A stretch of 64,000 nucleotides of DNA, from positions 186,001 through 250,000 of the forward strand of contig JAMXLO010000141.1 of the NCBI GenBank assembly GCA_024280945.1, read 5' to 3'. The notes beneath the pieces are model-generated. The model worked only from the letters and a program-made list of their open reading frames with translations, had not been told where the DNA came from and searched no databases. Of the stretch, positions 1-64,000 are shown piece after piece. This DNA is from Acetobacteraceae bacterium (GTDB lineage: Bacteria > Pseudomonadota > Alphaproteobacteria > Acetobacterales > Acetobacteraceae). The first letter of the stretch is position 1; each line of letters opens with the position of its first letter. The position numbers were made by a program, and so were the translations under genes.

Positions 1-825
1 GCTGATATCGTCGCCGCCGACCGCCAGGATGCGGTCGCCCATCCGAACACCCGCCTGCTCCGCTGGTCCGTTGTCCGCCAGCCCACCGACCACGATCGTA
101 TCGTCGGCCTCGGTGGCGTACATCCCAAGCCATGGCCGCGCCGGCCGGTTCACTCGCCCGTAGCTCAACAGGTCCTTCATGATCGGCGTCAACAACCCGA
201 TCGGCACGCCCATGTTCATGTCGAGCCGCCGGCCGCGACCGTCGCCCTGCTGCAGGATCAAGGACCCGATCCCCATCAGCTTCCCGTCCGTGCTGATGAG
301 CCCGCCACCGCCCCAGAACGGGTGTGCCGGCGCAGTGAACAGCGCATCGTCCAACACGTACTCCCAATATCCGGCGAACTCCTGCCGCCCGACCAGCCGC
401 GTCTCCACGGCGTGGTGCTTCCCGCCCCCAGCGGCAAATACCACCTGGTCGCCGACCTTCAACCGGTCCGAATCCCCCATCTCAAGCGCCGGCAAATTGA
501 GCTGTCCCAGCGCCTGGACCAAGCCGAACCCTGTCTCCTGGTCATAGGCCAGCGCATGGCCAGGGATCGCACGTCCATCCGAGGAGGTGATCCAAATCGT
601 CTCCGCTTCGGTGATCAGGTAACCGATCGTGGCGACCAACCCGTTTTCGCGGATCACTACCCCGCTTCCGGTTCGTTCGGTGCCGAGGCTCTCGGCGGTA
701 AACGCATCCGACGGGATATAGGTTTTCAGGCTGACCACGGCCCGCAGCGCCCGTTCGAGGTCGAACGAGTAGTCGTCCGGGTCGGGCTGCAGGTTCGGTG
801 GGATTTCCCAATCCTGGTTCTTCAT
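1..825 (-). CDS. HtrA-like (S1C) protease-fold protein with PDZ domain, catalytically dead; 3' end outside window
   Basis: Translates from an ATG at 825 as a trypsin-like fold followed by the start of a PDZ domain (RPWLGMYA, then a GPAEQAGVRMGDRI stretch), as in DegP/HtrA. All three catalytic positions are replaced. The His segment reads GLVATIGYLI (His to Tyr), the Asp segment reads ETGFGLVQ where TDLALL is usual (Asp to Gly), and the Ser segment reads HPFWGGGGLIS where GNSGG is usual (Ser to Gly). No signal peptide is visible, so it may be cytoplasmic. It probably acts as a scaffold or peptide-binding protein rather than a protease; this is inference. It runs off the left edge after 275 codons. 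Confidence 0.75.
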   Translation of the reverse strand, partial: MKNQDWEIPPNLQPDPDDYSFDLERALRAVVSLKTYIPSDAFTAESLGTERTGSGVVIRENGLVATIGYLITEAETIWITSSDGRAIPGHALAYDQETGFGLVQALGQLNLPALEMGDSDRLKVGDQVVFAAGGGKHHAVETRLVGRQEFAGYWEYVLDDALFTAPAHPFWGGGGLISTDGKLMGIGSLILQQGDGRGRRLDMNMGVPIGLLTPIMKDLLSYGRVNRPARPWLGMYATEADDTIVVGGLADNGPAEQAGVRMGDRILAVGGDDIS

Positions 826-927
826 GCCTCGACGTCTTCCCTGGTTCGCAGGCGGCTGGGTCATGCAGCCAATATCGGCGCTTTGACCCGCCGTGGCCAG
901 AGTGCAATCGCTCTGGTCACGCAGCGC

Positions 928-1257
928 TTAGAACAGCCGGTCCGCCGGCGCGTACGGGACGATGATCTCGGACGGATCGGCCAGATTCAGCATCGCCCGC
1001 GCCCGCTCATCCAGAGCATCGGCATCGATGTGCCGTGACCGAAGTCCGCTCACACGACGCTCCCAGGCCTCGACCTCGGCCTGGGCTTTCGCTTGGTCCG
1101 CCAGCGCCTGGGCCAGCAGGCGCTCCCGTTCCGTGTAAGCGACAAGCCCCCGCTCTCCCTGCACCGCATTCCAGCCGAAATAGCCGACCAGGGACAGGAA
1201 GATCACCGGTGCGACAACCGCCTTCAGCCTGCGCTTGACCTCACGTCCGAATGACAT
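928..1257 (-). CDS. ftsB: septum formation initiator FtsB/DivIC family
   Basis: A 109-residue bitopic protein. A short basic N-terminus is followed by a membrane segment at about residues 13-32 (VVAPVIFLSLVGYFGWNAV) and then a coiled-coil stretch rich in Glu, Arg and Leu up to residue 75. FtsB works with FtsL and FtsQ in the divisome to activate septal peptidoglycan synthesis. The nearby enolase gene fits the frequent eno-ftsB linkage of proteobacteria, although here a flavoenzyme gene on the other strand lies between them. Size and layout match the family; the C-terminus (ADPSEIIVPY) is typical of alphaproteobacterial members. Confidence 0.82.
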   Translation of the reverse strand: MSFGREVKRRLKAVVAPVIFLSLVGYFGWNAVQGERGLVAYTERERLLAQALADQAKAQAEVEAWERRVSGLRSRHIDADALDERARAMLNLADPSEIIVPYAPADRLF

Positions 1258-1405
1258 CGCGTGCTCCGATTCCCGCCTACAAATACGCGATTCATGTCGC
1301 TTCGGGAACGCGGCATCCGCGATCCACTGTCATCTTCGGCATTTCCGTTGCCGTCCTGCCCCCGAAACCTTCATTCTGCGCGCAATCAAACAGGGAGACT
1401 TCACA

Positions 1406-2611
1406 ATGACCGTCACTGCCGGGCGTGCGGAGCACACCGATTCTCCGATCCTGCATGCTGCCATAGGAATGGCCCCGCAGATCCGCAATGCCGCCGACGA
1501 GATCGAGCGGGCACGCAGGCTGCCAAAGCCAATTGTTGACGGCCTGAAGGATGCCGGCGTGCTCGGAATGTCCATGCCACGGGCGTGGGGCGGTCCGGAA
1601 CTCGACCCGCTCACCCAGTTTCGCGTGCTCGAAGCGCTCGCTATGGCGGACGGCTCGGTGGGCTGGTGTGCAATGATCAACTGTGACGGCGGCTACATCA
1701 CTGCGTTCCTGGAGGATCAGGTGGGGAGGAGCATGTATCCCGACCTGCAGCTTGGAACGGCAGCGGCTGCGTCGCCGACGGGGCAGGCAACACTCGTGCC
1801 GGGTGGTTACCGCGTCAGCGGGCGTTTCCCGTTTGCCAGCGGCTGCCAGCACTGCGAATGGATCTGGGTGGGCTGTCTGGTACTCGCGAATGGCTCACCT
1901 GTCGTGAACAAGGAGGGCGTGCCGGAAACCCGACAATGCCTCCTGCGGTTATCCGAATGTGAGATCCTGGACACGTGGTACACCACGGGGCTGAGAGGGA
2001 CCGGCAGCAATGATCTTCTCGTCAAGGACGTGTTCGTGCCAACAGAACGCACGTTCAGCTTTCAGAACGAGCAATTGGTCAAGCGGCCCGGACCGTTGTA
2101 TGCGTTCCCATTCATGTTTGCCTCCAAATCGGGGCCGGTGGCGCTGGGGATAGCCCGCAATGCGCTCGACTCGCTGATAGAGATCGCGACCAGCAAGACT
2201 GCCCGACGTTATACGGTGGGTGCGCAGCTGGAGCCGCCCAAGATGATGCGCGACGACGTTTTCATTCAGCAGGCCGTGGGACGTGCCGACACGATGCTGA
2301 CGTCCGCGCGCGGTTATTTGTTCGAGGTGATGGGCGACTTCTGGAGCACGCTGGTGGATGGCGAACCGCCCTCCCCAACACAGATCGCCCGGTTCGGCAC
2401 CACCCATGCCTTCGTCGTCGGCATGTGCGTGGAGGTGGTGCAGCTCATATACAAGGCGGTGGGCGGCACGGCGGTCTACCAGAAGGGGCCCTTCGATCGC
2501 TGCCTCCGCGATGTCCTGACGATGAACCAGCACGTGATCGGAACGCCGCGAACCTACGAAATGTCGGGCCGCCTTCTGCTTGGCATGGAGCCACTGAGAT
2601 GGCTGTTTTGA
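1406..2611 (+). CDS. acyl-CoA dehydrogenase-fold flavoprotein (possible group D flavin monooxygenase)
   Basis: A 401-residue protein starting at the ATG at 1406, which has a GGGA-type ribosome site (cagggagact) just upstream; a longer in-frame reading from 1235 has no such support. The N-terminal helical domain (LKDAGVLGMSMPRAWGG), the central beta domain (GYRVSGRFPFASGCQHCEWIW) and the C-terminal four-helix domain follow the acyl-CoA dehydrogenase fold. The FPFASG segment and the lack of an obvious catalytic Glu resemble the HsaA/DszC/HpaB-like two-component monooxygenases and pigment-production relatives more than classical beta-oxidation enzymes. No flavin reductase lies alongside. Substrate unknown. 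Confidence 0.75.
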   Translation: MTVTAGRAEHTDSPILHAAIGMAPQIRNAADEIERARRLPKPIVDGLKDAGVLGMSMPRAWGGPELDPLTQFRVLEALAMADGSVGWCAMINCDGGYITAFLEDQVGRSMYPDLQLGTAAAASPTGQATLVPGGYRVSGRFPFASGCQHCEWIWVGCLVLANGSPVVNKEGVPETRQCLLRLSECEILDTWYTTGLRGTGSNDLLVKDVFVPTERTFSFQNEQLVKRPGPLYAFPFMFASKSGPVALGIARNALDSLIEIATSKTARRYTVGAQLEPPKMMRDDVFIQQAVGRADTMLTSARGYLFEVMGDFWSTLVDGEPPSPTQIARFGTTHAFVVGMCVEVVQLIYKAVGGTAVYQKGPFDRCLRDVLTMNQHVIGTPRTYEMSGRLLLGMEPLRWLF

Positions 2612-2635
2612 ACTGCCCGTCCCGATGAAGATGCG

Positions 2636-3924
<1,289 letters not shown>

Positions 3925-3935
3925 TCATCGTCACG

Positions 3936-4006
3936 GCCGGCCCCGTGCCGGCCATCAGTCGCGGCACTGTGCGGAAACGGATGGCCGGGACAAGCCCGGG
4001 CATGAC
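3936..4006. repeat. intergenic palindromic repeat (REP-like, alphaproteobacterial type)
   Basis: Between eno and the thiolase lie two GC-rich inverted repeats. The first is GGCCGGC-CCCGT-GCCGGCC. The second is the arm pair ATGGCCGGG / CCCGGGCAT around acaag. They are separated by about 30 bases and both end in a GGCCAT or ATGGCC motif, so the whole could fold as two hairpins. Elements of this form (a CATGGCCGGGCTTGTCCCGGCCATCC-like core) are scattered through many alphaproteobacterial genomes. It could terminate or stabilise the thiolase and eno transcripts. I saw no second copy in this window. Confidence 0.55.
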
Positions 4007-4036
4007 TCAGTCGGCCGTGCCGACGGTGAATTTTTT

Positions 4037-5242
4037 CTAAACGCGCTCGATCAACGCCGCGATCCCCTGTCCCACGCCAATGCACATCGTTGCGACCGCC
4101 CGCTTGGCGCCCAGCGTCTCCAGCGCGTTCACCGAGGTCAACGCGAGACGCGCGCCGGACATACCAAGCGGATGCCCAAGCGCGATCGCGCCACCATGCG
4201 GATTCACGTGATCGGCATCATCCGGCAGCCCAAGCTGCCGCGTCACTGCCAGGCCCTGGGCGGCGAACGCTTCATTCAGTTCGATCACATCGATATCACC
4301 GATCTTCAAACCAAGCCGTTCCAACAGCTTCTGCGTTGCCGGTGCAGGCCCAATACCCATGATGCGCGGCGGCACGCCAGCGGTCGCCATCGCCACAACG
4401 CGGGCTCGTGGCGTCAGCCCGTGCCGCTGTGCCGCTGCCTCCGAGGCGATGATCAGTGCAGCCGCCCCGTCGTTCACACCCGAGGCGTTGCCGGCAGTGA
4501 CGGTGCCGCCTTGCTTGCGGAATGGCGCCCGTAACTTCGCCAGCCCCTCCAGCGTGGTGTCGCCCCGCGGATGCTCGTCGCGATCGACCGTGACCGCGCC
4601 TCTGCGGCCCTCGATCACCACCGGCGCTATTTCCCGCGCGAAGTGGCCCTTCTCGTGCGCCGCCTTGCAGCGCATCTGTGAGCGCCAGGCGAATGCGTCC
4701 TGATCAGCGCGTGTCACCTGGAAGTCCTCGGCCACGTTCTCCGCCGTCTCCGGCATCGCATCCACGCCGTACTGCGCCTTCAGCAGCGGATTGATGAAAC
4801 GCCAGCCAATCGTGGTGTCATAGATTTCGGCGGCACGCGAGAAGGCCTCGGTGGCCTTGCCCATGACGAATGGGGCACGAGTCATGCTTTCCACCCCGCC
4901 GGCGATCATCAGCTCGGCATCGCCTGCACGGATCGCGCGGGCGGCTGTACCCACGGCGTCCAGCCCAGATCCGCATAGCCGATTGATCGTCGATCCGGAG
5001 ATGTGCTCCGGCAGCCCTGCCAGCAGGACCGCCATGCGCGCGACATTGCGGTTGTCCTCGCCCGCCTGATTGGCGCAGCCGTAGACGACATCGTCGACCT
5101 GGTCCCAATCCACCGACGGGTTGCGCTCCTTCAGGACCCGGATCGGATGGGCTGCCAGATCGTCCGTACGGACGTCCTTTAAGACACCGCCGTAGCGGCC
5201 GATGGGCGTGCGAACGAAGTCGCAGATATAGGCATCGGCCAT
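4037..5242 (-). CDS. pcaF: acetyl-CoA acyltransferase, 3-oxoadipyl-CoA thiolase type
   Basis: A 401-residue thiolase starting at [13 protein letters not shown] (ATG at 5242). The acylated cysteine is Cys90 in NRLCGSG. The distal signatures are present: [23 protein letters not shown] with the active-site His, and CIGVGQG with the second cysteine. The [17 protein letters not shown] and DTTIGWRF segments are characteristic of PcaF, which splits 3-oxoadipyl-CoA into succinyl-CoA and acetyl-CoA at the end of the beta-ketoadipate pathway. No other pca gene is nearby, so a general degradative thiolase remains possible. It is divergent from the secreted-protein gene at 5370. Confidence 0.85.
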
Positions 5243-5369
5243 GGCGATCCTCCCATTATTGCGCCGCGCTTGGCCTAGGACATCCGGCGGGCTGCGGCAA
5301 GCCGGCAGGGGTGCCGCAATTGTCTCGGATGCATATGCGGACGCGGCGAAACGGGTTACAGGACGCGGA

Positions 5370-5996
5370 ATGCGAACCGCGTTCTGCGCCATCCTTGCAT
5401 CCACCTTGACGACCCTGGGCGGCGCTCCGGCGATGGCCGAGGTTTCGGTCTATTATCATACCGGCAGCTGGGACGCGTTCACCGGCACCGGGACGAACGG
5501 CAAATCGGTCTGCGGCATCGGCAGCACCAATCCCGTTGACAACCACAGCATCTCGATACGCTTCGAGATCGGTGGTGACGTGGTGCAGTTCCAGGCGAAG
5601 AAGCCGACCTGGAACATTCCTCCGAATACGCCGATCTCTATCGTCCTGCAGATTGGCCTGGAATCGCCTTGGAACATGCAGGGCGTGGGCAACGGCCAGA
5701 TGGTCGAGTGGACACTGGAGCGCATGTCGATGCCAATCTTCGATGCACAATTCCGGCGCTCCAGTTCGATGACGGTGACATTCCCGTCGGGCAATGAACC
5801 TCCCTGGACAGTCGCACTGAATGGCTCGACAGCAATCAGCAATGTGTTCGGCCGTTGCGTCACCGACCTGACGCAACGGCTCCAGACGCAACCGGCTCCG
5901 CCCGGCCCGACACAGCCATTCGGTCAGGCACCGCCCGACGCATCCGAAGCGATGCCGCAGGCACCAGCACAACCAAGTGCGGGACGCAGCCCATGA
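5370..5996 (+). CDS. secreted hypothetical protein
   Basis: A 208-residue protein starting at ATG 5370, giving the signal peptide [18 protein letters not shown] ending near APAMA-EV (cleavage after about residue 23). The mature part is rich in beta-type segments with only two cysteines ([14 protein letters not shown]) that could form a disulfide. The last 35 residues are a low-complexity Pro/Gln/Ala tail. I do not recognise a domain. It overlaps the following GFA-family start by four bases (ATGA), so the two are probably translationally coupled. Likely periplasmic. Confidence 0.65.
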
Positions 5997-6424
5997 TAAC
6001 CGGGCGCTGCCTATGCCAGGCGATCCGCTACGAGTGCACCGGTGAGCCAATCCTGATTGCGCACTGTCACTGCGAAAGCTGCCGGCGACAGACCTCGTCA
6101 CCGGTGACGACCTTCGTCCTGGTGCCCAGGGCGACGCTTCGATTCACCCAGGGACAGCCGAAAGAGTTTTCATCCTCGCCAGGGGTCTGGCGTAGCTTCT
6201 GTGCAGATTGCGGCTCGCCCATCTACTACCGCACCGATCGGCGGCCGAACGATATCGATCTCTATGCGCTGACCTTGGACGATGCAGCCGCGATTGCGCC
6301 TGACTGTCACGTGCATGCGGCCGAGCAGCTTCCCTGGTTCGAGGTGTCGGACGATCTGCCGCGATATCCGGAGGGGAGCCGGAGCGACCCGCCGCTGCGT
6401 TACGGGCCAAAACAGAACCTCTGA
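5993..6424 (+). CDS. GFA/CENP-V family zinc protein
   Basis: A 143-residue protein from ATG 5993, overlapping the previous stop in an ATGA junction. It shows the family's zinc pattern: GRCLCQAIRYEC near the N-terminus, HCHCESCRRQTSS in the middle, and FCADCGSPIYY toward the C-terminus. Members of this fold include glutathione-dependent formaldehyde-activating enzyme (Gfa), but most are uncharacterised, so the S-hydroxymethylglutathione role is only a family possibility. The length is normal for the family. Translational coupling to a secreted protein is unusual and its meaning is unclear. Confidence 0.82.
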   Translation: MITGRCLCQAIRYECTGEPILIAHCHCESCRRQTSSPVTTFVLVPRATLRFTQGQPKEFSSSPGVWRSFCADCGSPIYYRTDRRPNDIDLYALTLDDAAAIAPDCHVHAAEQLPWFEVSDDLPRYPEGSRSDPPLRYGPKQNL

Positions 6425-6427
6425 CAA

Positions 6428-7156
6428 TTGGCTTTCCCGCACAGGGTGCCGCACCCTATTGCGGAAGATGTATCGGTGCGAGCCATGTGGGCTTTCTCAC
6501 ATGCCCGCTTTCGCCAGGTGTATGGTTCCACGGAGAGCACCGCCGTCGCTACGTTCCTGACCTTCGATCTGCACGATCCCGCCCGAGGCAAGTTGCGATC
6601 TTGTGGGTGCCAATATTCCGGGATCGGTTTGCGGGTTGTGGATCCGAACGGGGAAACATTACCAACCGGCGAAGTAGGTGAGATGGTCGTCCAGGGGCCC
6701 TGCGTAATGAAAGGTTAATGGAAGAACCCGGGCGCTACACTGAGGCATTTTTCGAGGGCGGCTGGCTTCGCACGGGTGATGCCGGCTATTTCGACGAGGA
6801 AGGGTTTCTCTACATTTATGATCGAGTGAAGGACATGATCGTAACCGGCGCGGAGAACGTGTATCCGGCGGAAGTGGAGAATGCCTGTTTGGCCATCCTG
6901 CGATTGCCGATGTGGCCGTTATAGGGGTTCCGGGCCTGCGCTGGGGTGAAGCGGTGAAGGCGATCGTGGTTCTCAAGCAGAACGCCCGGGCGACTGCGGA
7001 GGAAATCATCGCATATGCGCGCCAGCGGATGCCGGATTCAAACTTCCCAAGTCGATCGATTCCGTCGCCGCCCTGCCTCGCAATCCGACCGGCAAGGTGC
7101 CGCGCCGCGAGCTCCGGGCACCCCACTGGCAGGCGCACGAAAGACAGGTGAGCTGA
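6428..7156 (+). pseudogene. remnant of an acyl-CoA synthetase (AMP-forming ligase), 3' half only
   Basis: Fragments in different frames together spell the C-terminal half of an ANL-family acyl-CoA synthetase: VYGSTEST (motif A5 region), GEVGEMVVQGPCVMKG, GGWLRTGDAGYFDEEGFLY, DRVKDMIVTGAENVYPAEVE, VIGVPGLRWGEAVKAIVV, and LPRNPTGKVPRRELR with the catalytic-lysine motif. A TAA stands where a Tyr codon is expected (about 6716), and frame changes occur near 6740, 6890 and 7040. The ATP-binding N-terminal half is absent, and homology appears to start just after the GFA gene. It is a decayed gene, not a sequencing artefact, because several independent lesions are present. Confidence 0.85.
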
Positions 7157-7166
7157 CGCGTTTCGT

Positions 7167-8006
7167 TCAGACCGCCCGCTTCGCCAGTTCGTCGAACGCC
7201 TTGAGCCGTGCAATCAGCGCCGGCATTTCGCGCAATGGAATCATATTGGGGCCGTCACTCGGCGCCTTGTCCGGATCGGGGTGCGTTTCGATGAATACCG
7301 CCGCCGCGCCCACTGCCAGCGCAGCACGCGCCAGGACAGGCGCAAACTCCCGCTGGCCGCCCGACGATGTGCCCTGGCCGCCTGGCTGCTGCACCGAGTG
7401 GGTTGCATCGAACACCACCGGATAGCCGGAGCGCGCCATGATCGGCAGGGCACGAAAGTCGCTGACCAGCGTATTGTAGCCAAAGCTGGCGCCCCGCTCG
7501 CACAACAGGATGTTGTGGTTTCCGGTACTGGCGATCTTCGCCGCGACATTCGCCATGTCCCACGGCGCAAGGAACTGGCCCTTCTTTACGTTGATCGGCT
7601 TGCCGGTCTCGCCAGCCGCGAGCAACAGGTCGGTCTGGCGGCAAAGAAACGCTGGGATCTGCAGTACATCGACCGCCTGCGCCGCAACGGCACACTGCTC
7701 AGGTGCGTGCACGTCCGTCAGCGTCGGCAGCCCGGTAGCCTCGCGCACGTCCGCGAGCACAGCCAGACCTTCACCCATCCCGATGCCGCGCGTGGCGGAA
7801 ACCGATGTGCGGTTGGCCTTGTCGAAGCTCGACTTGTAGATCAGCGGAACACCCACGGCGGCGGATATTTCGCGCAGCGCATCGGCGACCTCGAGCGCGT
7901 GCGCGCGCGATTCGATCTGACACGGTCCCGCGATCAGCGCGAAAGGCCGGTCGTTGGCGACCTCGATTCCTCGCACCGATACAGTTCGTGCAGCAGCTGC
8001 ATTCAT
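7167..8006 (-). CDS. kdsA: 3-deoxy-8-phosphooctulonate synthase
   Basis: KdsA condenses arabinose 5-phosphate with phosphoenolpyruvate to make KDO 8-phosphate for lipopolysaccharide. The 279-residue protein starts at MNAAAARTV (ATG at 8006). It carries [10 protein letters not shown], the GQFLAPWDM segment, [12 protein letters not shown], and the FDATHSVQ and [16 protein letters not shown] loops. The N-terminal IAGPCQIES has the cysteine that marks the metal-dependent class II enzymes (Aquifex type), where the E. coli class I enzyme has Asn. It is the last gene of a minus-strand run whose upstream members look catabolic, so sharing their transcript may be incidental. Confidence 0.93.
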
Positions 8007-8059
8007 CTGAGTGTTCCTGCAAAAGCCGGCATTCGTCTCACGCATTGCCCTCCACCCGT

Positions 8060-9652
8060 TCACGGATCGATCAGGACCCCAGGATTCATCATACCCCTCG
8101 GGTCGAGTTCCCGCTTCGCGGCCCGCAGAGCACGCGCGAACAGTTCGGGTCGTTGCTTGTCGTAGAACGGTTTGTGGAAGCGACCGACCGCATGGTGATG
8201 CGTGGTTGTGCCGCCGTGATCTACGGTGGCCATCATGCATGTGGTCAATATCGACGTGCATTGATCAAGCATCACGCGCTTGTCGAGTACGCCACCCAGC
8301 GTGAAGTAGAGACAAGGTCCATCGGGATAGACATGCGTAAAGCGGCAGGTGACGGTGCCTTCCCGGCCTGTGGCCTGCCTTATCGCATCGCGCGACACCT
8401 GCATGATTGTGGCGTGGAAGTCGTGGAAGCGCTCCCAGGTCATCGAGGTCTCGAAGGTGGTGGCCAGAAGCCCGCGCGCTACGGCGTGCTCCGTGTAATA
8501 GGGGGCTCGAATAAACCTGTTGCGCCACGCCCCGGCAGCGCCTGAACGGTGGGAATTCTCATCTTCCAGCGCCGACTCGTCTGCGATACCGCCACAGTCT
8601 CGGCAGATTTCCAAGGCGCGGGACATCGATGCATCCAGCAGGTGATCGGCTGACTCGAAGGTGAGAACCAGTACGGCTTCTTCGCTTTGCCACGGCGTGT
8701 CCGGAAGCCCCTCACGAGCCTCCAGCAGCCGGCAATTGGCGGGGTAAAGACCGGCCTGCGCGATGCCGCGCACCGCATCGGCGCCAGCATGGAAGGTCTT
8801 GAAACGCACGCTTGTGGCCGCCCGGAACCTGGGCTTCTTCCGCAAGCGCACCCAGGCCTCGGTGATAATCCCAAGAATGCCCTCGGAGCCGATGATCATG
8901 CGGTCGGGGCTGGGTCCTGCGCCGGACCCAGGAAGGCGGCGCGTCTCGAGCGTGCCGGTTGGTGTTACCGTCCGCGTGCTCTCTACGAAATCGTCGATGT
9001 GGGTGTGCAGCGTGGCGTAGTGGCCTCCCGACCGCGTTGCGATCCAACCGCCAAGTGTGGAGCAGCGGTAGGCCTGCATGTAATGGCGCATGGTGAACGG
9101 CGTATTGCGCAGTTGGTCTTCCAGGTGCGGTCCGTACACGCCGCCTTGGATGCGCGCGGCCTGGCTCATGGGATCAACCTCGAGCACCTTGTCCAGGCAG
9201 CGCATCGATATTGTCACCACCTTTTCGAAGTTCTCGGTGGGCTCAATGCCCTTTACGACGGAGGACCCACCTCCATACGGAATGACCTTGGCACCGCTCT
9301 GCGCACACCAATCGAGCACACGGATGATATCTTGTTCCGTTTCAGGGAACGCAACCGCATCGGGCGGATTCGGCACGGAGCGCATGAACATTCGACAGGT
9401 ATCGAACCAGGCCTTGCCGTAGCTATGTTCCAGGCGAGCAAAATGGTCGGTGCGCACTAGCGGCTGAAGCGCTGCAGGAACCACGACGCGCGATGGGCGC
9501 AGTGCAATCTGGTCTGCCTGCGGCGGCGGCGAAACGTCGAAGCTGGCCAGATTGTAGTGTCGGGCAACCTCGCCCTCCCACGATCTGATCTCGTCTGCGG
9601 TCAGCTCCTCGTCCGCATAGCCCCACGCATAAAATTTCTTCTGCCGTGTCAT
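8060..9652 (-). CDS. FAD-linked oxidase, alkyldihydroxyacetonephosphate-synthase/glycolate-oxidase-like
   Basis: A 530-residue flavoprotein. The PCMH-type FAD-binding domain shows [13 protein letters not shown], the [17 protein letters not shown] segment and [16 protein letters not shown]. The C-terminal oxidase domain ends with TTTHHHAVG, the histidine cluster of alkyl-DHAP synthases and D-lactate/glycolate oxidase relatives, and then [14 protein letters not shown]. Family members oxidise 2-hydroxy acids or exchange an acyl for an alkyl chain on DHAP; the substrate here cannot be read from sequence. The cytochrome P450 gene ends 12 bases upstream, so the two are almost certainly co-transcribed. 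Confidence 0.82.
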
Positions 9653-9664
9653 GTTGCCTCCTGC

Positions 9665-11080
9665 TCACCTCACTGAGCACGTGTCCGCTGGAGCGACGGG
9701 TTCAGTGTGCCTCCGCTCGACAGGCTGCATGAACAGGCCGCGGGCAGGTCGGAGCATGAGCAGCAACTCGGGTCGTACCGGAGCTCCCGGATGAGCGTGC
9801 ACGAGCTGGAAGCGCAGGACGAGCGTGGCGAGTGCCACGAGCATCTCAGTCATCGCGAAGTGATTTCCCAGGCACGTGCGCGGGCCGCCGCCGAACGGAA
9901 AATATGTATAGGCTGATGGTCGCTCGTGCGAGACGAAGCGCTCCGGATCGAAGCGGTCTGGGTCAGGCCAGAAGCGGCGATCACGCTGGGTCAGCCATGG
10001 ACTGAGCAGCACGATGGCGCCGGATGGGATGGCGAAGCCGCCAATGCTGTCTGGCCCAGCAGCGAGGCGCGCAAACCACGCCGCGGGCGGATAAAGGCGC
10101 ATGCTCTCCTGGATCACCGCGCGCGTCACCGTCAGTGACGCCAGGTCCTCGGCCTCGACGCCGCGAAATGTTCCGATGGTCTGCCTGACTTCAGCGGATA
10201 TCCGCTCAGCCACGGACGGACTCTCTCCCAGAAGATGCCAGGCCCAGGCCAGGACAGTCGCCGACGTTTCGTGCCCGGCGAGGAGCATCGTCATCACTTC
10301 GTCGCGCAGCTGCCGCGCCTTGATGCTTTCGCCGGCTTGCTGAGCGACGACCAGCATCCCGAGCAGGTCATCATTCCGCGCAGTGGTCCGGAGCCGCCGC
10401 GCGATGATGCGCTCAACCGCGCCATTCAGCATGGCTAGAGAGCGACGGAAGCGACGATTGCCGCGCGTGGGCAGGCGTTCAGTCCAATCGGGTGCGAGCG
10501 ACCATATCCGATCCGAAATCCACGCCTGTGCCTCATGAACCGCGTCCCGAACGTCGAGGTCTTCGCCGGCATCCTGGCCGAACATGCAGCGGACCACGAT
10601 CTTCAGCGCCAGGTCCGACATCTCGCGCGAAACATCGAGCACTTCTGTCTTCTCGGCCGCCTGTTGCCAGCGCATCGCACAGGCTTCCGCCTGTTCCCGC
10701 ATGATCCGGACGAAACCGCGGACCTGCTCGGCGCGGAAAGTCGGTTGCAGGAGGTGACGTTGCTGTCGCCAGAGTTCTCCCTCGCTGGTTACCAGACCTT
10801 CGCCCAGGATAACTTTGAGCCGGTCATGGAATGGCGTGCGGCGATAGTTGCGATCGTTTTCCTGCAGAACGTAGCGGATGTGGGCCGGATCAGCGAGGAC
10901 AAAGAGCGCATGTCGCCCCGGAACAGCAAGACGCACCACATCGCCGATTTCCCTGGCCTGGGTAAGAACGGCGAGCGGATTGCGAGCCAGCGCAGGCAGG
11001 ACGCCGACAATCGGCAACTTGCCACGCAGGACGGGCGGAGGTGTGCCGCGAGCTTTCGAGAGTATGGTTGCGCGACGCAT
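9665..11080 (-). CDS. cytochrome P450
   Basis: A 471-residue P450 with the I-helix oxygen-activation motif AGHET (residues 268-272), the K-helix ESMR (Glu325, Arg328), and the haem-binding loop FPFGGGPRTCLG whose Cys403 should be the axial ligand. The N-terminal half (GLVTSEGELWRQQRHLLQPTF) is of the CYP4/CYP102-like class often found in bacterial fatty-acid and terpenoid hydroxylation. No N-terminal membrane anchor is evident, so the protein is probably soluble. No ferredoxin or ferredoxin reductase lies in the cluster, so electrons must come from elsewhere. Between the MBL-hydrolase gene (41 bases upstream) and the FAD oxidase (12 bases downstream). Confidence 0.92.
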   Translation of the reverse strand: MRRATILSKARGTPPPVLRGKLPIVGVLPALARNPLAVLTQAREIGDVVRLAVPGRHALFVLADPAHIRYVLQENDRNYRRTPFHDRLKVILGEGLVTSEGELWRQQRHLLQPTFRAEQVRGFVRIMREQAEACAMRWQQAAEKTEVLDVSREMSDLALKIVVRCMFGQDAGEDLDVRDAVHEAQAWISDRIWSLAPDWTERLPTRGNRRFRRSLAMLNGAVERIIARRLRTTARNDDLLGMLVVAQQAGESIKARQLRDEVMTMLLAGHETSATVLAWAWHLLGESPSVAERISAEVRQTIGTFRGVEAEDLASLTVTRAVIQESMRLYPPAAWFARLAAGPDSIGGFAIPSGAIVLLSPWLTQRDRRFWPDPDRFDPERFVSHERPSAYTYFPFGGGPRTCLGNHFAMTEMLVALATLVLRFQLVHAHPGAPVRPELLLMLRPARGLFMQPVERRHTEPVAPADTCSVR

Positions 11081-11121
11081 CGCGACGCTGAAGCGCTTAT
11101 TGCTGTCTTGATGATTGCAGC

Positions 11122-12006
11122 TTACGGCACCGGCTCGAACTTGAAGCCTTCACCCCAGCGCTTGATGTGGCCCGAGGACGGCGACGGAAAATGTGCCGTG
11201 CAAACCAACGTGGAGGTGTCGCACAGGCAGCCGAACAGTCTGCGGCGCGACTCTCCCGCTTGCTCGGAACTGTAGTCGACCCGCATGCCTAGTTCCGGGT
11301 AGCGGGCTTGTAGCGGCGAGTGAATCATATCGCCGGTGATCACAGCATCCGCGCCCGGTTTACCAACCTGCACCGAGTAGTGGTCGATGGTGTGACCCGG
11401 TGTCGGGAGCAACTTTACGATATCGCTGAACTGGTGCTCGCTCTTCACAATCTCCTCGCGCTTTGCGGCGACGACTGGAAGAACGGAGTCGGTGATCCAA
11501 GGTGCCGCCGACGGATCTCGTGCCTCTGTCTCGGTCCAGTAGGCAAGCTCGCGGTCCGAGAAGACATACTTGGCCTTCGGGAAGGTCGGGACCCAGCGTC
11601 CGTTCTCCAGCCTCGTGTTCCATCCCACGTGGTCGACGTGCAGATGGGTGCACATCACAAAGTCGATTTGATCGACCGAAACGCCGGTGGCAGCGAGAGC
11701 CTTCTCGAACCGATCGGTGTTCAGCATGTTCCAGAAGGGACGCGTCGGGCGCGGCTTGTGGTTGCCGACGCAGCTGTCGATGAGGATGTTATGATGCGGC
11801 GTCTGCACCAAATAGGCCTGGATGCAAAGCACCAGTTCGCCGTTCTGTCGATCGAGATAACCGCCCTCGGTCATCCAAGCACGATTTTCCGCCAGAACGT
11901 CCGGTGTGAGCGAGGGGAAAAACTCGAGTGGCGCGAAGAAGGGGCCTTCCTGCTCCACGACCCTGTGGATCGTGATATTGCCAATAGTGAACGTGGTCGT
12001 AGCCAT
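11122..12006 (-). CDS. metallo-beta-lactamase-fold hydrolase
   Basis: A 294-residue protein starting at MATTTFTIG (ATG at 12006). The metal-binding motif is CTHLHVDHVGW (HxHxDH), with a further His in PTPGHTIDHYS, an Asp in ITGDMIHSPLQ and the last His in TAHFPSPSSGHI. This places it in the MBL superfamily branch that includes lactonases and other hydrolases rather than true beta-lactamases. No signal peptide. It lies between an MR/MLE-superfamily gene and a P450 gene in the same direction, which suggests a hydrolytic step in the same pathway. Confidence 0.87.
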   Translation of the reverse strand: MATTTFTIGNITIHRVVEQEGPFFAPLEFFPSLTPDVLAENRAWMTEGGYLDRQNGELVLCIQAYLVQTPHHNILIDSCVGNHKPRPTRPFWNMLNTDRFEKALAATGVSVDQIDFVMCTHLHVDHVGWNTRLENGRWVPTFPKAKYVFSDRELAYWTETEARDPSAAPWITDSVLPVVAAKREEIVKSEHQFSDIVKLLPTPGHTIDHYSVQVGKPGADAVITGDMIHSPLQARYPELGMRVDYSSEQAGESRRRLFGCLCDTSTLVCTAHFPSPSSGHIKRWGEGFKFEPVP

Positions 12007-12074
12007 GTCAGTGTCCTCTGCCGCAGCTGTCGATCCTAACGGGCACGCCGGCTGCTTGGCTACTCCGCCGGCAT

Positions 12075-13247
12075 CTAGAACTCGAACTCTGGCCCGTCGA
12101 CATATCGGAACCGTTCGAGCGAATCCGCTCGCAAGGTGAAGCCGAGACCCGACCGTTCCGGAGCATGAACCATGCCGTTGGGGCGAATGTCGAATGGTTC
12201 GTTGAAGAGGTCCCACATCATCGGCATGTAGCCTTGCGTCACCTCCAGAATATGGCAGTTCGCAGCGGCCATCGCGACGTGGATGCTCGCCGCGAACAGT
12301 ACACCGCTGCCCCACGCGTGCGGTGCAAGACGCACACCATGAGCCGAGGTCAATGCGGCGATGCGGCGGATCTCGGTCATACCGCCGGCGCGGGCAACAT
12401 CGGGCTGCGCGATATCGAGAGCGCGGCGCTCAAGCAGATCTTGGAAGTCGAACCGGGTGAACTCTCGCTCGCCCGATGCGATCGGGATCGTTGTTGATCG
12501 TCTTACCTCGGCCTGGCCGGCGTGATCGTCCGGTGACACCGGCTCCTCGAACCAGGCGATATCGTAAGGTTCCAGTTCCTTGGCCAACTTGATGGCCGTC
12601 GCCACCTCGAGCGAGCCATGCGCGTCCACCATCAGTTCGACATTCGGGCCAAGGCCACGACGCGCAGCCTTCACGCGGCGAACGCAGTTGGCAATAGAGA
12701 ACCCGTCGCGTCCCACAACGCGCATCTTGGCCGCGGTGAAGCCTTTCGCGGCGTAGCCGGCAAGTTCCGCCTCCGCGTCGTCGCCCGGTGCCCAGCCGCC
12801 GCTGGCATAGCCACGCACAGCGCTGCGCACCGCACCGAGTGCCTGGTAGAGCGGAATGCCGAGTGCTTGTGCCTTGACGTCCCACACTGCGATATCGACG
12901 CCGGCAATTGATTCCATGATGACGCCGCGGCGCCGGCTCTCATCGGCCTGTGTGATCCCGCGCTCGAGTGCCGGTCGGCTGCGCGAGCCGTTGTACATCT
13001 TCTCGTAGATCCGCTCGGAGAACATAGGGTCCTCACCAACGCATTCCGGTGCAAGCTCGTGCTCGACGATAGCCGCGACGATCGGCGGGGTGCCGAGAGC
13101 GGCGCCGATGCCGGTGAGGCCGTTATCCGTCTCGACACGGATAAGCGTCGCGTCGCTCTTCACCTTTGTTCCGAGATCAGTGCGGTGCCGGCTTTCCGGG
13201 GGAACCGGTGCGGACATCGGGATGGCGGACACCTTGGCGATCTTCAT
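12075..13247 (-). CDS. mandelate racemase/muconate lactonizing enzyme family protein
   Basis: A 390-residue enolase-superfamily enzyme from ATG 13247. The capping domain is followed by the barrel with metal ligands in ELMVDAHGS (Asp), AWFEEPVS (Glu) and PIASGEREFT (Glu), and a C-terminal base in LAPHAWGSG. The second-strand motif reads AAKMRVVG, that is K-x-R rather than the usual K-x-K of MLE or mandelate racemase. Members are sugar-acid dehydratases, racemases or cycloisomerases. The His near the C-terminus fits a sugar-acid dehydratase or racemase, but substrate cannot be assigned. First gene of the minus-strand cluster running down to kdsA. Confidence 0.87.
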   Translation of the reverse strand: MKIAKVSAIPMSAPVPPESRHRTDLGTKVKSDATLIRVETDNGLTGIGAALGTPPIVAAIVEHELAPECVGEDPMFSERIYEKMYNGSRSRPALERGITQADESRRRGVIMESIAGVDIAVWDVKAQALGIPLYQALGAVRSAVRGYASGGWAPGDDAEAELAGYAAKGFTAAKMRVVGRDGFSIANCVRRVKAARRGLGPNVELMVDAHGSLEVATAIKLAKELEPYDIAWFEEPVSPDDHAGQAEVRRSTTIPIASGEREFTRFDFQDLLERRALDIAQPDVARAGGMTEIRRIAALTSAHGVRLAPHAWGSGVLFAASIHVAMAAANCHILEVTQGYMPMMWDLFNEPFDIRPNGMVHAPERSGLGFTLRADSLERFRYVDGPEFEF

Positions 13248-13322
13248 GGCTCGCCCTCTCCTGTCAGTCTCTTAGGCAGTGAGCGACCTACGCTGCCAGT
13301 GCTCCCTCAGCACGACAACCGA

Positions 13323-13534
13323 CTACTGCCGTTCCGTTGCATTGGTCAGCTTGATCTGGCTCTCAACCACCACACGCTCTCGCCCGCCGACGGTGCTGCG
13401 TACGCGGTATTCCGGTTCTCGGCCGCTCAGCGGCATGAGCCTCACGATGACGTGCGGGCCCCGCGGCATCAGCGCGTGCGGCCCGCCGGAAGGGGCCACA
13501 ACATTCTGCCCACCTTGAAACGATGGTAAGGCAC
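13323..13534 (-). CDS. small conserved hypothetical protein, one-base frameshift
   Basis: From a GTG at 13534 the first frame gives MPYHRFKVG. A second frame then continues QNVVAPSGGPHALMPRG, VIVRLMPLSGREPEYRVRS and ERVVVESQI to the stop at 13323. One extra base near 13508 (after GTGGGC) fuses them into a protein of about 70 residues. The layout (basic FKVGQ start, VxRLMP..GxEPxYRxRS, RERVVxES end) matches a small uncharacterised family I recall from alphaproteobacteria. No function is known. An ATG further upstream could extend the N-terminus, but the GTG gives the family-like start. Confidence 0.55.
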
Positions 13535-13705
13535 ACGACGAGTATGGGACGCCGTCGGGTCGGGCGCAACCGGCCCTCCGCCATCGATCATCCGGCATGT
13601 TTGCAGCCAATATTCGATATTTGATCGGGCGTAGTGGGGAAACCGCGCCATAACCCAGACTGGAAGCTTACGTTACGCACGTTGTCGTCACAGCCAAGCA
13701 CAGCG

Positions 13706-14119
13706 ATGCCAATGAGTTTCGTGCGCAATGCCGCCTTGTGCGCCTGCCTTTTCATCTCGTCATGCGCACTTGGCGAGATCAACTGGCGCGATCGACACTC
13801 GGCCGCTGATCAGCGCGACGCCGCAAGTGCCGGCTTCGTAAGCCGCCAAGGCTATGTTCCCCGCCCCCTTCAACCGAATAATTGCGGCACGCCCGACACT
13901 TTCAAACGCTGCATGTTTGCCGCGACCCGTCCCGAGAAGCCTGTCGTGATGATAGAAGAACTTGGAGGCGGACATGCTGATCCCGTGGCTCCCACGAGCA
14001 GTGCACTGCTCGACTACTCTCGATTTCCCATTCAGCACCTCGTGCTGCCTGACATGGGAGACGCAACAGCACCGCGCCACGAATCGGGAGTGGCGGTTGA
14101 AAGTCAGCACACGCAATGA
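13706..14119 (+). CDS. possible lipoprotein, hypothetical
   Basis: A 137-residue reading frame from ATG 13706. It begins MPMSFVRNAALCACLFISSC, a plausible signal peptide with a lipobox-like ISSC (lipid attachment at Cys20). The rest is polar, with no recognised domain and two further cysteines (NNCGTPDTFKRC). There is no clear ribosome site, and a frame of similar length lies on the opposite strand, so coding status is uncertain. The lipoprotein-like start is the main argument for this frame. Confidence 0.35.
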   Translation: MPMSFVRNAALCACLFISSCALGEINWRDRHSAADQRDAASAGFVSRQGYVPRPLQPNNCGTPDTFKRCMFAATRPEKPVVMIEELGGGHADPVAPTSSALLDYSRFPIQHLVLPDMGDATAPRHESGVAVESQHTQ

Positions 14120-14294
14120 TGCCCCGGATGATCCCGGTTCAGCGCCCGTCGCTCTCACCAGATCAAGATGAGCCAGGGCCACCGTGCCAGAGCACGGCGG
14201 TTCCCAGCGGTAAGGACCGCCCCCGCCGCGTATATACCTAAGCTTAAGTCGCCGGGCCAGATTTATTGGCCTGAGACCCCCAAAGTCTCAACTA

Positions 14295-15254
14295 CTACGC
14301 GGCGGCGGGCAATCGGTGCAGTTGGGCGCCCAGGAATTCGGCAATTGCGCCGGGACCGGACCTGTTGGTGTCGGTGCGCCCTGACCGCGCTTCGGCGTCA
14401 GGATTGTAGTTCGTATTCGTGTTGACGTCGTAGACCAGGGTACGATCTTCGTCGCCGGTGATGAACTCGATACCCGCCACCTCGATACCCGTCCCTGCCA
14501 GGAAACGCTCCAGTCGCATTCGCACGGCACTCGGGATGCCGTCGATGATCGTGAATTTGTGCCGTGGCGCCTCACCAACTGGGCAATTGGCGTCCCCTAT
14601 GGCACAGGCATCTGCCGGACAGAGCTCGAAACCGTCGCTGGTATCGACTTCGACAGCATAGAGGAAGCGGCCGCCGACGAATTCTGCGCGCGTGATGAAC
14701 GGGCGCTGGCTCCGGACGTACTCCTGCAACAGATGAATCCCGTCCACCGGCGGTTCATAAGCGTCCGAATCCAGATAGGAGGCGAGGCTGTCGACCGACG
14801 CGAAAAGCCGGACGCCGAGGCCCTTGCCGCCACGGTTCGGCTTGAGAATGAACGGCTGGTCGGCGAAATAGCGCAGTGCCGCTGCCGCAAGCCGCTCGCG
14901 CCCACCGACAAGCACCGTGCGTGGCGTGACGATGCCGTGGCTCTCGAGCGCCGCGTACTGACGGGCCTTGCTGATTTCCAGGTCCAGCGCGCTGGGACCG
15001 TTGACCACGCGGCGACCCCAGCGAACAAGCCAGGCGAGGACCGCAGCCGTCAGCTCCGCCGCAAACCGATGATCGCGCGTATGCGACGAGGCGCTCATCC
15101 TGTTGTAAAACACGCCCTCCGGGGGAGGCGCCGCAAGATCGAAGGTGCCGGCATCGAGGAACCACTCGGTCCAGGGCAGGCGTCGCTGATCGAGCGCCTG
15201 CGCCAGCGGCGGCAACCAGGCGGCATTTTCGTGCAGGATGTGGATACGGCGCAC
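14295..15254 (-). CDS. RimK-like ATP-grasp ligase
   Basis: A 319-residue protein. The start chosen is the GTG at 15254, preceded by GGAG and giving an N-terminus of the form MRRIHILHENAAW. Motifs include VFYNRMSASSHTR, the ATP-grasp lysine segment FILKPNRGGKGLGV, the LLQEYV hinge, and a metal-binding end with GIEVAGIEFI and VYDVNTNTNYN. The fold is that of RimK/ribosomal S6 modification and glutathione-synthetase-like enzymes, which join a carboxylate to an amine or thiol using ATP. The family to which it belongs has no established substrate. It is monocistronic, ending 175 bases after a possible lipoprotein gene on the other strand. Confidence 0.78.
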   Translation of the reverse strand: MRRIHILHENAAWLPPLAQALDQRRLPWTEWFLDAGTFDLAAPPPEGVFYNRMSASSHTRDHRFAAELTAAVLAWLVRWGRRVVNGPSALDLEISKARQYAALESHGIVTPRTVLVGGRERLAAAALRYFADQPFILKPNRGGKGLGVRLFASVDSLASYLDSDAYEPPVDGIHLLQEYVRSQRPFITRAEFVGGRFLYAVEVDTSDGFELCPADACAIGDANCPVGEAPRHKFTIIDGIPSAVRMRLERFLAGTGIEVAGIEFITGDEDRTLVYDVNTNTNYNPDAEARSGRTDTNRSGPGAIAEFLGAQLHRLPAAA

Positions 15255-15402
15255 GGCTCCGGCCTCCAAAGGGCATCCCTCACGGAGCAATATTTTGCGC
15301 TGTGACGCAAGGCGGGTGGCACGCGAGATCATCAATCTACGTGTACGCCAACATGGAGAGATAATTTGTCGCCAAGCGCGTTGGCGGATTACGATCCGTT
15401 CG

Positions 15403-16701
15403 CTATCCCGCCGCTTTTTTGTCAGTCGCCGGTGCCAGTCCTCGCCACCCAATATCCTGCCGGCAAAATCCCTCCGGCCAGTCCACCTCCCGCACCGCCG
15501 CATAGGCCGCATCGCGCGCCGCACGCAGGTCCGGGCCGGTGGCGCAGATGTTCAGCACCCGTCCGCCCGCCGCGTGCAGTCGCCCCGTCGTGTCAGCCTC
15601 GGTTCCGGCATGGAAGATCAGGACCCCCGGCACCGCGGCCGCCTGCTCCAGCCCGCCGATCTCGCTGCCGCGTTCCGGCTTCTCGGGGTAACCACGTGCC
15701 GCCATGACCACTGCGATGCTGGCCTCGTCGCGCCACCGCAGGTCAAAATTTGCCAACTCGCCGTCATACGCCGCCTGCAACGCCGGCAGCAGGTCCGACA
15801 TCAATCGGGGCAGCAATGCCTGGCACTCGGGATCGCCGAACCGCACGTTGAATTCGATCAGCTTGGCGCCGCTCGCGGTCAGCATCAGGCCGGCGTACAG
15901 CACGCCGCGGAACGGTGTTCCGCGCCGCGCCATCTCGGCAAGCGCGGGCCGGATGATGCCATCCATCGCCGTCTCCTGCGCAATATCGGGAAACGAAGGC
16001 GTCGGCGAATAGGCGCCCATCCCACCGGTGTTGACGCCAGTCTCGCCCTCACCTACCCGCTTGTGGTCTTGCGCTGCGCCAAGCGGCAGTGCGGCCGTGC
16101 CGTCGCACAACGCGAACAGCGATACCTCTTCGCCTTCGAGGCACTCCTCGATCACCACAGAGGAACCCGCCTGCCCGAACGCTCCCGCTTCCATCATGGC
16201 GTCGATCGCCGCCAACGCCTCTGTCTCGGTCGAGGCCACCACCACCCCCTTGCCCGCAGCCAGCCCGTCGGCCTTCACGACGATCGGCGCACCGCGGCGC
16301 CGCACGAACTCGCGCGCCGCCGCCGCATCGTCAAATCGTTCCCACTGCGCCGTCGGGATCCCCGCCGCGTCGCAGAGTTCCTTGGTGAATGCCTTGCTCC
16401 CCTCCAGCTGCGCCGCGGCACGCGATGGCCCGATGCACGGCACGCCTGCCGCCTCCATTGCATCGACGATGCCGCCGACAAGGGGCGCCTCCGGCCCGGG
16501 CACCACGAGGTCGATCTCGTTGTCCTGTGCGAATGCCACCAGCGAAGGAAAGTCCATCGGCCCGATCGGCACACACTCGGCCACCTGCCCGATGCCCGGG
16601 TTACCTGGCGCGCACCACAGCTTGGTCAGCACTGGGCTGGCGGCGATCGACCAGCACAGCGCATGCTCGCGACCACCCGATCCGATCACCAGTACGTGCA
16701 T
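15403..16701 (-). CDS. purD: phosphoribosylamine-glycine ligase (GARS)
   Basis: PurD joins glycine to phosphoribosylamine in the second step of purine synthesis. The 432-residue protein starts at [15 protein letters not shown] (ATG at 16701), where AGGAGG sits directly upstream; a longer in-frame start at 16743 lacks this. It carries GNPG, the ATP-grasp core ([15 protein letters not shown]), [14 protein letters not shown], and the [12 protein letters not shown] and [11 protein letters not shown] metal-binding segments. The length is normal. It is divergent from hemB, with 71 bases between the two starts. Confidence 0.95.
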
Positions 16702-16772
16702 GTTGGCCTCCTGCTGGTTCGGCGCCCGCACCGGCTGTAACATGGGGTATCGTTATCCGGCGAGGCACCCCC

Positions 16773-17747
16773 ATGGCACCTCCCTTTCCCATCACCCGTC
16801 TCCGCCGCTTGCGCCGATCCGAGGCGCTGCGCGGCATGGTGCGCGAGACCATGGTCACCGCGCATGATCTGATCCAGCCGATCTTCATTGAGGAAGGCAT
16901 CGACGACCCGCTGCCGATCGCCGAGATGCCAGGCGTCTCCCGGATCCCCGAGCGCAAGCTCCCGCATGTAGTGGAAGGTCTGGCGCGCGACGGGGTGAAG
17001 GCGCTGATGTTGTTCGGCATCTCGCACCACAAGGACGCATCTGGCAGCGATGCCTGGAACCGCGACGGCCTGGTCGCGCGCATGGTGCGCGGCGCCAAGC
17101 GGGCGGCGCCAGAGTTGGTGGTGATCCCCGACGTCTGCTTTTGCGAATACACCGACCACGGCCACTGCGGCGTGATCGAGCACGACCACGTCGCCAACGA
17201 CATCACCATCGATAATCTCGCGCGCCAGGCGGTGACCGCAGCAGACGCCGGTGCCGACATGGTGGCGCCCTCGGCGATGATGGACGGCCAGGTTGCCGCC
17301 ATCCGCAATGCGCTTGACCAAGCGGGGCATCCAGACACGCCGATCATGGCCTATTCGACCAAGTTCGCCTCGGGCTTCTACGGCCCGTTCCGCGTCGCCG
17401 CCGGATGCGAACTGAAGGGCGACCGCAAGACCTACCAGATGGACCCGATGAACGGTCGCGAGGCGCTGCGCGAGTCGATCCAGGACGAGGCCGAAGGCGC
17501 CGACATGCTCATGGTGAAGCCAGGCCTTGCCTACCTGGATGTTCTGGCACGGCTGCGCGAACGCACGCTGCTACCACTTGCGGTGTACCAGGTGTCTGGT
17601 GAATACGCGATGATCAAGTTTGCCGCTGCCGCCGGTGCTGTGAACGAGCAGGTGATCGTCCGCGAGACCTTGGGTGCATTCAAGCGCGCCGGCGCCGATC
17701 TGATCCTGTCGTACTTTGCCCGGGACGTGATCCGCGAGGGCTTCTGA
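16773..17747 (+). CDS. hemB: delta-aminolevulinic acid dehydratase (porphobilinogen synthase)
   Basis: HemB condenses two aminolevulinate molecules to porphobilinogen for haem, cobalamin and chlorophyll synthesis. The 324-residue protein starts at [15 protein letters not shown]. The two active-site lysines are Lys197 ([14 protein letters not shown]) and Lys249 ([12 protein letters not shown]). It keeps the zinc-type cysteine cluster (Cys122, Cys124, Cys132 in [13 protein letters not shown]), which many alphaproteobacteria replace with an Asp-rich magnesium type, so a zinc-dependent enzyme is predicted. Monocistronic, divergent from purD. Confidence 0.95.
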
Positions 17748-17807
17748 TCGACCGCCTGATTCCGCCCGAGCCTACAGCGCTGACCTGTCTTCGGTCATGC
17801 TGCGGAG

Positions 17808-19535
17808 TTACCGCAGCAGATTGGTACGCGCGAGGTCGATCACTTCGTCGCCACGTCCATTCATCACCGCTTTCATCAACCACAGACTGAAGCCAGCCAC
17901 TTGTGACAGCTCGGTCTGTGGCGGCATCACCAACTCCTGCCTGGCGGTGATCACGTCAAGCAGTGCGGGGCCGTCGTGCGCCAGCATCTGGCGAGCTGCA
18001 TCGGCGAGATCGCCTGGATCCTCGACCCGCTGCGCATGGACGCCGGCCGCCTTGGCCATCGCGGCAAAATCAGGATTTTGCAGGTCGACACCGAAGTCCA
18101 GGAACCCCGATGCCTTCATCTCGAGTTCGACGAAGCCGAGAGTGCCGTTGTTGAACACGATGATCTTGACGGGCAGTTTCTCCTGAATTGCCGTGATGAA
18201 GTCGCCCATCAGCATGGTGAAACCGCCATCACCGCTGAACGATACAACCTGACGGCCGGGAAATGCTGCCTGCGCGCCCAGAGCCTGGGGCAGTGCATTC
18301 GCCATCGATCCATGCATGAACGACCCGATCAGCCGGCGCTTACCGTTCAGGCGCAGGTAGCGCGCTGCCCAGACCGTCGGAGTGCCGACATCGCACGTGA
18401 AGATCGCATCGTCGGACGCCAGCTCGCTGATGGTGCGCGCAAGAAACTGTGGGTGAATCGGCTTTCGACCCGGTCGACCGGTCGCCAGGTCGTCCAGACC
18501 ACGACGCGCCCTCTGATAGTTGGCGAGGCTTTCATCCAGATGGATCCGGTTCGTCCTTGGCTGGAGCCGTGGCAACAATGCCTCGATCGTCGCGTTCACG
18601 TCACCGACCAGTCCAAGATCCAGCCGGCAGCGCCGTCCCAAATTCTCACCGCGCAGGTCGATCTGCGCGATCTTGGCCTTGCTCGGATAGAACTGGCGAT
18701 AAGGAAAATCTGTCCCCAACATCAGCAACATGTCGCACTGGTTCATCGCATGATAGCCTGAACTGAAGCCGATCAGCCCGGTCATGCCGACGTCGTAGGG
18801 ATTGTCGTGCTCGATCGCCTCCTTGCCACCGAGAGCATGAACGATCGGTGACTTCAGCGCTTCCGCCAGGCGCATCACGTTGCTATGCGCGCCGAAGCAG
18901 CCGCGCCCGCACAGTAACGTCACGCCCGCTGCCGCATTGAGCAGTGCGGCCAGCGCGTCGAGCTCGTGGTCAGCTGGCCGGATCACCGCCTGCGCCGGCA
19001 CCAGCGACGATGAAACCACCGCGTCGGTCGTCATTCTCGACAGTGCTACATCGCCAGGCACCACCAGGACCGATACTCCTCGTTGTGCGACGGCCGCCCG
19101 GATCGCAGTCTCCATCAAGCCAGGCATCTGATCGGGGCTACTGACCAGCTCGCAATAATGGCTGCACTCCCGGAACAGGTTCTGAGGGTGGGTCTCTTGG
19201 AAGTAGCCGCGGCCGATCTCAACGCTTGGGATCTGTGCAGCGATGGCGAGCACCGGCACCCGCGCCCGATGGCTATCGAACAGTCCGTTGATCAGGTGCA
19301 GGTTGCCCGGGCCGCAGCTGCCGGCGCAGACTGCCAGGGTGCCAGTCACGTGCGCATCGGCCCCGGCAGCGAATGCGGCCGCTTCTTCGTGACGAACGTG
19401 CACCCATCGCATCTCGCGTTGGCGGCGCAGAGCATCGGTGAAGCCATTGAGGGAGTCGCCAGGCACCCCATAAACGCGCCTTACGCCCGCGGCACGCAGA
19501 GTCTCGACGATGGTCTCGGCGACGGTCTTCGGCAT
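17808..19535 (-). CDS. poxB: pyruvate dehydrogenase (ubiquinone) / pyruvate oxidase
   Basis: A thiamine-diphosphate enzyme of 575 residues starting at MPKTVAETIVETLRAAG (ATG at 19535), close to the 572 of E. coli PoxB. It decarboxylates pyruvate to acetate and CO2 and passes electrons to ubiquinone. Segments close to PoxB are VYGVPGDSLNGF, HEEAAAFAAGADA, CAGSCGPGNLHLINGLFD, GYFQETHPQNLFRECSHYCELV and the TDP motif region SGDGGFTMLMGDF. The C-terminus (about residues 545-575) corresponds to the part that becomes a membrane-binding helix in PoxB. The MaoC-family gene ends 32 bases upstream, so the two may be co-transcribed. Confidence 0.92.
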   Translation of the reverse strand: MPKTVAETIVETLRAAGVRRVYGVPGDSLNGFTDALRRQREMRWVHVRHEEAAAFAAGADAHVTGTLAVCAGSCGPGNLHLINGLFDSHRARVPVLAIAAQIPSVEIGRGYFQETHPQNLFRECSHYCELVSSPDQMPGLMETAIRAAVAQRGVSVLVVPGDVALSRMTTDAVVSSSLVPAQAVIRPADHELDALAALLNAAAGVTLLCGRGCFGAHSNVMRLAEALKSPIVHALGGKEAIEHDNPYDVGMTGLIGFSSGYHAMNQCDMLLMLGTDFPYRQFYPSKAKIAQIDLRGENLGRRCRLDLGLVGDVNATIEALLPRLQPRTNRIHLDESLANYQRARRGLDDLATGRPGRKPIHPQFLARTISELASDDAIFTCDVGTPTVWAARYLRLNGKRRLIGSFMHGSMANALPQALGAQAAFPGRQVVSFSGDGGFTMLMGDFITAIQEKLPVKIIVFNNGTLGFVELEMKASGFLDFGVDLQNPDFAAMAKAAGVHAQRVEDPGDLADAARQMLAHDGPALLDVITARQELVMPPQTELSQVAGFSLWLMKAVMNGRGDEVIDLARTNLLR

Positions 19536-19567
19536 GGTCCCCTCGTGCAGATCAGGTTGATGCTGCC

Positions 19568-20614
19568 TCAGTAGCCGGCAGCCGCATAAGGGCCGGCGTT
19601 GCGGCGATAGATCAGCAGGGCGCGCTGATAGCGGCAAACCAACTCGCCGGTGTCGACGAAAGCGCGGGTTTCGACCTGCGCGAGACCCTGCGTTGGCCGC
19701 GAATGCGAGTCACGCACATCTATGATGGTGGATTCGGCGTAGATCGTCTCGCCTGGCCTGACGGGGCGCGGCATCTCGATCCGGGTCCAGCCCAGGTTGG
19801 CAACCACGCGGCCAAGCGTCCGCGTGGTCAACGCCGTCACCGCACCGATCAGCAGCGGTTCGTAGATCGCGGGCTGCAACGTCCGGTACTTGGCGAGATA
19901 ATTGGCGTCGCTCCAACGCGGGTTGATCTCCAGAGAACGCAGAGCATGCAGCCTGCTTTCGGCGAAGTCGAAGCTACGGCCGGGCCTGTGCACGAAGGTT
20001 TCACCCGGAACCAAATCCTCGAACACCAGGCCTGTCTGCTCCACCAGCGTGCCGTCTGCCTGCGCATGATATAGCCGGAAGCGTTCTTCCGCCGCTGGCT
20101 CTATACCTGGCTCGTCTTCGGGATGGCGACCACGCCGATATACCTCCATGCAAAGATCGATCTTGCTCACTCTCTGATTGCGCTGGTTCACACCTTCGAT
20201 AGTGCAATTGACCTGGCCGACATCGGGATCATCGCCGGCATCCAACGCTGTGACCGTTGATATCGAATACAACGTATCGCCGCCGAACACCGGATAAGTC
20301 ATTGCGATGCTGTCGATACCGGTTATGTTGCGGCGCCGATACCAGCTGCGCGATCCCATCCCAAGCAGGCGCTGCACTGTCATGGTGCTGACGCCGAGGG
20401 GTTTCTTCCATTCGGTCTGTGCGGCGTAGTAGCTGTCATAGTGAAGTTGGGCGTTGTTCAGCAGGTCAACCGCCTCTTCGTGGTTGTCCTGCTGCGAGAC
20501 ATCGAGGCCTGGCCGGTGGCAGATGCGCATTCCGGTACGCAGGTCCTCGAAGCTCAGACCGAAGCGTTCGCGATAGCGCTGGGGGCCCAGTCGGACATAG
20601 CCGTATTCGCTCAT
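19568..20614 (-). CDS. MaoC-family dehydratase, double hotdog (mesaconyl-CoA-hydratase-like)
   Basis: A 348-residue protein with two hotdog modules. The first covers about residues 15-150 (FEDLRTGMRICHRPGLDV, LNNAQLHYDSYYAAQTEWKKPLG). The second covers 190-330 (FEDLVPGETFVHRPGRSF, LHALRSLEINPRWSD, EMPRPVRPGETIYAESTI). The tandem layout and the paired G-x-x-x-x-HRPGR segments match the 340-350 residue hydratases such as mesaconyl-CoA hydratase of the ethylmalonyl-CoA and 3-hydroxypropionate routes. Acyl-CoA hydration is therefore likely, but substrate is not settled. Possibly co-transcribed with poxB. Confidence 0.72.
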   Translation of the reverse strand: MSEYGYVRLGPQRYRERFGLSFEDLRTGMRICHRPGLDVSQQDNHEEAVDLLNNAQLHYDSYYAAQTEWKKPLGVSTMTVQRLLGMGSRSWYRRRNITGIDSIAMTYPVFGGDTLYSISTVTALDAGDDPDVGQVNCTIEGVNQRNQRVSKIDLCMEVYRRGRHPEDEPGIEPAAEERFRLYHAQADGTLVEQTGLVFEDLVPGETFVHRPGRSFDFAESRLHALRSLEINPRWSDANYLAKYRTLQPAIYEPLLIGAVTALTTRTLGRVVANLGWTRIEMPRPVRPGETIYAESTIIDVRDSHSRPTQGLAQVETRAFVDTGELVCRYQRALLIYRRNAGPYAAAGY

Positions 20615-20732
20615 CGCGCTGCTCCTATGGCACCGGACCCAGATGTATACCGAGGTGGTAAGGATTGGTCCTTCCGCGGCCGTATGAACGCGCGTTTTGT
20701 AGCCGCCCGAACAGCGGACGGACAGGTCTGAT

Positions 20733-21032
20733 ATGGGCGACGATCTTTTCGCGGTGATCCGCCGCTGCGGCTCGCCTTACGATCCCGGCAGGCCGCTGGA
20801 GGCGCAACCGGAGTGGGAAGCGCATCGTGTGTTCATGAATGCCCTGGAAGCCAAGGGCCTGGCGCGCCTCGCGGGACCACTAGCATGCGGCGATGACGTA
20901 CTGCTTATATTCCGCGCCGGCAGCAAAGAGGCTGTGGAGCAACAACTCGCGGCCGATCCGTGGACCAGGTCCGGGATCCTCTCAACCACGAGGATCGCGC
21001 GCTGGGACCTCCGCCTCGGCCGTATTGACTGA
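20733..21032 (+). CDS. YciI-like (YCII domain) small protein
   Basis: A 99-residue protein from ATG 20733. The pattern W-x-x-H (EWEAHRVFM), GPLACGDDVLLIFRAGSKE, LAADPWTRSGILSTTRIARW is that of YCII/YciI proteins, a ferredoxin-like fold with a conserved His and Asp that may be catalytic. Biochemical roles are mostly unknown; some relatives act on chlorinated aromatics. It stands alone between the MaoC gene (divergent) and rpsD (convergent). Confidence 0.65.
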   Translation: MGDDLFAVIRRCGSPYDPGRPLEAQPEWEAHRVFMNALEAKGLARLAGPLACGDDVLLIFRAGSKEAVEQQLAADPWTRSGILSTTRIARWDLRLGRID

Positions 21033-21056
21033 TATGCTGCGGACGAGCGCAGTCGA

Positions 21057-21671
21057 TCAGCGCGAGTAGTACTCGATCACCAGGTTCGGCTCCATCTGCA
21101 CCGGATACGGCACGTCGGTCAGCTTGGGCGCACGGGCGAACCGGCCCTTCATTGCCCGGTGATCGACCTCCAGATACTCCGGAACCTCACGCTCGGTGCT
21201 CTGCGCCGCATCCAGCACCATGGCGAGCTGCTTGGAGCGCTCCTTCACCTCGATCGTATCGCCGTCCTTCACGCGGTAGGACGGGATGTTCACCCGCCTG
21301 CCGTTCACCACCAGATGCCCGTGCGAGATGAACTGGCGCGCTGCGAATGGTGTCATGGCGAACTTCATCCGATACACCACCGCATCCAGCCGCCGCTCCA
21401 GCAACTCGATCAGCAGCTGCGATGAGTCGCCGCGCACCCGCACGGCTTCCTGATAGTAACGGCGGAACTGCTTCTCGCTGATGTTCCCGTAGTAGCCGCG
21501 CAGCTTCTGCTTGGCCATCAGCTGGGTACCGAAGTCGGTGGCCTTCTTGCGCCGCTGGCCATGCTGGCCTGGCCCGTATTCGCGCTTGTTGATCGGCGAC
21601 TTCGGGCGCCCCCACAGGTTAACACCGAGGCGGCGATTGATCTTGTACTTGCTCTCGACGCGTTTGGTCAC
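21057..21671 (-). CDS. rpsD: 30S ribosomal protein S4
   Basis: S4 binds 16S rRNA early in small-subunit assembly. The 204-residue protein is read from a GTG at 21671 ([16 protein letters not shown]), which matches the alphaproteobacterial N-terminus; a longer in-frame start at 21839 would add 56 residues unlike S4. It contains [43 protein letters not shown], and the S4 RNA-binding domain ([30 protein letters not shown]) and ends in NLVIEYYSR. Standalone rpsD away from the alpha operon is usual for this class. Confidence 0.96.
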
Positions 21672-21832
21672 TGGCGCCTTGCCTTTCGTCTGGCTCTTGT
21701 TGCACCGGTAGGCCACGTGGGATGTGTGGCGGGCGCGGAACCCCGAAGTTCCGTCCACGTTCCCGGCAGTAGAGGTCCCGCCACGCGAACGCATCGGGAA
21801 CCCGACGCCGCTTCTAGGGACCGCCCTCCATC

Positions 21833-22069
21833 TTGTCAAACACGCCGCCGCCTCCTAGCACCCTCGGCGTGGTGAATCGCGCAGACATCGTCTGGCTGGG
21901 CATCTCGTCCGGCGTGATGGGTTGCCTGGTAGGCGGCATGATGCTGGGGATCGGCATGGACCTGATCGTCAACGGCCAGCCGCTGGGCTGGCTGTTGCTG
22001 CTGCCTGGAGCGCCTGTCTCTGCGATCCCGGGTTGGCTGCTCGGACGGCGGCTGGCGCAGCAACTGTAG
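21833..22069 (+). CDS. small membrane protein, two helices
   Basis: A 78-residue frame with two hydrophobic segments, [19 protein letters not shown] (about residues 20-40) and [19 protein letters not shown] (about 53-71), and a short basic end (RRLAQQL). The start is uncertain. TTG at 21833 has AGGGA upstream; GTG codons near 21869 would shorten it by 12-13 residues. No recognised family. It lies between rpsD (divergent, so the upstream regions are shared) and a ROK kinase gene. Confidence 0.5.
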
Positions 22070-22179
22070 GGACGGTCGCACCAGCGGCAGTCGTCGCCGA
22101 GAAGTCACCGAATCGATTGCTTTGCCCGGCGCGGGCACTAGGGTAGCGGCATGTTTCAGCGTCGATAGGAGCACGCTTC

Positions 22180-22962
22180 GTGGCACAAACGGCACCGCCG
22201 GCCGCGCGTCGCGCCAGTGGGAGCAGACCAAGCGACAGCGGCGAGCCGCTAACGCTGGCGATCGACATCGGCGGCACCCACCTGAAAGCGGGCGTGCTGA
22301 CGCCGGAGGGCCAGATGGTGGCCGGCCCGGCACGGGTCGTAACGCCATCGCCGAGTACACCGGATGCGGTTCTCGCGGCGCTCGCCGAATTGGTGGTCCA
22401 GCTCGGTCCCTTCCGGCGCGTGTCCATCGGGTTTCCCGGGGTCGTCCGCCGTGGGCGCGTGCTGACGGCGCCGAACCTCGGCACTGCGGACTGGCACGAC
22501 TTCACGCTTGCCGAGGCACTGGGTGACAGGCTGAGCGCGCCGGCGCGGCTCGCCAATGATGCGACAGTGCAGGGTCTCGGCGTTATTGCCGGGCATGGCG
22601 TGGAATGCGTCATCACGCTCGGTACCGGCATGGGGTTCGCGCTGTTCGAGGACGGTCGGCCAGGCCCGCACCTCGAGCTGAGCCAACATCCGGTACGCGG
22701 CGGCAAGACCTATGATCAGTACATCGGCAATGCCGCCCGGCGCGATGCGGGACGCAAACGGTGGAGCCGCCGTGTGCACAAGGCGATCGGCTGCATCGCC
22801 ACGCTGACCGACTTCGACGCACTTTACATCGGCGGCGGTAACGCGCGGCATATCGAAGGTGGACTGCCGGCGAACGTGCGGCTTGTGTCGAACGAGGCGG
22901 GAATCACCGGCGGCATCAAGCTGTGGGATACGGCGCTCGATGGAATGTTTGCGGCCACGTAG
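22180..22962 (+). CDS. ROK-family sugar kinase, polyphosphate-glucokinase-like
   Basis: A 260-residue ASKHA protein read from GTG 22180, which has AGGAG seven bases upstream. It shows the phosphate-1 loop AIDIGGTHLKAGVL, FPGVVRRGRVLTAPNLG, the sugar-site LANDATVQGLG, the phosphate-2 loop TLGTGMGFALFEDG, and the adenosine-site GGGNARHI. It lacks the CxCGxxGC zinc motif of ROK repressors and glucokinases. The short length and ELSQHPVRGGKTYDQYIG segment resemble the polyphosphate/ATP glucokinase branch (PpgK). Phosphate donor and sugar are inference. No DNA-binding domain is present, so it is not a ROK repressor. Confidence 0.72.
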   Translation: MAQTAPPAARRASGSRPSDSGEPLTLAIDIGGTHLKAGVLTPEGQMVAGPARVVTPSPSTPDAVLAALAELVVQLGPFRRVSIGFPGVVRRGRVLTAPNLGTADWHDFTLAEALGDRLSAPARLANDATVQGLGVIAGHGVECVITLGTGMGFALFEDGRPGPHLELSQHPVRGGKTYDQYIGNAARRDAGRKRWSRRVHKAIGCIATLTDFDALYIGGGNARHIEGGLPANVRLVSNEAGITGGIKLWDTALDGMFAAT

Positions 22963-23019
22963 GCGCTGAGCTTCCGCCAGCCTTGGTCTCTCGCGCTTGA
23001 TGAGTAGGCGAGTGTTCGG

Positions 23020-23475
23020 TCAGACCTGCTCGACCTCGCGGATTTCATCCGCCAGACAGTCGATCTTCGCTAAGAACTCCGCCCGACGGAACGGCTTTAT
23101 CAGAACCGGCACATTGGCCGGCAAATGAGCCAAACCTTCTGCATCGGGATAGCCCGTCATAAGCAACGCTCGAAGCTGTGGCCGGACCTGAATGGCCTTC
23201 AAGATCAGCGCGGCGCCCGATATTCCCGGCATCGAGAAATCGGTGACAAGCAGCCTGATATTCGCATCATCTGCGATTGCCTGCATGGCCTCTTCTCCGG
23301 TCGCGGTCCTTTGCACTGCAAATCCGGCTTTCGTAAGAAAGCACGCGACCATTGCCAATATTCGCTGATCGTCATCAGCAACCAGTACCCTCAGATGCCT
23401 TCCCTCCTTTGCAATTTTCCCTGCCACCGTACCGGGAAGACTCGGTGCTGGAGAATCGATCAGGCTTACTGACAT
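23020..23475 (-). CDS. single-domain response regulator (receiver only)
   Basis: A 151-residue CheY-like receiver from ATG 23475 (a GTG at 23499 would add eight residues). The acidic pocket is VLVADDD and the phosphoacceptor is Asp79 in LLVTDFSMPG. Switch and Lys positions are LMTGYPD and VLIKPFRRAE. About 30 extra residues precede the receiver, and there is no output domain. The TDFxMPG and KPFRR motifs recur in the two receivers at 24.3-25.3 kb, marking the three as paralogues. Divergent from that group and from the histidine kinase at 25324, which is a plausible phosphodonor. Confidence 0.85.
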   Translation of the reverse strand: MSVSLIDSPAPSLPGTVAGKIAKEGRHLRVLVADDDQRILAMVACFLTKAGFAVQRTATGEEAMQAIADDANIRLLVTDFSMPGISGAALILKAIQVRPQLRALLMTGYPDAEGLAHLPANVPVLIKPFRRAEFLAKIDCLADEIREVEQV

Positions 23476-24296
23476 TTGCGATGCCTCGAACCTAGTCACC
23501 GACCGATGCGCTCAATGTCGCCTCTTCTTTTTTGCACTGGGAATATTGACAATTTCGATGGCGGCGAAATCTATGCTGCGCTGCCTAAGGAGCAGTTACT
23601 TGCTTGGCAGTTTTTGGTGAACGTCTATCATGCACCAGCGACCACCATAGCAGATGGTCGTAGGAAGCTGATTAACGGATGGCCCGACGAGAGCCTAGGT
23701 CGGACATTCCACGCATCCTCGAAACAGGCATAATTCCTTGCGCCGGTTACACATGCATTCGCTCCAGAACAAGCGGCTCTGGTTCGGATCGAAGGCCTTA
23801 CTAACCAAATCTTAGGGGAAGCGCAGCTAGCCTTGCGAAGGGCAACAAGACGTTCGCCATGCGTCAACGGTTTCTGAATAACGGCTTGGTCACAGCTCGC
23901 GGGCTGGCGCCACGGGCCTAAGGGTACACCAAAATGCTGTGCAAGGGTTGGCCAAAAGAGCCTCAAGTTCCGTTATCTCCCGATGCAATTGCCAGACTGC
24001 ACGAGCGGTCCAACGAGCTGCGCCGGATGGCAACCAACACTCACGAGCCAAGGCTACAACGACTTGCGGACCGCTATGGCGAAGTTGCGACGCGGCGGTC
24101 GCTCGGCGCGGCGGACTGACGGTACCTGGCCAATGCCTGCCAAGAAGAGATCGGAAGCAGGACTGCTTACTCCGTGCCTGTGGGGCCGCCCTATCTCGCG
24201 CCGACACAAGCAACGCTGGCGATGGCAACCCATGCAATCGGGCGTCAGTTTGTCTTTCCTGACACCAGCGCAGACCCCGCAATCCGTTCGGCCATT
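23476..24296. other. sparse region between response regulators
   Basis: About 800 bases with no clearly recognised gene. A frame at 23506-23733 on the plus strand (75 residues, containing GNIDNFDGGEIYAALPKEQ) could encode a small protein but has no ribosome site and no family I know. The frame at 23934-24119 is listed separately. The rest is of lower GC than the flanks and may hold promoters for the divergent response-regulator genes. No transposon ends or long inverted repeats were seen. Confidence 0.4.
23934..24119 (+). CDS. small helical hypothetical protein
   Basis: A 61-residue frame from ATG 23934. The central part (IARLHERSNELRRMATNTHEPRL followed by LQRLADRYGEVATRR) looks like two amphipathic helices. 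This resembles the many 60-70 residue alphaproteobacterial proteins with an RxxELRxxAxxxxxPxLxxxLxxLAxRYExLA pattern that are often found beside sensory genes. No function is known. Coding status rests on this pattern only. Confidence 0.42.
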   Translation: MLCKGWPKEPQVPLSPDAIARLHERSNELRRMATNTHEPRLQRLADRYGEVATRRSLGAAD

Positions 24297-24792
24297 ATGA
24301 AGCTGGCCTACCTGATCACCGCCTATGGCATGGTGCCGAACGCGCCGGCGATGGACCTGACGGCAACTCAGCAAAGTGGGCGTACGGCGTCTTCTGCTGG
24401 CCAGCACCTGCTGCTGGTGGACGATGCAGCCGATGTGCTGGTCAGTGTCGGAGCGTTCCTGGTGAACGCCGGGTTCTTGGTCCGCAAGACAGCGAGCGGC
24501 GATGAAGCCTTGGCGATCATCGCAAGCGATCCACGTATCGAAGTCTTGGTCACCGACTTCGCAATGCCTGGGCTGAAATGGCGCCGAATTGAATGGGCAG
24601 GCCATACAGATCCACCCTGGCCTGAAAACGTTGGTAATCACCGGGCACCCAAATGCCGACGGGCTCGGTGCCCTTCCGCCTCAAACAGCAAAACTCGCCA
24701 AGCCGTTCCGGCGGGCTGCTCTGATCGCCATGGTAAGGTCTCTGTTCGACACGACGGGGGTCAAAACCACAGCGCCGGTGGGAATGAGGTGA
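24297..24792 (+). CDS. single-domain response regulator, one-base frameshift
   Basis: The first frame gives a receiver: HLLLVDDAADVLVSVGAFLVNAGF and EVLVTDFAMPGL with the phosphoacceptor Asp. The frame is lost at the CTGAAATGG stretch (about 24577). Removing one A there joins it to NGAELNGQAIQIHPGLKTLVITGHPNADGLGALP and AKLAKPFRRAALIAMV, ending at 24792. The repaired protein closely parallels the receiver at 24850 and the one at 23020. The start is uncertain: ATG at 24297 (MKLAYLITAYG) or ATG at 24351 (MDLTATQQSG). The lesion is in an AA/AAA run, so a sequencing error is plausible. Confidence 0.72.
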
Positions 24793-24849
24793 AGGAGGGA
24801 AGCAGCGGGCCCGAGAGAGGCCTACAACGAGTGCCAGAGGTCCAGACCG

Positions 24850-25278
24850 ATGCCCTGCAACCCTGACAGGCATCGATGGCGTGTCGCATTATCAGATCAA
24901 GCGGCAGCTCAACCACTTGCAATGTTGGTCGACGATGCACTGGACGTGCTTACGACCACGGGCAGCTTCCTGGAAGCGGCGGGGTTTGACGTTTTACGGG
25001 CCACCGATGGTCGGGCTGCCCTGGTTTCGCTTGCGTCCGGTCGACCGTTCAGGCTTCTCGTCACAGACTATGCCATGCCTGGTCTCAACGGCATTGAACT
25101 GACCGTGCAAGCTCAAGAAAAAATCCCAGACCTGAAGACTCTCATCATCACTGGCTTTCCGGGCGCGGAAGATTTCGAGAACTTACCTCCGAACACCATG
25201 GTGCTGGTCAAACCCTTTCGCCGAAACGCTCTTATAAATGCGTTACGGCCATGGTTCGAGTTTATCGCCGTTCCGTGA
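24850..25278 (+). CDS. single-domain response regulator (receiver only)
   Basis: A 142-residue receiver with AMLVDDALDVLTTTGSFLEAAGFDVL, phosphoacceptor Asp73 in LLVTDYAMPGLNG, LIITGFPG and VLVKPFRRNAL. There is no output domain. It follows the frameshifted paralogue by 57 bases and precedes the PAS kinase gene by 45, in the same direction, so the set is likely co-transcribed. It probably accepts phosphate from the kinase and acts through protein contacts or as a phosphate sink; this is inference. Start taken at ATG 24850. Confidence 0.82.
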   Translation: MPCNPDRHRWRVALSDQAAAQPLAMLVDDALDVLTTTGSFLEAAGFDVLRATDGRAALVSLASGRPFRLLVTDYAMPGLNGIELTVQAQEKIPDLKTLIITGFPGAEDFENLPPNTMVLVKPFRRNALINALRPWFEFIAVP

Positions 25279-25323
25279 CAATGAAACGCGATTCGGCAAG
25301 TCCAGCATAGGAATGGGTTCGGC

Positions 25324-27318
25324 ATGTTCGCCAATCTAAGGCCTCAGGTTGTCCTGCTCATGGGCACCCTTGTTGGGTTCCTCAACAGCAACGTGACCAC
25401 AACAGGCGAGCGCAGTGCCCCGGCCGCGACGGGGCGGGACAGGCTGAAGGTGCACCGACTCAGTTGCTGGCTGTCGATGGTTATCCTGGTTGCCGTCGCG
25501 ACCGCGATACGACTGATGCTCGGCTCGTATGTATCAGGTGTCCAATTTCCGACCTTCTTCCTGACGGTCATTATGTGCGCCTACATTGGGGGTCTTCGGC
25601 TCGGGTTGGCATCACTTGTTTTGTCTCTGCTGTCTGTCTGGTATTTTATAATACCGCCCGTATGCTCGTTCAGCATCGTGAATCCTGCGGATTTCTATGC
25701 ACTCGGGATGTTCACGGTTGTAGCGACCGTGATGGCTTTTTCGATTGCGGCGCAGCCGTCGGCGTCGGCGACTTACGACAGGACGCGTGAACGGATCGTC
25801 AGACTGGAGGAGCGCGCACGCGCGAGCGATGAACTGCGGCGATGGCAAGATGCTATCGACAACGCCGCGTTCGGCCTGTGTCTGCATGATTCACGTACGG
25901 ATAAGATTATTCTTGCCAACCAGACCTTTTGCGAGATGCATGCTGTGCTCTCAGACTGCGTCCGTGACAGGTCATTGTTCGACTTCTACGCACCGCAGGA
26001 GGTCGAGCGCGTTCGTGAGATGCGTGACACGGCTGACTCTACCGGCTCCGTGGATTTCGAATGCTACCGCCGACGCACCGACGGCGCACTCTTCCCCGCG
26101 AAGGTGCATGCGAGTGCTGTGCGGGGAGCGGACAACGCCATCCTGTACCGGATCGTAACCGTGTTCGACATGAGTGAGCAACGCGCTTCCGAAGCGCTGT
26201 CGGCAAGCGAGCTGCACCGCTGGATGGAAGTCTTGCAAAATATTCCCTTCGGCATAGGCGTCGTCGACCCGGCCACAAATACGCTCTCCTTCGCCAACGA
26301 GGTGTTCGCCGAACTTCACGGCATGTCCGAGATCGCCCTGTCGGAACTGTCGGTGTTCCATCTGTATGCGCCTGAAGCGATCGAACACGCCCGTAAGATG
26401 CAGGAGATCTCGGATCGGGATGGAACTGTGACGTTCGAAGCAGACCGGCGTCGCGCCGACGGCTCGACCTTTCCGGCGCGCATCCATGTGACGAGCGTCC
26501 AGGACGACGGCGGCGTGCTCTATCGCATCCTATCAGTCGCGGATATCAGCACGGAACGCCGACTTGAGGGCGAAGTCCGTCATGCTCAACGACTCGAGGC
26601 CATTGGTCAGCTGACCGCTGGGGTCGCACACGACTTCAACAATCTTCTGCAAGGTATCATCGGCAATCTTGAACTGTTGCAGGACGAGTGCCCGGAGACT
26701 GTAACCCACGAGCTTGTTGAGTCGGTTCTCCGCATAGCCGAACATGGCGCTGTGCTCACCCGTCACCTGCTTTCCTATTCGGGTCAGCAGGCGCTGCAAC
26801 CGCGCCTGGTCGATCTCCATAGATTCTTCAGCGAGTTCCGCTCCGCCGTATCACGCACCCTCGACCCCCGCATCGCGCTGAGCATGACTGTAGCTCCTGG
26901 CACCCGGCCTGTGTTCGCCGATCCGACCTACCTCCATACGGCGCTGCTGAATCTCGCCATCAATGCGAGGGACGCCATGGCGGGGGGTGGGACTTTGCAC
27001 ATCGACGCGGCGAACAACGGCGATCTGGTGGGTATCCAGGTCAGCGACACAGGAACCGGCATGGGCCCTGATGTGCTGGCCAAAGCGTGCGAACCCTTCT
27101 TTTCGACCAAAGGACTGAACGGCACTGGCCTTGGTCTGCCGATGGTCTATGGCTTCGCCAAACAGTCGGGAGGTGATCTCGCTATCGAGAGCGAGCCGAG
27201 TCGGGGGACTCGCGTCAGGCTATGGCTGCCGGTACCATCGACGGAGCAGACCGTTCTGGCAGCGTCAAAGACCGCTGCTGTGGCGACACAGCAAGCCGCC
27301 AGCAACGTCGGACGTTAA
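25324..27318 (+). CDS. membrane histidine kinase with DUF4118-like N-terminus and two PAS domains
   Basis: A 664-residue sensor kinase. Hydrophobic segments near residues 47-65, 77-110 and 118-138 form a KdpD/DUF4118-like membrane module. Two PAS domains follow (about 180-290 and 300-410), duplicated in layout: RWQDAIDNAAFGLCLHD and RWMEVLQNIPFGIGVVD, each ending with YRIVTVFDMSEQRA- or YRILSVADISTERR-type sequence. The phosphoacceptor is His436 in GVAHDFNNLLQ. The N box is NLAINARDAM (about 543-552) and the ATP lid is DTGTGMGPDV, EPFFSTKG, GTGLGLPMVYG. The kinase lacks the receiver domain often fused to this type. Its stop overlaps the tail of the convergent dioxygenase gene by four bases. 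Confidence 0.9.
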   Translation: MFANLRPQVVLLMGTLVGFLNSNVTTTGERSAPAATGRDRLKVHRLSCWLSMVILVAVATAIRLMLGSYVSGVQFPTFFLTVIMCAYIGGLRLGLASLVLSLLSVWYFIIPPVCSFSIVNPADFYALGMFTVVATVMAFSIAAQPSASATYDRTRERIVRLEERARASDELRRWQDAIDNAAFGLCLHDSRTDKIILANQTFCEMHAVLSDCVRDRSLFDFYAPQEVERVREMRDTADSTGSVDFECYRRRTDGALFPAKVHASAVRGADNAILYRIVTVFDMSEQRASEALSASELHRWMEVLQNIPFGIGVVDPATNTLSFANEVFAELHGMSEIALSELSVFHLYAPEAIEHARKMQEISDRDGTVTFEADRRRADGSTFPARIHVTSVQDDGGVLYRILSVADISTERRLEGEVRHAQRLEAIGQLTAGVAHDFNNLLQGIIGNLELLQDECPETVTHELVESVLRIAEHGAVLTRHLLSYSGQQALQPRLVDLHRFFSEFRSAVSRTLDPRIALSMTVAPGTRPVFADPTYLHTALLNLAINARDAMAGGGTLHIDAANNGDLVGIQVSDTGTGMGPDVLAKACEPFFSTKGLNGTGLGLPMVYGFAKQSGGDLAIESEPSRGTRVRLWLPVPSTEQTVLAASKTAAVATQQAASNVGR

Positions 27319-28145
27319 ACCGGGACGTCGCCTTTCAGCATGATACGATACAGGTAGCGGACCTGTCGCATATCGTAGTCACCATTGGCCTTGTGCAACA
27401 GGCAACGATTATCCCACATCACCAGGTCGCCTTGACGCCAGCGGTGCCGGTACTCGTATTGCGGTTGCGTCGCATGCGCCAGGAGGTCGTCCAGCAACGC
27501 GAGTGCATCGCACTCCTCCATGCCGAGGAGTCCCTCGATGCGGATCGGGTTGAGGTAGATCGCTTTGCGTCCGCTCTCCGGATGGGTGCGAACCAGCGGG
27601 TGCACCACGGCGTCTGGGACCTTCTGTCGCGCTGCGTCGCTCAGCCCCATAAGCTTTCGTTCGCTATGCCGGCTCTGATACACGTGGACCGCACGTAGGT
27701 CGTCGATGCGCGCGCTTATGGCCGGCGGCAGGGTCTCATACGCGCGATGCATGTTCACGAATTGCGTATCGCCGCCGTGGTCCGGCAGTTGCACCGCGTG
27801 CAGCACCGTCGCCTTCGGCGGCTCAGCAGCGTTCGAATGGTCGGTGTGATAGCCTTCACCGGGGATGTAGCGTTTGCCGTCAGGGAAGAAGTCCTGGTTC
27901 GAGATGTAGTGAATCTGCGGGCACTCAGGCAGCGCGAAGCGCGTATTGTGCTGCGGGAACACCTCGCCGAACAGCTGCACCGCACTCAGCAGCTGGTGCG
28001 GCGAGAGGTGCTGGTCGCGAAACACCAGGACCGAGTGCTCGATGAACGCTCGGTTCAGCCGGTCACGCAACGCATCATCAAGTGGCTCGGTCAGATCGAG
28101 CCCGACCACTTCGGCGCCGGTGTGTGATGTGAGAGGTCTGATCAT
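27315..28145 (-). CDS. TauD/TfdA-family 2-oxoglutarate- and Fe(II)-dependent dioxygenase
   Basis: A 276-residue non-haem iron oxygenase. The iron ligands are His100 and Asp102 (GYHTDHSN) and the distal His in CLLHKANGDYD. The 2-oxoglutarate-binding Arg is in RYLYRIML, and LVFRDQHLSP matches the family. Members hydroxylate taurine, alkyl sulfates, 2,4-D or similar small acids; the substrate cannot be read from sequence. No sulfonate transporter genes are adjacent. Start ATG 28145 lies 66 bases from the divergent phasin start. Confidence 0.87.
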   Translation of the reverse strand: MIRPLTSHTGAEVVGLDLTEPLDDALRDRLNRAFIEHSVLVFRDQHLSPHQLLSAVQLFGEVFPQHNTRFALPECPQIHYISNQDFFPDGKRYIPGEGYHTDHSNAAEPPKATVLHAVQLPDHGGDTQFVNMHRAYETLPPAISARIDDLRAVHVYQSRHSERKLMGLSDAARQKVPDAVVHPLVRTHPESGRKAIYLNPIRIEGLLGMEECDALALLDDLLAHATQPQYEYRHRWRQGDLVMWDNRCLLHKANGDYDMRQVRYLYRIMLKGDVPV

Positions 28146-28211
28146 CGCGGCAGATTGCGCGCGCAGCCCGGCACGTGCAACCTGCCGCCCCGTTCGGAGA
28201 AGGAGGCAGCG

Positions 28212-28637
28212 ATGGCGATCGATCCGCAGTTCCCGATGGACTTCACCAAGTTCTTCGCCGACATGAAGCTTCCGGCGGTGCCGGATGTGGAGGCGCTGCT
28301 CGCCGCAAGCCGAAAGAACCTAGAGACACTGACTGCAGCCAACCGCGTCGCCCTTGAAGGCGCGCAGGCGGTGGCCCGCCGTCATATGGAGATCGTGCAG
28401 AGCAGCATGGCCGAGTTGACCGATGCGATGAAGGAGCTTGCCACCGCCGATGCGCCACAGGCAAAAGCGGCGAAGCAGGCCGAACTGCTGAAGCAGGCCT
28501 ATCAGCGTGCGGTGACGCACATGAAAGAGCTCAGCGACCTTATTCAACAGTCGAACGCCGAGGCGCTGACGCTGATCAACCAACGCTTCGCCGAGGCCAT
28601 GGATGAGGTGAAGGCGCTGGCCGAGAAAGCGAAGTGA
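28212..28637 (+). CDS. phasin-family protein
   Basis: A 141-residue helical protein starting at MAIDPQFPMDFTKFF, with AGGAGG just upstream of ATG 28212. The pattern of DFTKFFADMKLPAVPDVEALLAASRKNLETLTAANR followed by long amphipathic helices with no cysteines is that of Phasin_2 proteins, which coat polyhydroxyalkanoate granules. No PHA synthase gene is nearby. A second, unrelated-looking phasin is at 60028. Confidence 0.82.
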   Translation: MAIDPQFPMDFTKFFADMKLPAVPDVEALLAASRKNLETLTAANRVALEGAQAVARRHMEIVQSSMAELTDAMKELATADAPQAKAAKQAELLKQAYQRAVTHMKELSDLIQQSNAEALTLINQRFAEAMDEVKALAEKAK

Positions 28638-28825
28638 CTTTTGATAAACCGCATTCAAGAGTGTGTGACGTTGGCTCTTAACTACCGCTGTCTTCAGGAA
28701 ATCACAGTATAGTCCGCGCACTCGCTTCGGCTCAGCCGATGGAGACGGAATCGTGCGGCATGTCGTGCCGCCAAGGAATAAGCGGCGCCGAATAGGAGCG
28801 CCGGCATTGCCAGGGAGTGTCCAGG

Positions 28826-30163
28826 ATGACAGCAGCCGGTGCGGCCGTCACCCCAAGCGGGATGTCCGAGACCGAACACAGAACCCAGTTGCGTCGTGCG
28901 GTAATTGCCAGCACCGTCGGCACCACGATCGAGTGGTACGACTTCCTGTTGTACGGCACCGTCACCGCATTGGTGTTCGGCAAACTGTTCTTCCCCAAAT
29001 CCGATCCGTTGGTTGGCGTGCTGGAGGCGTTCAGCGTATTCTTCATCGGGTTCGTCGGACGGCCAATCGGCGCGTTCATCTTCGGGCATTGGGGAGACCG
29101 CATCGGACGCAAGGCGACCCTGATCGTCACCTTGCTGGTCACCGGCGTCGCTACTGTCGCGGTTGGCTGCGTCCCTGGTTATGACAGCATCGGTATCTGG
29201 GGCGCAGTGCTGCTGACAGCCATTCGGCTGATCCAGGGCATAGGCGTGGGCGGCGAATGGGGTGGCTCCGTGCTGCTGGCGATGGAATGGGCGCACACCA
29301 ACAAGAATCGCGGCTTTCTCTCCGCTTGGCCACAGTTCGGCGCCCCATGCGGTTTGTTCCTGGCGAACTGCGCTGTGCTGTTCTTCAGTTGGTACTCCGG
29401 AGACCAGTTCCTGGTCTGGGGCTGGCGTATCCCGTTCTTCCTCAGCGCCATCATGGTCATCGTCGGACTGTGGATTCGCCTCGGGATCATGGAGACGCCG
29501 GTGTTCCAGCGCATCCTGGATGAGGAACGTACCGAGCGCGTCCCGGTGCTCGAAGTGTGGAGGCGACAGCCGAAGCAGATCATCCTGACCGCCTTGTTGC
29601 GCATGCCGGAGCAGGCACCAGGCTACATCGTGGGTGCCTGGATCTTCACCTACGCTACAGGCGTGCTGGGTTTCTCGCGCGACTTCGTCTTGCTGGGTGT
29701 TATCAGCCAGACGGTATTGGGCTTCCTCTGGGTGGTGTTTGCCGGCCACTTCTCGGACTACGTTGGCCGCAAGAACATGTACATGATCGGCGCGGCATTC
29801 ATGGGCGTGTTCGGCTTCGTTTACATCGCCATGCTGAACACCGGCGTACCGTGGATCGTGTTCACAGCGATCGCCATCTCACTGCTGCCGGTGATGACGC
29901 AGTACGGACCGGAGGCAGCACTGATCGCCGAGAGCTTCACCCCGCGGCTCCGCTATAGCGGCGCATCGATCGGCTACCAGTTGGCGTCGGTCATTGCGGG
30001 CGGGCCATCGCCTTTCATCGCGACATGGCTGTTCGCGACCTACGGTTCAGCCTGGCCGATCGCGATCTACATCGCGATTTGCGCGATCATCGGCATCGTC
30101 GCCACGTCACTGCTGACCGACTACACCAACAAGGAGATCTCGGCCGAGTACGAGGCGGTATAA
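28826..30163 (+). CDS. MFS transporter, metabolite:H+ symporter (MHS) family
   Basis: A 445-residue transporter with about twelve hydrophobic segments. Family markers are TIEWYDFLLYGT in helix 1, FVGRPIGAFIFGHWGDRIGRKATLI in the loop 2-3 region, and IRLIQGIGVGGEWGGSVLLAMEW in helix 5. MHS members (ShiA, ProP, KgtP, CitA) import dicarboxylates, shikimate or osmolytes with protons; substrate here is unknown. ATG 28826 is preferred over the GTG nine bases earlier because GGGAG lies about ten bases upstream. It is monocistronic. Confidence 0.88.
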   Translation: MTAAGAAVTPSGMSETEHRTQLRRAVIASTVGTTIEWYDFLLYGTVTALVFGKLFFPKSDPLVGVLEAFSVFFIGFVGRPIGAFIFGHWGDRIGRKATLIVTLLVTGVATVAVGCVPGYDSIGIWGAVLLTAIRLIQGIGVGGEWGGSVLLAMEWAHTNKNRGFLSAWPQFGAPCGLFLANCAVLFFSWYSGDQFLVWGWRIPFFLSAIMVIVGLWIRLGIMETPVFQRILDEERTERVPVLEVWRRQPKQIILTALLRMPEQAPGYIVGAWIFTYATGVLGFSRDFVLLGVISQTVLGFLWVVFAGHFSDYVGRKNMYMIGAAFMGVFGFVYIAMLNTGVPWIVFTAIAISLLPVMTQYGPEAALIAESFTPRLRYSGASIGYQLASVIAGGPSPFIATWLFATYGSAWPIAIYIAICAIIGIVATSLLTDYTNKEISAEYEAV

Positions 30164-30262
30164 CGGCAGCACCTGCCCAGAATCGCCTCAGCCGGCTGAA
30201 TTGAAACCGTATTCTAACATATTTCCCGGCACGATCCCGTCAGACAGCGGCGGTCGGCGGCA

Positions 30263-30538
30263 ATGGCTGAAAGAGGTGTCGGCGAGGTCTCCCCTCCAGA
30301 GACTGCCACCCGAACGGATCGGAGGCGCCCGGGGCGTGTCGATTACGACAATCCGTACTTGGTGGACCTGCTGCGGCACGTCGGCACCGACACGCAAGCC
30401 AGCGGAGCGGCCGACGAACCCGAGCCGGCCGAAGCCAATGTTGATGGCCTGGCTCCGGCGCGCGGGTTGTTGCTGGGCAGCCTGATCGGAGCGGCAGCGT
30501 GGATAGCCATCGGTCTTGCGATCTGGCTGCTGTTTTGA
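30263..30538 (+). CDS. small single-helix membrane protein, hypothetical
   Basis: A 91-residue protein with a polar N-terminal part (NPYLVDLLRHVGTDT) and one hydrophobic helix at the C-terminus (residues about 70-91, LLLGSLIGAAAWIAIGLAIWLLF) that ends the protein, consistent with a tail-anchored topology. No family recognised. It ends seven bases before the histidine-kinase stop on the other strand, so the two are convergent. Confidence 0.5.
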   Translation: MAERGVGEVSPPETATRTDRRRPGRVDYDNPYLVDLLRHVGTDTQASGAADEPEPAEANVDGLAPARGLLLGSLIGAAAWIAIGLAIWLLF

Positions 30539-30544
30539 GCCGGG

Positions 30545-31885
30545 CTAGACCGGCAGCCTGATCCTGGCTCTCAGCCCACCGAGCGGGCTGTCCTCCAGTA
30601 CAATCTCGCCGCCGTGGGCACGGACGATGTCACGGGCGATGGTGAGGCCGAGACCGGTCCCGCCGGCGGCATCGCTCTCAAACGGGCGAAACACACTCTC
30701 GCGACGTTCGGGAGGGATGCCAGGGCCGTCGTCGTCCACTGTGACAGACACTGTCCGGCCCTGCCGCATGGCAGCGAGTGCAACGCAGTGCGCGTGCCGG
30801 CGCGCGTTGTCTACCAGATTGTTCAGCGCTCGGCGTACCGCGTTGACCCGCAGCGACAGGGTGAGCGTCGTCGGCGCATCCACTGCCACCTCTGCCCCGG
30901 ACCGACGGGCGCCGGCAGCCACCTCTTCCAGCACGGCCGACAGGTTGACCGGTTCCGCCTGCTCGCTCCCCTCGCCACGCGCGAATGCAAGATAGCCGCT
31001 GACCATGCGCTCCATCTCTTCGACATCGGCCGTCATCTCGGTGATGTCGTCGCGCAATTCTTGCCTCGGTGGCAGCATGGCCAGCGCCAGGCGCAGTCGG
31101 GTCAACGGCGTCCGCAGGTCGTGTGATACGCCGGCCAGCATCTCTGTGCGCTGAGCGAGGAACCGGCGCACCCGCTCCTGCATACGATTGAACGCGGTCG
31201 CCGCCTGACGCACTTCGGTAGCCCCTTCCGGCTTGATGGGTCCAATGTCCCTGCCCATGCCGAACGCCTCGGCCGCCGAGGCGAGGCGCCGGATCGCCCG
31301 CACCTGGTTGCGCATGAACAGTGCGGCGATGCCAAACAGCAGCATCGACATTCCGACGATCCACACCACGAAGATATAGATGGTGCCGGCGTACAACCGC
31401 TTGCGCGGCGCATTGACGTTCAAGACCCCGTCCGGCAACTGCACACGGATCACCACGAGGCGCGGGTCGGAAACCCAGTCAGCATTGAACGGCAGGCGAA
31501 CCTTCTCCCACAGCGAGTGGGCAAGATCGTCGTCCATGGGACCTAGGATGTTGGGCGAATGCATGGTGGCCAGTTTGGCGCCAGGCTCGATGTTCATATC
31601 GAGCTCGAATTGGTTGTTTGCCCAGTGCAGGATCCAGGCGCGATCCGCGGGTTCCGGGTAGCGGCGTAACAGCTCCAGCGTATAGCCAATCTCACCACCA
31701 ACTGCGCTGGCCAGCCGGCGAGAGACGAGGTCGAGATGGCTGCCGTAGAAGATCTGCAGCGCGACCGCCTGGAGCAGCACGAGCGGCAGCAGGATCATCA
31801 ACAGGCTGCGTCCCATCAGCGAGCGCGGCAGCACCTTGCGGATGCTCCGGTTCACCATGCGCGCAGGCTGCTGCAGGTCCGGCAT
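30545..31885 (-). CDS. EnvZ-like sensor histidine kinase
   Basis: A 446-residue two-helix sensor. TM1 is at about 26-48 and TM2 at 167-190, enclosing a periplasmic domain of about 120 residues. A HAMP domain follows (about 191-243). The phosphoacceptor is His255 in AGVSHDLRTPLTRLRL. The N box is RALNNLVDNARRHA and the ATP-binding motifs are DDDGPGIPPERR and GGTGLGLTIARDIV. The periplasmic domain size and the SHDLRTPLTRLR motif are EnvZ-like. One base separates it from the OmpR-family gene upstream, so this is a matched pair. Confidence 0.9.
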   Translation of the reverse strand: MPDLQQPARMVNRSIRKVLPRSLMGRSLLMILLPLVLLQAVALQIFYGSHLDLVSRRLASAVGGEIGYTLELLRRYPEPADRAWILHWANNQFELDMNIEPGAKLATMHSPNILGPMDDDLAHSLWEKVRLPFNADWVSDPRLVVIRVQLPDGVLNVNAPRKRLYAGTIYIFVVWIVGMSMLLFGIAALFMRNQVRAIRRLASAAEAFGMGRDIGPIKPEGATEVRQAATAFNRMQERVRRFLAQRTEMLAGVSHDLRTPLTRLRLALAMLPPRQELRDDITEMTADVEEMERMVSGYLAFARGEGSEQAEPVNLSAVLEEVAAGARRSGAEVAVDAPTTLTLSLRVNAVRRALNNLVDNARRHAHCVALAAMRQGRTVSVTVDDDGPGIPPERRESVFRPFESDAAGGTGLGLTIARDIVRAHGGEIVLEDSPLGGLRARIRLPV

Positions 31886-31886
31886 G

Positions 31887-32585
31887 TCAGGCTCCCGGCT
31901 TCAACACATAGCCACGCCCACGAACCGTGTGCAGGAAGCGCGGCTCGCGCGGGTCCGTCTCGACCTTGCGACGCAACCGGGTCACTTGCACGTCGATGGC
32001 TCGTTCACCTGAATCATCCATGCCCAGCGCGGCGGCGATTTCCTCACGCGACAGAACCTCGTTCGGCTTGCGCGCCAAAGCCGCCAGCAATGCGGCTTCG
32101 CCGCCGGTCAGCCGGATATTCCCCTCGGGGCCGCTGAGCTCTCCCCGCCCTACATCGAAGCTGAGCGCACCGAGTTGCACTGGCCCGCGCGGCGCTTCCT
32201 GGACCGGCGCGGGCGCGCGTCGCAACAGGGCGCGGATCCGCAACACCAGTTCGCGCGGCTCGAAGGGTTTCCCCAGATAGTCATCTGCACCAGCCTCGAA
32301 ACCGGCGATGCGATCCTCCGGCGTGCCTCGCGCGGTGAGCAACAGCACCGGTACGTCGCTGCCCTGTTCGCGCCGCAGCGACTCGGTGAGTGTCAGGCCA
32401 TTCTCGCCGGGCATCATCACGTCAAGCACCATCATGTCGGGATGCATGAAACGCAGCTTGTCGCGCGCCTCGGACGCAGTCTCGGCAGTGGTGACCCGGA
32501 AACCCTCACCGGCCAGGTAGCGCGACAGCAGGACTCGCAATCTGGCGTCGTCGTCCACGACTAGGATGTGGGCGTCCTCCGCCAT
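31887..32585 (-). CDS. OmpR-family response regulator (PetR-like)
   Basis: A 232-residue regulator with an N-terminal receiver (VVDDDARLRVLL; phosphoacceptor Asp55 in MMVLDVMMPGENG; KPF motif in YLGKPFEPREL) and a C-terminal winged-helix DNA-binding domain (LTGGEAALLAALARKPNEVLSREEI, IDVQVTRLRRKVE). The ATG overlaps the stop of the MarR gene (shared base 32585), so all three regulators form one operon. The MarR-OmpR-kinase arrangement beside ilvE resembles PetP/PetR clusters of alphaproteobacteria, where PetR is linked to cytochrome bc1 expression; this link is inference. Confidence 0.9.
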   Translation of the reverse strand: MAEDAHILVVDDDARLRVLLSRYLAGEGFRVTTAETASEARDKLRFMHPDMMVLDVMMPGENGLTLTESLRREQGSDVPVLLLTARGTPEDRIAGFEAGADDYLGKPFEPRELVLRIRALLRRAPAPVQEAPRGPVQLGALSFDVGRGELSGPEGNIRLTGGEAALLAALARKPNEVLSREEIAAALGMDDSGERAIDVQVTRLRRKVETDPREPRFLHTVRGRGYVLKPGA

Positions 32586-33076
32586 CAGCTTCCCCTTCTG
32601 TGATGTGCATCGATATAGGTGCGCGCGCTGTCGTCCATGATGGCGCGCAACACCCGGCGGAAACCATCAACCGCACTGGCGCCGGCCTCGCTATATGCCG
32701 GGCCGAGACGCTCCCTTTGGCGGTCGAACAGCCTGCGCTCCAGCGCCGCGCCCGGCTCGGTCAATGTCAGCAGCCGTTGGCGGCGGTCCGCTCGCCCAGG
32801 TGACTGCGCCACATAGCCGCGATCCACCAGCTCGCTCAGCACACGGGCGAGCGACTGCTTGGTGATACGCAGGATGCCCAGAAGATCGGTGACCGTGATG
32901 CCCGGATTGCGCCCGATGAAGTGCAGCGCACGATGGTGAGCACGCCCGAGGCCCAGCTCGTCCAGCGCAACATCCGCTGCGTTGGTGAAGTCGCGGTAAG
33001 CAAAGAACAGCAGGTCCTGCGCCAGACGAAGATCGGTGTCGGCTGGATCGGCCTTCGAGTCGGGCATGGCAGTCAT
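32585..33076 (-). CDS. MarR-family transcriptional regulator (PetP-like)
   Basis: A 163-residue winged-helix regulator. The DNA-binding part is HHRALHFIGRNPGITVTDLLGILRITKQSLARVLSELVDRGYV, and the wing is GRADRRQRLLTLTEPG, both typical of MarR. The dimerisation helices flank it. First gene of the MarR-OmpR-EnvZ operon. A palindrome 23 bases upstream of its start (33099-33115) is a likely operator, so autoregulation and control of the divergent ilvE are both plausible. ATG 33076 is used; a second Met three residues on is possible. Confidence 0.86.
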   Translation of the reverse strand: MTAMPDSKADPADTDLRLAQDLLFFAYRDFTNAADVALDELGLGRAHHRALHFIGRNPGITVTDLLGILRITKQSLARVLSELVDRGYVAQSPGRADRRQRLLTLTEPGAALERRLFDRQRERLGPAYSEAGASAVDGFRRVLRAIMDDSARTYIDAHHRRGS

Positions 33077-33098
33077 TCCTGAGATAGGGATGATATTA

Positions 33099-33115
33099 AG
33101 TCAGTAATATTGACT
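33099..33115. promoter_or_regulatory. putative MarR operator in the marR-ilvE intergenic region
   Basis: A 17-base imperfect palindrome, AGTCA-GTAATAT-TGACT, with 7 of 8 half-site pairs matching around a central base. It lies in an AT-rich stretch, 23 bases from the MarR start and 62 from the ilvE start. MarR dimers typically bind 16-20 base palindromes overlapping their own promoter. Binding itself is inferred. Confidence 0.45.
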
Positions 33116-33177
33116 CATCGGCGCAATCATCATAGGATCGTCCTCTGGCATGCAACAATATTTCTGAGGAGGTCGCC

Positions 33178-34080
33178 GTGGAGTTGGTTCCTTTCGATGA
33201 CCGGGATGGCTGGATCTGGTGGAACGGTGCCTTGGTACCGTGGCGCGACGCGAAATTGCATGTGCTGTCTCATGGCTTGCACTATGCCAGCGCCGTATTC
33301 GAAGGCGAACGGGCGTATGCCGGCAACATCTTCCGGCTACGCGAGCACACCGAGCGGCTGGTCAATTCGGCGCGCATTATGGGGTTCGAAATCCCCTACA
33401 GCGCCGAGCAAATCGACGTGGCGAGCAATCACGTGCTGGCGGCAAACCGCCTGACAGACGCGTATGTGCGTCCGATCGCCTGGCGTGGCAGCGAAATGCT
33501 GGCGGTGGCGGCGCAGCACACAAAGGTTCACCTGGCAGTCGCTGCCTGGTCCTGGCCGAGTTACTTCGGTGACGACCGGATGGCCGGCATTCGGATGGAC
33601 ATGGCCCAATGGAAGCGGCCGTCACCGGAGACGGCACCGACCGCGGCGAAGGCGACCGGCCTCTACATGATCGGGACCCTGGCAAAGCATTGGGCCGAGC
33701 AACGGGGCTATGCCGATGCACTGATGCTGGACTGGCGTGGTAACGTCGCCGAGACCACCAGTGCGAACGTCTTCTTCGTTATGGACGGCGAACTGCACAC
33801 CCCGGACCCAGATTGCTTCCTGGACGGGATCACGCGCCGATCGGTGATGAGCCTGGCGCGCCGGCAGCAGATCAAAGTTGTGGAGCGGCACATCGCCGCA
33901 TCAGAGATCGGTCGTGCGACCGAGGTGTTTCTGGCCGGCACCGCCGCGGAAGTGACGCCAGTGCGGCAGGTCGGCGAACACAGCTACACGCCAGGACCCA
34001 TCACCGAGACGCTGCTGCAGGGTTACGATGCGCTGGTGCGGCGGTCACCGGCAGAGGTCGCGAAGGTAGTGGCGACGTGA
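33178..34080 (+). CDS. ilvE: branched-chain amino acid aminotransferase
   Basis: A class IV PLP transaminase of 300 residues that makes leucine, isoleucine and valine from their 2-oxo acids. The GTG at 33178 is the start, with GAGGAGG seven bases upstream, and gives MELVPFDDRDGWIWWNG. Marks include HGLHYASAVFEGERAY, FRLREHTERLVNSAR, the PLP lysine at Lys158 (APTAAKATGLYM), ETTSANVFFV, GITRRSVMSLA and FLAGTAAEVTPVRQVG. Divergent from the marR operon. Confidence 0.92.
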   Translation: MELVPFDDRDGWIWWNGALVPWRDAKLHVLSHGLHYASAVFEGERAYAGNIFRLREHTERLVNSARIMGFEIPYSAEQIDVASNHVLAANRLTDAYVRPIAWRGSEMLAVAAQHTKVHLAVAAWSWPSYFGDDRMAGIRMDMAQWKRPSPETAPTAAKATGLYMIGTLAKHWAEQRGYADALMLDWRGNVAETTSANVFFVMDGELHTPDPDCFLDGITRRSVMSLARRQQIKVVERHIAASEIGRATEVFLAGTAAEVTPVRQVGEHSYTPGPITETLLQGYDALVRRSPAEVAKVVAT

Positions 34081-34089
34081 GCGGCTCGC

Positions 34090-34398
34090 TCAGCGCTGCT
34101 CGGGCGGGATATCGCACACGGTTCTGACGAAGTCCGCCAATTTCGTGCGATCCCATTTCAGGTGCACCCGCTGCGTGGAGGCGGGCCGGCTAGCGAGGCC
34201 GACACCGGGGCGGCGTTCAGTTGCCGGCCGGATCGGGCGCGGCGCGAAGCCGCCGCCGCAGTTGGGGCAGACATTCAGCAGCACCGTCTCGACGCAGTGG
34301 GCACAGAACGTACATTCGTAGCTGCAGATTCGGGCGTCAGTCGCATTCGGCGGCAGATCCTTGTCGCAATATTCGCAGTTCGGTCGAAGGTCCAGCAT
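34090..34398 (-). CDS. DUF1272-family cysteine-rich small protein
   Basis: A 102-residue protein from ATG 34398. The N-terminal 55 residues carry CEYCDKDLPP, ARICSYECTFCAHC and NVCPNCGGGF: four CxxC-like pairs, typical of DUF1272 and a likely binder of two zinc ions. The C-terminal 45 residues are basic and polar with no domain (RPIRPATERRPGV). It is the last gene of a minus-strand operon that includes two polysaccharide deacetylases and a methyltransferase; the methyltransferase stop lies 10 bases upstream. Function unknown. Confidence 0.8.
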   Translation of the reverse strand: MLDLRPNCEYCDKDLPPNATDARICSYECTFCAHCVETVLLNVCPNCGGGFAPRPIRPATERRPGVGLASRPASTQRVHLKWDRTKLADFVRTVCDIPPEQR

Positions 34399-34408
34399 GA
34401 TCCGCTCG

Positions 34409-35272
34409 CTATTCTTCGGGTGGCGCCGTCGAGAACCACCAGCCTTCACCAGCGAGCCAGCAGGTATCATCGGGTTCACCCGGCGGACGCCGGAGTGAGC
34501 GCACCGGGGGCGCGAAGCGCGAGTCTCGAAGTGCCTTCGCCAATCTGGTTCGCGCCTCGGGATCGCGGCCACCGACACAGTCGATGATGCCGACGCGACA
34601 GACGTTGCGGGCGGCGTAGAAAGGCCGATCGCCTTGGCGGCGGGAGATCAGCACGAATGCGCCAGACCGGTCTTCAGCGGTGAGGGGGACGAGCAGCCGA
34701 CCGCCTTCTGCCAGCGCATCGAGCCAGGCAAGCGACAGGTGGGTTACTCCGGCATTGACGATGATCGCATCGGCCGGCCGGTCGGGGCGGAATGTAAAGC
34801 CGTCCGCGATGGCGACTTCGGCCTGCGGCCAGGAGTCCGCCAGGTTGATGCGAGCGCGATCGGCGAGCGCCGCATCGATCTCGACCGCGGTGACCATGCC
34901 GTTGCGACCGACGATATCGGCGAGGATGGCGGTGTAATAGCCGGTGCCGATGCCCACGTGCACGACGTGCTGGCCGGCGGCAAGGGCGAGCTGATCATAG
35001 CAGAACGCCCACAGACTCGGCTGACCGTTGTTCAGCCGGCGTGTCGAATCGATCGCGATCAGCACATCGTGGCAGAGGTGGCATGGATCGGCGTCTTCGG
35101 TGATCCAGTAGTCGCTGAGGTGCCATGGGCTCAACAGCGGCCACGGTCCCGGACCAGCAAAATGTTCACGCGGCACCGTGGCGAATGCCGCGACCACCGC
35201 CGGCGAGCGCAGGCGCGCGACATGCCGCAACTCCTCGGCAAACCAGGCGCGCGCTGTGGCAAGGTCGTTCAC
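34409..35272 (-). CDS. protein-L-isoaspartate O-methyltransferase family protein
   Basis: A 287-residue SAM-dependent methyltransferase. The SAM loop is VVHVGIGTGYYTAILADIVG, followed by VTAVEIDAALADRARINL and the acceptor-side DAIIVNAGVTH and GGRLLVPLT. The N-terminal part (FATVPREHFAGPG) matches PCMT, which repairs isoaspartyl residues. It has an extra C-terminal stretch of about 60 residues and is longer than the 205-220 of E. coli Pcm, so a different protein substrate or a non-repair role is possible. Co-transcribed with DUF1272 and the deacetylases. Confidence 0.8.
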   Translation of the reverse strand: MNDLATARAWFAEELRHVARLRSPAVVAAFATVPREHFAGPGPWPLLSPWHLSDYWITEDADPCHLCHDVLIAIDSTRRLNNGQPSLWAFCYDQLALAAGQHVVHVGIGTGYYTAILADIVGRNGMVTAVEIDAALADRARINLADSWPQAEVAIADGFTFRPDRPADAIIVNAGVTHLSLAWLDALAEGGRLLVPLTAEDRSGAFVLISRRQGDRPFYAARNVCRVGIIDCVGGRDPEARTRLAKALRDSRFAPPVRSLRRPPGEPDDTCWLAGEGWWFSTAPPEE

Positions 35273-35297
35273 TCCAGCCTCCTTGTCACCGCTGCAT

Positions 35298-36212
35298 CTA
35301 CAGTTGCTCGCGTGCCGCGCGCGCCAAGTTATCGGTCGTCGTGCGCCAGATGGCTTTGCGACCGAGGACCCGCGAGAGCGCTTCGCGCAGCCAGCGGATA
35401 CGGTGAGCCTGCCCGGCGACCCATGGATGCAGGGTCAAATTGAAGCAGGCGCCCCCTTCGTCATGGAGAAACGCAAAGGCATCAGCGATGTTATCGGCCC
35501 AGACCGGTGGCGACACCCGGCGCAGCCACATGCATTCCATGTCGTTCCATTCCGGCTGTGGCGGCAAAGCGATCAGGTGACGGCCCAATAAGAAGGGGCG
35601 ATCGTCGCTCGCCCAGTCCGTAGTGTAGGTGAAGCCAGCTTCCGCCAGCAGTGCCGGGGTTCGTTCCGACTCGTTGAAGTCCTGGCCGCACCAGCCAAGC
35701 GGCGCATCACCAGTGGCCGTGCGCACGGCATCGCGGCTCTCGACGATGAACGCACGCTCTTCTGCTTCGGTCATCCGGCCGGTGATGCGGCGCGTCGCGT
35801 AGGTACCGTGCGCCATGAAGCAAGCGTTGCGGCGCACCAGTTCATCCACCAGTTCAGGATAGCGTTTCGCTGCCGCCGCGCCCAACGCCACACTCGGCGT
35901 CACGCCGAACCGATCCAGCACATCCAGCACGCGAAAGATGCCGACCCGAGCCCCGTATTCGCGCTGGCTCCAGGTCAGCCAATCGGGAAAGAATTTGCCC
36001 AGTGGAGAGACGATGCGCGGGTCCGGGTGGGCGTCTTTCGGCGGGTTCACCTCCCAATAGTCGAGCACCAGCGTTACGGTGAGCGCGATCCGTGCGTGGT
36101 CGGGCCAGATGAAGCGCGGTGTCTCGGTGAGTGTGCGGAACGCGTGATGCAGATGGTCCATGCCGGGACGACGGACCTCGCCTACCGGCGGAGCGTTTAC
36201 GGGCTCAGCCAT
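35298..36212 (-). CDS. polysaccharide deacetylase family protein (PuuE-like), copy 1
   Basis: A 304-residue protein from ATG 36212, which has GGGAGG nine bases upstream. It has the NodB-like barrel of the PuuE/allantoinase branch: LVLDYWEVNP, WSQREYGARVGIFRVLDVLDRFGVTP, RNACFMAHGTYATRRI, GWCGQDFNESERTPALLAEAGFTYTTDW. It starts eight bases inside the tail of the second copy and is coupled to it. Relatives remove acyl groups from N-acetylated sugars or open allantoin, so the substrate is open. About 30% longer segments diverge from copy 2, so the two are not recent duplicates. Confidence 0.8.
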   Translation of the reverse strand: MAEPVNAPPVGEVRRPGMDHLHHAFRTLTETPRFIWPDHARIALTVTLVLDYWEVNPPKDAHPDPRIVSPLGKFFPDWLTWSQREYGARVGIFRVLDVLDRFGVTPSVALGAAAAKRYPELVDELVRRNACFMAHGTYATRRITGRMTEAEERAFIVESRDAVRTATGDAPLGWCGQDFNESERTPALLAEAGFTYTTDWASDDRPFLLGRHLIALPPQPEWNDMECMWLRRVSPPVWADNIADAFAFLHDEGGACFNLTLHPWVAGQAHRIRWLREALSRVLGRKAIWRTTTDNLARAAREQL

Positions 36213-37116
36213 TTGCAGCCTCCCGCGCGGCAAGGTGCGATTCGATCAGCGGCAGGTGATGCTGATTGAACCAGTCGGTGATTTCCCCTGCGGTGGTGAG
36301 CCAAACGCCAGGGTGCGACAGGATGTATTCCATCGCACGACGGAAGGCACGGATACGATGCGGCTGGCCGACCCAGTAGGGATGCAGCGCGATGCACATG
36401 ACACGACCTTGCTCGGCGCCTTCCGCATATACGGTGTCGAAGTAGTCGCGGATCTGGCGGGCGAAGTCCTCTGCCTCCTGGCCGCGGCGATGCAATATCA
36501 CGTCGTTGATGTCGACCGAGTAGGGCATCGAGATCAGCCGGCCGGTCTTCACGTTCAGCGGGAATGGCTGGTCGTCGTGATACAGGTCGGCCGTGTAGTC
36601 GTAACCGCATTCAGCGGCCAGGTCGAATGTATGCAGCGTGTTGGTGATCGCGGGACTGAACCAACCACGCAACCGACGGCCGGTCAGACGTTGATGGATC
36701 TCTTTGCTCTCTTCCATCGCCGCGCGTTCTTCGTCGGGGGAAAAATTCCAATGGTAGCGCGTGTTGTAGATACCGTGTGACATGTATTCCCAGCCGCGCT
36801 GCTCCATGGCACCGAGAATTTCGGGGAAGTGCTCTAGCACCGCCATGTTCAAGCTGACGGTGCAGCGAATATCGAGCGCATCGGTCAGGTCGAACAGACG
36901 CCAAAGCCCGACGCGATTGCCATAGTCGCGCTGCGTGTAGCCAAGGATATCGGGATGCGGCGAACGCGGCCATGGATCGCGGGTGCGGACGAACTTGGGG
37001 AGGTACTCGTAGTGCTCGATGTTGGGCACCACCCATAGTGCCAGGCGCGCTCCGTTCGGCCAGCGCAGCGGCGGACGGTGGAGTATCGGCGAGTAGCTGA
37101 CGAGGTTGGGTTCCAT
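36205..37116 (-). CDS. polysaccharide deacetylase family protein (PuuE-like), copy 2
   Basis: A 303-residue protein starting at MEPNLVSYSPILHRPPLRWP (ATG at 37116); an upstream in-frame ATG at 37359 would add 81 residues with no deacetylase similarity. The barrel includes ALWVVPNIEHYEYLP, QRDYGNRVGLWRLFDLTDAL, GWEYMSHGIYNTRYHWNFSPDEER, GWFSPAITNTLHTFDLAAECGYDY, DLYHDDQPFPL and LHPYWVGQPHRIRAFRRAMEYI. The Asp/His placement is that of the PuuE branch rather than classical TFDDG chitin deacetylases. First gene of a four-gene minus-strand operon; the 293 bases upstream to the LysR stop probably hold its promoter. Confidence 0.82.
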   Translation of the reverse strand: MEPNLVSYSPILHRPPLRWPNGARLALWVVPNIEHYEYLPKFVRTRDPWPRSPHPDILGYTQRDYGNRVGLWRLFDLTDALDIRCTVSLNMAVLEHFPEILGAMEQRGWEYMSHGIYNTRYHWNFSPDEERAAMEESKEIHQRLTGRRLRGWFSPAITNTLHTFDLAAECGYDYTADLYHDDQPFPLNVKTGRLISMPYSVDINDVILHRRGQEAEDFARQIRDYFDTVYAEGAEQGRVMCIALHPYWVGQPHRIRAFRRAMEYILSHPGVWLTTAGEITDWFNQHHLPLIESHLAAREAANG

Positions 37117-37409
37117 GGCAGTGCCTTCATCTCCGTGGGCGTGCCGATACAGCCATTGTATGCGGATGAAGCCGGGGAGGACAGGCGGTCCGAAATGTCG
37201 TCTGCGAGCGCGCGCTCGACGCCAATCCTGTGATGTTGGCCATTCGGCAAGACGGGGCGTCGCGCCGAACCTGATACCAATCTGGAGAAGCTTGGGCGCA
37301 GACCCGGGCTGACCACGCTGATGCATTTCATGGAATGGTGATCTTATGAGAGGGTACAAGTTGCGGCGGGCTGAGGGGCCACTGGGCAGAGTATGCGGCG
37401 GACCGGACG

Positions 37410-38357
37410 CTATCGAGGATATTGCGCCTCCGTCGCGTTCGTGAAGCGGGGAAGTTCTTCCTCGACCAGCGCGCGCAGCCAGCGGTGCGCCGCGTCGTTT
37501 CGCCGGGCTTCGTGCCAGACCAGGTAGATCGTCACCTCACGACTGTTCGGCAATTCCATCGGAAGCTCCAAGGCTTGCAAGTGAAGCCGTGCGCTCAGCA
37601 GTGGCACCATACTGCTTGGGAAGATCCCCACCAGGTCAGTGCAGGCTACGACCGTTGGGATTTCCAATAGTTCGCTTATCAGCAACGTTTCCCGCACATG
37701 CGGCACCAACGTCCGCAGCACGGGCGGCATACCTTGCGTGTCCCGACGATGATGAATGCAGACAAACTCGCACTGGCGCATGTCCTCATAGGTCATACCC
37801 GGCATGGCAATAGGATGCCCTTCCCGGGCGAGCAGCACGATTCGGTCCGCAAACAGCCTGCGATTCACATATGGGTCGGCCTCAATCGGCAGCCAGTCCA
37901 CAACTACATCAATCTCGCCTTCGCGCAGTCTGGCGTCCAGGTTGAGCGGCCTAGTGACGGTCTCGAATTTGATGGCGATTCCAGGCGCTCGTGTCGCAGC
38001 GGCACGACGTAGATGCAGCGCGTAGAGGGGGCCAAACGGGTGCGGGATTGCGACGACAAAACGCCGTTCCGATGTAGCGGGATCGAAGCCGATGCTTTCA
38101 GACAGGCCAGTACGCAGTGTCATCAGTGCATGGCTAATCACCGGATGCAGTGCCTGCGCTATCGGTGTAGGCGAAAGAGCGCCTCGATTGCGAACAAACA
38201 GCTCATCCTCGCACAGATCGCGCAATCGCGAGAGCGAATGGCTAGTGGCCGGTTGGCTTAGCCCAAGGCGCCGCGCCGCGGCGCTGACGCTGCCATCTTC
38301 GTAAATGGCTTCGAATACGGCCAAAAGGTTAAGATCAAAATTGCGCAAATTAACCAT
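37410..38357 (-). CDS. LysR-family transcriptional regulator
   Basis: A 315-residue regulator with a winged-helix domain (FDLNLLAVFEAIYEDGSVSAAARRLGLSQPATSHSLSRLRDLCEDELFVR) in the NodD-like style, and a substrate-binding domain with LREGEIDVVVDWLP and VACTDLVGIFPSSM. The start is ATG 38357 (MVNLRNFDLN), with GAAGCGG upstream; an ATG at 38384 would add nine residues. The domain order is normal. It lies upstream and in the same direction as the deacetylase operon, separated by about 293 bases, so it may control it or the small gene divergent at 38467. Inducer unknown. Confidence 0.86.
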   Translation of the reverse strand: MVNLRNFDLNLLAVFEAIYEDGSVSAAARRLGLSQPATSHSLSRLRDLCEDELFVRNRGALSPTPIAQALHPVISHALMTLRTGLSESIGFDPATSERRFVVAIPHPFGPLYALHLRRAAATRAPGIAIKFETVTRPLNLDARLREGEIDVVVDWLPIEADPYVNRRLFADRIVLLAREGHPIAMPGMTYEDMRQCEFVCIHHRRDTQGMPPVLRTLVPHVRETLLISELLEIPTVVACTDLVGIFPSSMVPLLSARLHLQALELPMELPNSREVTIYLVWHEARRNDAAHRWLRALVEEELPRFTNATEAQYPR

Positions 38358-38466
38358 TACATGCACCGCTTCGATATTCAACATGCATCGTATATGACAC
38401 CAAATAGGCGCCACACCCTGTTATGTAAGTAGTGCCGTTACTGCCTCGAAAGGCATTAAGAACGAA

Positions 38467-38667
38467 ATGAGCACCACAGTCGTGAAATCTCGTGCAAATG
38501 CATTTGAGCCACCTGACGCACATCAGATCGAGGAAAGGGCGCGGTTCGACGTGCTGCGGACGATCCGCAACCGCCCGCAGCTCCACCCGACCGTATTGCA
38601 GATGCGGGGGGAAGAAATCGCATGGCGCGACATCTACAACCACTTACTCTCGCACGTGTTGAACTAG
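38467..38667 (+). CDS. small hypothetical protein
   Basis: A 66-residue frame from ATG 38467, divergent from the LysR regulator. The middle segment (EPPDAHQIEERARFDVLRTIRNRPQ) reads like a helical coding segment. No ribosome site better than AAGAA is present and no family is recognised. LysR-type regulators often control a divergent neighbour, which gives weak support. Confidence 0.35.
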   Translation: MSTTVVKSRANAFEPPDAHQIEERARFDVLRTIRNRPQLHPTVLQMRGEEIAWRDIYNHLLSHVLN

Positions 38668-39101
38668 ACCGACTTTTAAGGTGCGATGTCTCGGCTCTAC
38701 TGTGCCACAGCAAGGCTAATGATCTCGCACCATACAATCTTAAGAGCCCGCGCTTTAGGCAGTGTGGCCGAGGTTTCTCAGTAGGAAACGAGGACCCCTG
38801 CCGAAAGGCAGGGGTCTCTCTGTCTGGTTGGTTACCGGCCGGATCTCATGCGCTGTTGTCGCCGTCTCCGCTCGCTTATCGGGGTCGAAGCGTCATAAAT
38901 CGACCACCGGCTCCCGATTTGATCCTTCGGCGAGAGTAATTATCCGTAGCTGACGTACCCGTGGGCTCTTTTGCCTGCGCTAGCTCCTGCGGGGAGCGTC
39001 AACAAAGCGCGACTGCACTGATCCCATCTGAATAGGGAAGTTCTTCTGGACGGGCGGGACTAGCTCGTTGGGTATGCTGGAGCGCATGAGGCCAAGATAG
39101 C
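38668..39101. other. intergenic region with stem-loops, no gene seen
   Basis: 434 bases between a small gene and tRNA-Thr. The only clear structure is at 38773-38816: a small hairpin with GTTTC / GAAAC arms followed by a strong GNRA-loop hairpin (see terminator entry). The rest shows no convincing frame and no tRNA or rRNA. A small RNA ending at the hairpin is possible but there is no promoter I can point to. Confidence 0.4.
38793..38816 (+). terminator. GNRA-loop hairpin, probable Rho-independent terminator
   Basis: A perfect ten-base-pair stem, GACCCCTGCC / GGCAGGGGTC, closed by a GAAA tetraloop on the plus strand, followed by TCTCTCTGTC. The T content after the stem is moderate, so termination is likely but not certain. 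It would end transcripts from the small gene at 38467 or from a non-coding RNA. Confidence 0.55.
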
Positions 39102-39176
39102 TGGTGCTGCTGGTCAGGATTGAACTGACGGCCTCCCCCTTACCAAGGGGGTGCTCTACCACTGAGCTACAGCAGC
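39102..39176 (-). tRNA. tRNA-Thr (anticodon GGT)
   Basis: The minus strand folds as a cloverleaf of 75 bases with encoded CCA. Acceptor arms are GCTGCTG and CAGCAGC. The D-arm contains AGCTCAGTGGTAGAGC. The anticodon stem CCCCC / GGGGG encloses the loop TTGGTAA, giving anticodon GGT, which reads ACC and ACU. The T arm is GTCAGTTCAATCCTGAC, whose loop TTCAATC matches the TTCAANC consensus, and the encoded 3' end is ACCA. It lies in a gap between the amidase and a structured intergenic region. Confidence 0.95.
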
Positions 39177-39261
39177 TCCGGGGCGCCCCGAGCCGGCTTC
39201 CTAGCGTCTTGCGAGGGGTCACGCAAGTTGCGTCGCCTGACGGCGGCTGGTCAGCCCATCA

Positions 39262-40800
39262 TCAGGGAACGCCGGTGATAGCATCCCAATCCACCGCTCT
39301 CTGATACGCATACGCGACGCGCAACAGCAGTGGTTCAGCCAGGAAATTGCCGACGAGTTGCAGGCTGATCGGCATGCCATCCACTTTGCCGCATGGCACC
39401 GAAAGTGCCGGATGACCCGTGTAATTCGTAGGCTTGGTGTTGTACGCCGTCGGCAGCACCATCCAGTTGCGTCGCAGATTGGCCAGTATCGCCTCGGTCG
39501 GATCGATCGGATCTTCCTCCACCAGCGGTGCGATGTTGCGCACCGTCGGCAATGCCAACACATCCACCCTGGCCAACGCTCGGTCGAACGCGGCCACGTA
39601 GGAAGGTCGCACATTGTGCGCTTTGGCGTAGACGCCGCCATGGTAGTTGCGGCGGGACAATTCGGCGATCAGGTGGTTCACCTTCGCACGCGGCGGCAGC
39701 ATGTCGCCGTGGTGGCGCCACGTCCGGTCGATCGCAGTGATGACCGAGGCGGGATAGTAGGCTTTCGCACCAACACCGAAGAAGCCCACGTCGTGGATCG
39801 CCCGCGCACCCTCGAGCACCAGTGCAGCATACACGCTATCGATCTGCGCATGCTGCGGCACCGAGATCCGGCTGACCTCGGCACCCAACCGCTCCAGCGT
39901 AGATACGGCAGTCATTACGCCTTCGGCGACGCCTGGCTCGATGGGTTCGGCGAAGCCCTCCTCGAGGATGCCAATCCGCACGCCGCGCACACCGCCATCC
40001 AGATCGGACAGCACATCGATGCCCTCCGGGATGCTGCGGCCTTGACGCGGGTCATTGTCGTCGTAACCGGCCACCGCCTGGAGGGCCGCGGCAACATCCG
40101 GCACCGTGCGCGCCATCGGCCCGACATGGTCAACACTGGGCTCGGCGGCAAAGCCGCAGGCGAAGTGCGACACCAAGCCAAAGCTCGGTTTCAGCCCGAC
40201 CACGCCGCAAAACGCCGCGGGCAGCCGGATCGAACCGCCCTGGTCGCCACCGAATGAAATATCGACCTCGCCCGCGGCCAATGCAGCCCCGGAACCGGAT
40301 GACGAGCCTCCGGTCGTCCGCTGCGCGTTGTGTGGATTGATCGGCTTGCCGTAGTCGCCCATGAATCCGTTCATCATGTGCTTGCCGACCACCTTGCCGC
40401 CGGCCGCCAGAACGCGCGTGACGATGGTCGCATCCACATCGGGGATGAAGCCCTCCAATGCCTGCGACGTGAACACTTGCGGAATGCCCGCCACGCTGAT
40501 GTGGTCCTTGAAGCTGACAGTCTTGCCCGCCAGCAGGCCGCGATCGGCGCCGCCAATGGCGCACTTCCAGAGCCACGCCTGATACCGATCCTCGGTAAGC
40601 GATGGCCGATAGCCGGGGCTGCGTTCAGGAAATAGCCGTGGCGGCCCAGCCTCCTCCGCGCGCGATTGCACGAACGCGTCCAGTCCACGCAGGGCGTCGA
40701 GAACGAAAGGCAAATACAGCTCCGCTTCCTTATGGCTGAGGCGAAGATTGATGGAAGCGGCGAGTTCGACCAGTTGGGCTGCATCTGGATTTGCAAACAT
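39262..40800 (-). CDS. amidase (amidase-signature family)
   Basis: A 512-residue serine amidase from ATG 40800 (MFANPDAAQLVEL), preceded by AAAGGGGG. The Ser-cisSer-Lys triad appears as TVSFKDHISVAG (Lys), and TTGGSSSGSGAALAAGEVDISFGGDQGGSIRLPAAFCGVVGLK split into GGSSSGSG (cis-Ser) and GGDQGGS (nucleophile Ser). Amidase-signature enzymes hydrolyse amides including indoleacetamide and nicotinamide-like compounds or act as GatA. This one lacks GatB/C neighbours, so it is a free amidase. Substrate unknown. An upstream in-frame ATG at 40815 is possible. Confidence 0.88.
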   Translation of the reverse strand: MFANPDAAQLVELAASINLRLSHKEAELYLPFVLDALRGLDAFVQSRAEEAGPPRLFPERSPGYRPSLTEDRYQAWLWKCAIGGADRGLLAGKTVSFKDHISVAGIPQVFTSQALEGFIPDVDATIVTRVLAAGGKVVGKHMMNGFMGDYGKPINPHNAQRTTGGSSSGSGAALAAGEVDISFGGDQGGSIRLPAAFCGVVGLKPSFGLVSHFACGFAAEPSVDHVGPMARTVPDVAAALQAVAGYDDNDPRQGRSIPEGIDVLSDLDGGVRGVRIGILEEGFAEPIEPGVAEGVMTAVSTLERLGAEVSRISVPQHAQIDSVYAALVLEGARAIHDVGFFGVGAKAYYPASVITAIDRTWRHHGDMLPPRAKVNHLIAELSRRNYHGGVYAKAHNVRPSYVAAFDRALARVDVLALPTVRNIAPLVEEDPIDPTEAILANLRRNWMVLPTAYNTKPTNYTGHPALSVPCGKVDGMPISLQLVGNFLAEPLLLRVAYAYQRAVDWDAITGVP

Positions 40801-40893
40801 GGAACCCCCTTTCATGGCAATTGCGCTGCCGAGCGAGCCGCAGGTTAGCAATTGCGACGGCACACGCCGAGTGGCGCCTCCTGACCCAGGCGG

Positions 40894-42507
40894 CTACGGC
40901 AACCGGCGCGCACGCCGGCGGCGGAAGTCGCGCAGTATTTCGCGCGCCGCATTGTGACCGGGGGCGCCAGTGACGCCGCCACCCGGATGGGCTCCCGACG
41001 CGCACAAATATAAACCTTGGATCGGACCGCGATAGTCCGCGTGGCCCAACATGGGACGCGCGGAAAAAAGCTGCCTGAGATCAAGCGCGCCATGGAATAT
41101 ATCGCCACCGACCAACCCGAACGTCCTTTCCAGGTCGAGCGGAGACAAGATTTGCCGCGCAAGGACCGAGTGCCGGAAATTGGGCGCATAACGATCGACC
41201 GTCTCGATCATAAGGTCGGCAACGGTCTCACGATGATCATCCCATGACGCACCGTCTGGCAGTTCCGGCGCAACGTGCTGACAGAACAGGCTCGCCACGT
41301 GCTGTCCAGGTGGCGCGAGTGTATCATCGAGCGTAGATGGAATGACCAATTCCACAATGGGCCGTCGTGACCAACCCAAGGAACGTGCGTCGAAATAAGC
41401 CTGCTCCATGTAGGCAAGGCTCGGCGCAATGATGATGCCCGAGGCATGATGCTCAGCCGGCGCTCGGCCTGGCAACGCAGAAAAATCCGGCAGCTCGGCG
41501 AGTGCGACATTCATGCGAAATGTGCCAGAGCCGCAGCGCCACATTTGCATCCGCTGTCGAAATCTATCGGGCAATGCTGGCGGATCGACAAGGTGGAGGT
41601 AAAGAAGTTTCGGATTGATTGCCGCTGCGACAGCCGCGGCACGGATCATCTCGCCGTCCTTTGTCTCAACACCAACGGTGCGATTGTTCTCCACCAGGAC
41701 ACGGCGCACCGGTGTCGACAGCCTGATATCGACGCCGTGCCGCGATGCGGCCTTGGCCATAGCCTGGGTGATCGCACCCATTCCGCCGATAGCGTGGCCC
41801 CACACGCCTTTCCTGCCATTCACCTCGCCGAAGCAATGATGCAGCAGTACATAGGCCGATCCCGGTGCGTAAGGGCTCGCATAGTTGCCAACGATGCCAT
41901 CGAAGCCGAAAGCAGCCTTGATGGGTGCACTCTCGAACCAGCCATCAAGAAAATCCCCAGCCGAGGCGGTAAAGAGATCAAGCAGGTCGCGCTGCAATTC
42001 GAGCCCGAGAGCACGAACCCTGTTGGCCGTCTTTCCAAGCTTGAAAAGTTCAGCAATCGCCGTGAATGGAGCGCCTGCGACAACATTCGGTGGCGACTCC
42101 AGCACGACGGTGCGCAGAACCTCCGCCACAGCCTCCAAACGCTTTTGATAGTCATCCAGGCGATCCGCATCCCGCGGCGAAAATTTGGCGACCTCCTGTT
42201 TGGTTCGGTCGCCACCGATTTTGAGGAAGCGGCTACCATCCAGCGGCAGGAAGTTGGCGATCGGGCGCTCCACAATGCGCAACCCATATGCAGCCAAATC
42301 CAGCTCACGAATAACCTTTGGGTTCAACAGCGAGACAGTGTAAGCGGCGACCGAATTGGAAAAACCCGGGCTGAATTCCTCGGTGACCGCAGCACCTCCT
42401 GCCACGGGACGTTGCTCAAGCACGATCACCTTCAGGCCTGCCATCGCCAGATAGGCGGAGCAGACCAAGCCGTTGTGGCCACCACCAATGACGATGACGT
42501 CATGCAT
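40894..42507 (-). CDS. phytoene-desaturase-like FAD-dependent oxidoreductase
   Basis: A 537-residue flavoprotein starting at MHDVIVIGGGHNGLVCSAYLA (ATG at 42507), the dinucleotide-binding GxGxxG fold. The next signature LEQRPVAGGAAVTEEFSPGF is the second glycine-rich motif of CrtI-type enzymes. The C-terminal substrate region ends with LYLCASGAHPGGGVTGAPGHNAAREIL, the usual FAD-binding terminus of these enzymes. Many such proteins in bacteria are not carotenoid desaturases, and no carotenoid genes are nearby. It follows the amidase by 93 bases in the same direction. Confidence 0.82.
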   Translation of the reverse strand: MHDVIVIGGGHNGLVCSAYLAMAGLKVIVLEQRPVAGGAAVTEEFSPGFSNSVAAYTVSLLNPKVIRELDLAAYGLRIVERPIANFLPLDGSRFLKIGGDRTKQEVAKFSPRDADRLDDYQKRLEAVAEVLRTVVLESPPNVVAGAPFTAIAELFKLGKTANRVRALGLELQRDLLDLFTASAGDFLDGWFESAPIKAAFGFDGIVGNYASPYAPGSAYVLLHHCFGEVNGRKGVWGHAIGGMGAITQAMAKAASRHGVDIRLSTPVRRVLVENNRTVGVETKDGEMIRAAAVAAAINPKLLYLHLVDPPALPDRFRQRMQMWRCGSGTFRMNVALAELPDFSALPGRAPAEHHASGIIIAPSLAYMEQAYFDARSLGWSRRPIVELVIPSTLDDTLAPPGQHVASLFCQHVAPELPDGASWDDHRETVADLMIETVDRYAPNFRHSVLARQILSPLDLERTFGLVGGDIFHGALDLRQLFSARPMLGHADYRGPIQGLYLCASGAHPGGGVTGAPGHNAAREILRDFRRRRARRLP

Positions 42508-42601
42508 CACGCCACGCGGTGCGAGATGCACATCACGTGTTGATCCGCGACGGCCCGGTCGCTTATCGTCATGGCCCGCATGGCCGAGCTTGATCCGGCT
42601 T

Positions 42602-45600
42602 TCATCCGAGATCGGCGAGCAATGCTGGCGATGCAGATCGCAACAGCACCTTCCGCGCCTGCCATTGAGCGGCGGCATCGAGTGTGGCGAGGAACTGCAC
42701 GTCTCCTCCGGCCAGCGATGCCACCGGCAGCCCGTCGCAGTACAATAACCGATTGGCCGTGACTGCCGCGAGCTTGGCACCCGGCGTCAGGATACCGACA
42801 AGATTCAGCGGATCGGCACCGGATAGCGAGACAAATGCGTCGGACAACGGCCGACGCCGCACCTCGCGCAACAGTCCTATGGCGTCGGGCAACGCGTACT
42901 GCTCGCCGGCGAATCCCGCAACGAAGCGACCGCCGCGAATTTCGCCACGCGCTTCCAGGCGGCGATAGACGCGCAGGAGATCGCGCCACGGCGGCAGCCA
43001 ATCGGCTTCGCGTGCCAACAACCGCCAGAACACCACGCCGTAGCGGCGCAGCAGCGCGCGTGCGACGAACTCAGTCGCAGAGGCCCGGGCCTGAGGATCG
43101 GCCGTCAGGCGACGCATCAGTGACCACCGGCCGGCGTCCTCCATGCCGAAACTCATGATGCGACGGCGGCGTGTCCCGCCCGTGAACGGCTTGCGGCGGT
43201 CCGACGGCACGAGCAGCGCGCGCAGCCCGCCAAAGCTGTCCGATGTCACCAGCCCGAGCGAAACAAGCTCGCCCAGTGCTTCTTCGAGCTGTGGCCGCAG
43301 CAGCCCACTCGCCGCGGCAAGTTCCTCGAAAAACAAAGCGCCCTGCGTCCGCAGACAGTCGAGCACCGCCTGAGCTCGTCCGTTCGGCTGCACATTCTGC
43401 TGCGCGCTTGTCAGAGCCGTCCAGAATGCAGCGTGTCGGCGCACCAGCAATGCGATCGGCGTCGTCCGCACTGCTGAGCTTGCACCGGCACCAGGCGTCA
43501 AACGTCCCCATGCAATGCGGCCAGCCAGGCACATGTCGTCGAGCCATGTCGGTTCATAACCGATGATGCGTGCCGGCAGGATCTCGGTCTCCCACGCACC
43601 TGCCGGTGCTTCGAACCCTTCGAGCAACGCCACGGCTGCAGAAACTGCATCGGGGCCTTCAAATCGCGTCTCAGGCGTGACCCGCTGCCAATCAAACAGG
43701 AAGCGAAGAAAGTCACGCGCGGGAGCCGGCTCGATCTCGGCCCGCAATCGACGGATGGTATAATGATGGATGCGTGCCAGCAGCCGCCGGTCGCACCACT
43801 CCTCGGCGTTGCCGCCGGGCGTGAAGAGGCCGCGCAGGGCAAAACCTTCGACTTCCAATGCGGCCAGTGCGGCGCTGATATCGTCAGCTTCCAGGCCAAG
43901 GGGGGCTGCGAGCGCAGCCTGTGTCACCGGCCCCAGTCCCTCCAACCGGCCGCGCAGGATGTCGGAAAGAGTGTCACTGTTTCCAGGCAGCCCTTGGAAT
44001 TGCGAGGCCCGTTCGGCTGCGACCCACAGCGTCGCTTGCGGCATTCGCAATCGGGTTACGCGATTGTCCAGAGCCAAGTTCGTCAGCCAGCCGTGCCACT
44101 CGGGCGCGGCCGATACTTCGTCCTCGTTCAGACAGCCAAGCCAGAGCAGCGCATCGTGCAGTTCCTCGGCGTTGACCGGATCGGGCCACGCCTCGGCACG
44201 CACGCGGGCGATCGCTTCAGGATCCAGACGGCCAAGATCGGCAGCAGTCTCTGGCGCCATCCAACGGCGCGCCATCACCGCCTGCGTCCGCCTTTCCTCC
44301 AGCGGTGCATCGTCAAGATAGGCATAAGGCCGCGCCGACAATACCTCCATCGCCAGGGACGACGGCTGCGTCAGGTCACGCGCAACAACGCGCGTCTCGC
44401 CAGACTCGATCCTGGCAAGCAGCCGCTCGAGCCCCTCGATGTCCATCGCTTCGTGCAGACAGTCCGCGATCGCCTGATTGATCAGCGGGTGATCCGGGAT
44501 CTCACGGTCACCGACAACGTTCTCCGCACACGCCATCTGGTCGGGGAACACGCTGGCGACCAGGTCCTCGGCCTCCATGCGCGCAAGCTGGGGAGCCACC
44601 TTCTTGCCGCCGCGGAACCGCGGCAGGGCGAGTGCAACACCCGCCACCCATCGCCAACGCGTGGTGAACATCGGTGCGTCGAGCAGCGCCTGCACCAGCA
44701 CCGATCGCACATTGTCCGAGCGCAGATAGGTCGCCACTTCCGCCAGATCGAAACTGTGTGCGGTCGTCAAGGACAGCACGATGTTGTCCTCGGTAGCCGC
44801 TGCCTGCAGTTCGAAGTTGAACCTGCGGCAGAAGCGTTTGCGCAGTGCGAGCCCCCAGGCGCGATTGATCCGGCTGCCAAACGGCGAGTGGATGACAAGC
44901 TGCATGCCGCCTGCTTCATCGAAGAAGCGCTCGAGCACGATGGTGTCCTGGGTGGGCAGGCATGCAAGCGCGGTGAAGGATACCTTGAGATAGTCGATCA
45001 GCTGCTCCGCCGCGGCCGCCGCTATTCCGACCTCGTTGACCAGCCAGTCCTGCGCGCTCTCGCCCGATTTGTCTCGCCGCAGCCGCGTGGCAACCCCGGC
45101 GCGCAGACGAGACACTGAGGCGGATAATTCATCGCTGCGGCCAGGCGCCTCGCCCAGCCAGAAGGGTATCGTCGGCGGCTGCCCATGCGCGTCTTCAACC
45201 CGTACAAGGCCGCGCTCGACGCGCAATATGCGATACGAGTTGTTGCCGAGCTGGAACACGTCGCCAGCAAGGCTTTCGACGGCAAAGTCCTCGTTGACAC
45301 TGCCGATCGTCTGGTTCTCGGGTTCCAGCAGAACCTGGTAATCAGCCGTATCTGGGATTGTCCCGCCGGACGTCAGTGCGGTCAGCCGCGCACCGCGCCG
45401 GCCTCGCAGCATGTGGTTTATCGCGTCGTGATGAATCAGTGCTCCGCGCCGGCCTCGGCTCGTTGCGAATCCTTCGGCCAACATGCGGATAGCTGAACTG
45501 AAATCGTCGCGCGGCAGATCACGATACGGCCATGCGCGACGCATCCGCTCGTACAGCACCTCCTCGGACCAGTCCTGCGCGCTGACCTCGGCCACGATCT

Positions 45601-46837
45601 GCTGCGCCAGCACGTCAAGCGGTTGATGTGGAATGGTTAGTCGATCGAGCTCGCCGCGCCGTACACAATTGAGCAGTGCTGCGCATTCGACGAGATCGTC
45701 GCGAGACAAGGGAAACAGACGTCCCTTGGGTGTGCCGCCCACCGCGTGACCGGAACGTCCGACACGCTGCAGGAAGCTGGCGATGGAGCGTGGGGAACCG
45801 AGCTGACAGACCAGATCCACGTCACCGATATCGATGCCGAGTTCCAGCGAGGCGGTCGCCACGAGCGCTTTCAATTCGCCACGCTTCAACCGCTGCTCGG
45901 CCGACAGACGATGTTCCTTCGCCATGCTGCCATGATGCGCGGTGACCGCCTGCTCGCCCAATCGCTCGGACAATTGACGCGCCACACGTTCGGCCATGCG
46001 TCGCGTGTTGACGAATATCAGCGTGGTGCGATGCGCCTCTACCAGCCGCATCAGGCGGTCGTAGACTTGCTGCCAGACCTCTGCCGACATGACAGCTTCC
46101 AGCGGCGAGTCGGGCACTTCCAGCGACAGTTCGCGCGGGCGCTGATGGCCGGTATCGACGATCGCCACGTCTTGTGCAGTGACGCCACCCAGAAGATGCG
46201 CGACGTCCTCGATCGGGTTCTGCGTCGCCGACAGCCCTATGCGCACCAGGTTGTCTGCGCACAGCGCTGACAAGCGCTCCAGCGACAACGCCAGATGGGC
46301 GCCACGCTTGTTTGCCGCCATGGCGTGGATTTCATCCACAATGACTGTGCGCGTGGTCGCCAGCATGGCGCGGCCCGAGACCGAGCCGAGAAGGATGTAA
46401 AGTGATTCCGGCGTCGTGACGAGAATATGGGGTGGGCAGCGGCGCATCCGCTCGCGTTCGCCGGAGGGGGTATCGCCAGTACGCACCCAGGTGCGAATCT
46501 CCACGTCCGGGAGTCCCTGCTGGGAAAGTTCCGACCGGATGCCGGCAAGCGGCAGCTCCAGGTTGCGCTGGATGTCGTTGGACAGCGCCTTCAGCGGCGA
46601 GACATAGACCACCTCGGTGGCGTCCAAGAGCTTCCCAGCAAGCCCCTGCCGGACCAGCCCATCGATGGCCGCCAGGAAAGCGGCAAGCGTCTTGCCCGAT
46701 CCGGTCGGTGCGGCAATGAGCGTGTGTCGGGCCGCCTGGATCGCCGGCCATGCTCGCAGCTGCGCCGGCGTCGGTGCGGCGAAATGGCCGGTAAACCATC
46801 GTGCAACCGCTGCACAGAAGATATTCGCGAGTTCCAT
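42602..46837 (-). CDS. lhr: large helicase-related protein Lhr
   Basis: A 1411-residue superfamily-2 DNA helicase from ATG 46837 ([15 protein letters not shown]). The motor has Walker [12 protein letters not shown], motif Ia [25 protein letters not shown], the DEIH box (VIVDEIHAM), SATQNP, and the second RecA domain with [33 protein letters not shown] and [13 protein letters not shown]. The remaining 900 residues are the Lhr winged-helix, bridge and C-terminal domains. Lhr translocates 3' to 5' on single-stranded DNA and has been linked to mutagen survival. The ligase/MPE partner often encoded with Lhr in other genomes is not here. Confidence 0.93.
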
Positions 46838-47082
46838 ATGCCAGGCACAATAAGGGAACCTGGCCAATGAAAATCAATTCTTCGCTGGTCCTTCGGCAGC
46901 TCGCCAACAGAGGGCATCTTTCCTGCCGCTCCGATTGCCCTTGTCGAAGGCATACGGCTGCCCTAACCTTAGGTGGTAGCTGCCATCGATCGCTGTTTGT
47001 CTGGCGACATCCGAGGTCAAACGCTCTAGGGCCGCCAAGAACTAGAACCAGGATCGCCCCTGCTATTGCCGGGGAGGCCACA
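46838..47082. other. lhr-usp divergent intergenic region
   Basis: 245 bases between lhr (minus) and a small gene (plus). No reading frame with family features and no strong hairpin were seen. It should contain both promoters. A GGGGAGG ribosome site just before 47083 supports the downstream start. Confidence 0.4.
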
Positions 47083-47331
47083 ATGCTGAAGGTCATCGCT
47101 GAGCAGGAGCATTATCTGCTGGTATCCGATGGAAACAGCTTTACCGTGGTCGAGCGGCGTGCCGGCAAGTTTTACCCCTTGCGCAACGGCAGCCGGATCG
47201 GCGTGTGTCTTGATGACGATACTATAGCCGGGTTGATACAAGGCTCCGGCGCATATACTGAACAAGCGGCGCGCAGCCTGCTGGCCGATGTTGCGTCGCA
47301 ATGGCGAGACCTGTTCGAGCATGTCCGCTGA
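47083..47331 (+). CDS. small hypothetical protein upstream of a stress protein
   Basis: An 82-residue protein with GGGGAGG eight bases before the ATG. It begins MLKVIAEQEHYLLVSDGNSFTVVERRAGKFYPL and ends with a helical stretch (AARSLLADVASQWRDLFEHVR). No family is recognised. It overlaps the start of the universal-stress-protein gene by 11 bases, so the two are almost certainly translated from one message. Probably a cytoplasmic partner or regulator of the stress protein; this is inference. Confidence 0.6.
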   Translation: MLKVIAEQEHYLLVSDGNSFTVVERRAGKFYPLRNGSRIGVCLDDDTIAGLIQGSGAYTEQAARSLLADVASQWRDLFEHVR

Positions 47332-48127
47332 GGCACACCGCGGAGTAACGATCCGCAAAATCCTGCTGCCGCTGCAGACCGTCAACACTGCGGAGGCCGT
47401 CTGCTCGGCTGCTGCGCTGACAACTCGCATGTGGGCGGGACACCTGGCGGTGTTGCACGTCGGTTCCAACAAAGATCGTGCGATTTCCCTGCGTGATCTG
47501 GTGACGAGATTGTTGGCACAACACGGGCTTCCGTTCGTCGATGCGGAACCCAATGCCCGGACACCGACCGCCAGCTTCGCCGTGGTTACTGGACAGGAAC
47601 CAGAGATCGTCGCCCAAGAGGCGCGGTTGGCTGATCTCGTCGTCGTGCCGCATCCTGCCAGCGACAAAGAGGTTTCTTCATCTGATGCGCTGCACGCGGT
47701 GCTGTTCGACTCGGCGAAGCCGATAATGATCGCACCAGCGGTCGCCCCGTCGGCCATTGGCCGCAGAATTTGCATCGGCTGGAACGGCACTGCCGAATCC
47801 GCTTCTGCCGTACTGGCAGCGTTGCCTTGGCTGAACCGCGCCGAAGCTATCCGGATCCTTTGGTCAGAGGATTACCAGCGGCGCGGTCCGCTGGCGCCGG
47901 AATTACAGCAGTACCTCGCCATGCACGACATCGCTACGGACCGTGCAGCGTTTGCTGCTGACCAGAACGGGGTGGGCGCGGGGCTTTTGGCAGCTGCCGG
48001 CGACTTCGGCTGCGACCTGCTCGTTATGGGCGCCTATTCTCATTCGCGCCTTCGCCAGTTGTTCCTGGGTGGCGTCACGCGTCATGTACTTGAGCGTGCA
48101 ACGATTCCTGTAATGATGCACCGATAG
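47321..48127 (+). CDS. universal stress protein (tandem Usp)
   Basis: A 268-residue protein with two Usp-like halves. The N-terminal half begins RKILLPLQTVNTAEAV. The C-terminal half starts RRICIGWNGTAESASAVLAALPWL and ends with the ATP-binding signature DLLVMGAYSHSRLRQLFLGGVTRHVLERATIPVMMH (G-x2-G-x9-G-S/T form). The start is ATG 47321, inside the preceding gene. Usp proteins respond to starvation, oxidants and low oxygen. A hairpin at 48159 ends this operon. Confidence 0.87.
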   Translation: MSAEAHRGVTIRKILLPLQTVNTAEAVCSAAALTTRMWAGHLAVLHVGSNKDRAISLRDLVTRLLAQHGLPFVDAEPNARTPTASFAVVTGQEPEIVAQEARLADLVVVPHPASDKEVSSSDALHAVLFDSAKPIMIAPAVAPSAIGRRICIGWNGTAESASAVLAALPWLNRAEAIRILWSEDYQRRGPLAPELQQYLAMHDIATDRAAFAADQNGVGAGLLAAAGDFGCDLLVMGAYSHSRLRQLFLGGVTRHVLERATIPVMMHR

Positions 48128-48158
48128 TACCAGCCGGCGCGTCATGAGTATGTCGCTC

Positions 48159-48189
48159 GGGCACATGGTGCTCGTCGCACCATGTGCCC
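48159..48189. terminator. long perfect hairpin between convergent genes
   Basis: A 13-base-pair perfect stem, GGGCACATGGTGC / GCACCATGTGCCC, with a five-base loop (TCGTC). It lies 31 bases after the usp stop and 10 bases from the NHL-gene stop on the other strand, so it can terminate both. No long T tract follows on the plus strand, but the stem is very strong and symmetric. Confidence 0.6.
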
Positions 48190-48198
48190 ATTCGACCT

Positions 48199-49299
48199 CT
48201 ACAGATTGGCCTGGAAGTCCTGGTAGTCGCGAACCTTCTTGTACACTTGCAGCCGGTTCCGCTGGCTGTCGGCCACAATGATCTCGTCCGTCGCCGGATT
48301 GAAATCGACCGCGGTTGGGAAGCAGAACCGCCACAGCGGTTGCAGGTTATTGACCCGTCGATACGCCTTCATCATGTCCGGGTTGGCGTCGACGCTCTGC
48401 TTGGCCCATTTCGAGAACACGTGCGCGTCGCCATACAGGTTGGTCAGCGGGGTCCCGTCGGCCTCGAAGATGCTGACCCGATGATTGCCCCAGTCGGTGA
48501 CGTAGATGTCACCGTCCGTGTCCACCGCCACATCGGTCGGATGATTGAGCAGCCCGGCCTTCGGGTAGTGTGACTCCGGCAGACTGGAGACGTACGGCCC
48601 GAGATAGGTCACGGCGTAAGCGTCATCCGGATGCGGCAGTTCGCCATACGTGCCGATCTTCATCAGGAACTTGCCCTGCGCCGACAGCTTCTGCACGCGA
48701 TGGTTCTTCCAGTCGGCAACGTAGATGTTGCCGTCCTTGTCGGTGGTGATGCCCCACGGCTGGTTGAACTCGCCGTCGCCGGTGCCAGCCTTGCCGCACT
48801 GCGCGACAAGCTTGCCTTCCGGAGTGAACACCTGCAGGCGACAGTTACCGCTGTCGACCACGATAACGTTGCCATTCTTCTCGACCGCGATCCCGGCCGG
48901 ACGTATCAGCTCACCATCGCCGCTGCCGGTCTTGCCGAACTTGTACTGGAACTTCCCGTTCGGATCGAACACCGAGATGGTGTTGGTCCACTCGTCCGAG
49001 CAGAAGACCCGGCCATCCTTGCCGACTGCGACGCCGAATGGCCAGGTCGCCTTGCCGTCGCCTTCGCCGTGCTGGAAGAACTCGGCCATCAGTTCTTCCT
49101 CGCCCGCTCCGCCCAACTGGATGCGGTTCACCCGCATGCCGAAGTTGTTCTCATTGCCGCGGTTGGCAGTGTAGAGGTCGTTATCATTGCCCAGGCACAT
49201 CGTCTGGATATAGTTGAAGCCCGTACCTGTGGCCGCACCGCGCCCGATGGCATGGCTCCAGTCATAGGCCCTGCCGCGAACAACCGTCGTAAGCGCCAT
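48199..49299 (-). CDS. NHL-repeat beta-propeller protein
   Basis: A 366-residue protein built of NHL repeats, each with a G-x-I-Y-V-x-D type core: VFCSDEWTNTISVF, NVIVVDSGNCRLQVF, NIYVADWKNHRVQKL, DIYVTDWGNHRVSIF and EIIVADSQRNRLQVY, plus an N-terminal blade. This would form a six-bladed propeller used for ligand or protein binding. No signal peptide or membrane segment is seen, in contrast to many NHL sensors. It is the third gene of an operon with DUF1501 and DUF1800 proteins; a strong hairpin separates it from the second. Enzymatic function cannot be assigned. Confidence 0.82.
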   Translation of the reverse strand: MALTTVVRGRAYDWSHAIGRGAATGTGFNYIQTMCLGNDNDLYTANRGNENNFGMRVNRIQLGGAGEEELMAEFFQHGEGDGKATWPFGVAVGKDGRVFCSDEWTNTISVFDPNGKFQYKFGKTGSGDGELIRPAGIAVEKNGNVIVVDSGNCRLQVFTPEGKLVAQCGKAGTGDGEFNQPWGITTDKDGNIYVADWKNHRVQKLSAQGKFLMKIGTYGELPHPDDAYAVTYLGPYVSSLPESHYPKAGLLNHPTDVAVDTDGDIYVTDWGNHRVSIFEADGTPLTNLYGDAHVFSKWAKQSVDANPDMMKAYRRVNNLQPLWRFCFPTAVDFNPATDEIIVADSQRNRLQVYKKVRDYQDFQANL

Positions 49300-49329
49300 A
49301 ATTTCCTCCCGTCACATCGCAAGATCACG

Positions 49330-49358
49330 CCCCTCCCGTTCGATCGGAACGGGAGGGG
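49330..49358 (-). promoter_or_regulatory. intercistronic hairpin in the DUF1501-NHL gap
   Basis: A 12-base-pair perfect stem, CCCCTCCCGTTC / GAACGGGAGGGG, around a five-base loop, lies in the 73-base gap between the DUF1501 stop and the NHL start. No T-rich run follows on the minus strand, so a processing or stability element, or attenuation point, is more likely than a plain terminator. It would let the NHL gene be expressed at a different level from its neighbours. Confidence 0.5.
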
Positions 49359-49372
49359 TAGTCATCGGCCAG

Positions 49373-50512
49373 CTAGTGCAGGAAGGCCGGCTTCTCATAG
49401 GTGCCATTCACGATCGGGGCAGGGTTCAAACCGAGCCACTTGTCGAGAATGGTCGAGTAGATGCTGCGGAAGTCCATGCTCGGGTTCAGGTCACCCTGCA
49501 CGAGCTTGTTCGCGTCCAGTGACGGATATTCGCCGTAATGTCCGCCCTTCACCTTCTCACCGAGCACAAACGTCGCGCCGGCGGCGCCGTGGTCGGTGCC
49601 GGAGCCATTGTCGCGCACGCGACGGCCGAACTCCGAGAACATCAGCACGATGACGTTGTCGGCCGCGTTGTGCTGACGCAGGTCGGTCATGAAGGCATCC
49701 AGGCCTTCGGTGACCGCAGTCCACAGACCGGCATGCAGCGGCGCCTGGCCGGCATGCGAGTCAAAGCTGCCATGGTCGCAGTAGAAGATGCGGGTGCCGA
49801 GGTTGGCGAGATGCACCTGGGCGACGCCGCGGAGCTTCTGCGCGATCGTGGTGTTGGGATACTTCACGTCGGACTTGTACATGCCCGGCGCGACCTTCAG
49901 GATGTCGGCGCCCTTCAGCCCATCGAGGCCGGTGGTGCCGAGGTAGTCCATCACCCCGCTGCCTTCGATCGGCTGGTACATGTGCGCGAAGGTCTCGAGC
50001 ACCTTCAGACGCTGTGCCTGGTCACGGATGCTGGGCAGGAACCCGTATTGCTCCAGCGGACCAGCCACGCAGGCGACCGGAACGTTGGGCACCGACATCG
50101 CGCGGAACATGCATGGGCCGAAGCTCACGGCGGTGACGACGTTCTCCTTCTTCGGATCGAACTCGCGCACCACACGGCCCAGCCAGCCTTCGGTGCCGAC
50201 CTTCTCGGCCTCGCAGGTGTGCCAGATGTCCATGGAGCGGAAATGCGACCGCGGCGAGTCGAGATAGCCGACGCCATGCATGATGGCGAGCTTGTCGTCA
50301 TCCCAGAACTTCTTCAGCGGCGCCATGTAGTTCGGCATGGCGTGCGCCTGATCGAGGTGGATCATGTCGCTGTCGGCGATGCCGACCGCCTTGCGATTGT
50401 CCTTGTACAGGCCGTTGTTGTACGGGATTACCGTGTTCAGGTAGTCGTTGCCGCCGGTGAGCTGCAACACGACCAGCACCGGATCCTTCGATTGCTGTGT
50501 TGTTGCCGACAT
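49373..50512 (-). CDS. DUF1501 protein (alkaline-phosphatase-like fold)
   Basis: A 379-residue DUF1501 protein. Marks are VLVVLQLTGGNDYLNTVIPYNN near the start, MHGVGYLDSPRSHFRSMDIWHTCE, and the C-terminal VIVLMFSEFGRRVRDNGSGTDHGAAGATFVLG. DUF1501 members belong to the alkaline-phosphatase/sulfatase superfamily and are usually exported by Tat beside a DUF1800 partner. Here the N-terminus has no twin-Arg signal, so export is not evident. Nearly all lysine codons are AAG and most third bases are G or C, a sign of strong expression. Second gene of the operon. Confidence 0.88.
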   Translation of the reverse strand: MSATTQQSKDPVLVVLQLTGGNDYLNTVIPYNNGLYKDNRKAVGIADSDMIHLDQAHAMPNYMAPLKKFWDDDKLAIMHGVGYLDSPRSHFRSMDIWHTCEAEKVGTEGWLGRVVREFDPKKENVVTAVSFGPCMFRAMSVPNVPVACVAGPLEQYGFLPSIRDQAQRLKVLETFAHMYQPIEGSGVMDYLGTTGLDGLKGADILKVAPGMYKSDVKYPNTTIAQKLRGVAQVHLANLGTRIFYCDHGSFDSHAGQAPLHAGLWTAVTEGLDAFMTDLRQHNAADNVIVLMFSEFGRRVRDNGSGTDHGAAGATFVLGEKVKGGHYGEYPSLDANKLVQGDLNPSMDFRSIYSTILDKWLGLNPAPIVNGTYEKPAFLH

Positions 50513-50548
50513 GGTGGTGAGTTCCTCCTATCCGTTCCGTGTCATGTT

Positions 50549-51955
50549 TCAGCCGAACTGGTATTCGCGCGTCGCCGCGATGAGTTGGAGCATCTCGGCG
50601 GCACGCTGAGTGGCGTTCTTCGCGCCGGCATCGTTGTCCCAGCTGATGTCGCCCCACTGCTTCGCCGCCTCGGTGAGCTCCTTCTTGGTGTCAGCACCCA
50701 CCTCGACCGGGCCGAGCAGATCGAGGCAGTTGGCGACGAGCTGTTCAGGGGTCTTGGTGCCCTGCGCCTTCAGGCGGTTGATGATCGCCTGAACGCCGGG
50801 CAGATCAGGATTGCCGATCTGCGCCGCGACGAAATTGATGCGCGACATCAATGAGCCGCTGTTGATCCACTCCTGGCCGGTGTGCCAGCCCTCGACCGAG
50901 GGTGGGTTCAGCAGATCCTGGCCCATGTAGGACGGCTGCATCGACAGTTCGCCGTAACCCGGCTTCGGCAGCTCGTAGCCACCGACCAGGCGCAGCGTGC
51001 CCACCACCACTTCGGCCGGCGACTTCAGGTGCTTGTAGCGGGCATTCTTGAAGAAGTCCGACTTGAACAGGTGGTTCAGCAGCGGCTTCATCTCGCACTT
51101 CGATTCAATGAACACTTTGCACATCGAATCGATTGCTGCCTGATCGCGTGGTGCCTCGATCTGCCAGGCAGGCACCTGCGGTTCGTCGGCGACGAAGAAG
51201 TTGTACAGATGCCGGCAGATGAACTTCGCGCAGGCCGGTTGCTGCACGATGATGTTGATGATGTCCTCGCCGTTGAAGTTGCCCTTGTGGCCGAGGAAGG
51301 TCTTCTCGCCATCGTCGTGGTCTTCTGGCCGATACTCGAACTTCCATGGGAAGCGGCCGTACGGCAAGCGAGGCAATTTGGTTTCGAAGGTCCAGCCGGT
51401 GAAGGCGCGCGACGCCTCGCGAACGTCCACCTCGGTGTAGTTGCTGGCGCCAAGGCTGAACAGTTCCAGCAGCTCGCGGCCCCAGTTCTCGTTGACCGCC
51501 GTGCCGTGGTTCTGGTTGTTGTCCAGCCAGAAGATCATGGTCGGGTTCTTCGCCACCTTCAGCAGCAGGTCGCGATAGTTGCCCATGCCGTGCTGACGGA
51601 ACAATTCGATCTGCTCCAGCAGCTGGTCGTAGTTGTCGACCTTCGAGTTGCCGGTGGCGAACACGTGGTGCCAGAACAGCGCCATCTTCTCCTGCAGCGG
51701 GCGCTTCGTATTCACCAGGTAGTACATGTAGTTCACGTTGCCCATCGGCGGCTGCCCGCCCGGCAGCAACGCGGCCGGTTGATGCCGCAGCAGCGTGTAC
51801 GGATCGACTGCTGGCTGCGCTTCCGGGCTCAGCAACTCGTCGACCGTTGCGTCGTATCCTTTGGCCGCCCGCGCCTCGAGCTCGTCCCGGCTGGCGCCAA
51901 AGCCTGCCCGGCGCATCAGGTGGGCCATCAATCCGATGTCGTCTTTACTTGCCAT
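50549..51955 (-). CDS. DUF1800 protein
   Basis: A 468-residue DUF1800 protein. The N-terminus (IGLMAHLMRRAGFGASRDELEA), KMALFWHHVFATGNSKV, ENWGRELLELFSLGASNYTEVDVREASRAFTGW and the C-terminal NPPSVEGWHTGQEWINSGSLMSRINF are diagnostic. DUF1800 almost always pairs with DUF1501; their joint activity is not established. No signal peptide or Tat motif is visible. It is the first gene of the operon, with its promoter presumably in the 367 bases shared with oxyR. Confidence 0.9.
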   Translation of the reverse strand: MASKDDIGLMAHLMRRAGFGASRDELEARAAKGYDATVDELLSPEAQPAVDPYTLLRHQPAALLPGGQPPMGNVNYMYYLVNTKRPLQEKMALFWHHVFATGNSKVDNYDQLLEQIELFRQHGMGNYRDLLLKVAKNPTMIFWLDNNQNHGTAVNENWGRELLELFSLGASNYTEVDVREASRAFTGWTFETKLPRLPYGRFPWKFEYRPEDHDDGEKTFLGHKGNFNGEDIINIIVQQPACAKFICRHLYNFFVADEPQVPAWQIEAPRDQAAIDSMCKVFIESKCEMKPLLNHLFKSDFFKNARYKHLKSPAEVVVGTLRLVGGYELPKPGYGELSMQPSYMGQDLLNPPSVEGWHTGQEWINSGSLMSRINFVAAQIGNPDLPGVQAIINRLKAQGTKTPEQLVANCLDLLGPVEVGADTKKELTEAAKQWGDISWDNDAGAKNATQRAAEMLQLIAATREYQFG

Positions 51956-52322
51956 TGTTGATCCTCCCGAATTCCAGCACTAACCAAACGGATGTCGCTC
52001 GCAAGAGCGAGACTACCACAACGGGCGAATTCATCCAGGGTCGTCGACCAGCATGCCAATGCGTGGCGCACGGAGCAACATCTGCTCGACGCCGGTGCCT
52101 TGGCTCTGCGGCCAGTCGGATGGCGCCCTGCCTCCCGCCAAGAGTGGCGCCCGGTCAATCCGCATGAACAAGTTGGGCCACGTCATAACGCGAGCCCTTT
52201 TTGGCCAATCAGGCCAAGCCGACCCTGGGATCATAAGATAGCCTTGCCAGCGCGGGTCTATTTGTCCAATCTAAATATGCAATTTCATAAATAGGCAGCA
52301 CCAATAGGAGGGGAGGATCGCT
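51956..52322. other. DUF1800-oxyR divergent intergenic region
   Basis: 367 bases with no credible gene. The half near oxyR is AT-rich, and an ATTT-N9-AAAT inverted repeat at 52260-52276 has the shape of a LysR-type site (T-N11-A). Direct matches to the four-block ATAG/CTAT OxyR consensus were not found. It should hold both promoters. An AGGAGG-type ribosome site precedes oxyR. Confidence 0.4.
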
Positions 52323-53321
52323 ATGACGTTGGCCGAGTTGCGGTATCTGGTCGCGGTTGCCGATCTATCCCACTTCGGCCGGGCGGCGGAGCGGTGCCGG
52401 GTGACGCAGCCGACACTCAGCAGTCAGTTGCGGAAACTGGAGGAGCAGCTCGGCGTACCTCTGGTCGAACGAACGACCCGGTTCGTCACCCTCACGCCGA
52501 TCGGCAAGGCCGTCGTCGCACATGCGCGCCGTATACTCGAGGAAGCCGACCAAATCTCGGAATTGGTGCGTCACCGCCACGGCACGCTCACCAGCATCCT
52601 TCGCCTCGGCATTATCCCGACATTGAGCCCGTACATCCTGCCGCTGATCCTTGAACAGCTGCATCAGAGGTTTCCCGCGCTTCGACTGGTGCTTCGGGAA
52701 GATCTGACAGCGAACCTCATGGCCGCACTGGACGGGTATGCACTCGACGTCGTGCTGATCGCCTTGCCCGAGCACACCGAAGGCTATCGGGCGATGCCTC
52801 TATTCCTCGAACCATTCTGCTTTGCCTGTGCCCCCGGGCACCCGCTGAGCAATCAGCCAGTCGTCACGGAGCGTGAACTCAAGCGCGAATGCCTGCTTTT
52901 GCTCGACGAAGGACACTGCCTGCGCGATCAGGCGCTGGAAGTCTGTGGCGAGAAATTCAGCAGTGGGATAGGTCCAAGCGACGATTTTCGGGCAACCAGC
53001 CTGGAGACGATTTCTGAGATGGTGGCGGCAGGCCTCGGTTGCACGCTGCTGCCCGCGATGGCTGTGCCGCATCTGACAGCCCGGCATAAGCAGCTGGAGG
53101 TGAGGCCGCTGATCGCCACCAAGGCGCATCGGCGCATAGGCCTGCTTTGGCGAACGAGCTTTCCTCAGGCTGACGACCTGGAGGAATTCGGCAGGCTCAT
53201 CCTTGGTCAGTTGCCCGACTGCGTTGACGTGGTTGACACACCATGCAGCCCCGCGCCGACGCCGCGCCGTCCTGGCTCAAAGCCCGTGGCGCGGTTGCGG
53301 TCCAGCGAAGCAGCACGCTGA
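52323..53321 (+). CDS. oxyR: hydrogen peroxide sensor and transcriptional activator OxyR
   Basis: A 332-residue LysR-family regulator. The winged helix is LRYLVAVADLSHFGRAAERCRVTQPTLSSQLRKLEEQLG. The sensing loop is LLLLDEGHCLRDQALEVC, where the two cysteines fall at residues 199 and 208, the same numbers as in E. coli OxyR, where they form a disulfide on oxidation. The following segment DDFRATSLETISEMVAAGLGCTLLPAMAV is also OxyR-specific. The protein activates catalase, peroxiredoxin and similar genes. It is divergent from the DUF1800-DUF1501-NHL operon, none of which is a known OxyR target. Confidence 0.94.
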   Translation: MTLAELRYLVAVADLSHFGRAAERCRVTQPTLSSQLRKLEEQLGVPLVERTTRFVTLTPIGKAVVAHARRILEEADQISELVRHRHGTLTSILRLGIIPTLSPYILPLILEQLHQRFPALRLVLREDLTANLMAALDGYALDVVLIALPEHTEGYRAMPLFLEPFCFACAPGHPLSNQPVVTERELKRECLLLLDEGHCLRDQALEVCGEKFSSGIGPSDDFRATSLETISEMVAAGLGCTLLPAMAVPHLTARHKQLEVRPLIATKAHRRIGLLWRTSFPQADDLEEFGRLILGQLPDCVDVVDTPCSPAPTPRRPGSKPVARLRSSEAAR

Positions 53322-53378
53322 TACCCGTCCGCATTCGAACGTCCGGCAGCCGGCCACTGCTGCCGTAGGCATTCAGCC

Positions 53379-54590
53379 ATGCGGCGGCCTTGGTCCATAT
53401 TCGCCAGATTCCTCGCGGTCTACGCGCTGCTCTATGCGGCATTCGGGGTTCAGTCGCCCTTCTTACCGGCGCTGCTTGACGATCGCGGGCTGCATCCGGA
53501 CGAAATCGGCTTGGTCATGGCGGCGTCCACGGCCATAAGGGTTCTGGCCGGACCTGCCGCAGCTCATGCCGCTGATCGATGGCGACGACACGGGATGGGC
53601 CTGTGCGCGTACGCCACTGCCGCTGCCATCGCCGGCGTTGGGTATCTGGCAATATCCGGCTTCCGTGGAATGATGATCGTCGCGCTGGTTCACGCCGTGG
53701 CCCTGGCGCCGATCGTCCCCGTCTCCGACGCGCTCGCCACCACTGCCGCGCAGCAGAGCGAGGTCACTCGAGGCAGGTTTGATTACGGCTGGCTGCGAGC
53801 CGGTGGCTCCGCCGCGTTCATCTCCGGCACCTTCCTGAGCGGATGGGCGGCAAGTCGGACAGGTTTGTCGAGTATCATATGGATCAGCGGCTTGTTCCTG
53901 CTGGTTGGTGGAGGCACAGGTTTGCTGCTTCCACGCCTCGGTGACGCGCGAAGCGCCGGTTCGGAGTTCCGAACACCCGCATTTCACGATTGTGCGGCGT
54001 TGCTGCGGCTGGCGCCATTCCGACGCATCCTCGTCATCGCTGCATTGGTCGAGGGCAGCCATGCTCTGAACGACAGCTTCTCGGTGATCTATTGGCGTTC
54101 GGTCGGCATAAGCTTGGGCACCGTCAGCTTCCTCTGGTCCGAGTCCGTCATGGCGGAGGTGCTGGTATTCCTGCTGATAGGACCAGGATTGATCCGGCGG
54201 ATCGGCCCAGGCGGCGGGTGTGCACTGGCGGCGGCTGCGGGCGTGGTTCGTTGGTCGGTTCTGGCCTGCACCACCTCGCCTTTACTACTGGCGACCGCTC
54301 AGCCCTTGCACGGCTTCACATTTGCCCTGCTGCATCTAGCCAGTATGCGCGTCATTGTCCTGGTCGTACCGCTTCGTCTGGCAGCCACAGCACAATCGTT
54401 CTATGGCACGTTGTGCGTTGGACTGGCGATAGCGCTGCTCACCCTGGTTTCCGGCACTCTTTATCAGCAAGTCGGCGGCCGCGCCTTCCTCGTCATGGCC
54501 GCTCTGTGTCTTGTGGCACTGCCGATATGTGCCGGGCTCCGTGCGTCGCTGAGGAAGACGCCAGCAGCCAGGGGTGGGCACGACGCCTGA
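53379..54590 (+). CDS. MFS transporter (phenylpropionate-permease-like)
   Basis: A 403-residue major facilitator with about twelve helices. The N-terminus (ARFLAVYALLYAAFGVQSPFLPALLDDRGLHPDEIGLVMAASTAIRVLAGPAAAHAADRW) and RFDYGWLRAGGSAAFISGTFLSGWAA match the PPP family represented by HcaT. Substrate unknown. It may follow oxyR in a transcript (58 bases between). Confidence 0.8.
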   Translation: MRRPWSIFARFLAVYALLYAAFGVQSPFLPALLDDRGLHPDEIGLVMAASTAIRVLAGPAAAHAADRWRRHGMGLCAYATAAAIAGVGYLAISGFRGMMIVALVHAVALAPIVPVSDALATTAAQQSEVTRGRFDYGWLRAGGSAAFISGTFLSGWAASRTGLSSIIWISGLFLLVGGGTGLLLPRLGDARSAGSEFRTPAFHDCAALLRLAPFRRILVIAALVEGSHALNDSFSVIYWRSVGISLGTVSFLWSESVMAEVLVFLLIGPGLIRRIGPGGGCALAAAAGVVRWSVLACTTSPLLLATAQPLHGFTFALLHLASMRVIVLVVPLRLAATAQSFYGTLCVGLAIALLTLVSGTLYQQVGGRAFLVMAALCLVALPICAGLRASLRKTPAARGGHDA

Positions 54591-54637
54591 AGGCAGGGAA
54601 CATCTTTCGTCAGGGCCGCCACCGGATCGCTGTCATA

Positions 54638-55393
54638 GTGACGCTGGTTGTCCTCGGCGCCTCATGTGTATCGACGAAGGCCGACGATTCGCAGAACAGC
54701 TCGGGGCGTTCCGAGAATTGGGACGTAGTTCAAAGCGCACTTTGCGATTCAGCGGTGCGTATGGCCGAACAACAGCATCGTCTACCGCCTGGTCTGCTGG
54801 GAGCTATCGCAAGAGCCGAGAGCGGCAGACCGGTGGCTGCGCTGAACGACGTCCGCGCGTGGCCGTGGACAATCAACGCGGATGGCCAGGGACTTTACCT
54901 GGAGAGCAAGGCGGCTGCGGTCGCGTGGGTAAACATGCAGCGGCCACGACATCGCTACATTGACGTCGGCTGTACTCAGGTCGATGTGCCTCTACACTCG
55001 GAGGCATTCACCTCGCTGGAGGATGCATTCGATCCGATCCTGAATGCCGACTTCGCCGCCCGTTACCTGATGAACCTCTACAATGGTCCTGCGAAGCGGA
55101 ATTGGAATTTGGCGGTGGGCCTGTATCACTCGCATACGCCAATGCTTGCGGCGGAGTATCGGGATCGCGTCGCGCAAATCGGGGCGCGCGTCCTGCGCGG
55201 CGTGCTCGACCCCGTGCCCCTGTATGTCTTAGCCATTCGGCAAGGCACCTTGCGCGTCCCGGTCGGCGCAGGAAGATCGACACCAATCAATGTCGAGCGA
55301 CAACCGGCCCTGCATCGTCGCAGGCCGACCGCCTGCCAAGTTCAGAGGATCCTGGGCTGGTACCTCAATGGACATTCTGGCGCGTGCAAATAG
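54638..55393 (+). CDS. lytic transglycosylase (SLT-type) with uncertain start
   Basis: A 251-residue reading from GTG 54638. The catalytic region is LPPGLLGAIARAESGR with the presumed catalytic Glu, followed by INADGQGLYLESKAAAVAWV and DPILNADFAARYLMNLYN, as in SLT domains that cleave peptidoglycan. The upstream in-frame sequence (RHRIAVIVTLVVLGASC) looks like a signal peptide with a lipobox-like LGASC, yet no ATG or GTG lies before it in this frame, so the true start may be a rarer codon or a small indel may be present. No clear ribosome site. Confidence 0.72.
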   Translation: MTLVVLGASCVSTKADDSQNSSGRSENWDVVQSALCDSAVRMAEQQHRLPPGLLGAIARAESGRPVAALNDVRAWPWTINADGQGLYLESKAAAVAWVNMQRPRHRYIDVGCTQVDVPLHSEAFTSLEDAFDPILNADFAARYLMNLYNGPAKRNWNLAVGLYHSHTPMLAAEYRDRVAQIGARVLRGVLDPVPLYVLAIRQGTLRVPVGAGRSTPINVERQPALHRRRPTACQVQRILGWYLNGHSGACK

Positions 55394-55411
55394 CTGTCCG
55401 GCCCTGCGCCA

Positions 55412-56158
55412 CTACAGCAGGCCTTCCTTGCGGAAACTGAGCCACCGTCCGTTGCCAATGACGACGTGATCGTGCAGCACGACGGACAACGCCTCGACGG
55501 CCACGCGGATCTGCTGCGTCATAACGATGTCGTCGCGCGATGGCGTCGGATCGCCGCTCGGATGATTATGCACCAGGACAAGTGCCGTGGCATGCAGTTC
55601 GAGTGCCCGCTTTGACACTTCGCGCGGGTAGACCGGGGTGTGGTTCACTGTTCCCCGCTGCTGCGCCTCATCGGCCAGCAAGCGGTTACGGTTGTCGAGG
55701 AACAGGACGCGGAATTGCTCGACGCGCTCGCGCGAAAGTTCGGCGCTGAGATAGGCCATCAGCCGGTCCCAGTTGTTCAGCACCGGCTGTCCCATAATCT
55801 CCGCTCGCAACAGGCGCAGTGCGGCTGAGTGGACGGACTTGAGCGCCGCCACTCCCGCCTCGCCCATGCCCTCAACCGACAAAAGATCCTGTACCGGCGC
55901 CGAGATCACCCGGGCGAAACTGCCGAACCGAGCCAACAGCGCACGGGCCAGCGGCTTGGTGTCGCGTCGCGGCAAGGCGAACAGCACGATTTCCAGCATC
56001 TCGTGGTCCGCCAGCGCATCCGGGCCAGCCGCCAGCAGCCGTGTGCGCAGCCGCGATCGGTGTCCTTCTACGCCGACGGGATGCGCTGGCGGCTCCGCCG
56101 AAACGTCAAATAATGACCGGGCCTCGGCGACCCCCTGCGTGCGCTGACCCTTTCCCAC
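55412..56158 (-). CDS. radC: RadC family JAMM/MPN protein
   Basis: A 248-residue protein read from GTG 56158. The N-terminal helix-hairpin-helix-like part includes LLSVEGMGEAGVAALKSVHSAALRL. The C-terminal MPN domain has the JAMM motif VLVHNHPSGDPTPSRDD with histidines and Asp. RadC proteins were once tied to DNA repair; the JAMM metalloprotease-like site is now taken as the main feature, with function not settled. The start is chosen because an extended frame to 56302 overlaps the cupin gene antisense. The neighbours are a transglycosylase (convergent) and a cupin (same strand). Confidence 0.85.
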   Translation of the reverse strand: MGKGQRTQGVAEARSLFDVSAEPPAHPVGVEGHRSRLRTRLLAAGPDALADHEMLEIVLFALPRRDTKPLARALLARFGSFARVISAPVQDLLSVEGMGEAGVAALKSVHSAALRLLRAEIMGQPVLNNWDRLMAYLSAELSRERVEQFRVLFLDNRNRLLADEAQQRGTVNHTPVYPREVSKRALELHATALVLVHNHPSGDPTPSRDDIVMTQQIRVAVEALSVVLHDHVVIGNGRWLSFRKEGLL

Positions 56159-56192
56159 ACCCCAAGCATGGGGGCCGGGCCTTGAACTGGAG

Positions 56193-56603
56193 TTAACGCC
56201 CCGGCGGAGGCGCGCAGGGCTCGGTCCCCATGTCCGCCGGCACCGAGACCTCCAGCAGTTCGAACGTGTCGGACGTGCCCGTCTCGTTATGGGGCGTGTC
56301 ACCGGGGATCATGATGGAGTCGCCCGCCTGGATACGTACCTTGCGATCGGCGAACTCCAGGTCGACCCAGCCGCTGAGCATGTAGACCAACTGCGCCTGG
56401 CACTTGTGGACGTGCCAGCCGGTTGGCTGCGACATGCCCTGCTCGGCCGAGGTGACCTGAGCACGCATGAAGCCGTTGGTCCCTTCGGTGACCCCAAGAT
56501 CCCGGTACTTAAAGTAAGCGCGGCGACCTGCGACGTACTTCGCGCTGTCCTTCGTTGCGACGGCGACGTTCATCGTTTTGCTGATCGGCGTATGGTCGTT
56601 CAT
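56193..56603 (-). CDS. cupin-domain protein
   Basis: A 136-residue single cupin barrel. Motif 1 is GWHVHKCQAQLVYMLSGW and motif 2 is GDSIMIPGDTPHNETG, providing the His ligands for a metal. The N-terminal 40 residues (RRAYFKYRDLGVTEGTNGFMRAQV) are typical of small stand-alone cupins that bind sugars or small acids. Function unknown. It lies 19 bases downstream of map and may share its transcript. Confidence 0.8.
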   Translation of the reverse strand: MNDHTPISKTMNVAVATKDSAKYVAGRRAYFKYRDLGVTEGTNGFMRAQVTSAEQGMSQPTGWHVHKCQAQLVYMLSGWVDLEFADRKVRIQAGDSIMIPGDTPHNETGTSDTFELLEVSVPADMGTEPCAPPPGR

Positions 56604-56622
56604 CGCGTTCCCTCCTGCTTGC

Positions 56623-57429
56623 TCAACTGGCTACATACGGCGGCTTGGTGTACCCCGCCGGCGACAGGGTAAAGATCTCGCAGCCGGTCTCGGTCACGCC
56701 AATCATATGCTCGAACTGCGCCGACAGACTGCGATCGCGTGTCACCGCCGTCCAACCGTCGTCCAGCACCTTCACCTCCGGCCTGCCGGCATTCACCATT
56801 GGCTCGATCGTGAAGAACATGCCAGGCCGCAGCAGCGGGCCCTCTCCCGGTTTGCCGAAGTGGAGCACATTCGGCGGCTCGTGAAAGCGCCGGCCGATGC
56901 CGTGGCCGCAGAAGTCGCGCACCACACTGAAACGCTGGCTCTCCACATAATTCTGGATCACGTGTCCAACGTCACCCAGCGTCACCCCCGGTTTCACCGA
57001 GCCAACACCGCGCATCATCGCTTCGTAGGTCACATCCATCAGGTTGCGCGCACGCGTCGAGGCACTGCCGGCGACATACATCCGCGAGGAATCGCCGTGC
57101 CAGCCGTTGAGGATCACCGTCACGTCGATATTGAGAATGTCGCCATTCTCCAGCTTCCGCTCGCCGGGAATACCGTGGCAGACGACATGATTGATCGAGG
57201 TGCAGATCGACTTCGGGTAGCCGCGGTAATTCAGCGGCGCCGGGACAGCACCATGGGCGGTGATGAACTCGTGGCACAGAGCGTCCAGAGTTCCGGTCGA
57301 CACGCCCGGCTTGACGTGGGGAGTGATCATGTCGAGCGTCTCAGCCGCGAGCCGCCCGGCGGCATGCATTCCGGCAAAATCCTCCGGCGCGTGGATCGTT
57401 ATTCGTCTTGCGTCGGCCCCGCCGTCCAT
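56623..57429 (-). CDS. map: type I methionine aminopeptidase
   Basis: Map removes the initiator methionine from nascent proteins. The 268-residue protein starts at ATG 57429 (MDGGADARRITIHAP); an ATG at 57510 would add 27 residues unlike the family. The five metal ligands are in NIDVTVILNGWHGDSSRMY (two Asp), FCGHGIGRRFHEPP (His), FTIEPMVNAG (Glu) and FEHMIGVTETG (Glu). SINHVVCHGIP holds the conserved His. A cupin and radC follow on the same strand. Confidence 0.94.
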   Translation of the reverse strand: MDGGADARRITIHAPEDFAGMHAAGRLAAETLDMITPHVKPGVSTGTLDALCHEFITAHGAVPAPLNYRGYPKSICTSINHVVCHGIPGERKLENGDILNIDVTVILNGWHGDSSRMYVAGSASTRARNLMDVTYEAMMRGVGSVKPGVTLGDVGHVIQNYVESQRFSVVRDFCGHGIGRRFHEPPNVLHFGKPGEGPLLRPGMFFTIEPMVNAGRPEVKVLDDGWTAVTRDRSLSAQFEHMIGVTETGCEIFTLSPAGYTKPPYVAS

Positions 57430-57804
57430 CCTGCCTCGCTCCGCATCTGCCGCTCCGGCCGCGGCGAATGTTGCAAGATGCGCAACGCGCAGGCTGGGCG
57501 CAAGGGTCACGAAAGACGTTTGCCGGAACGCGTTTCAGCTCGAATTTCCTGCATGTATCAAGACCGCAACTTTATTGCGGCAGATGCCCAACCAGTTTTT
57601 GATTCGGCATGGCAAACGTTCCGCGCCGATGCCACGGCGCTTGAGCGGTGCCACTTCCCCAATACGCAGTTGCGCAATGCCTCGGCGTAGCCGATCCGTG
57701 GCACCTGCGCTAACCTAAGCCGAATGACATTGGCCCACGCACGTATCCAAGGAGAGGGGAGTGACGGCGGAGAGAAACCGGTCGCGGGTCATCCAGGTGC
57801 ACGC
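57430..57804. other. map-rpiA divergent intergenic region
   Basis: 375 bases with no convincing gene. An ATG at 57724 is in frame with rpiA and would add 27 residues (MTLAHARIQGEG...) not seen in the family, so I treat it as non-coding. The region should contain promoters for map and rpiA. Confidence 0.4.
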
Positions 57805-58497
57805 GTGACGCCTCGCGACGAGGAGAAACGCGCCGCTGCCGAGGCTGCAGCCGCAATGGTTGAGGATGGGATGGTGATCGGTCTCGGCACTGGATCGACT
57901 GCCCATTACGCCATCGAGGCGCTGATCCGCAGGGTGCACGGCGGCCTCCGGATTCGTGCCATTCCCACATCCGAGCGCAGCGCCGCCCAGGCGCGTGCCG
58001 GCGGAATCCCGTTGAGTACGTTTGCCGAACATCGTCGGCTCGACCTGACGATCGACGGTGCCGACGAGGTTGAGCTCGGGACGCTGAACCTGATCAAAGG
58101 CCTCGGCGGAGCGCTGCTGCGAGAGAAGATCGTTGCCTCGGTCAGTGCGCGCCTGGTTATCGTTGCCGATCACGCGAAGCTCGTGGACCGGCTCGGGACG
58201 AAGACCCCGGTGCCGGTCGAAGTGGTGCCCTTTGGCTGGGAGACGACCGCCGACCGGCTGCGTCGGCTTGGCGCGGATCCACAATCGCGCCGCGACGCCA
58301 AAGGACAATTGTTTTGCACCGACGGCGGCAACAGGATCCTGGATTGCCGGTTTCGCTCGATCTCTGACCCCGAAAGCCTCGACCGCATGATCGGTCAGAC
58401 CGTGGGGGTGGTAGAAACCGGACTGTTCATCGGCATGGCGCAAATTGCCTTGATCGCGGACGCCGGCGGTGTCCGCTCGATCAGGCGGGGCGGCTGA
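57805..58497 (+). CDS. rpiA: ribose-5-phosphate isomerase A
   Basis: RpiA interconverts ribose 5-phosphate and ribulose 5-phosphate in the pentose phosphate pathway. Using GTG 57805 gives a 230-residue protein, the usual length; ATG 57724 would make 257. Motifs are VIGLGTGSTAHYAIEAL (phosphate binding), TSERSAAQAR, LTIDGADEVE and LIKGLGGALLREKIVA with the catalytic Glu region. The C-terminus (GVVETGLFIGMAQIALIADAGGV) is typical. The stop is six bases from the convergent carboxypeptidase stop. Confidence 0.92.
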   Translation: MTPRDEEKRAAAEAAAAMVEDGMVIGLGTGSTAHYAIEALIRRVHGGLRIRAIPTSERSAAQARAGGIPLSTFAEHRRLDLTIDGADEVELGTLNLIKGLGGALLREKIVASVSARLVIVADHAKLVDRLGTKTPVPVEVVPFGWETTADRLRRLGADPQSRRDAKGQLFCTDGGNRILDCRFRSISDPESLDRMIGQTVGVVETGLFIGMAQIALIADAGGVRSIRRGG

Positions 58498-58503
58498 CCC
58501 GGC

Positions 58504-59712
58504 TCAGCGGCTTGCGACCTGCCGGGGGTCTGCCCGCAGCACGACGCAAGCCGATCGACGGCGGGACAGCTCGGCGCATGCGCCCTGCGCCTCCGCGGCA
58601 GTCAACCCGGTCACCTGCGCGCGCCAGACCGTGCGACGATGCTGACTGGCAGGCTCGATTCGCACCTCGCCGCCATCGGCGGCACGACGCCCGTTCGCTG
58701 CCGCATCGCGCGCGGCGCGCTCGGTGCTGAAGCTGCCGACCTGGATCGCCCAGGTCGGGATCCCGACTCCCCGTGCCCGCGTCGGTTGCAATGTCAGCGT
58801 CGCTGCGTGAGCGGCGCTGACCAGCGACGGCAGACGGCCAGCAACCACCGTTCGCCTCTCGCGAGGCACGTCCAACTCTTCGAAACCCTGATCCAGGAGG
58901 GCGGCCATGTGAGCGTCACGCTCAGGATTCGACGCCGCACCAAGCACTACACCGACCAGGCGAACCCCACCGTGGACAGCGCTGGTGACCAGGTTGTGAC
59001 CAGACGCCACAGTGTAGCCCGTCTTCATCCCGTCAGCACCGGGATAAGTTTCCAGCATCCGGTCATGGTTGAAGATCACGCGGCGCTGGAAGGTGAAACT
59101 GCGGGTGCCGAAATAAGGATAGAAGCCGGGAAAATCCGAGATCAGGCGACGGCCCAGGATCGCCAGGTCGCGTGCACTGCTCCACTGATCCGGGTCGGGC
59201 AGCCCAGAGGCGTTGGTGAATGTGGTGCGGCTCATGCCCAGCGCGCGCGCCCGCAGGGTCATCATCTGGGCGAAGCGGTCCTCGGAGCCACCCAATAGTT
59301 CTCCCAACGCAGCGGCGGCATCATTCGCCGATTTGGTCACCAGCCCCAGAATGGCCTCTTCCACCGTGAGACGCGTGCCAGGGAGCAGCCCTAGTTTAGA
59401 GGGCTCCATCGACGCCGCATGCGAGGAGACGGGCACGAATTGATCCATGGTGATCCGCCGGTCCCGCAGCGCCTCGAACACCATGTACAAGGTCATCAGC
59501 TTGGTGAGACTGGCGGGATGACGCAGCGCGTCCGGATTGGCCGCCTCCAGGACACTCCCCGTGGCCGCATCTACCACGATAGAACTGTAGCGATCGGAAC
59601 CGATCTGCGCCGCGGCCCGTTCCGCCCCAACGAGACCAAGTCCGACCAAAGTGGCCGCGAGCGCGGCAAAACGCAGCAAGATCGTGCGTCCACGACGACG
59701 GCCCGACTTCAT
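58504..59712 (-). CDS. D-alanyl-D-alanine carboxypeptidase with C-terminal SPOR domain
   Basis: A 402-residue penicillin-binding protein from ATG 59712 (MKSGRRRGRTILLRFAALAA), with a signal peptide ending near AERAAA. The catalytic motifs are SLTKL (SxxK), SAND (SxN) and GADGMKTGYT (KTG). At the C-terminus GIPTWAIQVGSFSTERAARDAA starts a SPOR domain (about residues 327-400), which binds denuded septal glycan. PBP5/6-like enzymes trim pentapeptide side chains; the SPOR domain suggests action at the division site. Convergent with rpiA. Confidence 0.9.
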   Translation of the reverse strand: MKSGRRRGRTILLRFAALAATLVGLGLVGAERAAAQIGSDRYSSIVVDAATGSVLEAANPDALRHPASLTKLMTLYMVFEALRDRRITMDQFVPVSSHAASMEPSKLGLLPGTRLTVEEAILGLVTKSANDAAAALGELLGGSEDRFAQMMTLRARALGMSRTTFTNASGLPDPDQWSSARDLAILGRRLISDFPGFYPYFGTRSFTFQRRVIFNHDRMLETYPGADGMKTGYTVASGHNLVTSAVHGGVRLVGVVLGAASNPERDAHMAALLDQGFEELDVPRERRTVVAGRLPSLVSAAHAATLTLQPTRARGVGIPTWAIQVGSFSTERAARDAAANGRRAADGGEVRIEPASQHRRTVWRAQVTGLTAAEAQGACAELSRRRSACVVLRADPRQVASR

Positions 59713-59873
59713 CCGTTGCGCACCCCCGGCGTTTCCGCACAACTCTACGAAGCGGGCAGCGGAACTGTCCAGTCATAATTGGAGCGAAAAGAGAAAAAAT
59801 AGAACCGGTTACGGGCGAGTCCTGCGATGCCGAAGGCGCCCACCGAGTGGGCGCTTCCATGACGGAGCCAATA

Positions 59874-59896
59874 ATTTTTGTGCGCTGCACAAAAAT
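59874..59896. promoter_or_regulatory. PhaR-like palindrome 1 upstream of phasin
   Basis: A perfect 10-base-arm palindrome, ATTTTTGTGC-GCT-GCACAAAAAT. Its core TGC-N3-GCA resembles the site described for PhaR, the polyhydroxyalkanoate-granule repressor of Paracoccus and relatives (CTGC-N3-GCAG type). The centre is 143 bases before the phasin ATG. PhaR binding is inference from the motif and the target gene. Confidence 0.55.
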
Positions 59897-59935
59897 CGCT
59901 TGATCCACCAAGAGTTGCGGTCTATATGACCGTTG

Positions 59936-59950
59936 TGCTGCGGTGCAGCA
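59936..59950. promoter_or_regulatory. PhaR-like palindrome 2 upstream of phasin
   Basis: A perfect six-base-arm palindrome, TGCTGC-GGT-GCAGCA, exactly containing CTGC-N3-GCAG. It lies 58 bases (centre to centre) after palindrome 1 and 85 bases before the phasin start. Two such sites in front of a phasin gene are what PhaR autoregulatory circuits look like. Confidence 0.6.
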
Positions 59951-60027
59951 AAAAGGATCGGCAAACCACTCGAAGGGCGCAGGGCGGGTCAAACGCGGCC
60001 GTGCCGGCTGTGCCGGGAGGCATGAGC

Positions 60028-60552
60028 ATGTCAGGTAGTAAGGCGAAGGCAGTCGAAGCCCCGGCCATGATCGAAGACCAGACGGCGCAGGCGACCGCCA
60101 AGGGTTTCGATGCAACCATGTCGGGATTGAAGGATGGCATGGCTCGCGCAGCCTCAGGCTTCGCGGACACACAGGCAAAGGTAAAGGAAGGTATGGAAAA
60201 GGCAATGAAGACGGCCGAAGAGTTCGTGGCGTTCGGTCAAGGTAACTTTGAGGCGATCGTGAAGTCCGGCCAGATTTGGGCAGCCGGCGTCCAGGATATC
60301 GGCAAGCAGGTGGCGGCCAATGCTCAGGCCTCTTTCGATGACACGATGTCGACGTTCAAGGCCATGTCTTCGGCCAAGTCGCTGAAGGACGCGTTCGACC
60401 TGCAGGCGAGCCTGGCCCGTTCGACGCTGGAGAAAACGCTCACCGAGTCGGGCAAGCTGACGGACGCGTCGATGAAGCTGACCGAACAGGCACTGGCGCC
60501 GCTTACAGCCCGGTTCAGCCTCGCCATGGAGAAGTTCGGCAAGGCCGTGTGA
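60028..60552 (+). CDS. phasin-family PHA granule protein
   Basis: A 174-residue helical protein. The start is ATG 60028, seven bases after GGGAGG; the ATG at 60022 is one base from it and cannot be used, and longer frames have no ribosome site. Sequence such as KVKEGMEKAMKTAEEFVAFGQGNFEAIVKSGQIWAAGVQDIGKQVAANAQASFDDTM is typical Phasin_2. It coats polyhydroxyalkanoate granules. It is preceded by two PhaR-like palindromes and followed by a strong terminator, so it is a tightly controlled single-gene unit. Confidence 0.9.
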   Translation: MSGSKAKAVEAPAMIEDQTAQATAKGFDATMSGLKDGMARAASGFADTQAKVKEGMEKAMKTAEEFVAFGQGNFEAIVKSGQIWAAGVQDIGKQVAANAQASFDDTMSTFKAMSSAKSLKDAFDLQASLARSTLEKTLTESGKLTDASMKLTEQALAPLTARFSLAMEKFGKAV

Positions 60553-60608
60553 CGCCGTGTAAGTGCTTGTCGTCTCTCACGAGACGCGGGCCAGTTCGAC
60601 ACAGAAAG

Positions 60609-60636
60609 GGCTCCGGCGTCGTCGGAGCCTTTTTTT
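60609..60636 (+). terminator. Rho-independent terminator after phasin
   Basis: Stem GGCTCCG / CGGAGCC around loop GCGTCGT followed by seven T residues. It is 56 bases after the phasin stop and is a textbook intrinsic terminator on the plus strand. Confidence 0.9.
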
Positions 60637-60813
60637 GTGCAATGACACGAGGCCTTAATCTTTGCGCGTCAATGCTCTTTTAACCGGGCGCCGCCTTCCG
60701 ATATGGTTCGTGCTTCGGCGGGGCACGGGGCGGGGGTTCCTGCGTCCGCTCCGGCAGAAGTAGGAGCGTCCCAGAATTTCGGGGATGCCGCGACAGATAG
60801 GCGCGGAAGAACG

Positions 60814-61152
60814 ATGAGTGACAGCGACAGACGTGGCGGCAATGGTAACAGCGAGGGCCCCAACACCGGCGTCGTCGTCCGGGCAAGACCCAAGACGCGG
60901 AAGCCTGCGATGTACAAGGTGCTGATGTTGAATGATGATTACACCCCGATGGAGTTCGTCGTGCACGTCCTGGAGCGATTCTTCCAAAAGACGCGCGAGG
61001 AAGCCACGCGCATCATGCTCCACGTCCACCGACGCGGGGTGGGCGTGTGCGGCGTCTACACTTACGAGGTTGCAGAAACGAAAGTGACGCAGGTCATGGA
61101 CCTGGCCCGGCAAAACCAGCATCCTCTGCAGTGCACGATCGAGAAGGAATGA
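60814..61152 (+). CDS. clpS: ATP-dependent Clp protease adaptor ClpS
   Basis: ClpS binds N-degron proteins and hands them to ClpAP. The 112-residue protein starts at [19 protein letters not shown] (ATG at 60814). The core carries [49 protein letters not shown], with Asp-Asp and His at the N-degron pocket positions. It precedes clpA on the same strand by 138 bases, the usual pairing. Confidence 0.94.
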
Positions 61153-61290
61153 TGCCGAGCATGCGCGGGTCAGTAACCAGATGACAGGCACTCGCCCTGT
61201 AATAACTTCACCTGAGTTGACTGCCGGTCGGACCGCCGGGGATGATCTGGTCCGGCTCAAGGCCTCAAGCGCGTAGGAGCGCCGACCACG

Positions 61291-63636
61291 ATGCTATCAC
61301 GCAACCTCGAACAAACGCTGCACCGCGCGCTTTCGCTCGCCAGCGAGCGTCGTCACGAATACGCGACCCTGGAGCACCTGCTGCTGGGATTGGCAGACGA
61401 CACCGATGCCGCGACGGTTCTGCGTGCCTGCGGGGTGGACCTCGATAAGCTGCGGAATGACCTGTCGGAATTTCTCGACAAGGATCTTGCCGGGCTGGCC
61501 ACAGATCGCTCGGGCGATCCCAAGCCGACGGCAGGTTTCCAGCGCGTGGTCCAGCGCGCGGCGATCCATGTGCAATCCTCCGGACGCGATGAGGTGACGG
61601 GTGCCAATGTCCTGGTGGCCCTGTTCTCGGAGCGGGAAAGCCATGCTGTCTACTTCCTGCAGTTGCAGGACATGACGCGGCTGGACGCGGTCAATTTCAT
61701 CAGCCACGGCATCGCCAAGGCGCCAGGCCGCTCTGCCCAGCGCCCCGTGCAAGGCACCGGCAGCCAGCCCGAGTCACATCAGGAGCAGGAGCGCGAGGAG
61801 AAACCAAGCCGCCGCAACCAGGACGCGCTGTCGAACTATTGCGTCAACCTGAACAAAAAGGCGATGGCGGGGAAGATCGATCCGCTGATCGGGCGCGAGA
61901 ACGAAATTGAGCGGACGATCCAGATCCTCTGTCGACGGACCAAGAACAACCCGCTGTACGTCGGCGATCCCGGGGTAGGAAAGACGGCAATTGCCGAAGG
62001 TCTCGCCAAGCGCATCGTGGAAGGCGACGTTCCCGAGGTTCTTGGACGCTCAACCATTTACGCGCTGGATATGGGAGCGCTCCTCGCCGGCACGCGCTAC
62101 CGCGGAGATTTCGAGGAGCGGTTGAAGGCGGTGGTTTCGGAGCTGGAGAACCAGCAGGGCGCCATTCTGTTCATCGACGAGATCCATACGGTCATTGGTG
62201 CCGGTGCCACGTCCGGCGGGGCGATGGACGCGTCGAACCTGCTCAAGCCTGCACTGGCATCGGGCAACCTCCGCTGCATCGGCTCGACCACCTACAAGGA
62301 GTTCCGTAACTATTTCGAAAAGGATCGCGCGCTGGTCCGGCGGTTCCAGAAGATCGACGTCAACGAGCCGAACATCGAGGACAGCGTCAAGATTTTGCGA
62401 GGTCTGAAGACCAACTACGAGCGTCACCACAAGGTCCGCTACACGGACGAAGCGATTCGTGCCGCGGTGGAGCTGAGCGCGAAATACATCAACGATCGCA
62501 AGTTGCCCGACAAGGCAATCGACGTGATCGATGAGGTCGGCGCTTCGCGGATGCTGCTGCCGGAGCACAAGCGACGGAAGACGGTGACCCTGCGTGACGT
62601 AGAGGAGATCGTTGCCAAGATAGCGCGCATTCCGCCCAAGAGCGTTTCTGCCGATGACAAGGAGACGCTGCGCAACCTGGAGCGCGACCTGAAGTCAATG
62701 GTATTCGGGCAGGACAAGGCGATCGAGGCGCTCTCGGCGGCGATCAAGCTGGCACGAGCCGGACTGCGCGAGCCGGAGAAGCCGATCGGCAACTACCTGT
62801 TCTGCGGCCCGACCGGCGTCGGCAAGACCGAGGTCGCGCGGCAGTTGGCCGCCACCATGGGCATCGAGCTGATCCGCTTCGACATGTCGGAGTACATGGA
62901 GCGGCATTCGGTGTCGCGGCTGATCGGTGCGCCGCCGGGCTATGTAGGCTTCGACCAGGGCGGCCTGCTCACTGACGCGATCGACCAGCATCCACATGCG
63001 GTGTTGCTGCTGGATGAGATCGAGAAGGCGCACCAGGACCTGTTCAACATCCTGCTGCAGGTGATGGACCATGGGAAACTGACCGACCACAACGGCAAGA
63101 CTGTGGACTTCCGTAACGTTGTCCTGATCATGACGACCAATGCCGGCGCATCCGACCTGGCGAAGGAAGCAATCGGGTTCGGTCGCGAGGGTCGCGAAGG
63201 CGAGGACGAGGACGCGATCAAGCGGCTGTTCACACCGGAATTCCGCAATCGGCTGGATGCGACCATCACTTTCGCCGGCCTCACGCCGGAGATCGTCGGG
63301 CGCGTGGTCGAGAAGTTCGTGATGCAGCTCGAGGCCCAACTCGCCGACCGCAACGTGACGATCGAGCTGTCGTCAGCGGCCAAGGAGTGGCTGGCCGAGC
63401 GTGGCTACGACAAGCTTTATGGCGCGAGACCGCTGGCGCGCGTGATCCAGGAGCACATCAAGAAGCCACTGGCCGAGGAATTGCTGTTCGGCAAGCTGGT
63501 GAAGGGTGGCTCTGTCAAAGTGACAATGAAGGACGGCAGGCTCGAATTCGAAATCATCGAAGCGCAGCTGCCGGCCCTGCCGAAGCCGGACGAAGATGGC
63601 GACGGTGGGCTCGATCGCGAGGAAATCGAGGCGTAG
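61291..63636 (+). CDS. clpA: ATP-dependent Clp protease ATP-binding subunit ClpA
   Basis: A 781-residue class I Hsp100 unfoldase. Residues 1-145 form the ClpS-binding N-domain ([21 protein letters not shown]). The first AAA module has [15 protein letters not shown] (Walker A) and [14 protein letters not shown], and the second has [17 protein letters not shown] and [13 protein letters not shown]. The C-terminus includes [27 protein letters not shown]. It feeds substrates to ClpP. A hairpin at 63664 follows. ClpP is not in this window. Confidence 0.96.
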
Positions 63637-63663
63637 TCGGCGCCTTTTCGACACCAACGTTCA

Positions 63664-63696
63664 AAGGGCACAGAGACCAGCGATCTCTGTGCCCTT
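63664..63696. terminator. perfect 13-base-pair hairpin after clpA
   Basis: Stem AAGGGCACAGAGA / TCTCTGTGCCCTT with loop CCAGCGA, 28 bases after the clpA stop. The outer A/T pairs make it symmetric, so it can act in both directions, for clpA on the plus strand and for the partial gene at 63909 on the minus strand. No extended T run follows. Confidence 0.65.
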
Positions 63697-63908
63697 CGTG
63701 ATCCGCTGGATCCGAACCAATGACGGCACATCAGACCCCTCACGCAGCTGGGTAACAGCATCTGAGGCGAAGAACGTGGGTGCAAATATCATGACAGAGG
63801 CCGCGGCGCCCGGCAGATCGGTCGCGCCAGACTGCGGTGAACCCATGGGTACTCGACGACGTCCGCGCCTGTGCAGGGTTGGAGAAATCCAGGTGTAATT
63901 GAAATAGA

Positions 63909-64000
63909 TCAATAAGACTTGGGCAGATCGAGCACACGCTCGGCCAGATAACTGAGGATAAGCTGCGGGCTTACCGGTGCGATACGAGGGATCAGCGACT
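63909..64000 (-). CDS. C-terminal end of an unidentified protein, truncated by the window edge
   Basis: The minus strand ends with SLIPRIAPVSPQLILSYLAERVLDLPKSY and a TGA at 63909, so about 30 residues of a gene that begins outside the window. The tail LAERVLDLPKSY looks like the end of acyl-CoA dehydrogenase-type proteins (AERVLGLPR), but that is too little to assign a function. Confidence 0.35.
   Translation of the reverse strand, partial: SLIPRIAPVSPQLILSYLAERVLDLPKSY

Follow-up and report, generated by a model that had tools for sequence, protein, structure and literature searches.

A leaderless DUF1800-DUF1501-NHL operon lies beside different peroxide and iron sensors in different bacterial lineages

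The operon that diverges from oxyR in the DNA analysed here (64,000 nucleotides from an Acetobacteraceae bacterium, hereafter the window) is probably a cytoplasmic peroxide/iron-stress module that has been captured by different sensors. A peroxide or iron sensor adjoins the module in 16 of the 18 loci whose surroundings could be read, a count that leaves out L003, L004 and L008, which lie at contig ends. The type of sensor differs by lineage: OxyR in two loci (the window and L002, both divergent), Irr in nine (L005, L006, L009, L010, L069, L070, L071, L109 and L110) and a PerR-like protein in five. The presence of different peroxide or iron sensors beside the same module in unrelated bacteria suggests that this is a stress-defence module. 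Loci of one lineage share ancestry and the 16 are not 16 independent events; about five regulator-module arrangements appear independent, namely OxyR, irr followed by the module, the module followed by irr, and two PerR-like subfamilies. The features of the window are as follows.

48199 to 49299, minus strand: NHL beta-propeller protein, 366 aa, third gene of the operon (open reading frame; PF01436; orthologues 66-90% identical)
49330 to 49358, minus strand: intercistronic 12-bp GC-rich hairpin between the DUF1501 and NHL genes, with no T-run (fold z -2.5)
49373 to 50512, minus strand: leaderless DUF1501 protein, 379 aa, second gene (open reading frame; PF07394; alignment)
50549 to 51955, minus strand: leaderless DUF1800 protein, 468 aa, first gene (open reading frame; PF08811; orthologues 78-91% identical)
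52259 to 52275, minus strand: conserved -35-like block TTTAGATTGGACAAATA (as read on the operon strand; TTTGACA in relatives), abutting the OxyR box
52269 to 52305, no strand assigned: predicted OxyR box, ATCT-N7-CAAT-N7-ATAG-N7-CAAT, 12 of 16 positions matching the consensus
52323 to 53321, plus strand: OxyR, 332 aa, with Cys199 and Cys208 (Pfam LysR domains, cysteine positions)

A preliminary description of this DNA had proposed the divergent operon, and it was borne out: every reading frame was found where it had been placed, with the three operon genes on the minus strand and their Pfam scores above the curated cut-offs. DUF1800 matched PF08811 over its full length (342.2 bits against a gathering cut-off of 26.1), DUF1501 matched PF07394 in its C-terminal part only (84.6 against 27), and the third protein matched PF01436 in four stretches (143.9 against 20), its Pfam and PDB matches identifying it as an NHL propeller. 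The addition of a propeller to the DUF1800/DUF1501 pair was likewise confirmed, and this subunit is common to the whole clade. The genes are separated by 36 and 73 bp and each start is preceded by a GGAGG-like site. The strong codon bias that had been noted was also recovered, the three genes taking ranks 1, 2 and 4 by GC3 among the window's 40 ORFs of 200 aa or more. The window genome (6.42 Mb in 156 contigs) contains a single DUF1800 match and a single DUF1501 match; a distant, ordinary DUF1501 is additionally present in all nine other module genomes checked. A universal-stress-protein gene (window 47288-48127, plus strand) is convergent with the NHL gene.

The DUF1501 and DUF1800 families are widespread, and no assigned function or solved structure for either was found in the library searched. 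The pair is usually exported, as the preliminary description had stated: among the ordinary DUF1501 proteins, a twin-arginine leader was seen by eye at each of the 16 distinct loci whose N-terminus could be read, excluding two rows that start mid-protein and three repeats. In the window, all three proteins begin directly at the conserved domain and carry no N-terminal Tat or Sec leader. A longer start or a missed leader was ruled out, since no in-frame upstream start supplies one; the open frames of DUF1800 and DUF1501 (476 and 384 aa) add only a few codons before the starts. The homologues in 20 further genomes are leaderless too wherever the N-terminus is readable, and the DUF1501 proteins of this clade start at the first conserved strand. 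The absence of export signals claimed earlier therefore holds, for the clade as well as for the window. Homologues with normal export signals, which had been named as evidence against a cytoplasmic version, do exist, but only as distant relatives of 26-37% identity; none was found within the module clade. Cysteine content follows the same division: DUF1501 has 3-6 cysteines in the leaderless clade versus 0-1 in exported relatives, and DUF1800 has 3-5 versus 0-1 in most leader-bearing relatives, the one exported DUF1800 with five cysteines having a translation that probably starts too early. A raised cysteine content together with a leaderless start fits a cytoplasmic protein, and the predicted cytoplasmic location of the three proteins, common to the whole clade, is well supported by these features. 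The trio could still be exported, with the help of a leader-bearing partner or non-classically, to an envelope role like that of the ordinary pair, and the invariant DUF1501 residues common to the exported relatives would agree with that; the absence of a leader from every readable homologue when all readable exported relatives have one, and the raised cysteine content, make export highly improbable.

The leaderless operon shares with ordinary DUF1800-DUF1501 operons (PF08811/PF07394, COG5267/COG4102) the same two families, adjacent and in the same order, and the invariant DUF1501 motifs GGND, FDxH, EFGRR and GTDHG, which most ordinary members retain. The ordinary pair differs in its low identity, in the Tat leaders on DUF1501, in having few or no cysteines, and in the absence of an oxidative-stress regulator from the flanks examined; no OxyR, Irr, PerR, rubrerythrin or peroxiredoxin homologue was found at 26 ordinary DUF1501/DUF1800 loci, mostly with flanks of only 1.5 kb and several repeating one another. 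An exported pair, with a Tat motif on DUF1501, adjoins bacterial chitin synthases (PMC5122149). For SAR202 Chloroflexota, a correlation matrix of abundances groups COG3391 (a propeller family), COG4102 and COG5267 as uncharacterised families (PMC6946804); the link there is one of abundance correlation only, and the text found describes no operon, leader status or regulator.

By a scan of genome contigs and by genome searches, close relatives of the module were found in the 20 further genomes with identities of 66-94% (DUF1501 69-94%, DUF1800 78-91%, NHL 66-90%), the three genes being adjacent at every locus where the contig permits. The comparison loci come mostly from metagenome assemblies. 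In the DUF1501 tree the close relatives lie apart from the leader-bearing ones, save for one very long branch whose placement is unsure, and judged by sequence the module is a distinct leaderless clade. Its distribution is patchy, covering Acetobacteraceae, two other alphaproteobacterial orders and Rokubacteria: it is present in 10 of 43 genomes of the order of G1099 (two of them via contig-end fragments only), in 1 of 298 genomes searched of the third order, and in 6 of 95 Rokubacteria. Because identity between phyla is so high, this suggests horizontal transfer of the module between phyla. Plasmid searches returned only distant relatives, below 60% identity, and viral contigs a single 34% relative. 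As separate observations, locus L041 (genome G268, 3305-5487) carries a leaderless DUF1501 (48% identical; 48-49% as a relative of the module) beside an NHL protein (29%), with DUF1800 absent from its 5.6-kb contig, which is low in GC3 and possibly foreign to an assembly assigned to the same class; in one Rokubacteria locus (L007 6609-7948) DUF1800 is split by a frameshift, which may be an assembly error or real.

The regulator that shares the promoter region with the window operon is, as had been proposed, OxyR-like. Its LysR domains were matched by Pfam, the peroxidatic Cys199 and the resolving Cys208 are both present, and the NCBIfam equivalog NF008361 was the best of all models, yet at 257.5 bits, below its cut-off of 329. 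With a consensus taken from PMC5720770, the predicted OxyR box was the only site scoring at least 12 of 16 in the 64-kb window (shuffle P 0.0045); ahpC of P. aeruginosa scores 12 in the table of that paper. The homologous position scores 14 of 16 in L111 and 11 of 16 in L002, the latter weak (P 0.027), and no OxyR box was found upstream of the module in L045, L003 or L004. The TTGACA-like block on the operon strand abuts the box in the window, L002 and L111, and is thus also shared with an oxyR-ferritin locus. In L111 (6153-7932), from an Acetobacteraceae genome lacking the module, an OxyR orthologue (66%) is divergent from a ferritin-like (PF00210) gene. The window genome has a second OxyR-like gene (G000 C88:47581-48558; L032, L048 7558-8505), 40% identical, with both OxyR cysteines and a TAG interruption near its end.

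This arrangement resembles OxyR regulons with divergent targets in having a divergent gene, a predicted box between the two genes and the OxyR cysteines, and in that the orthologous OxyR faces a ferritin-like gene. It differs in that the predicted target would be neither catalase nor AhpC nor Dps but an uncharacterised module, and in the long distance between the box and the first operon gene, with oxyR 18-54 bp away and the DUF1800 start 314 bp away. No consensus sigma-70 promoter was found in a scan between the box and DUF1800, and no -10 element of the operon was recognised there. Because of this spacing and the lack of a consensus promoter, the predicted box may serve oxyR autoregulation only. 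More broadly, the regulators could be neighbours by hitch-hiking or by an insertion-site effect, with a mobile module whose genes are unrelated to peroxide and an OxyR that controls only itself. The proximity of the box to oxyR, the patchy distribution with high identity between phyla, and two loci with readable flanks but no OxyR, Irr or PerR-like regulator beside the module (L045 and L072) are what such hitch-hiking would give.

In the order of G1099, many genomes have an irr locus lacking the module, a conserved cluster of genes for a nitronate-monooxygenase-like protein (NMO), Irr, rubrerythrin, a GlpC-like FeS protein and DUF3501, with Irr-type boxes before rubrerythrin; it was seen whole or in part in L078, L080-L082, L085, L088, L091 and L093-L105. 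All seven Irr proteins scanned scored above the curated cut-off for IrrA, and five of them also above that for Irr. The module is inserted into this Irr-rubrerythrin cluster of alphaproteobacteria, between irr and rubrerythrin in L005 and between NMO and irr in L006 and L069, indicating that it entered on either side of irr. Genome G1102 has kept the bare cluster (L078); at another site it carries the module with an additional copy of irr (L009). An Irr box (AGTTTrGrA...TTCT) directly precedes TTGAC in six module promoters, matching at 11-13 of 14 positions TTTAGAAnnnTTCTAAA, which we take to be the Irr box consensus (P at most 0.002). The box scores 11-14 of 14 upstream of rubrerythrin in relatives of the same order, and these rubrerythrin promoters are the only check on that consensus. 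The papers found do not list the three-gene module among the members of the Irr regulon. In Bradyrhizobium, a rubrerythrin-like gene is under Irr control (PMC3413700).

These observations weigh against mere hitch-hiking, which would have to account for several regulator families, for insertions on both sides of irr, for the boxes that the module promoters themselves carry in the Irr lineage, and for a genome (G1102) in which irr accompanies the module outside the cluster, when no such regulator was found at the 26 ordinary DUF1501/DUF1800 loci, most with flanks of only 1.5 kb; we consider it unlikely. The putative peroxide link, which the preliminary description drew from a single shared promoter region, is strengthened. 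It is supported by OxyR, Irr or PerR-like neighbours according to lineage, by rubrerythrin and peroxiredoxin genes (L002 has a convergent peroxiredoxin in addition to OxyR) and by matching boxes; OxyR itself, however, is beside the module in only two of the four Acetobacteraceae loci, one of the others lacking it and one being cut off.

In Rokubacteria, DUF1800 is immediately preceded, on its own strand, by a PerR-like gene in L007, L073, L074, L075 and L076; the gaps that were measured span 23-85 bp. Among PDB entries, the L076 protein matches B. subtilis PerR 2fe3 best and has all five metal ligands including Asp104, and the PerR metal ligands including Asp104 were recognised by motif in L073-L075; Asp104 is said to distinguish PerR from Fur in a paper that lists the regulatory-metal ligands (PMC4866751). 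The L074 protein belongs to a different subfamily. The perR-module operon is preceded by a Fur/PerR-like inverted repeat in L073 and L076 and by a weaker one in L075; the repeat was not convincing in L007, and the Fur box scan found none in L074. In gene order and in the 2fe3 ligands these loci are like autoregulated PerR peroxide operons, from which they differ in their rokubacterial host and in that the PerR-like proteins score 78-96 bits against NCBIfam PerR, below the cut-offs of 180-200. A gene for a ferredoxin fused to an HbpS-like haem-degrading domain stands beside the perR-module operon in L073 (12149-12811), and similar genes occur in L007, L075 and L076.

The module might instead serve iron or haem homeostasis, not peroxide defence, with a metal-dependent DUF1501 that needs or spares iron. 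Irr is an iron/haem sensor, its linkage is the commonest (nine loci) and module promoters there carry Irr boxes, the rubrerythrin and ferritin-like neighbours are iron-handling proteins, and the ferredoxin-HbpS haem protein adjoins the perR-module operon. Since OxyR and PerR-like sensors respond to peroxide, and a peroxiredoxin is a neighbour in L002, we regard a role in iron or haem alone as distinctly unlikely. In the open-access literature searched, where absence is weak evidence, no paper was found that connects OxyR, Irr or PerR to DUF1501, to DUF1800 or to an NHL-repeat protein.

Returning to the peroxide/iron-stress module, clues to its chemistry come from DUF1501, in whose alignment Asp23, Asp251, His253, Asp307 and His308 are invariant, exported relatives included. 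The AF2 models are of low confidence (pLDDT 44.7 for DUF1501 and 51.3 for DUF1800), because only nine and eight sequences, respectively, were used. Most of the top Foldseek matches of the low-confidence DUF1501 model were ENPP/autotaxin-type phosphodiesterases, non-significant at E of at least 0.25, and no PDB sequence relative of DUF1501 or DUF1800 was found, even with profiles. The invariant residues, the weak fold matches and the presumed alkaline-phosphatase assignment of the DUF1501 family favour a metal-dependent hydrolase with two partners; DUF1501 is probably such an enzyme.

A single logic could connect the three lineages. In the window, OxyR oxidised at Cys199 and Cys208 would bind 52269-52305 between both genes, limiting its own transcription and activating the divergent operon. 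In their own lineages, the same genes would be released by Irr when high iron, haem or peroxide inactivates or degrades it, and by PerR on its inactivation through iron-catalysed oxidation of histidine. Under each regulator, high peroxide, or high peroxide together with iron, would raise transcription; release by Irr or PerR and activation by OxyR would be different wirings of the same logic. The products would form a cytoplasmic complex in which DUF1501 acts as an alkaline-phosphatase-type metal-dependent hydrolase, DUF1800 as its obligate partner and the NHL propeller as a scaffold or substrate platform, and which removes or repairs something made by peroxide or iron stress. The fuller proposal is of a previously undescribed complex of three proteins, built around DUF1501 as a metal hydrolase, whose role would be to detoxify or repair some cell component damaged by peroxide or iron; it would have spread horizontally, with OxyR, Irr and PerR-type sensors each capturing it on their own. 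This proposal is put forward tentatively, as possible rather than probable. A leaderless version tied to peroxide and iron sensors would give a first concrete physiological handle on DUF1501 and DUF1800, and the trio, soluble and probably well expressed, should lend itself better than the exported pair to purification and assay. A further prediction is a new oxidative-stress regulon target in Rokubacteria and other little-studied soil lineages.

The hairpin between the DUF1501 and NHL genes has counterparts in the relatives, where its fold z ranges from -1.3 to -4.0 except in L004. A strong, perfect or near-perfect hairpin with no T-run was seen at most alphaproteobacterial module loci (L002 4329-4421, L003 3154-3250, L005 9117-9256, L006 9138-9242, L045 10433-10506 and L009 9117-9266), and the gap is too short to hold one in most Rokubacteria loci. 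Its sequence differs each time, and it is perhaps an element of mRNA processing or stoichiometry.
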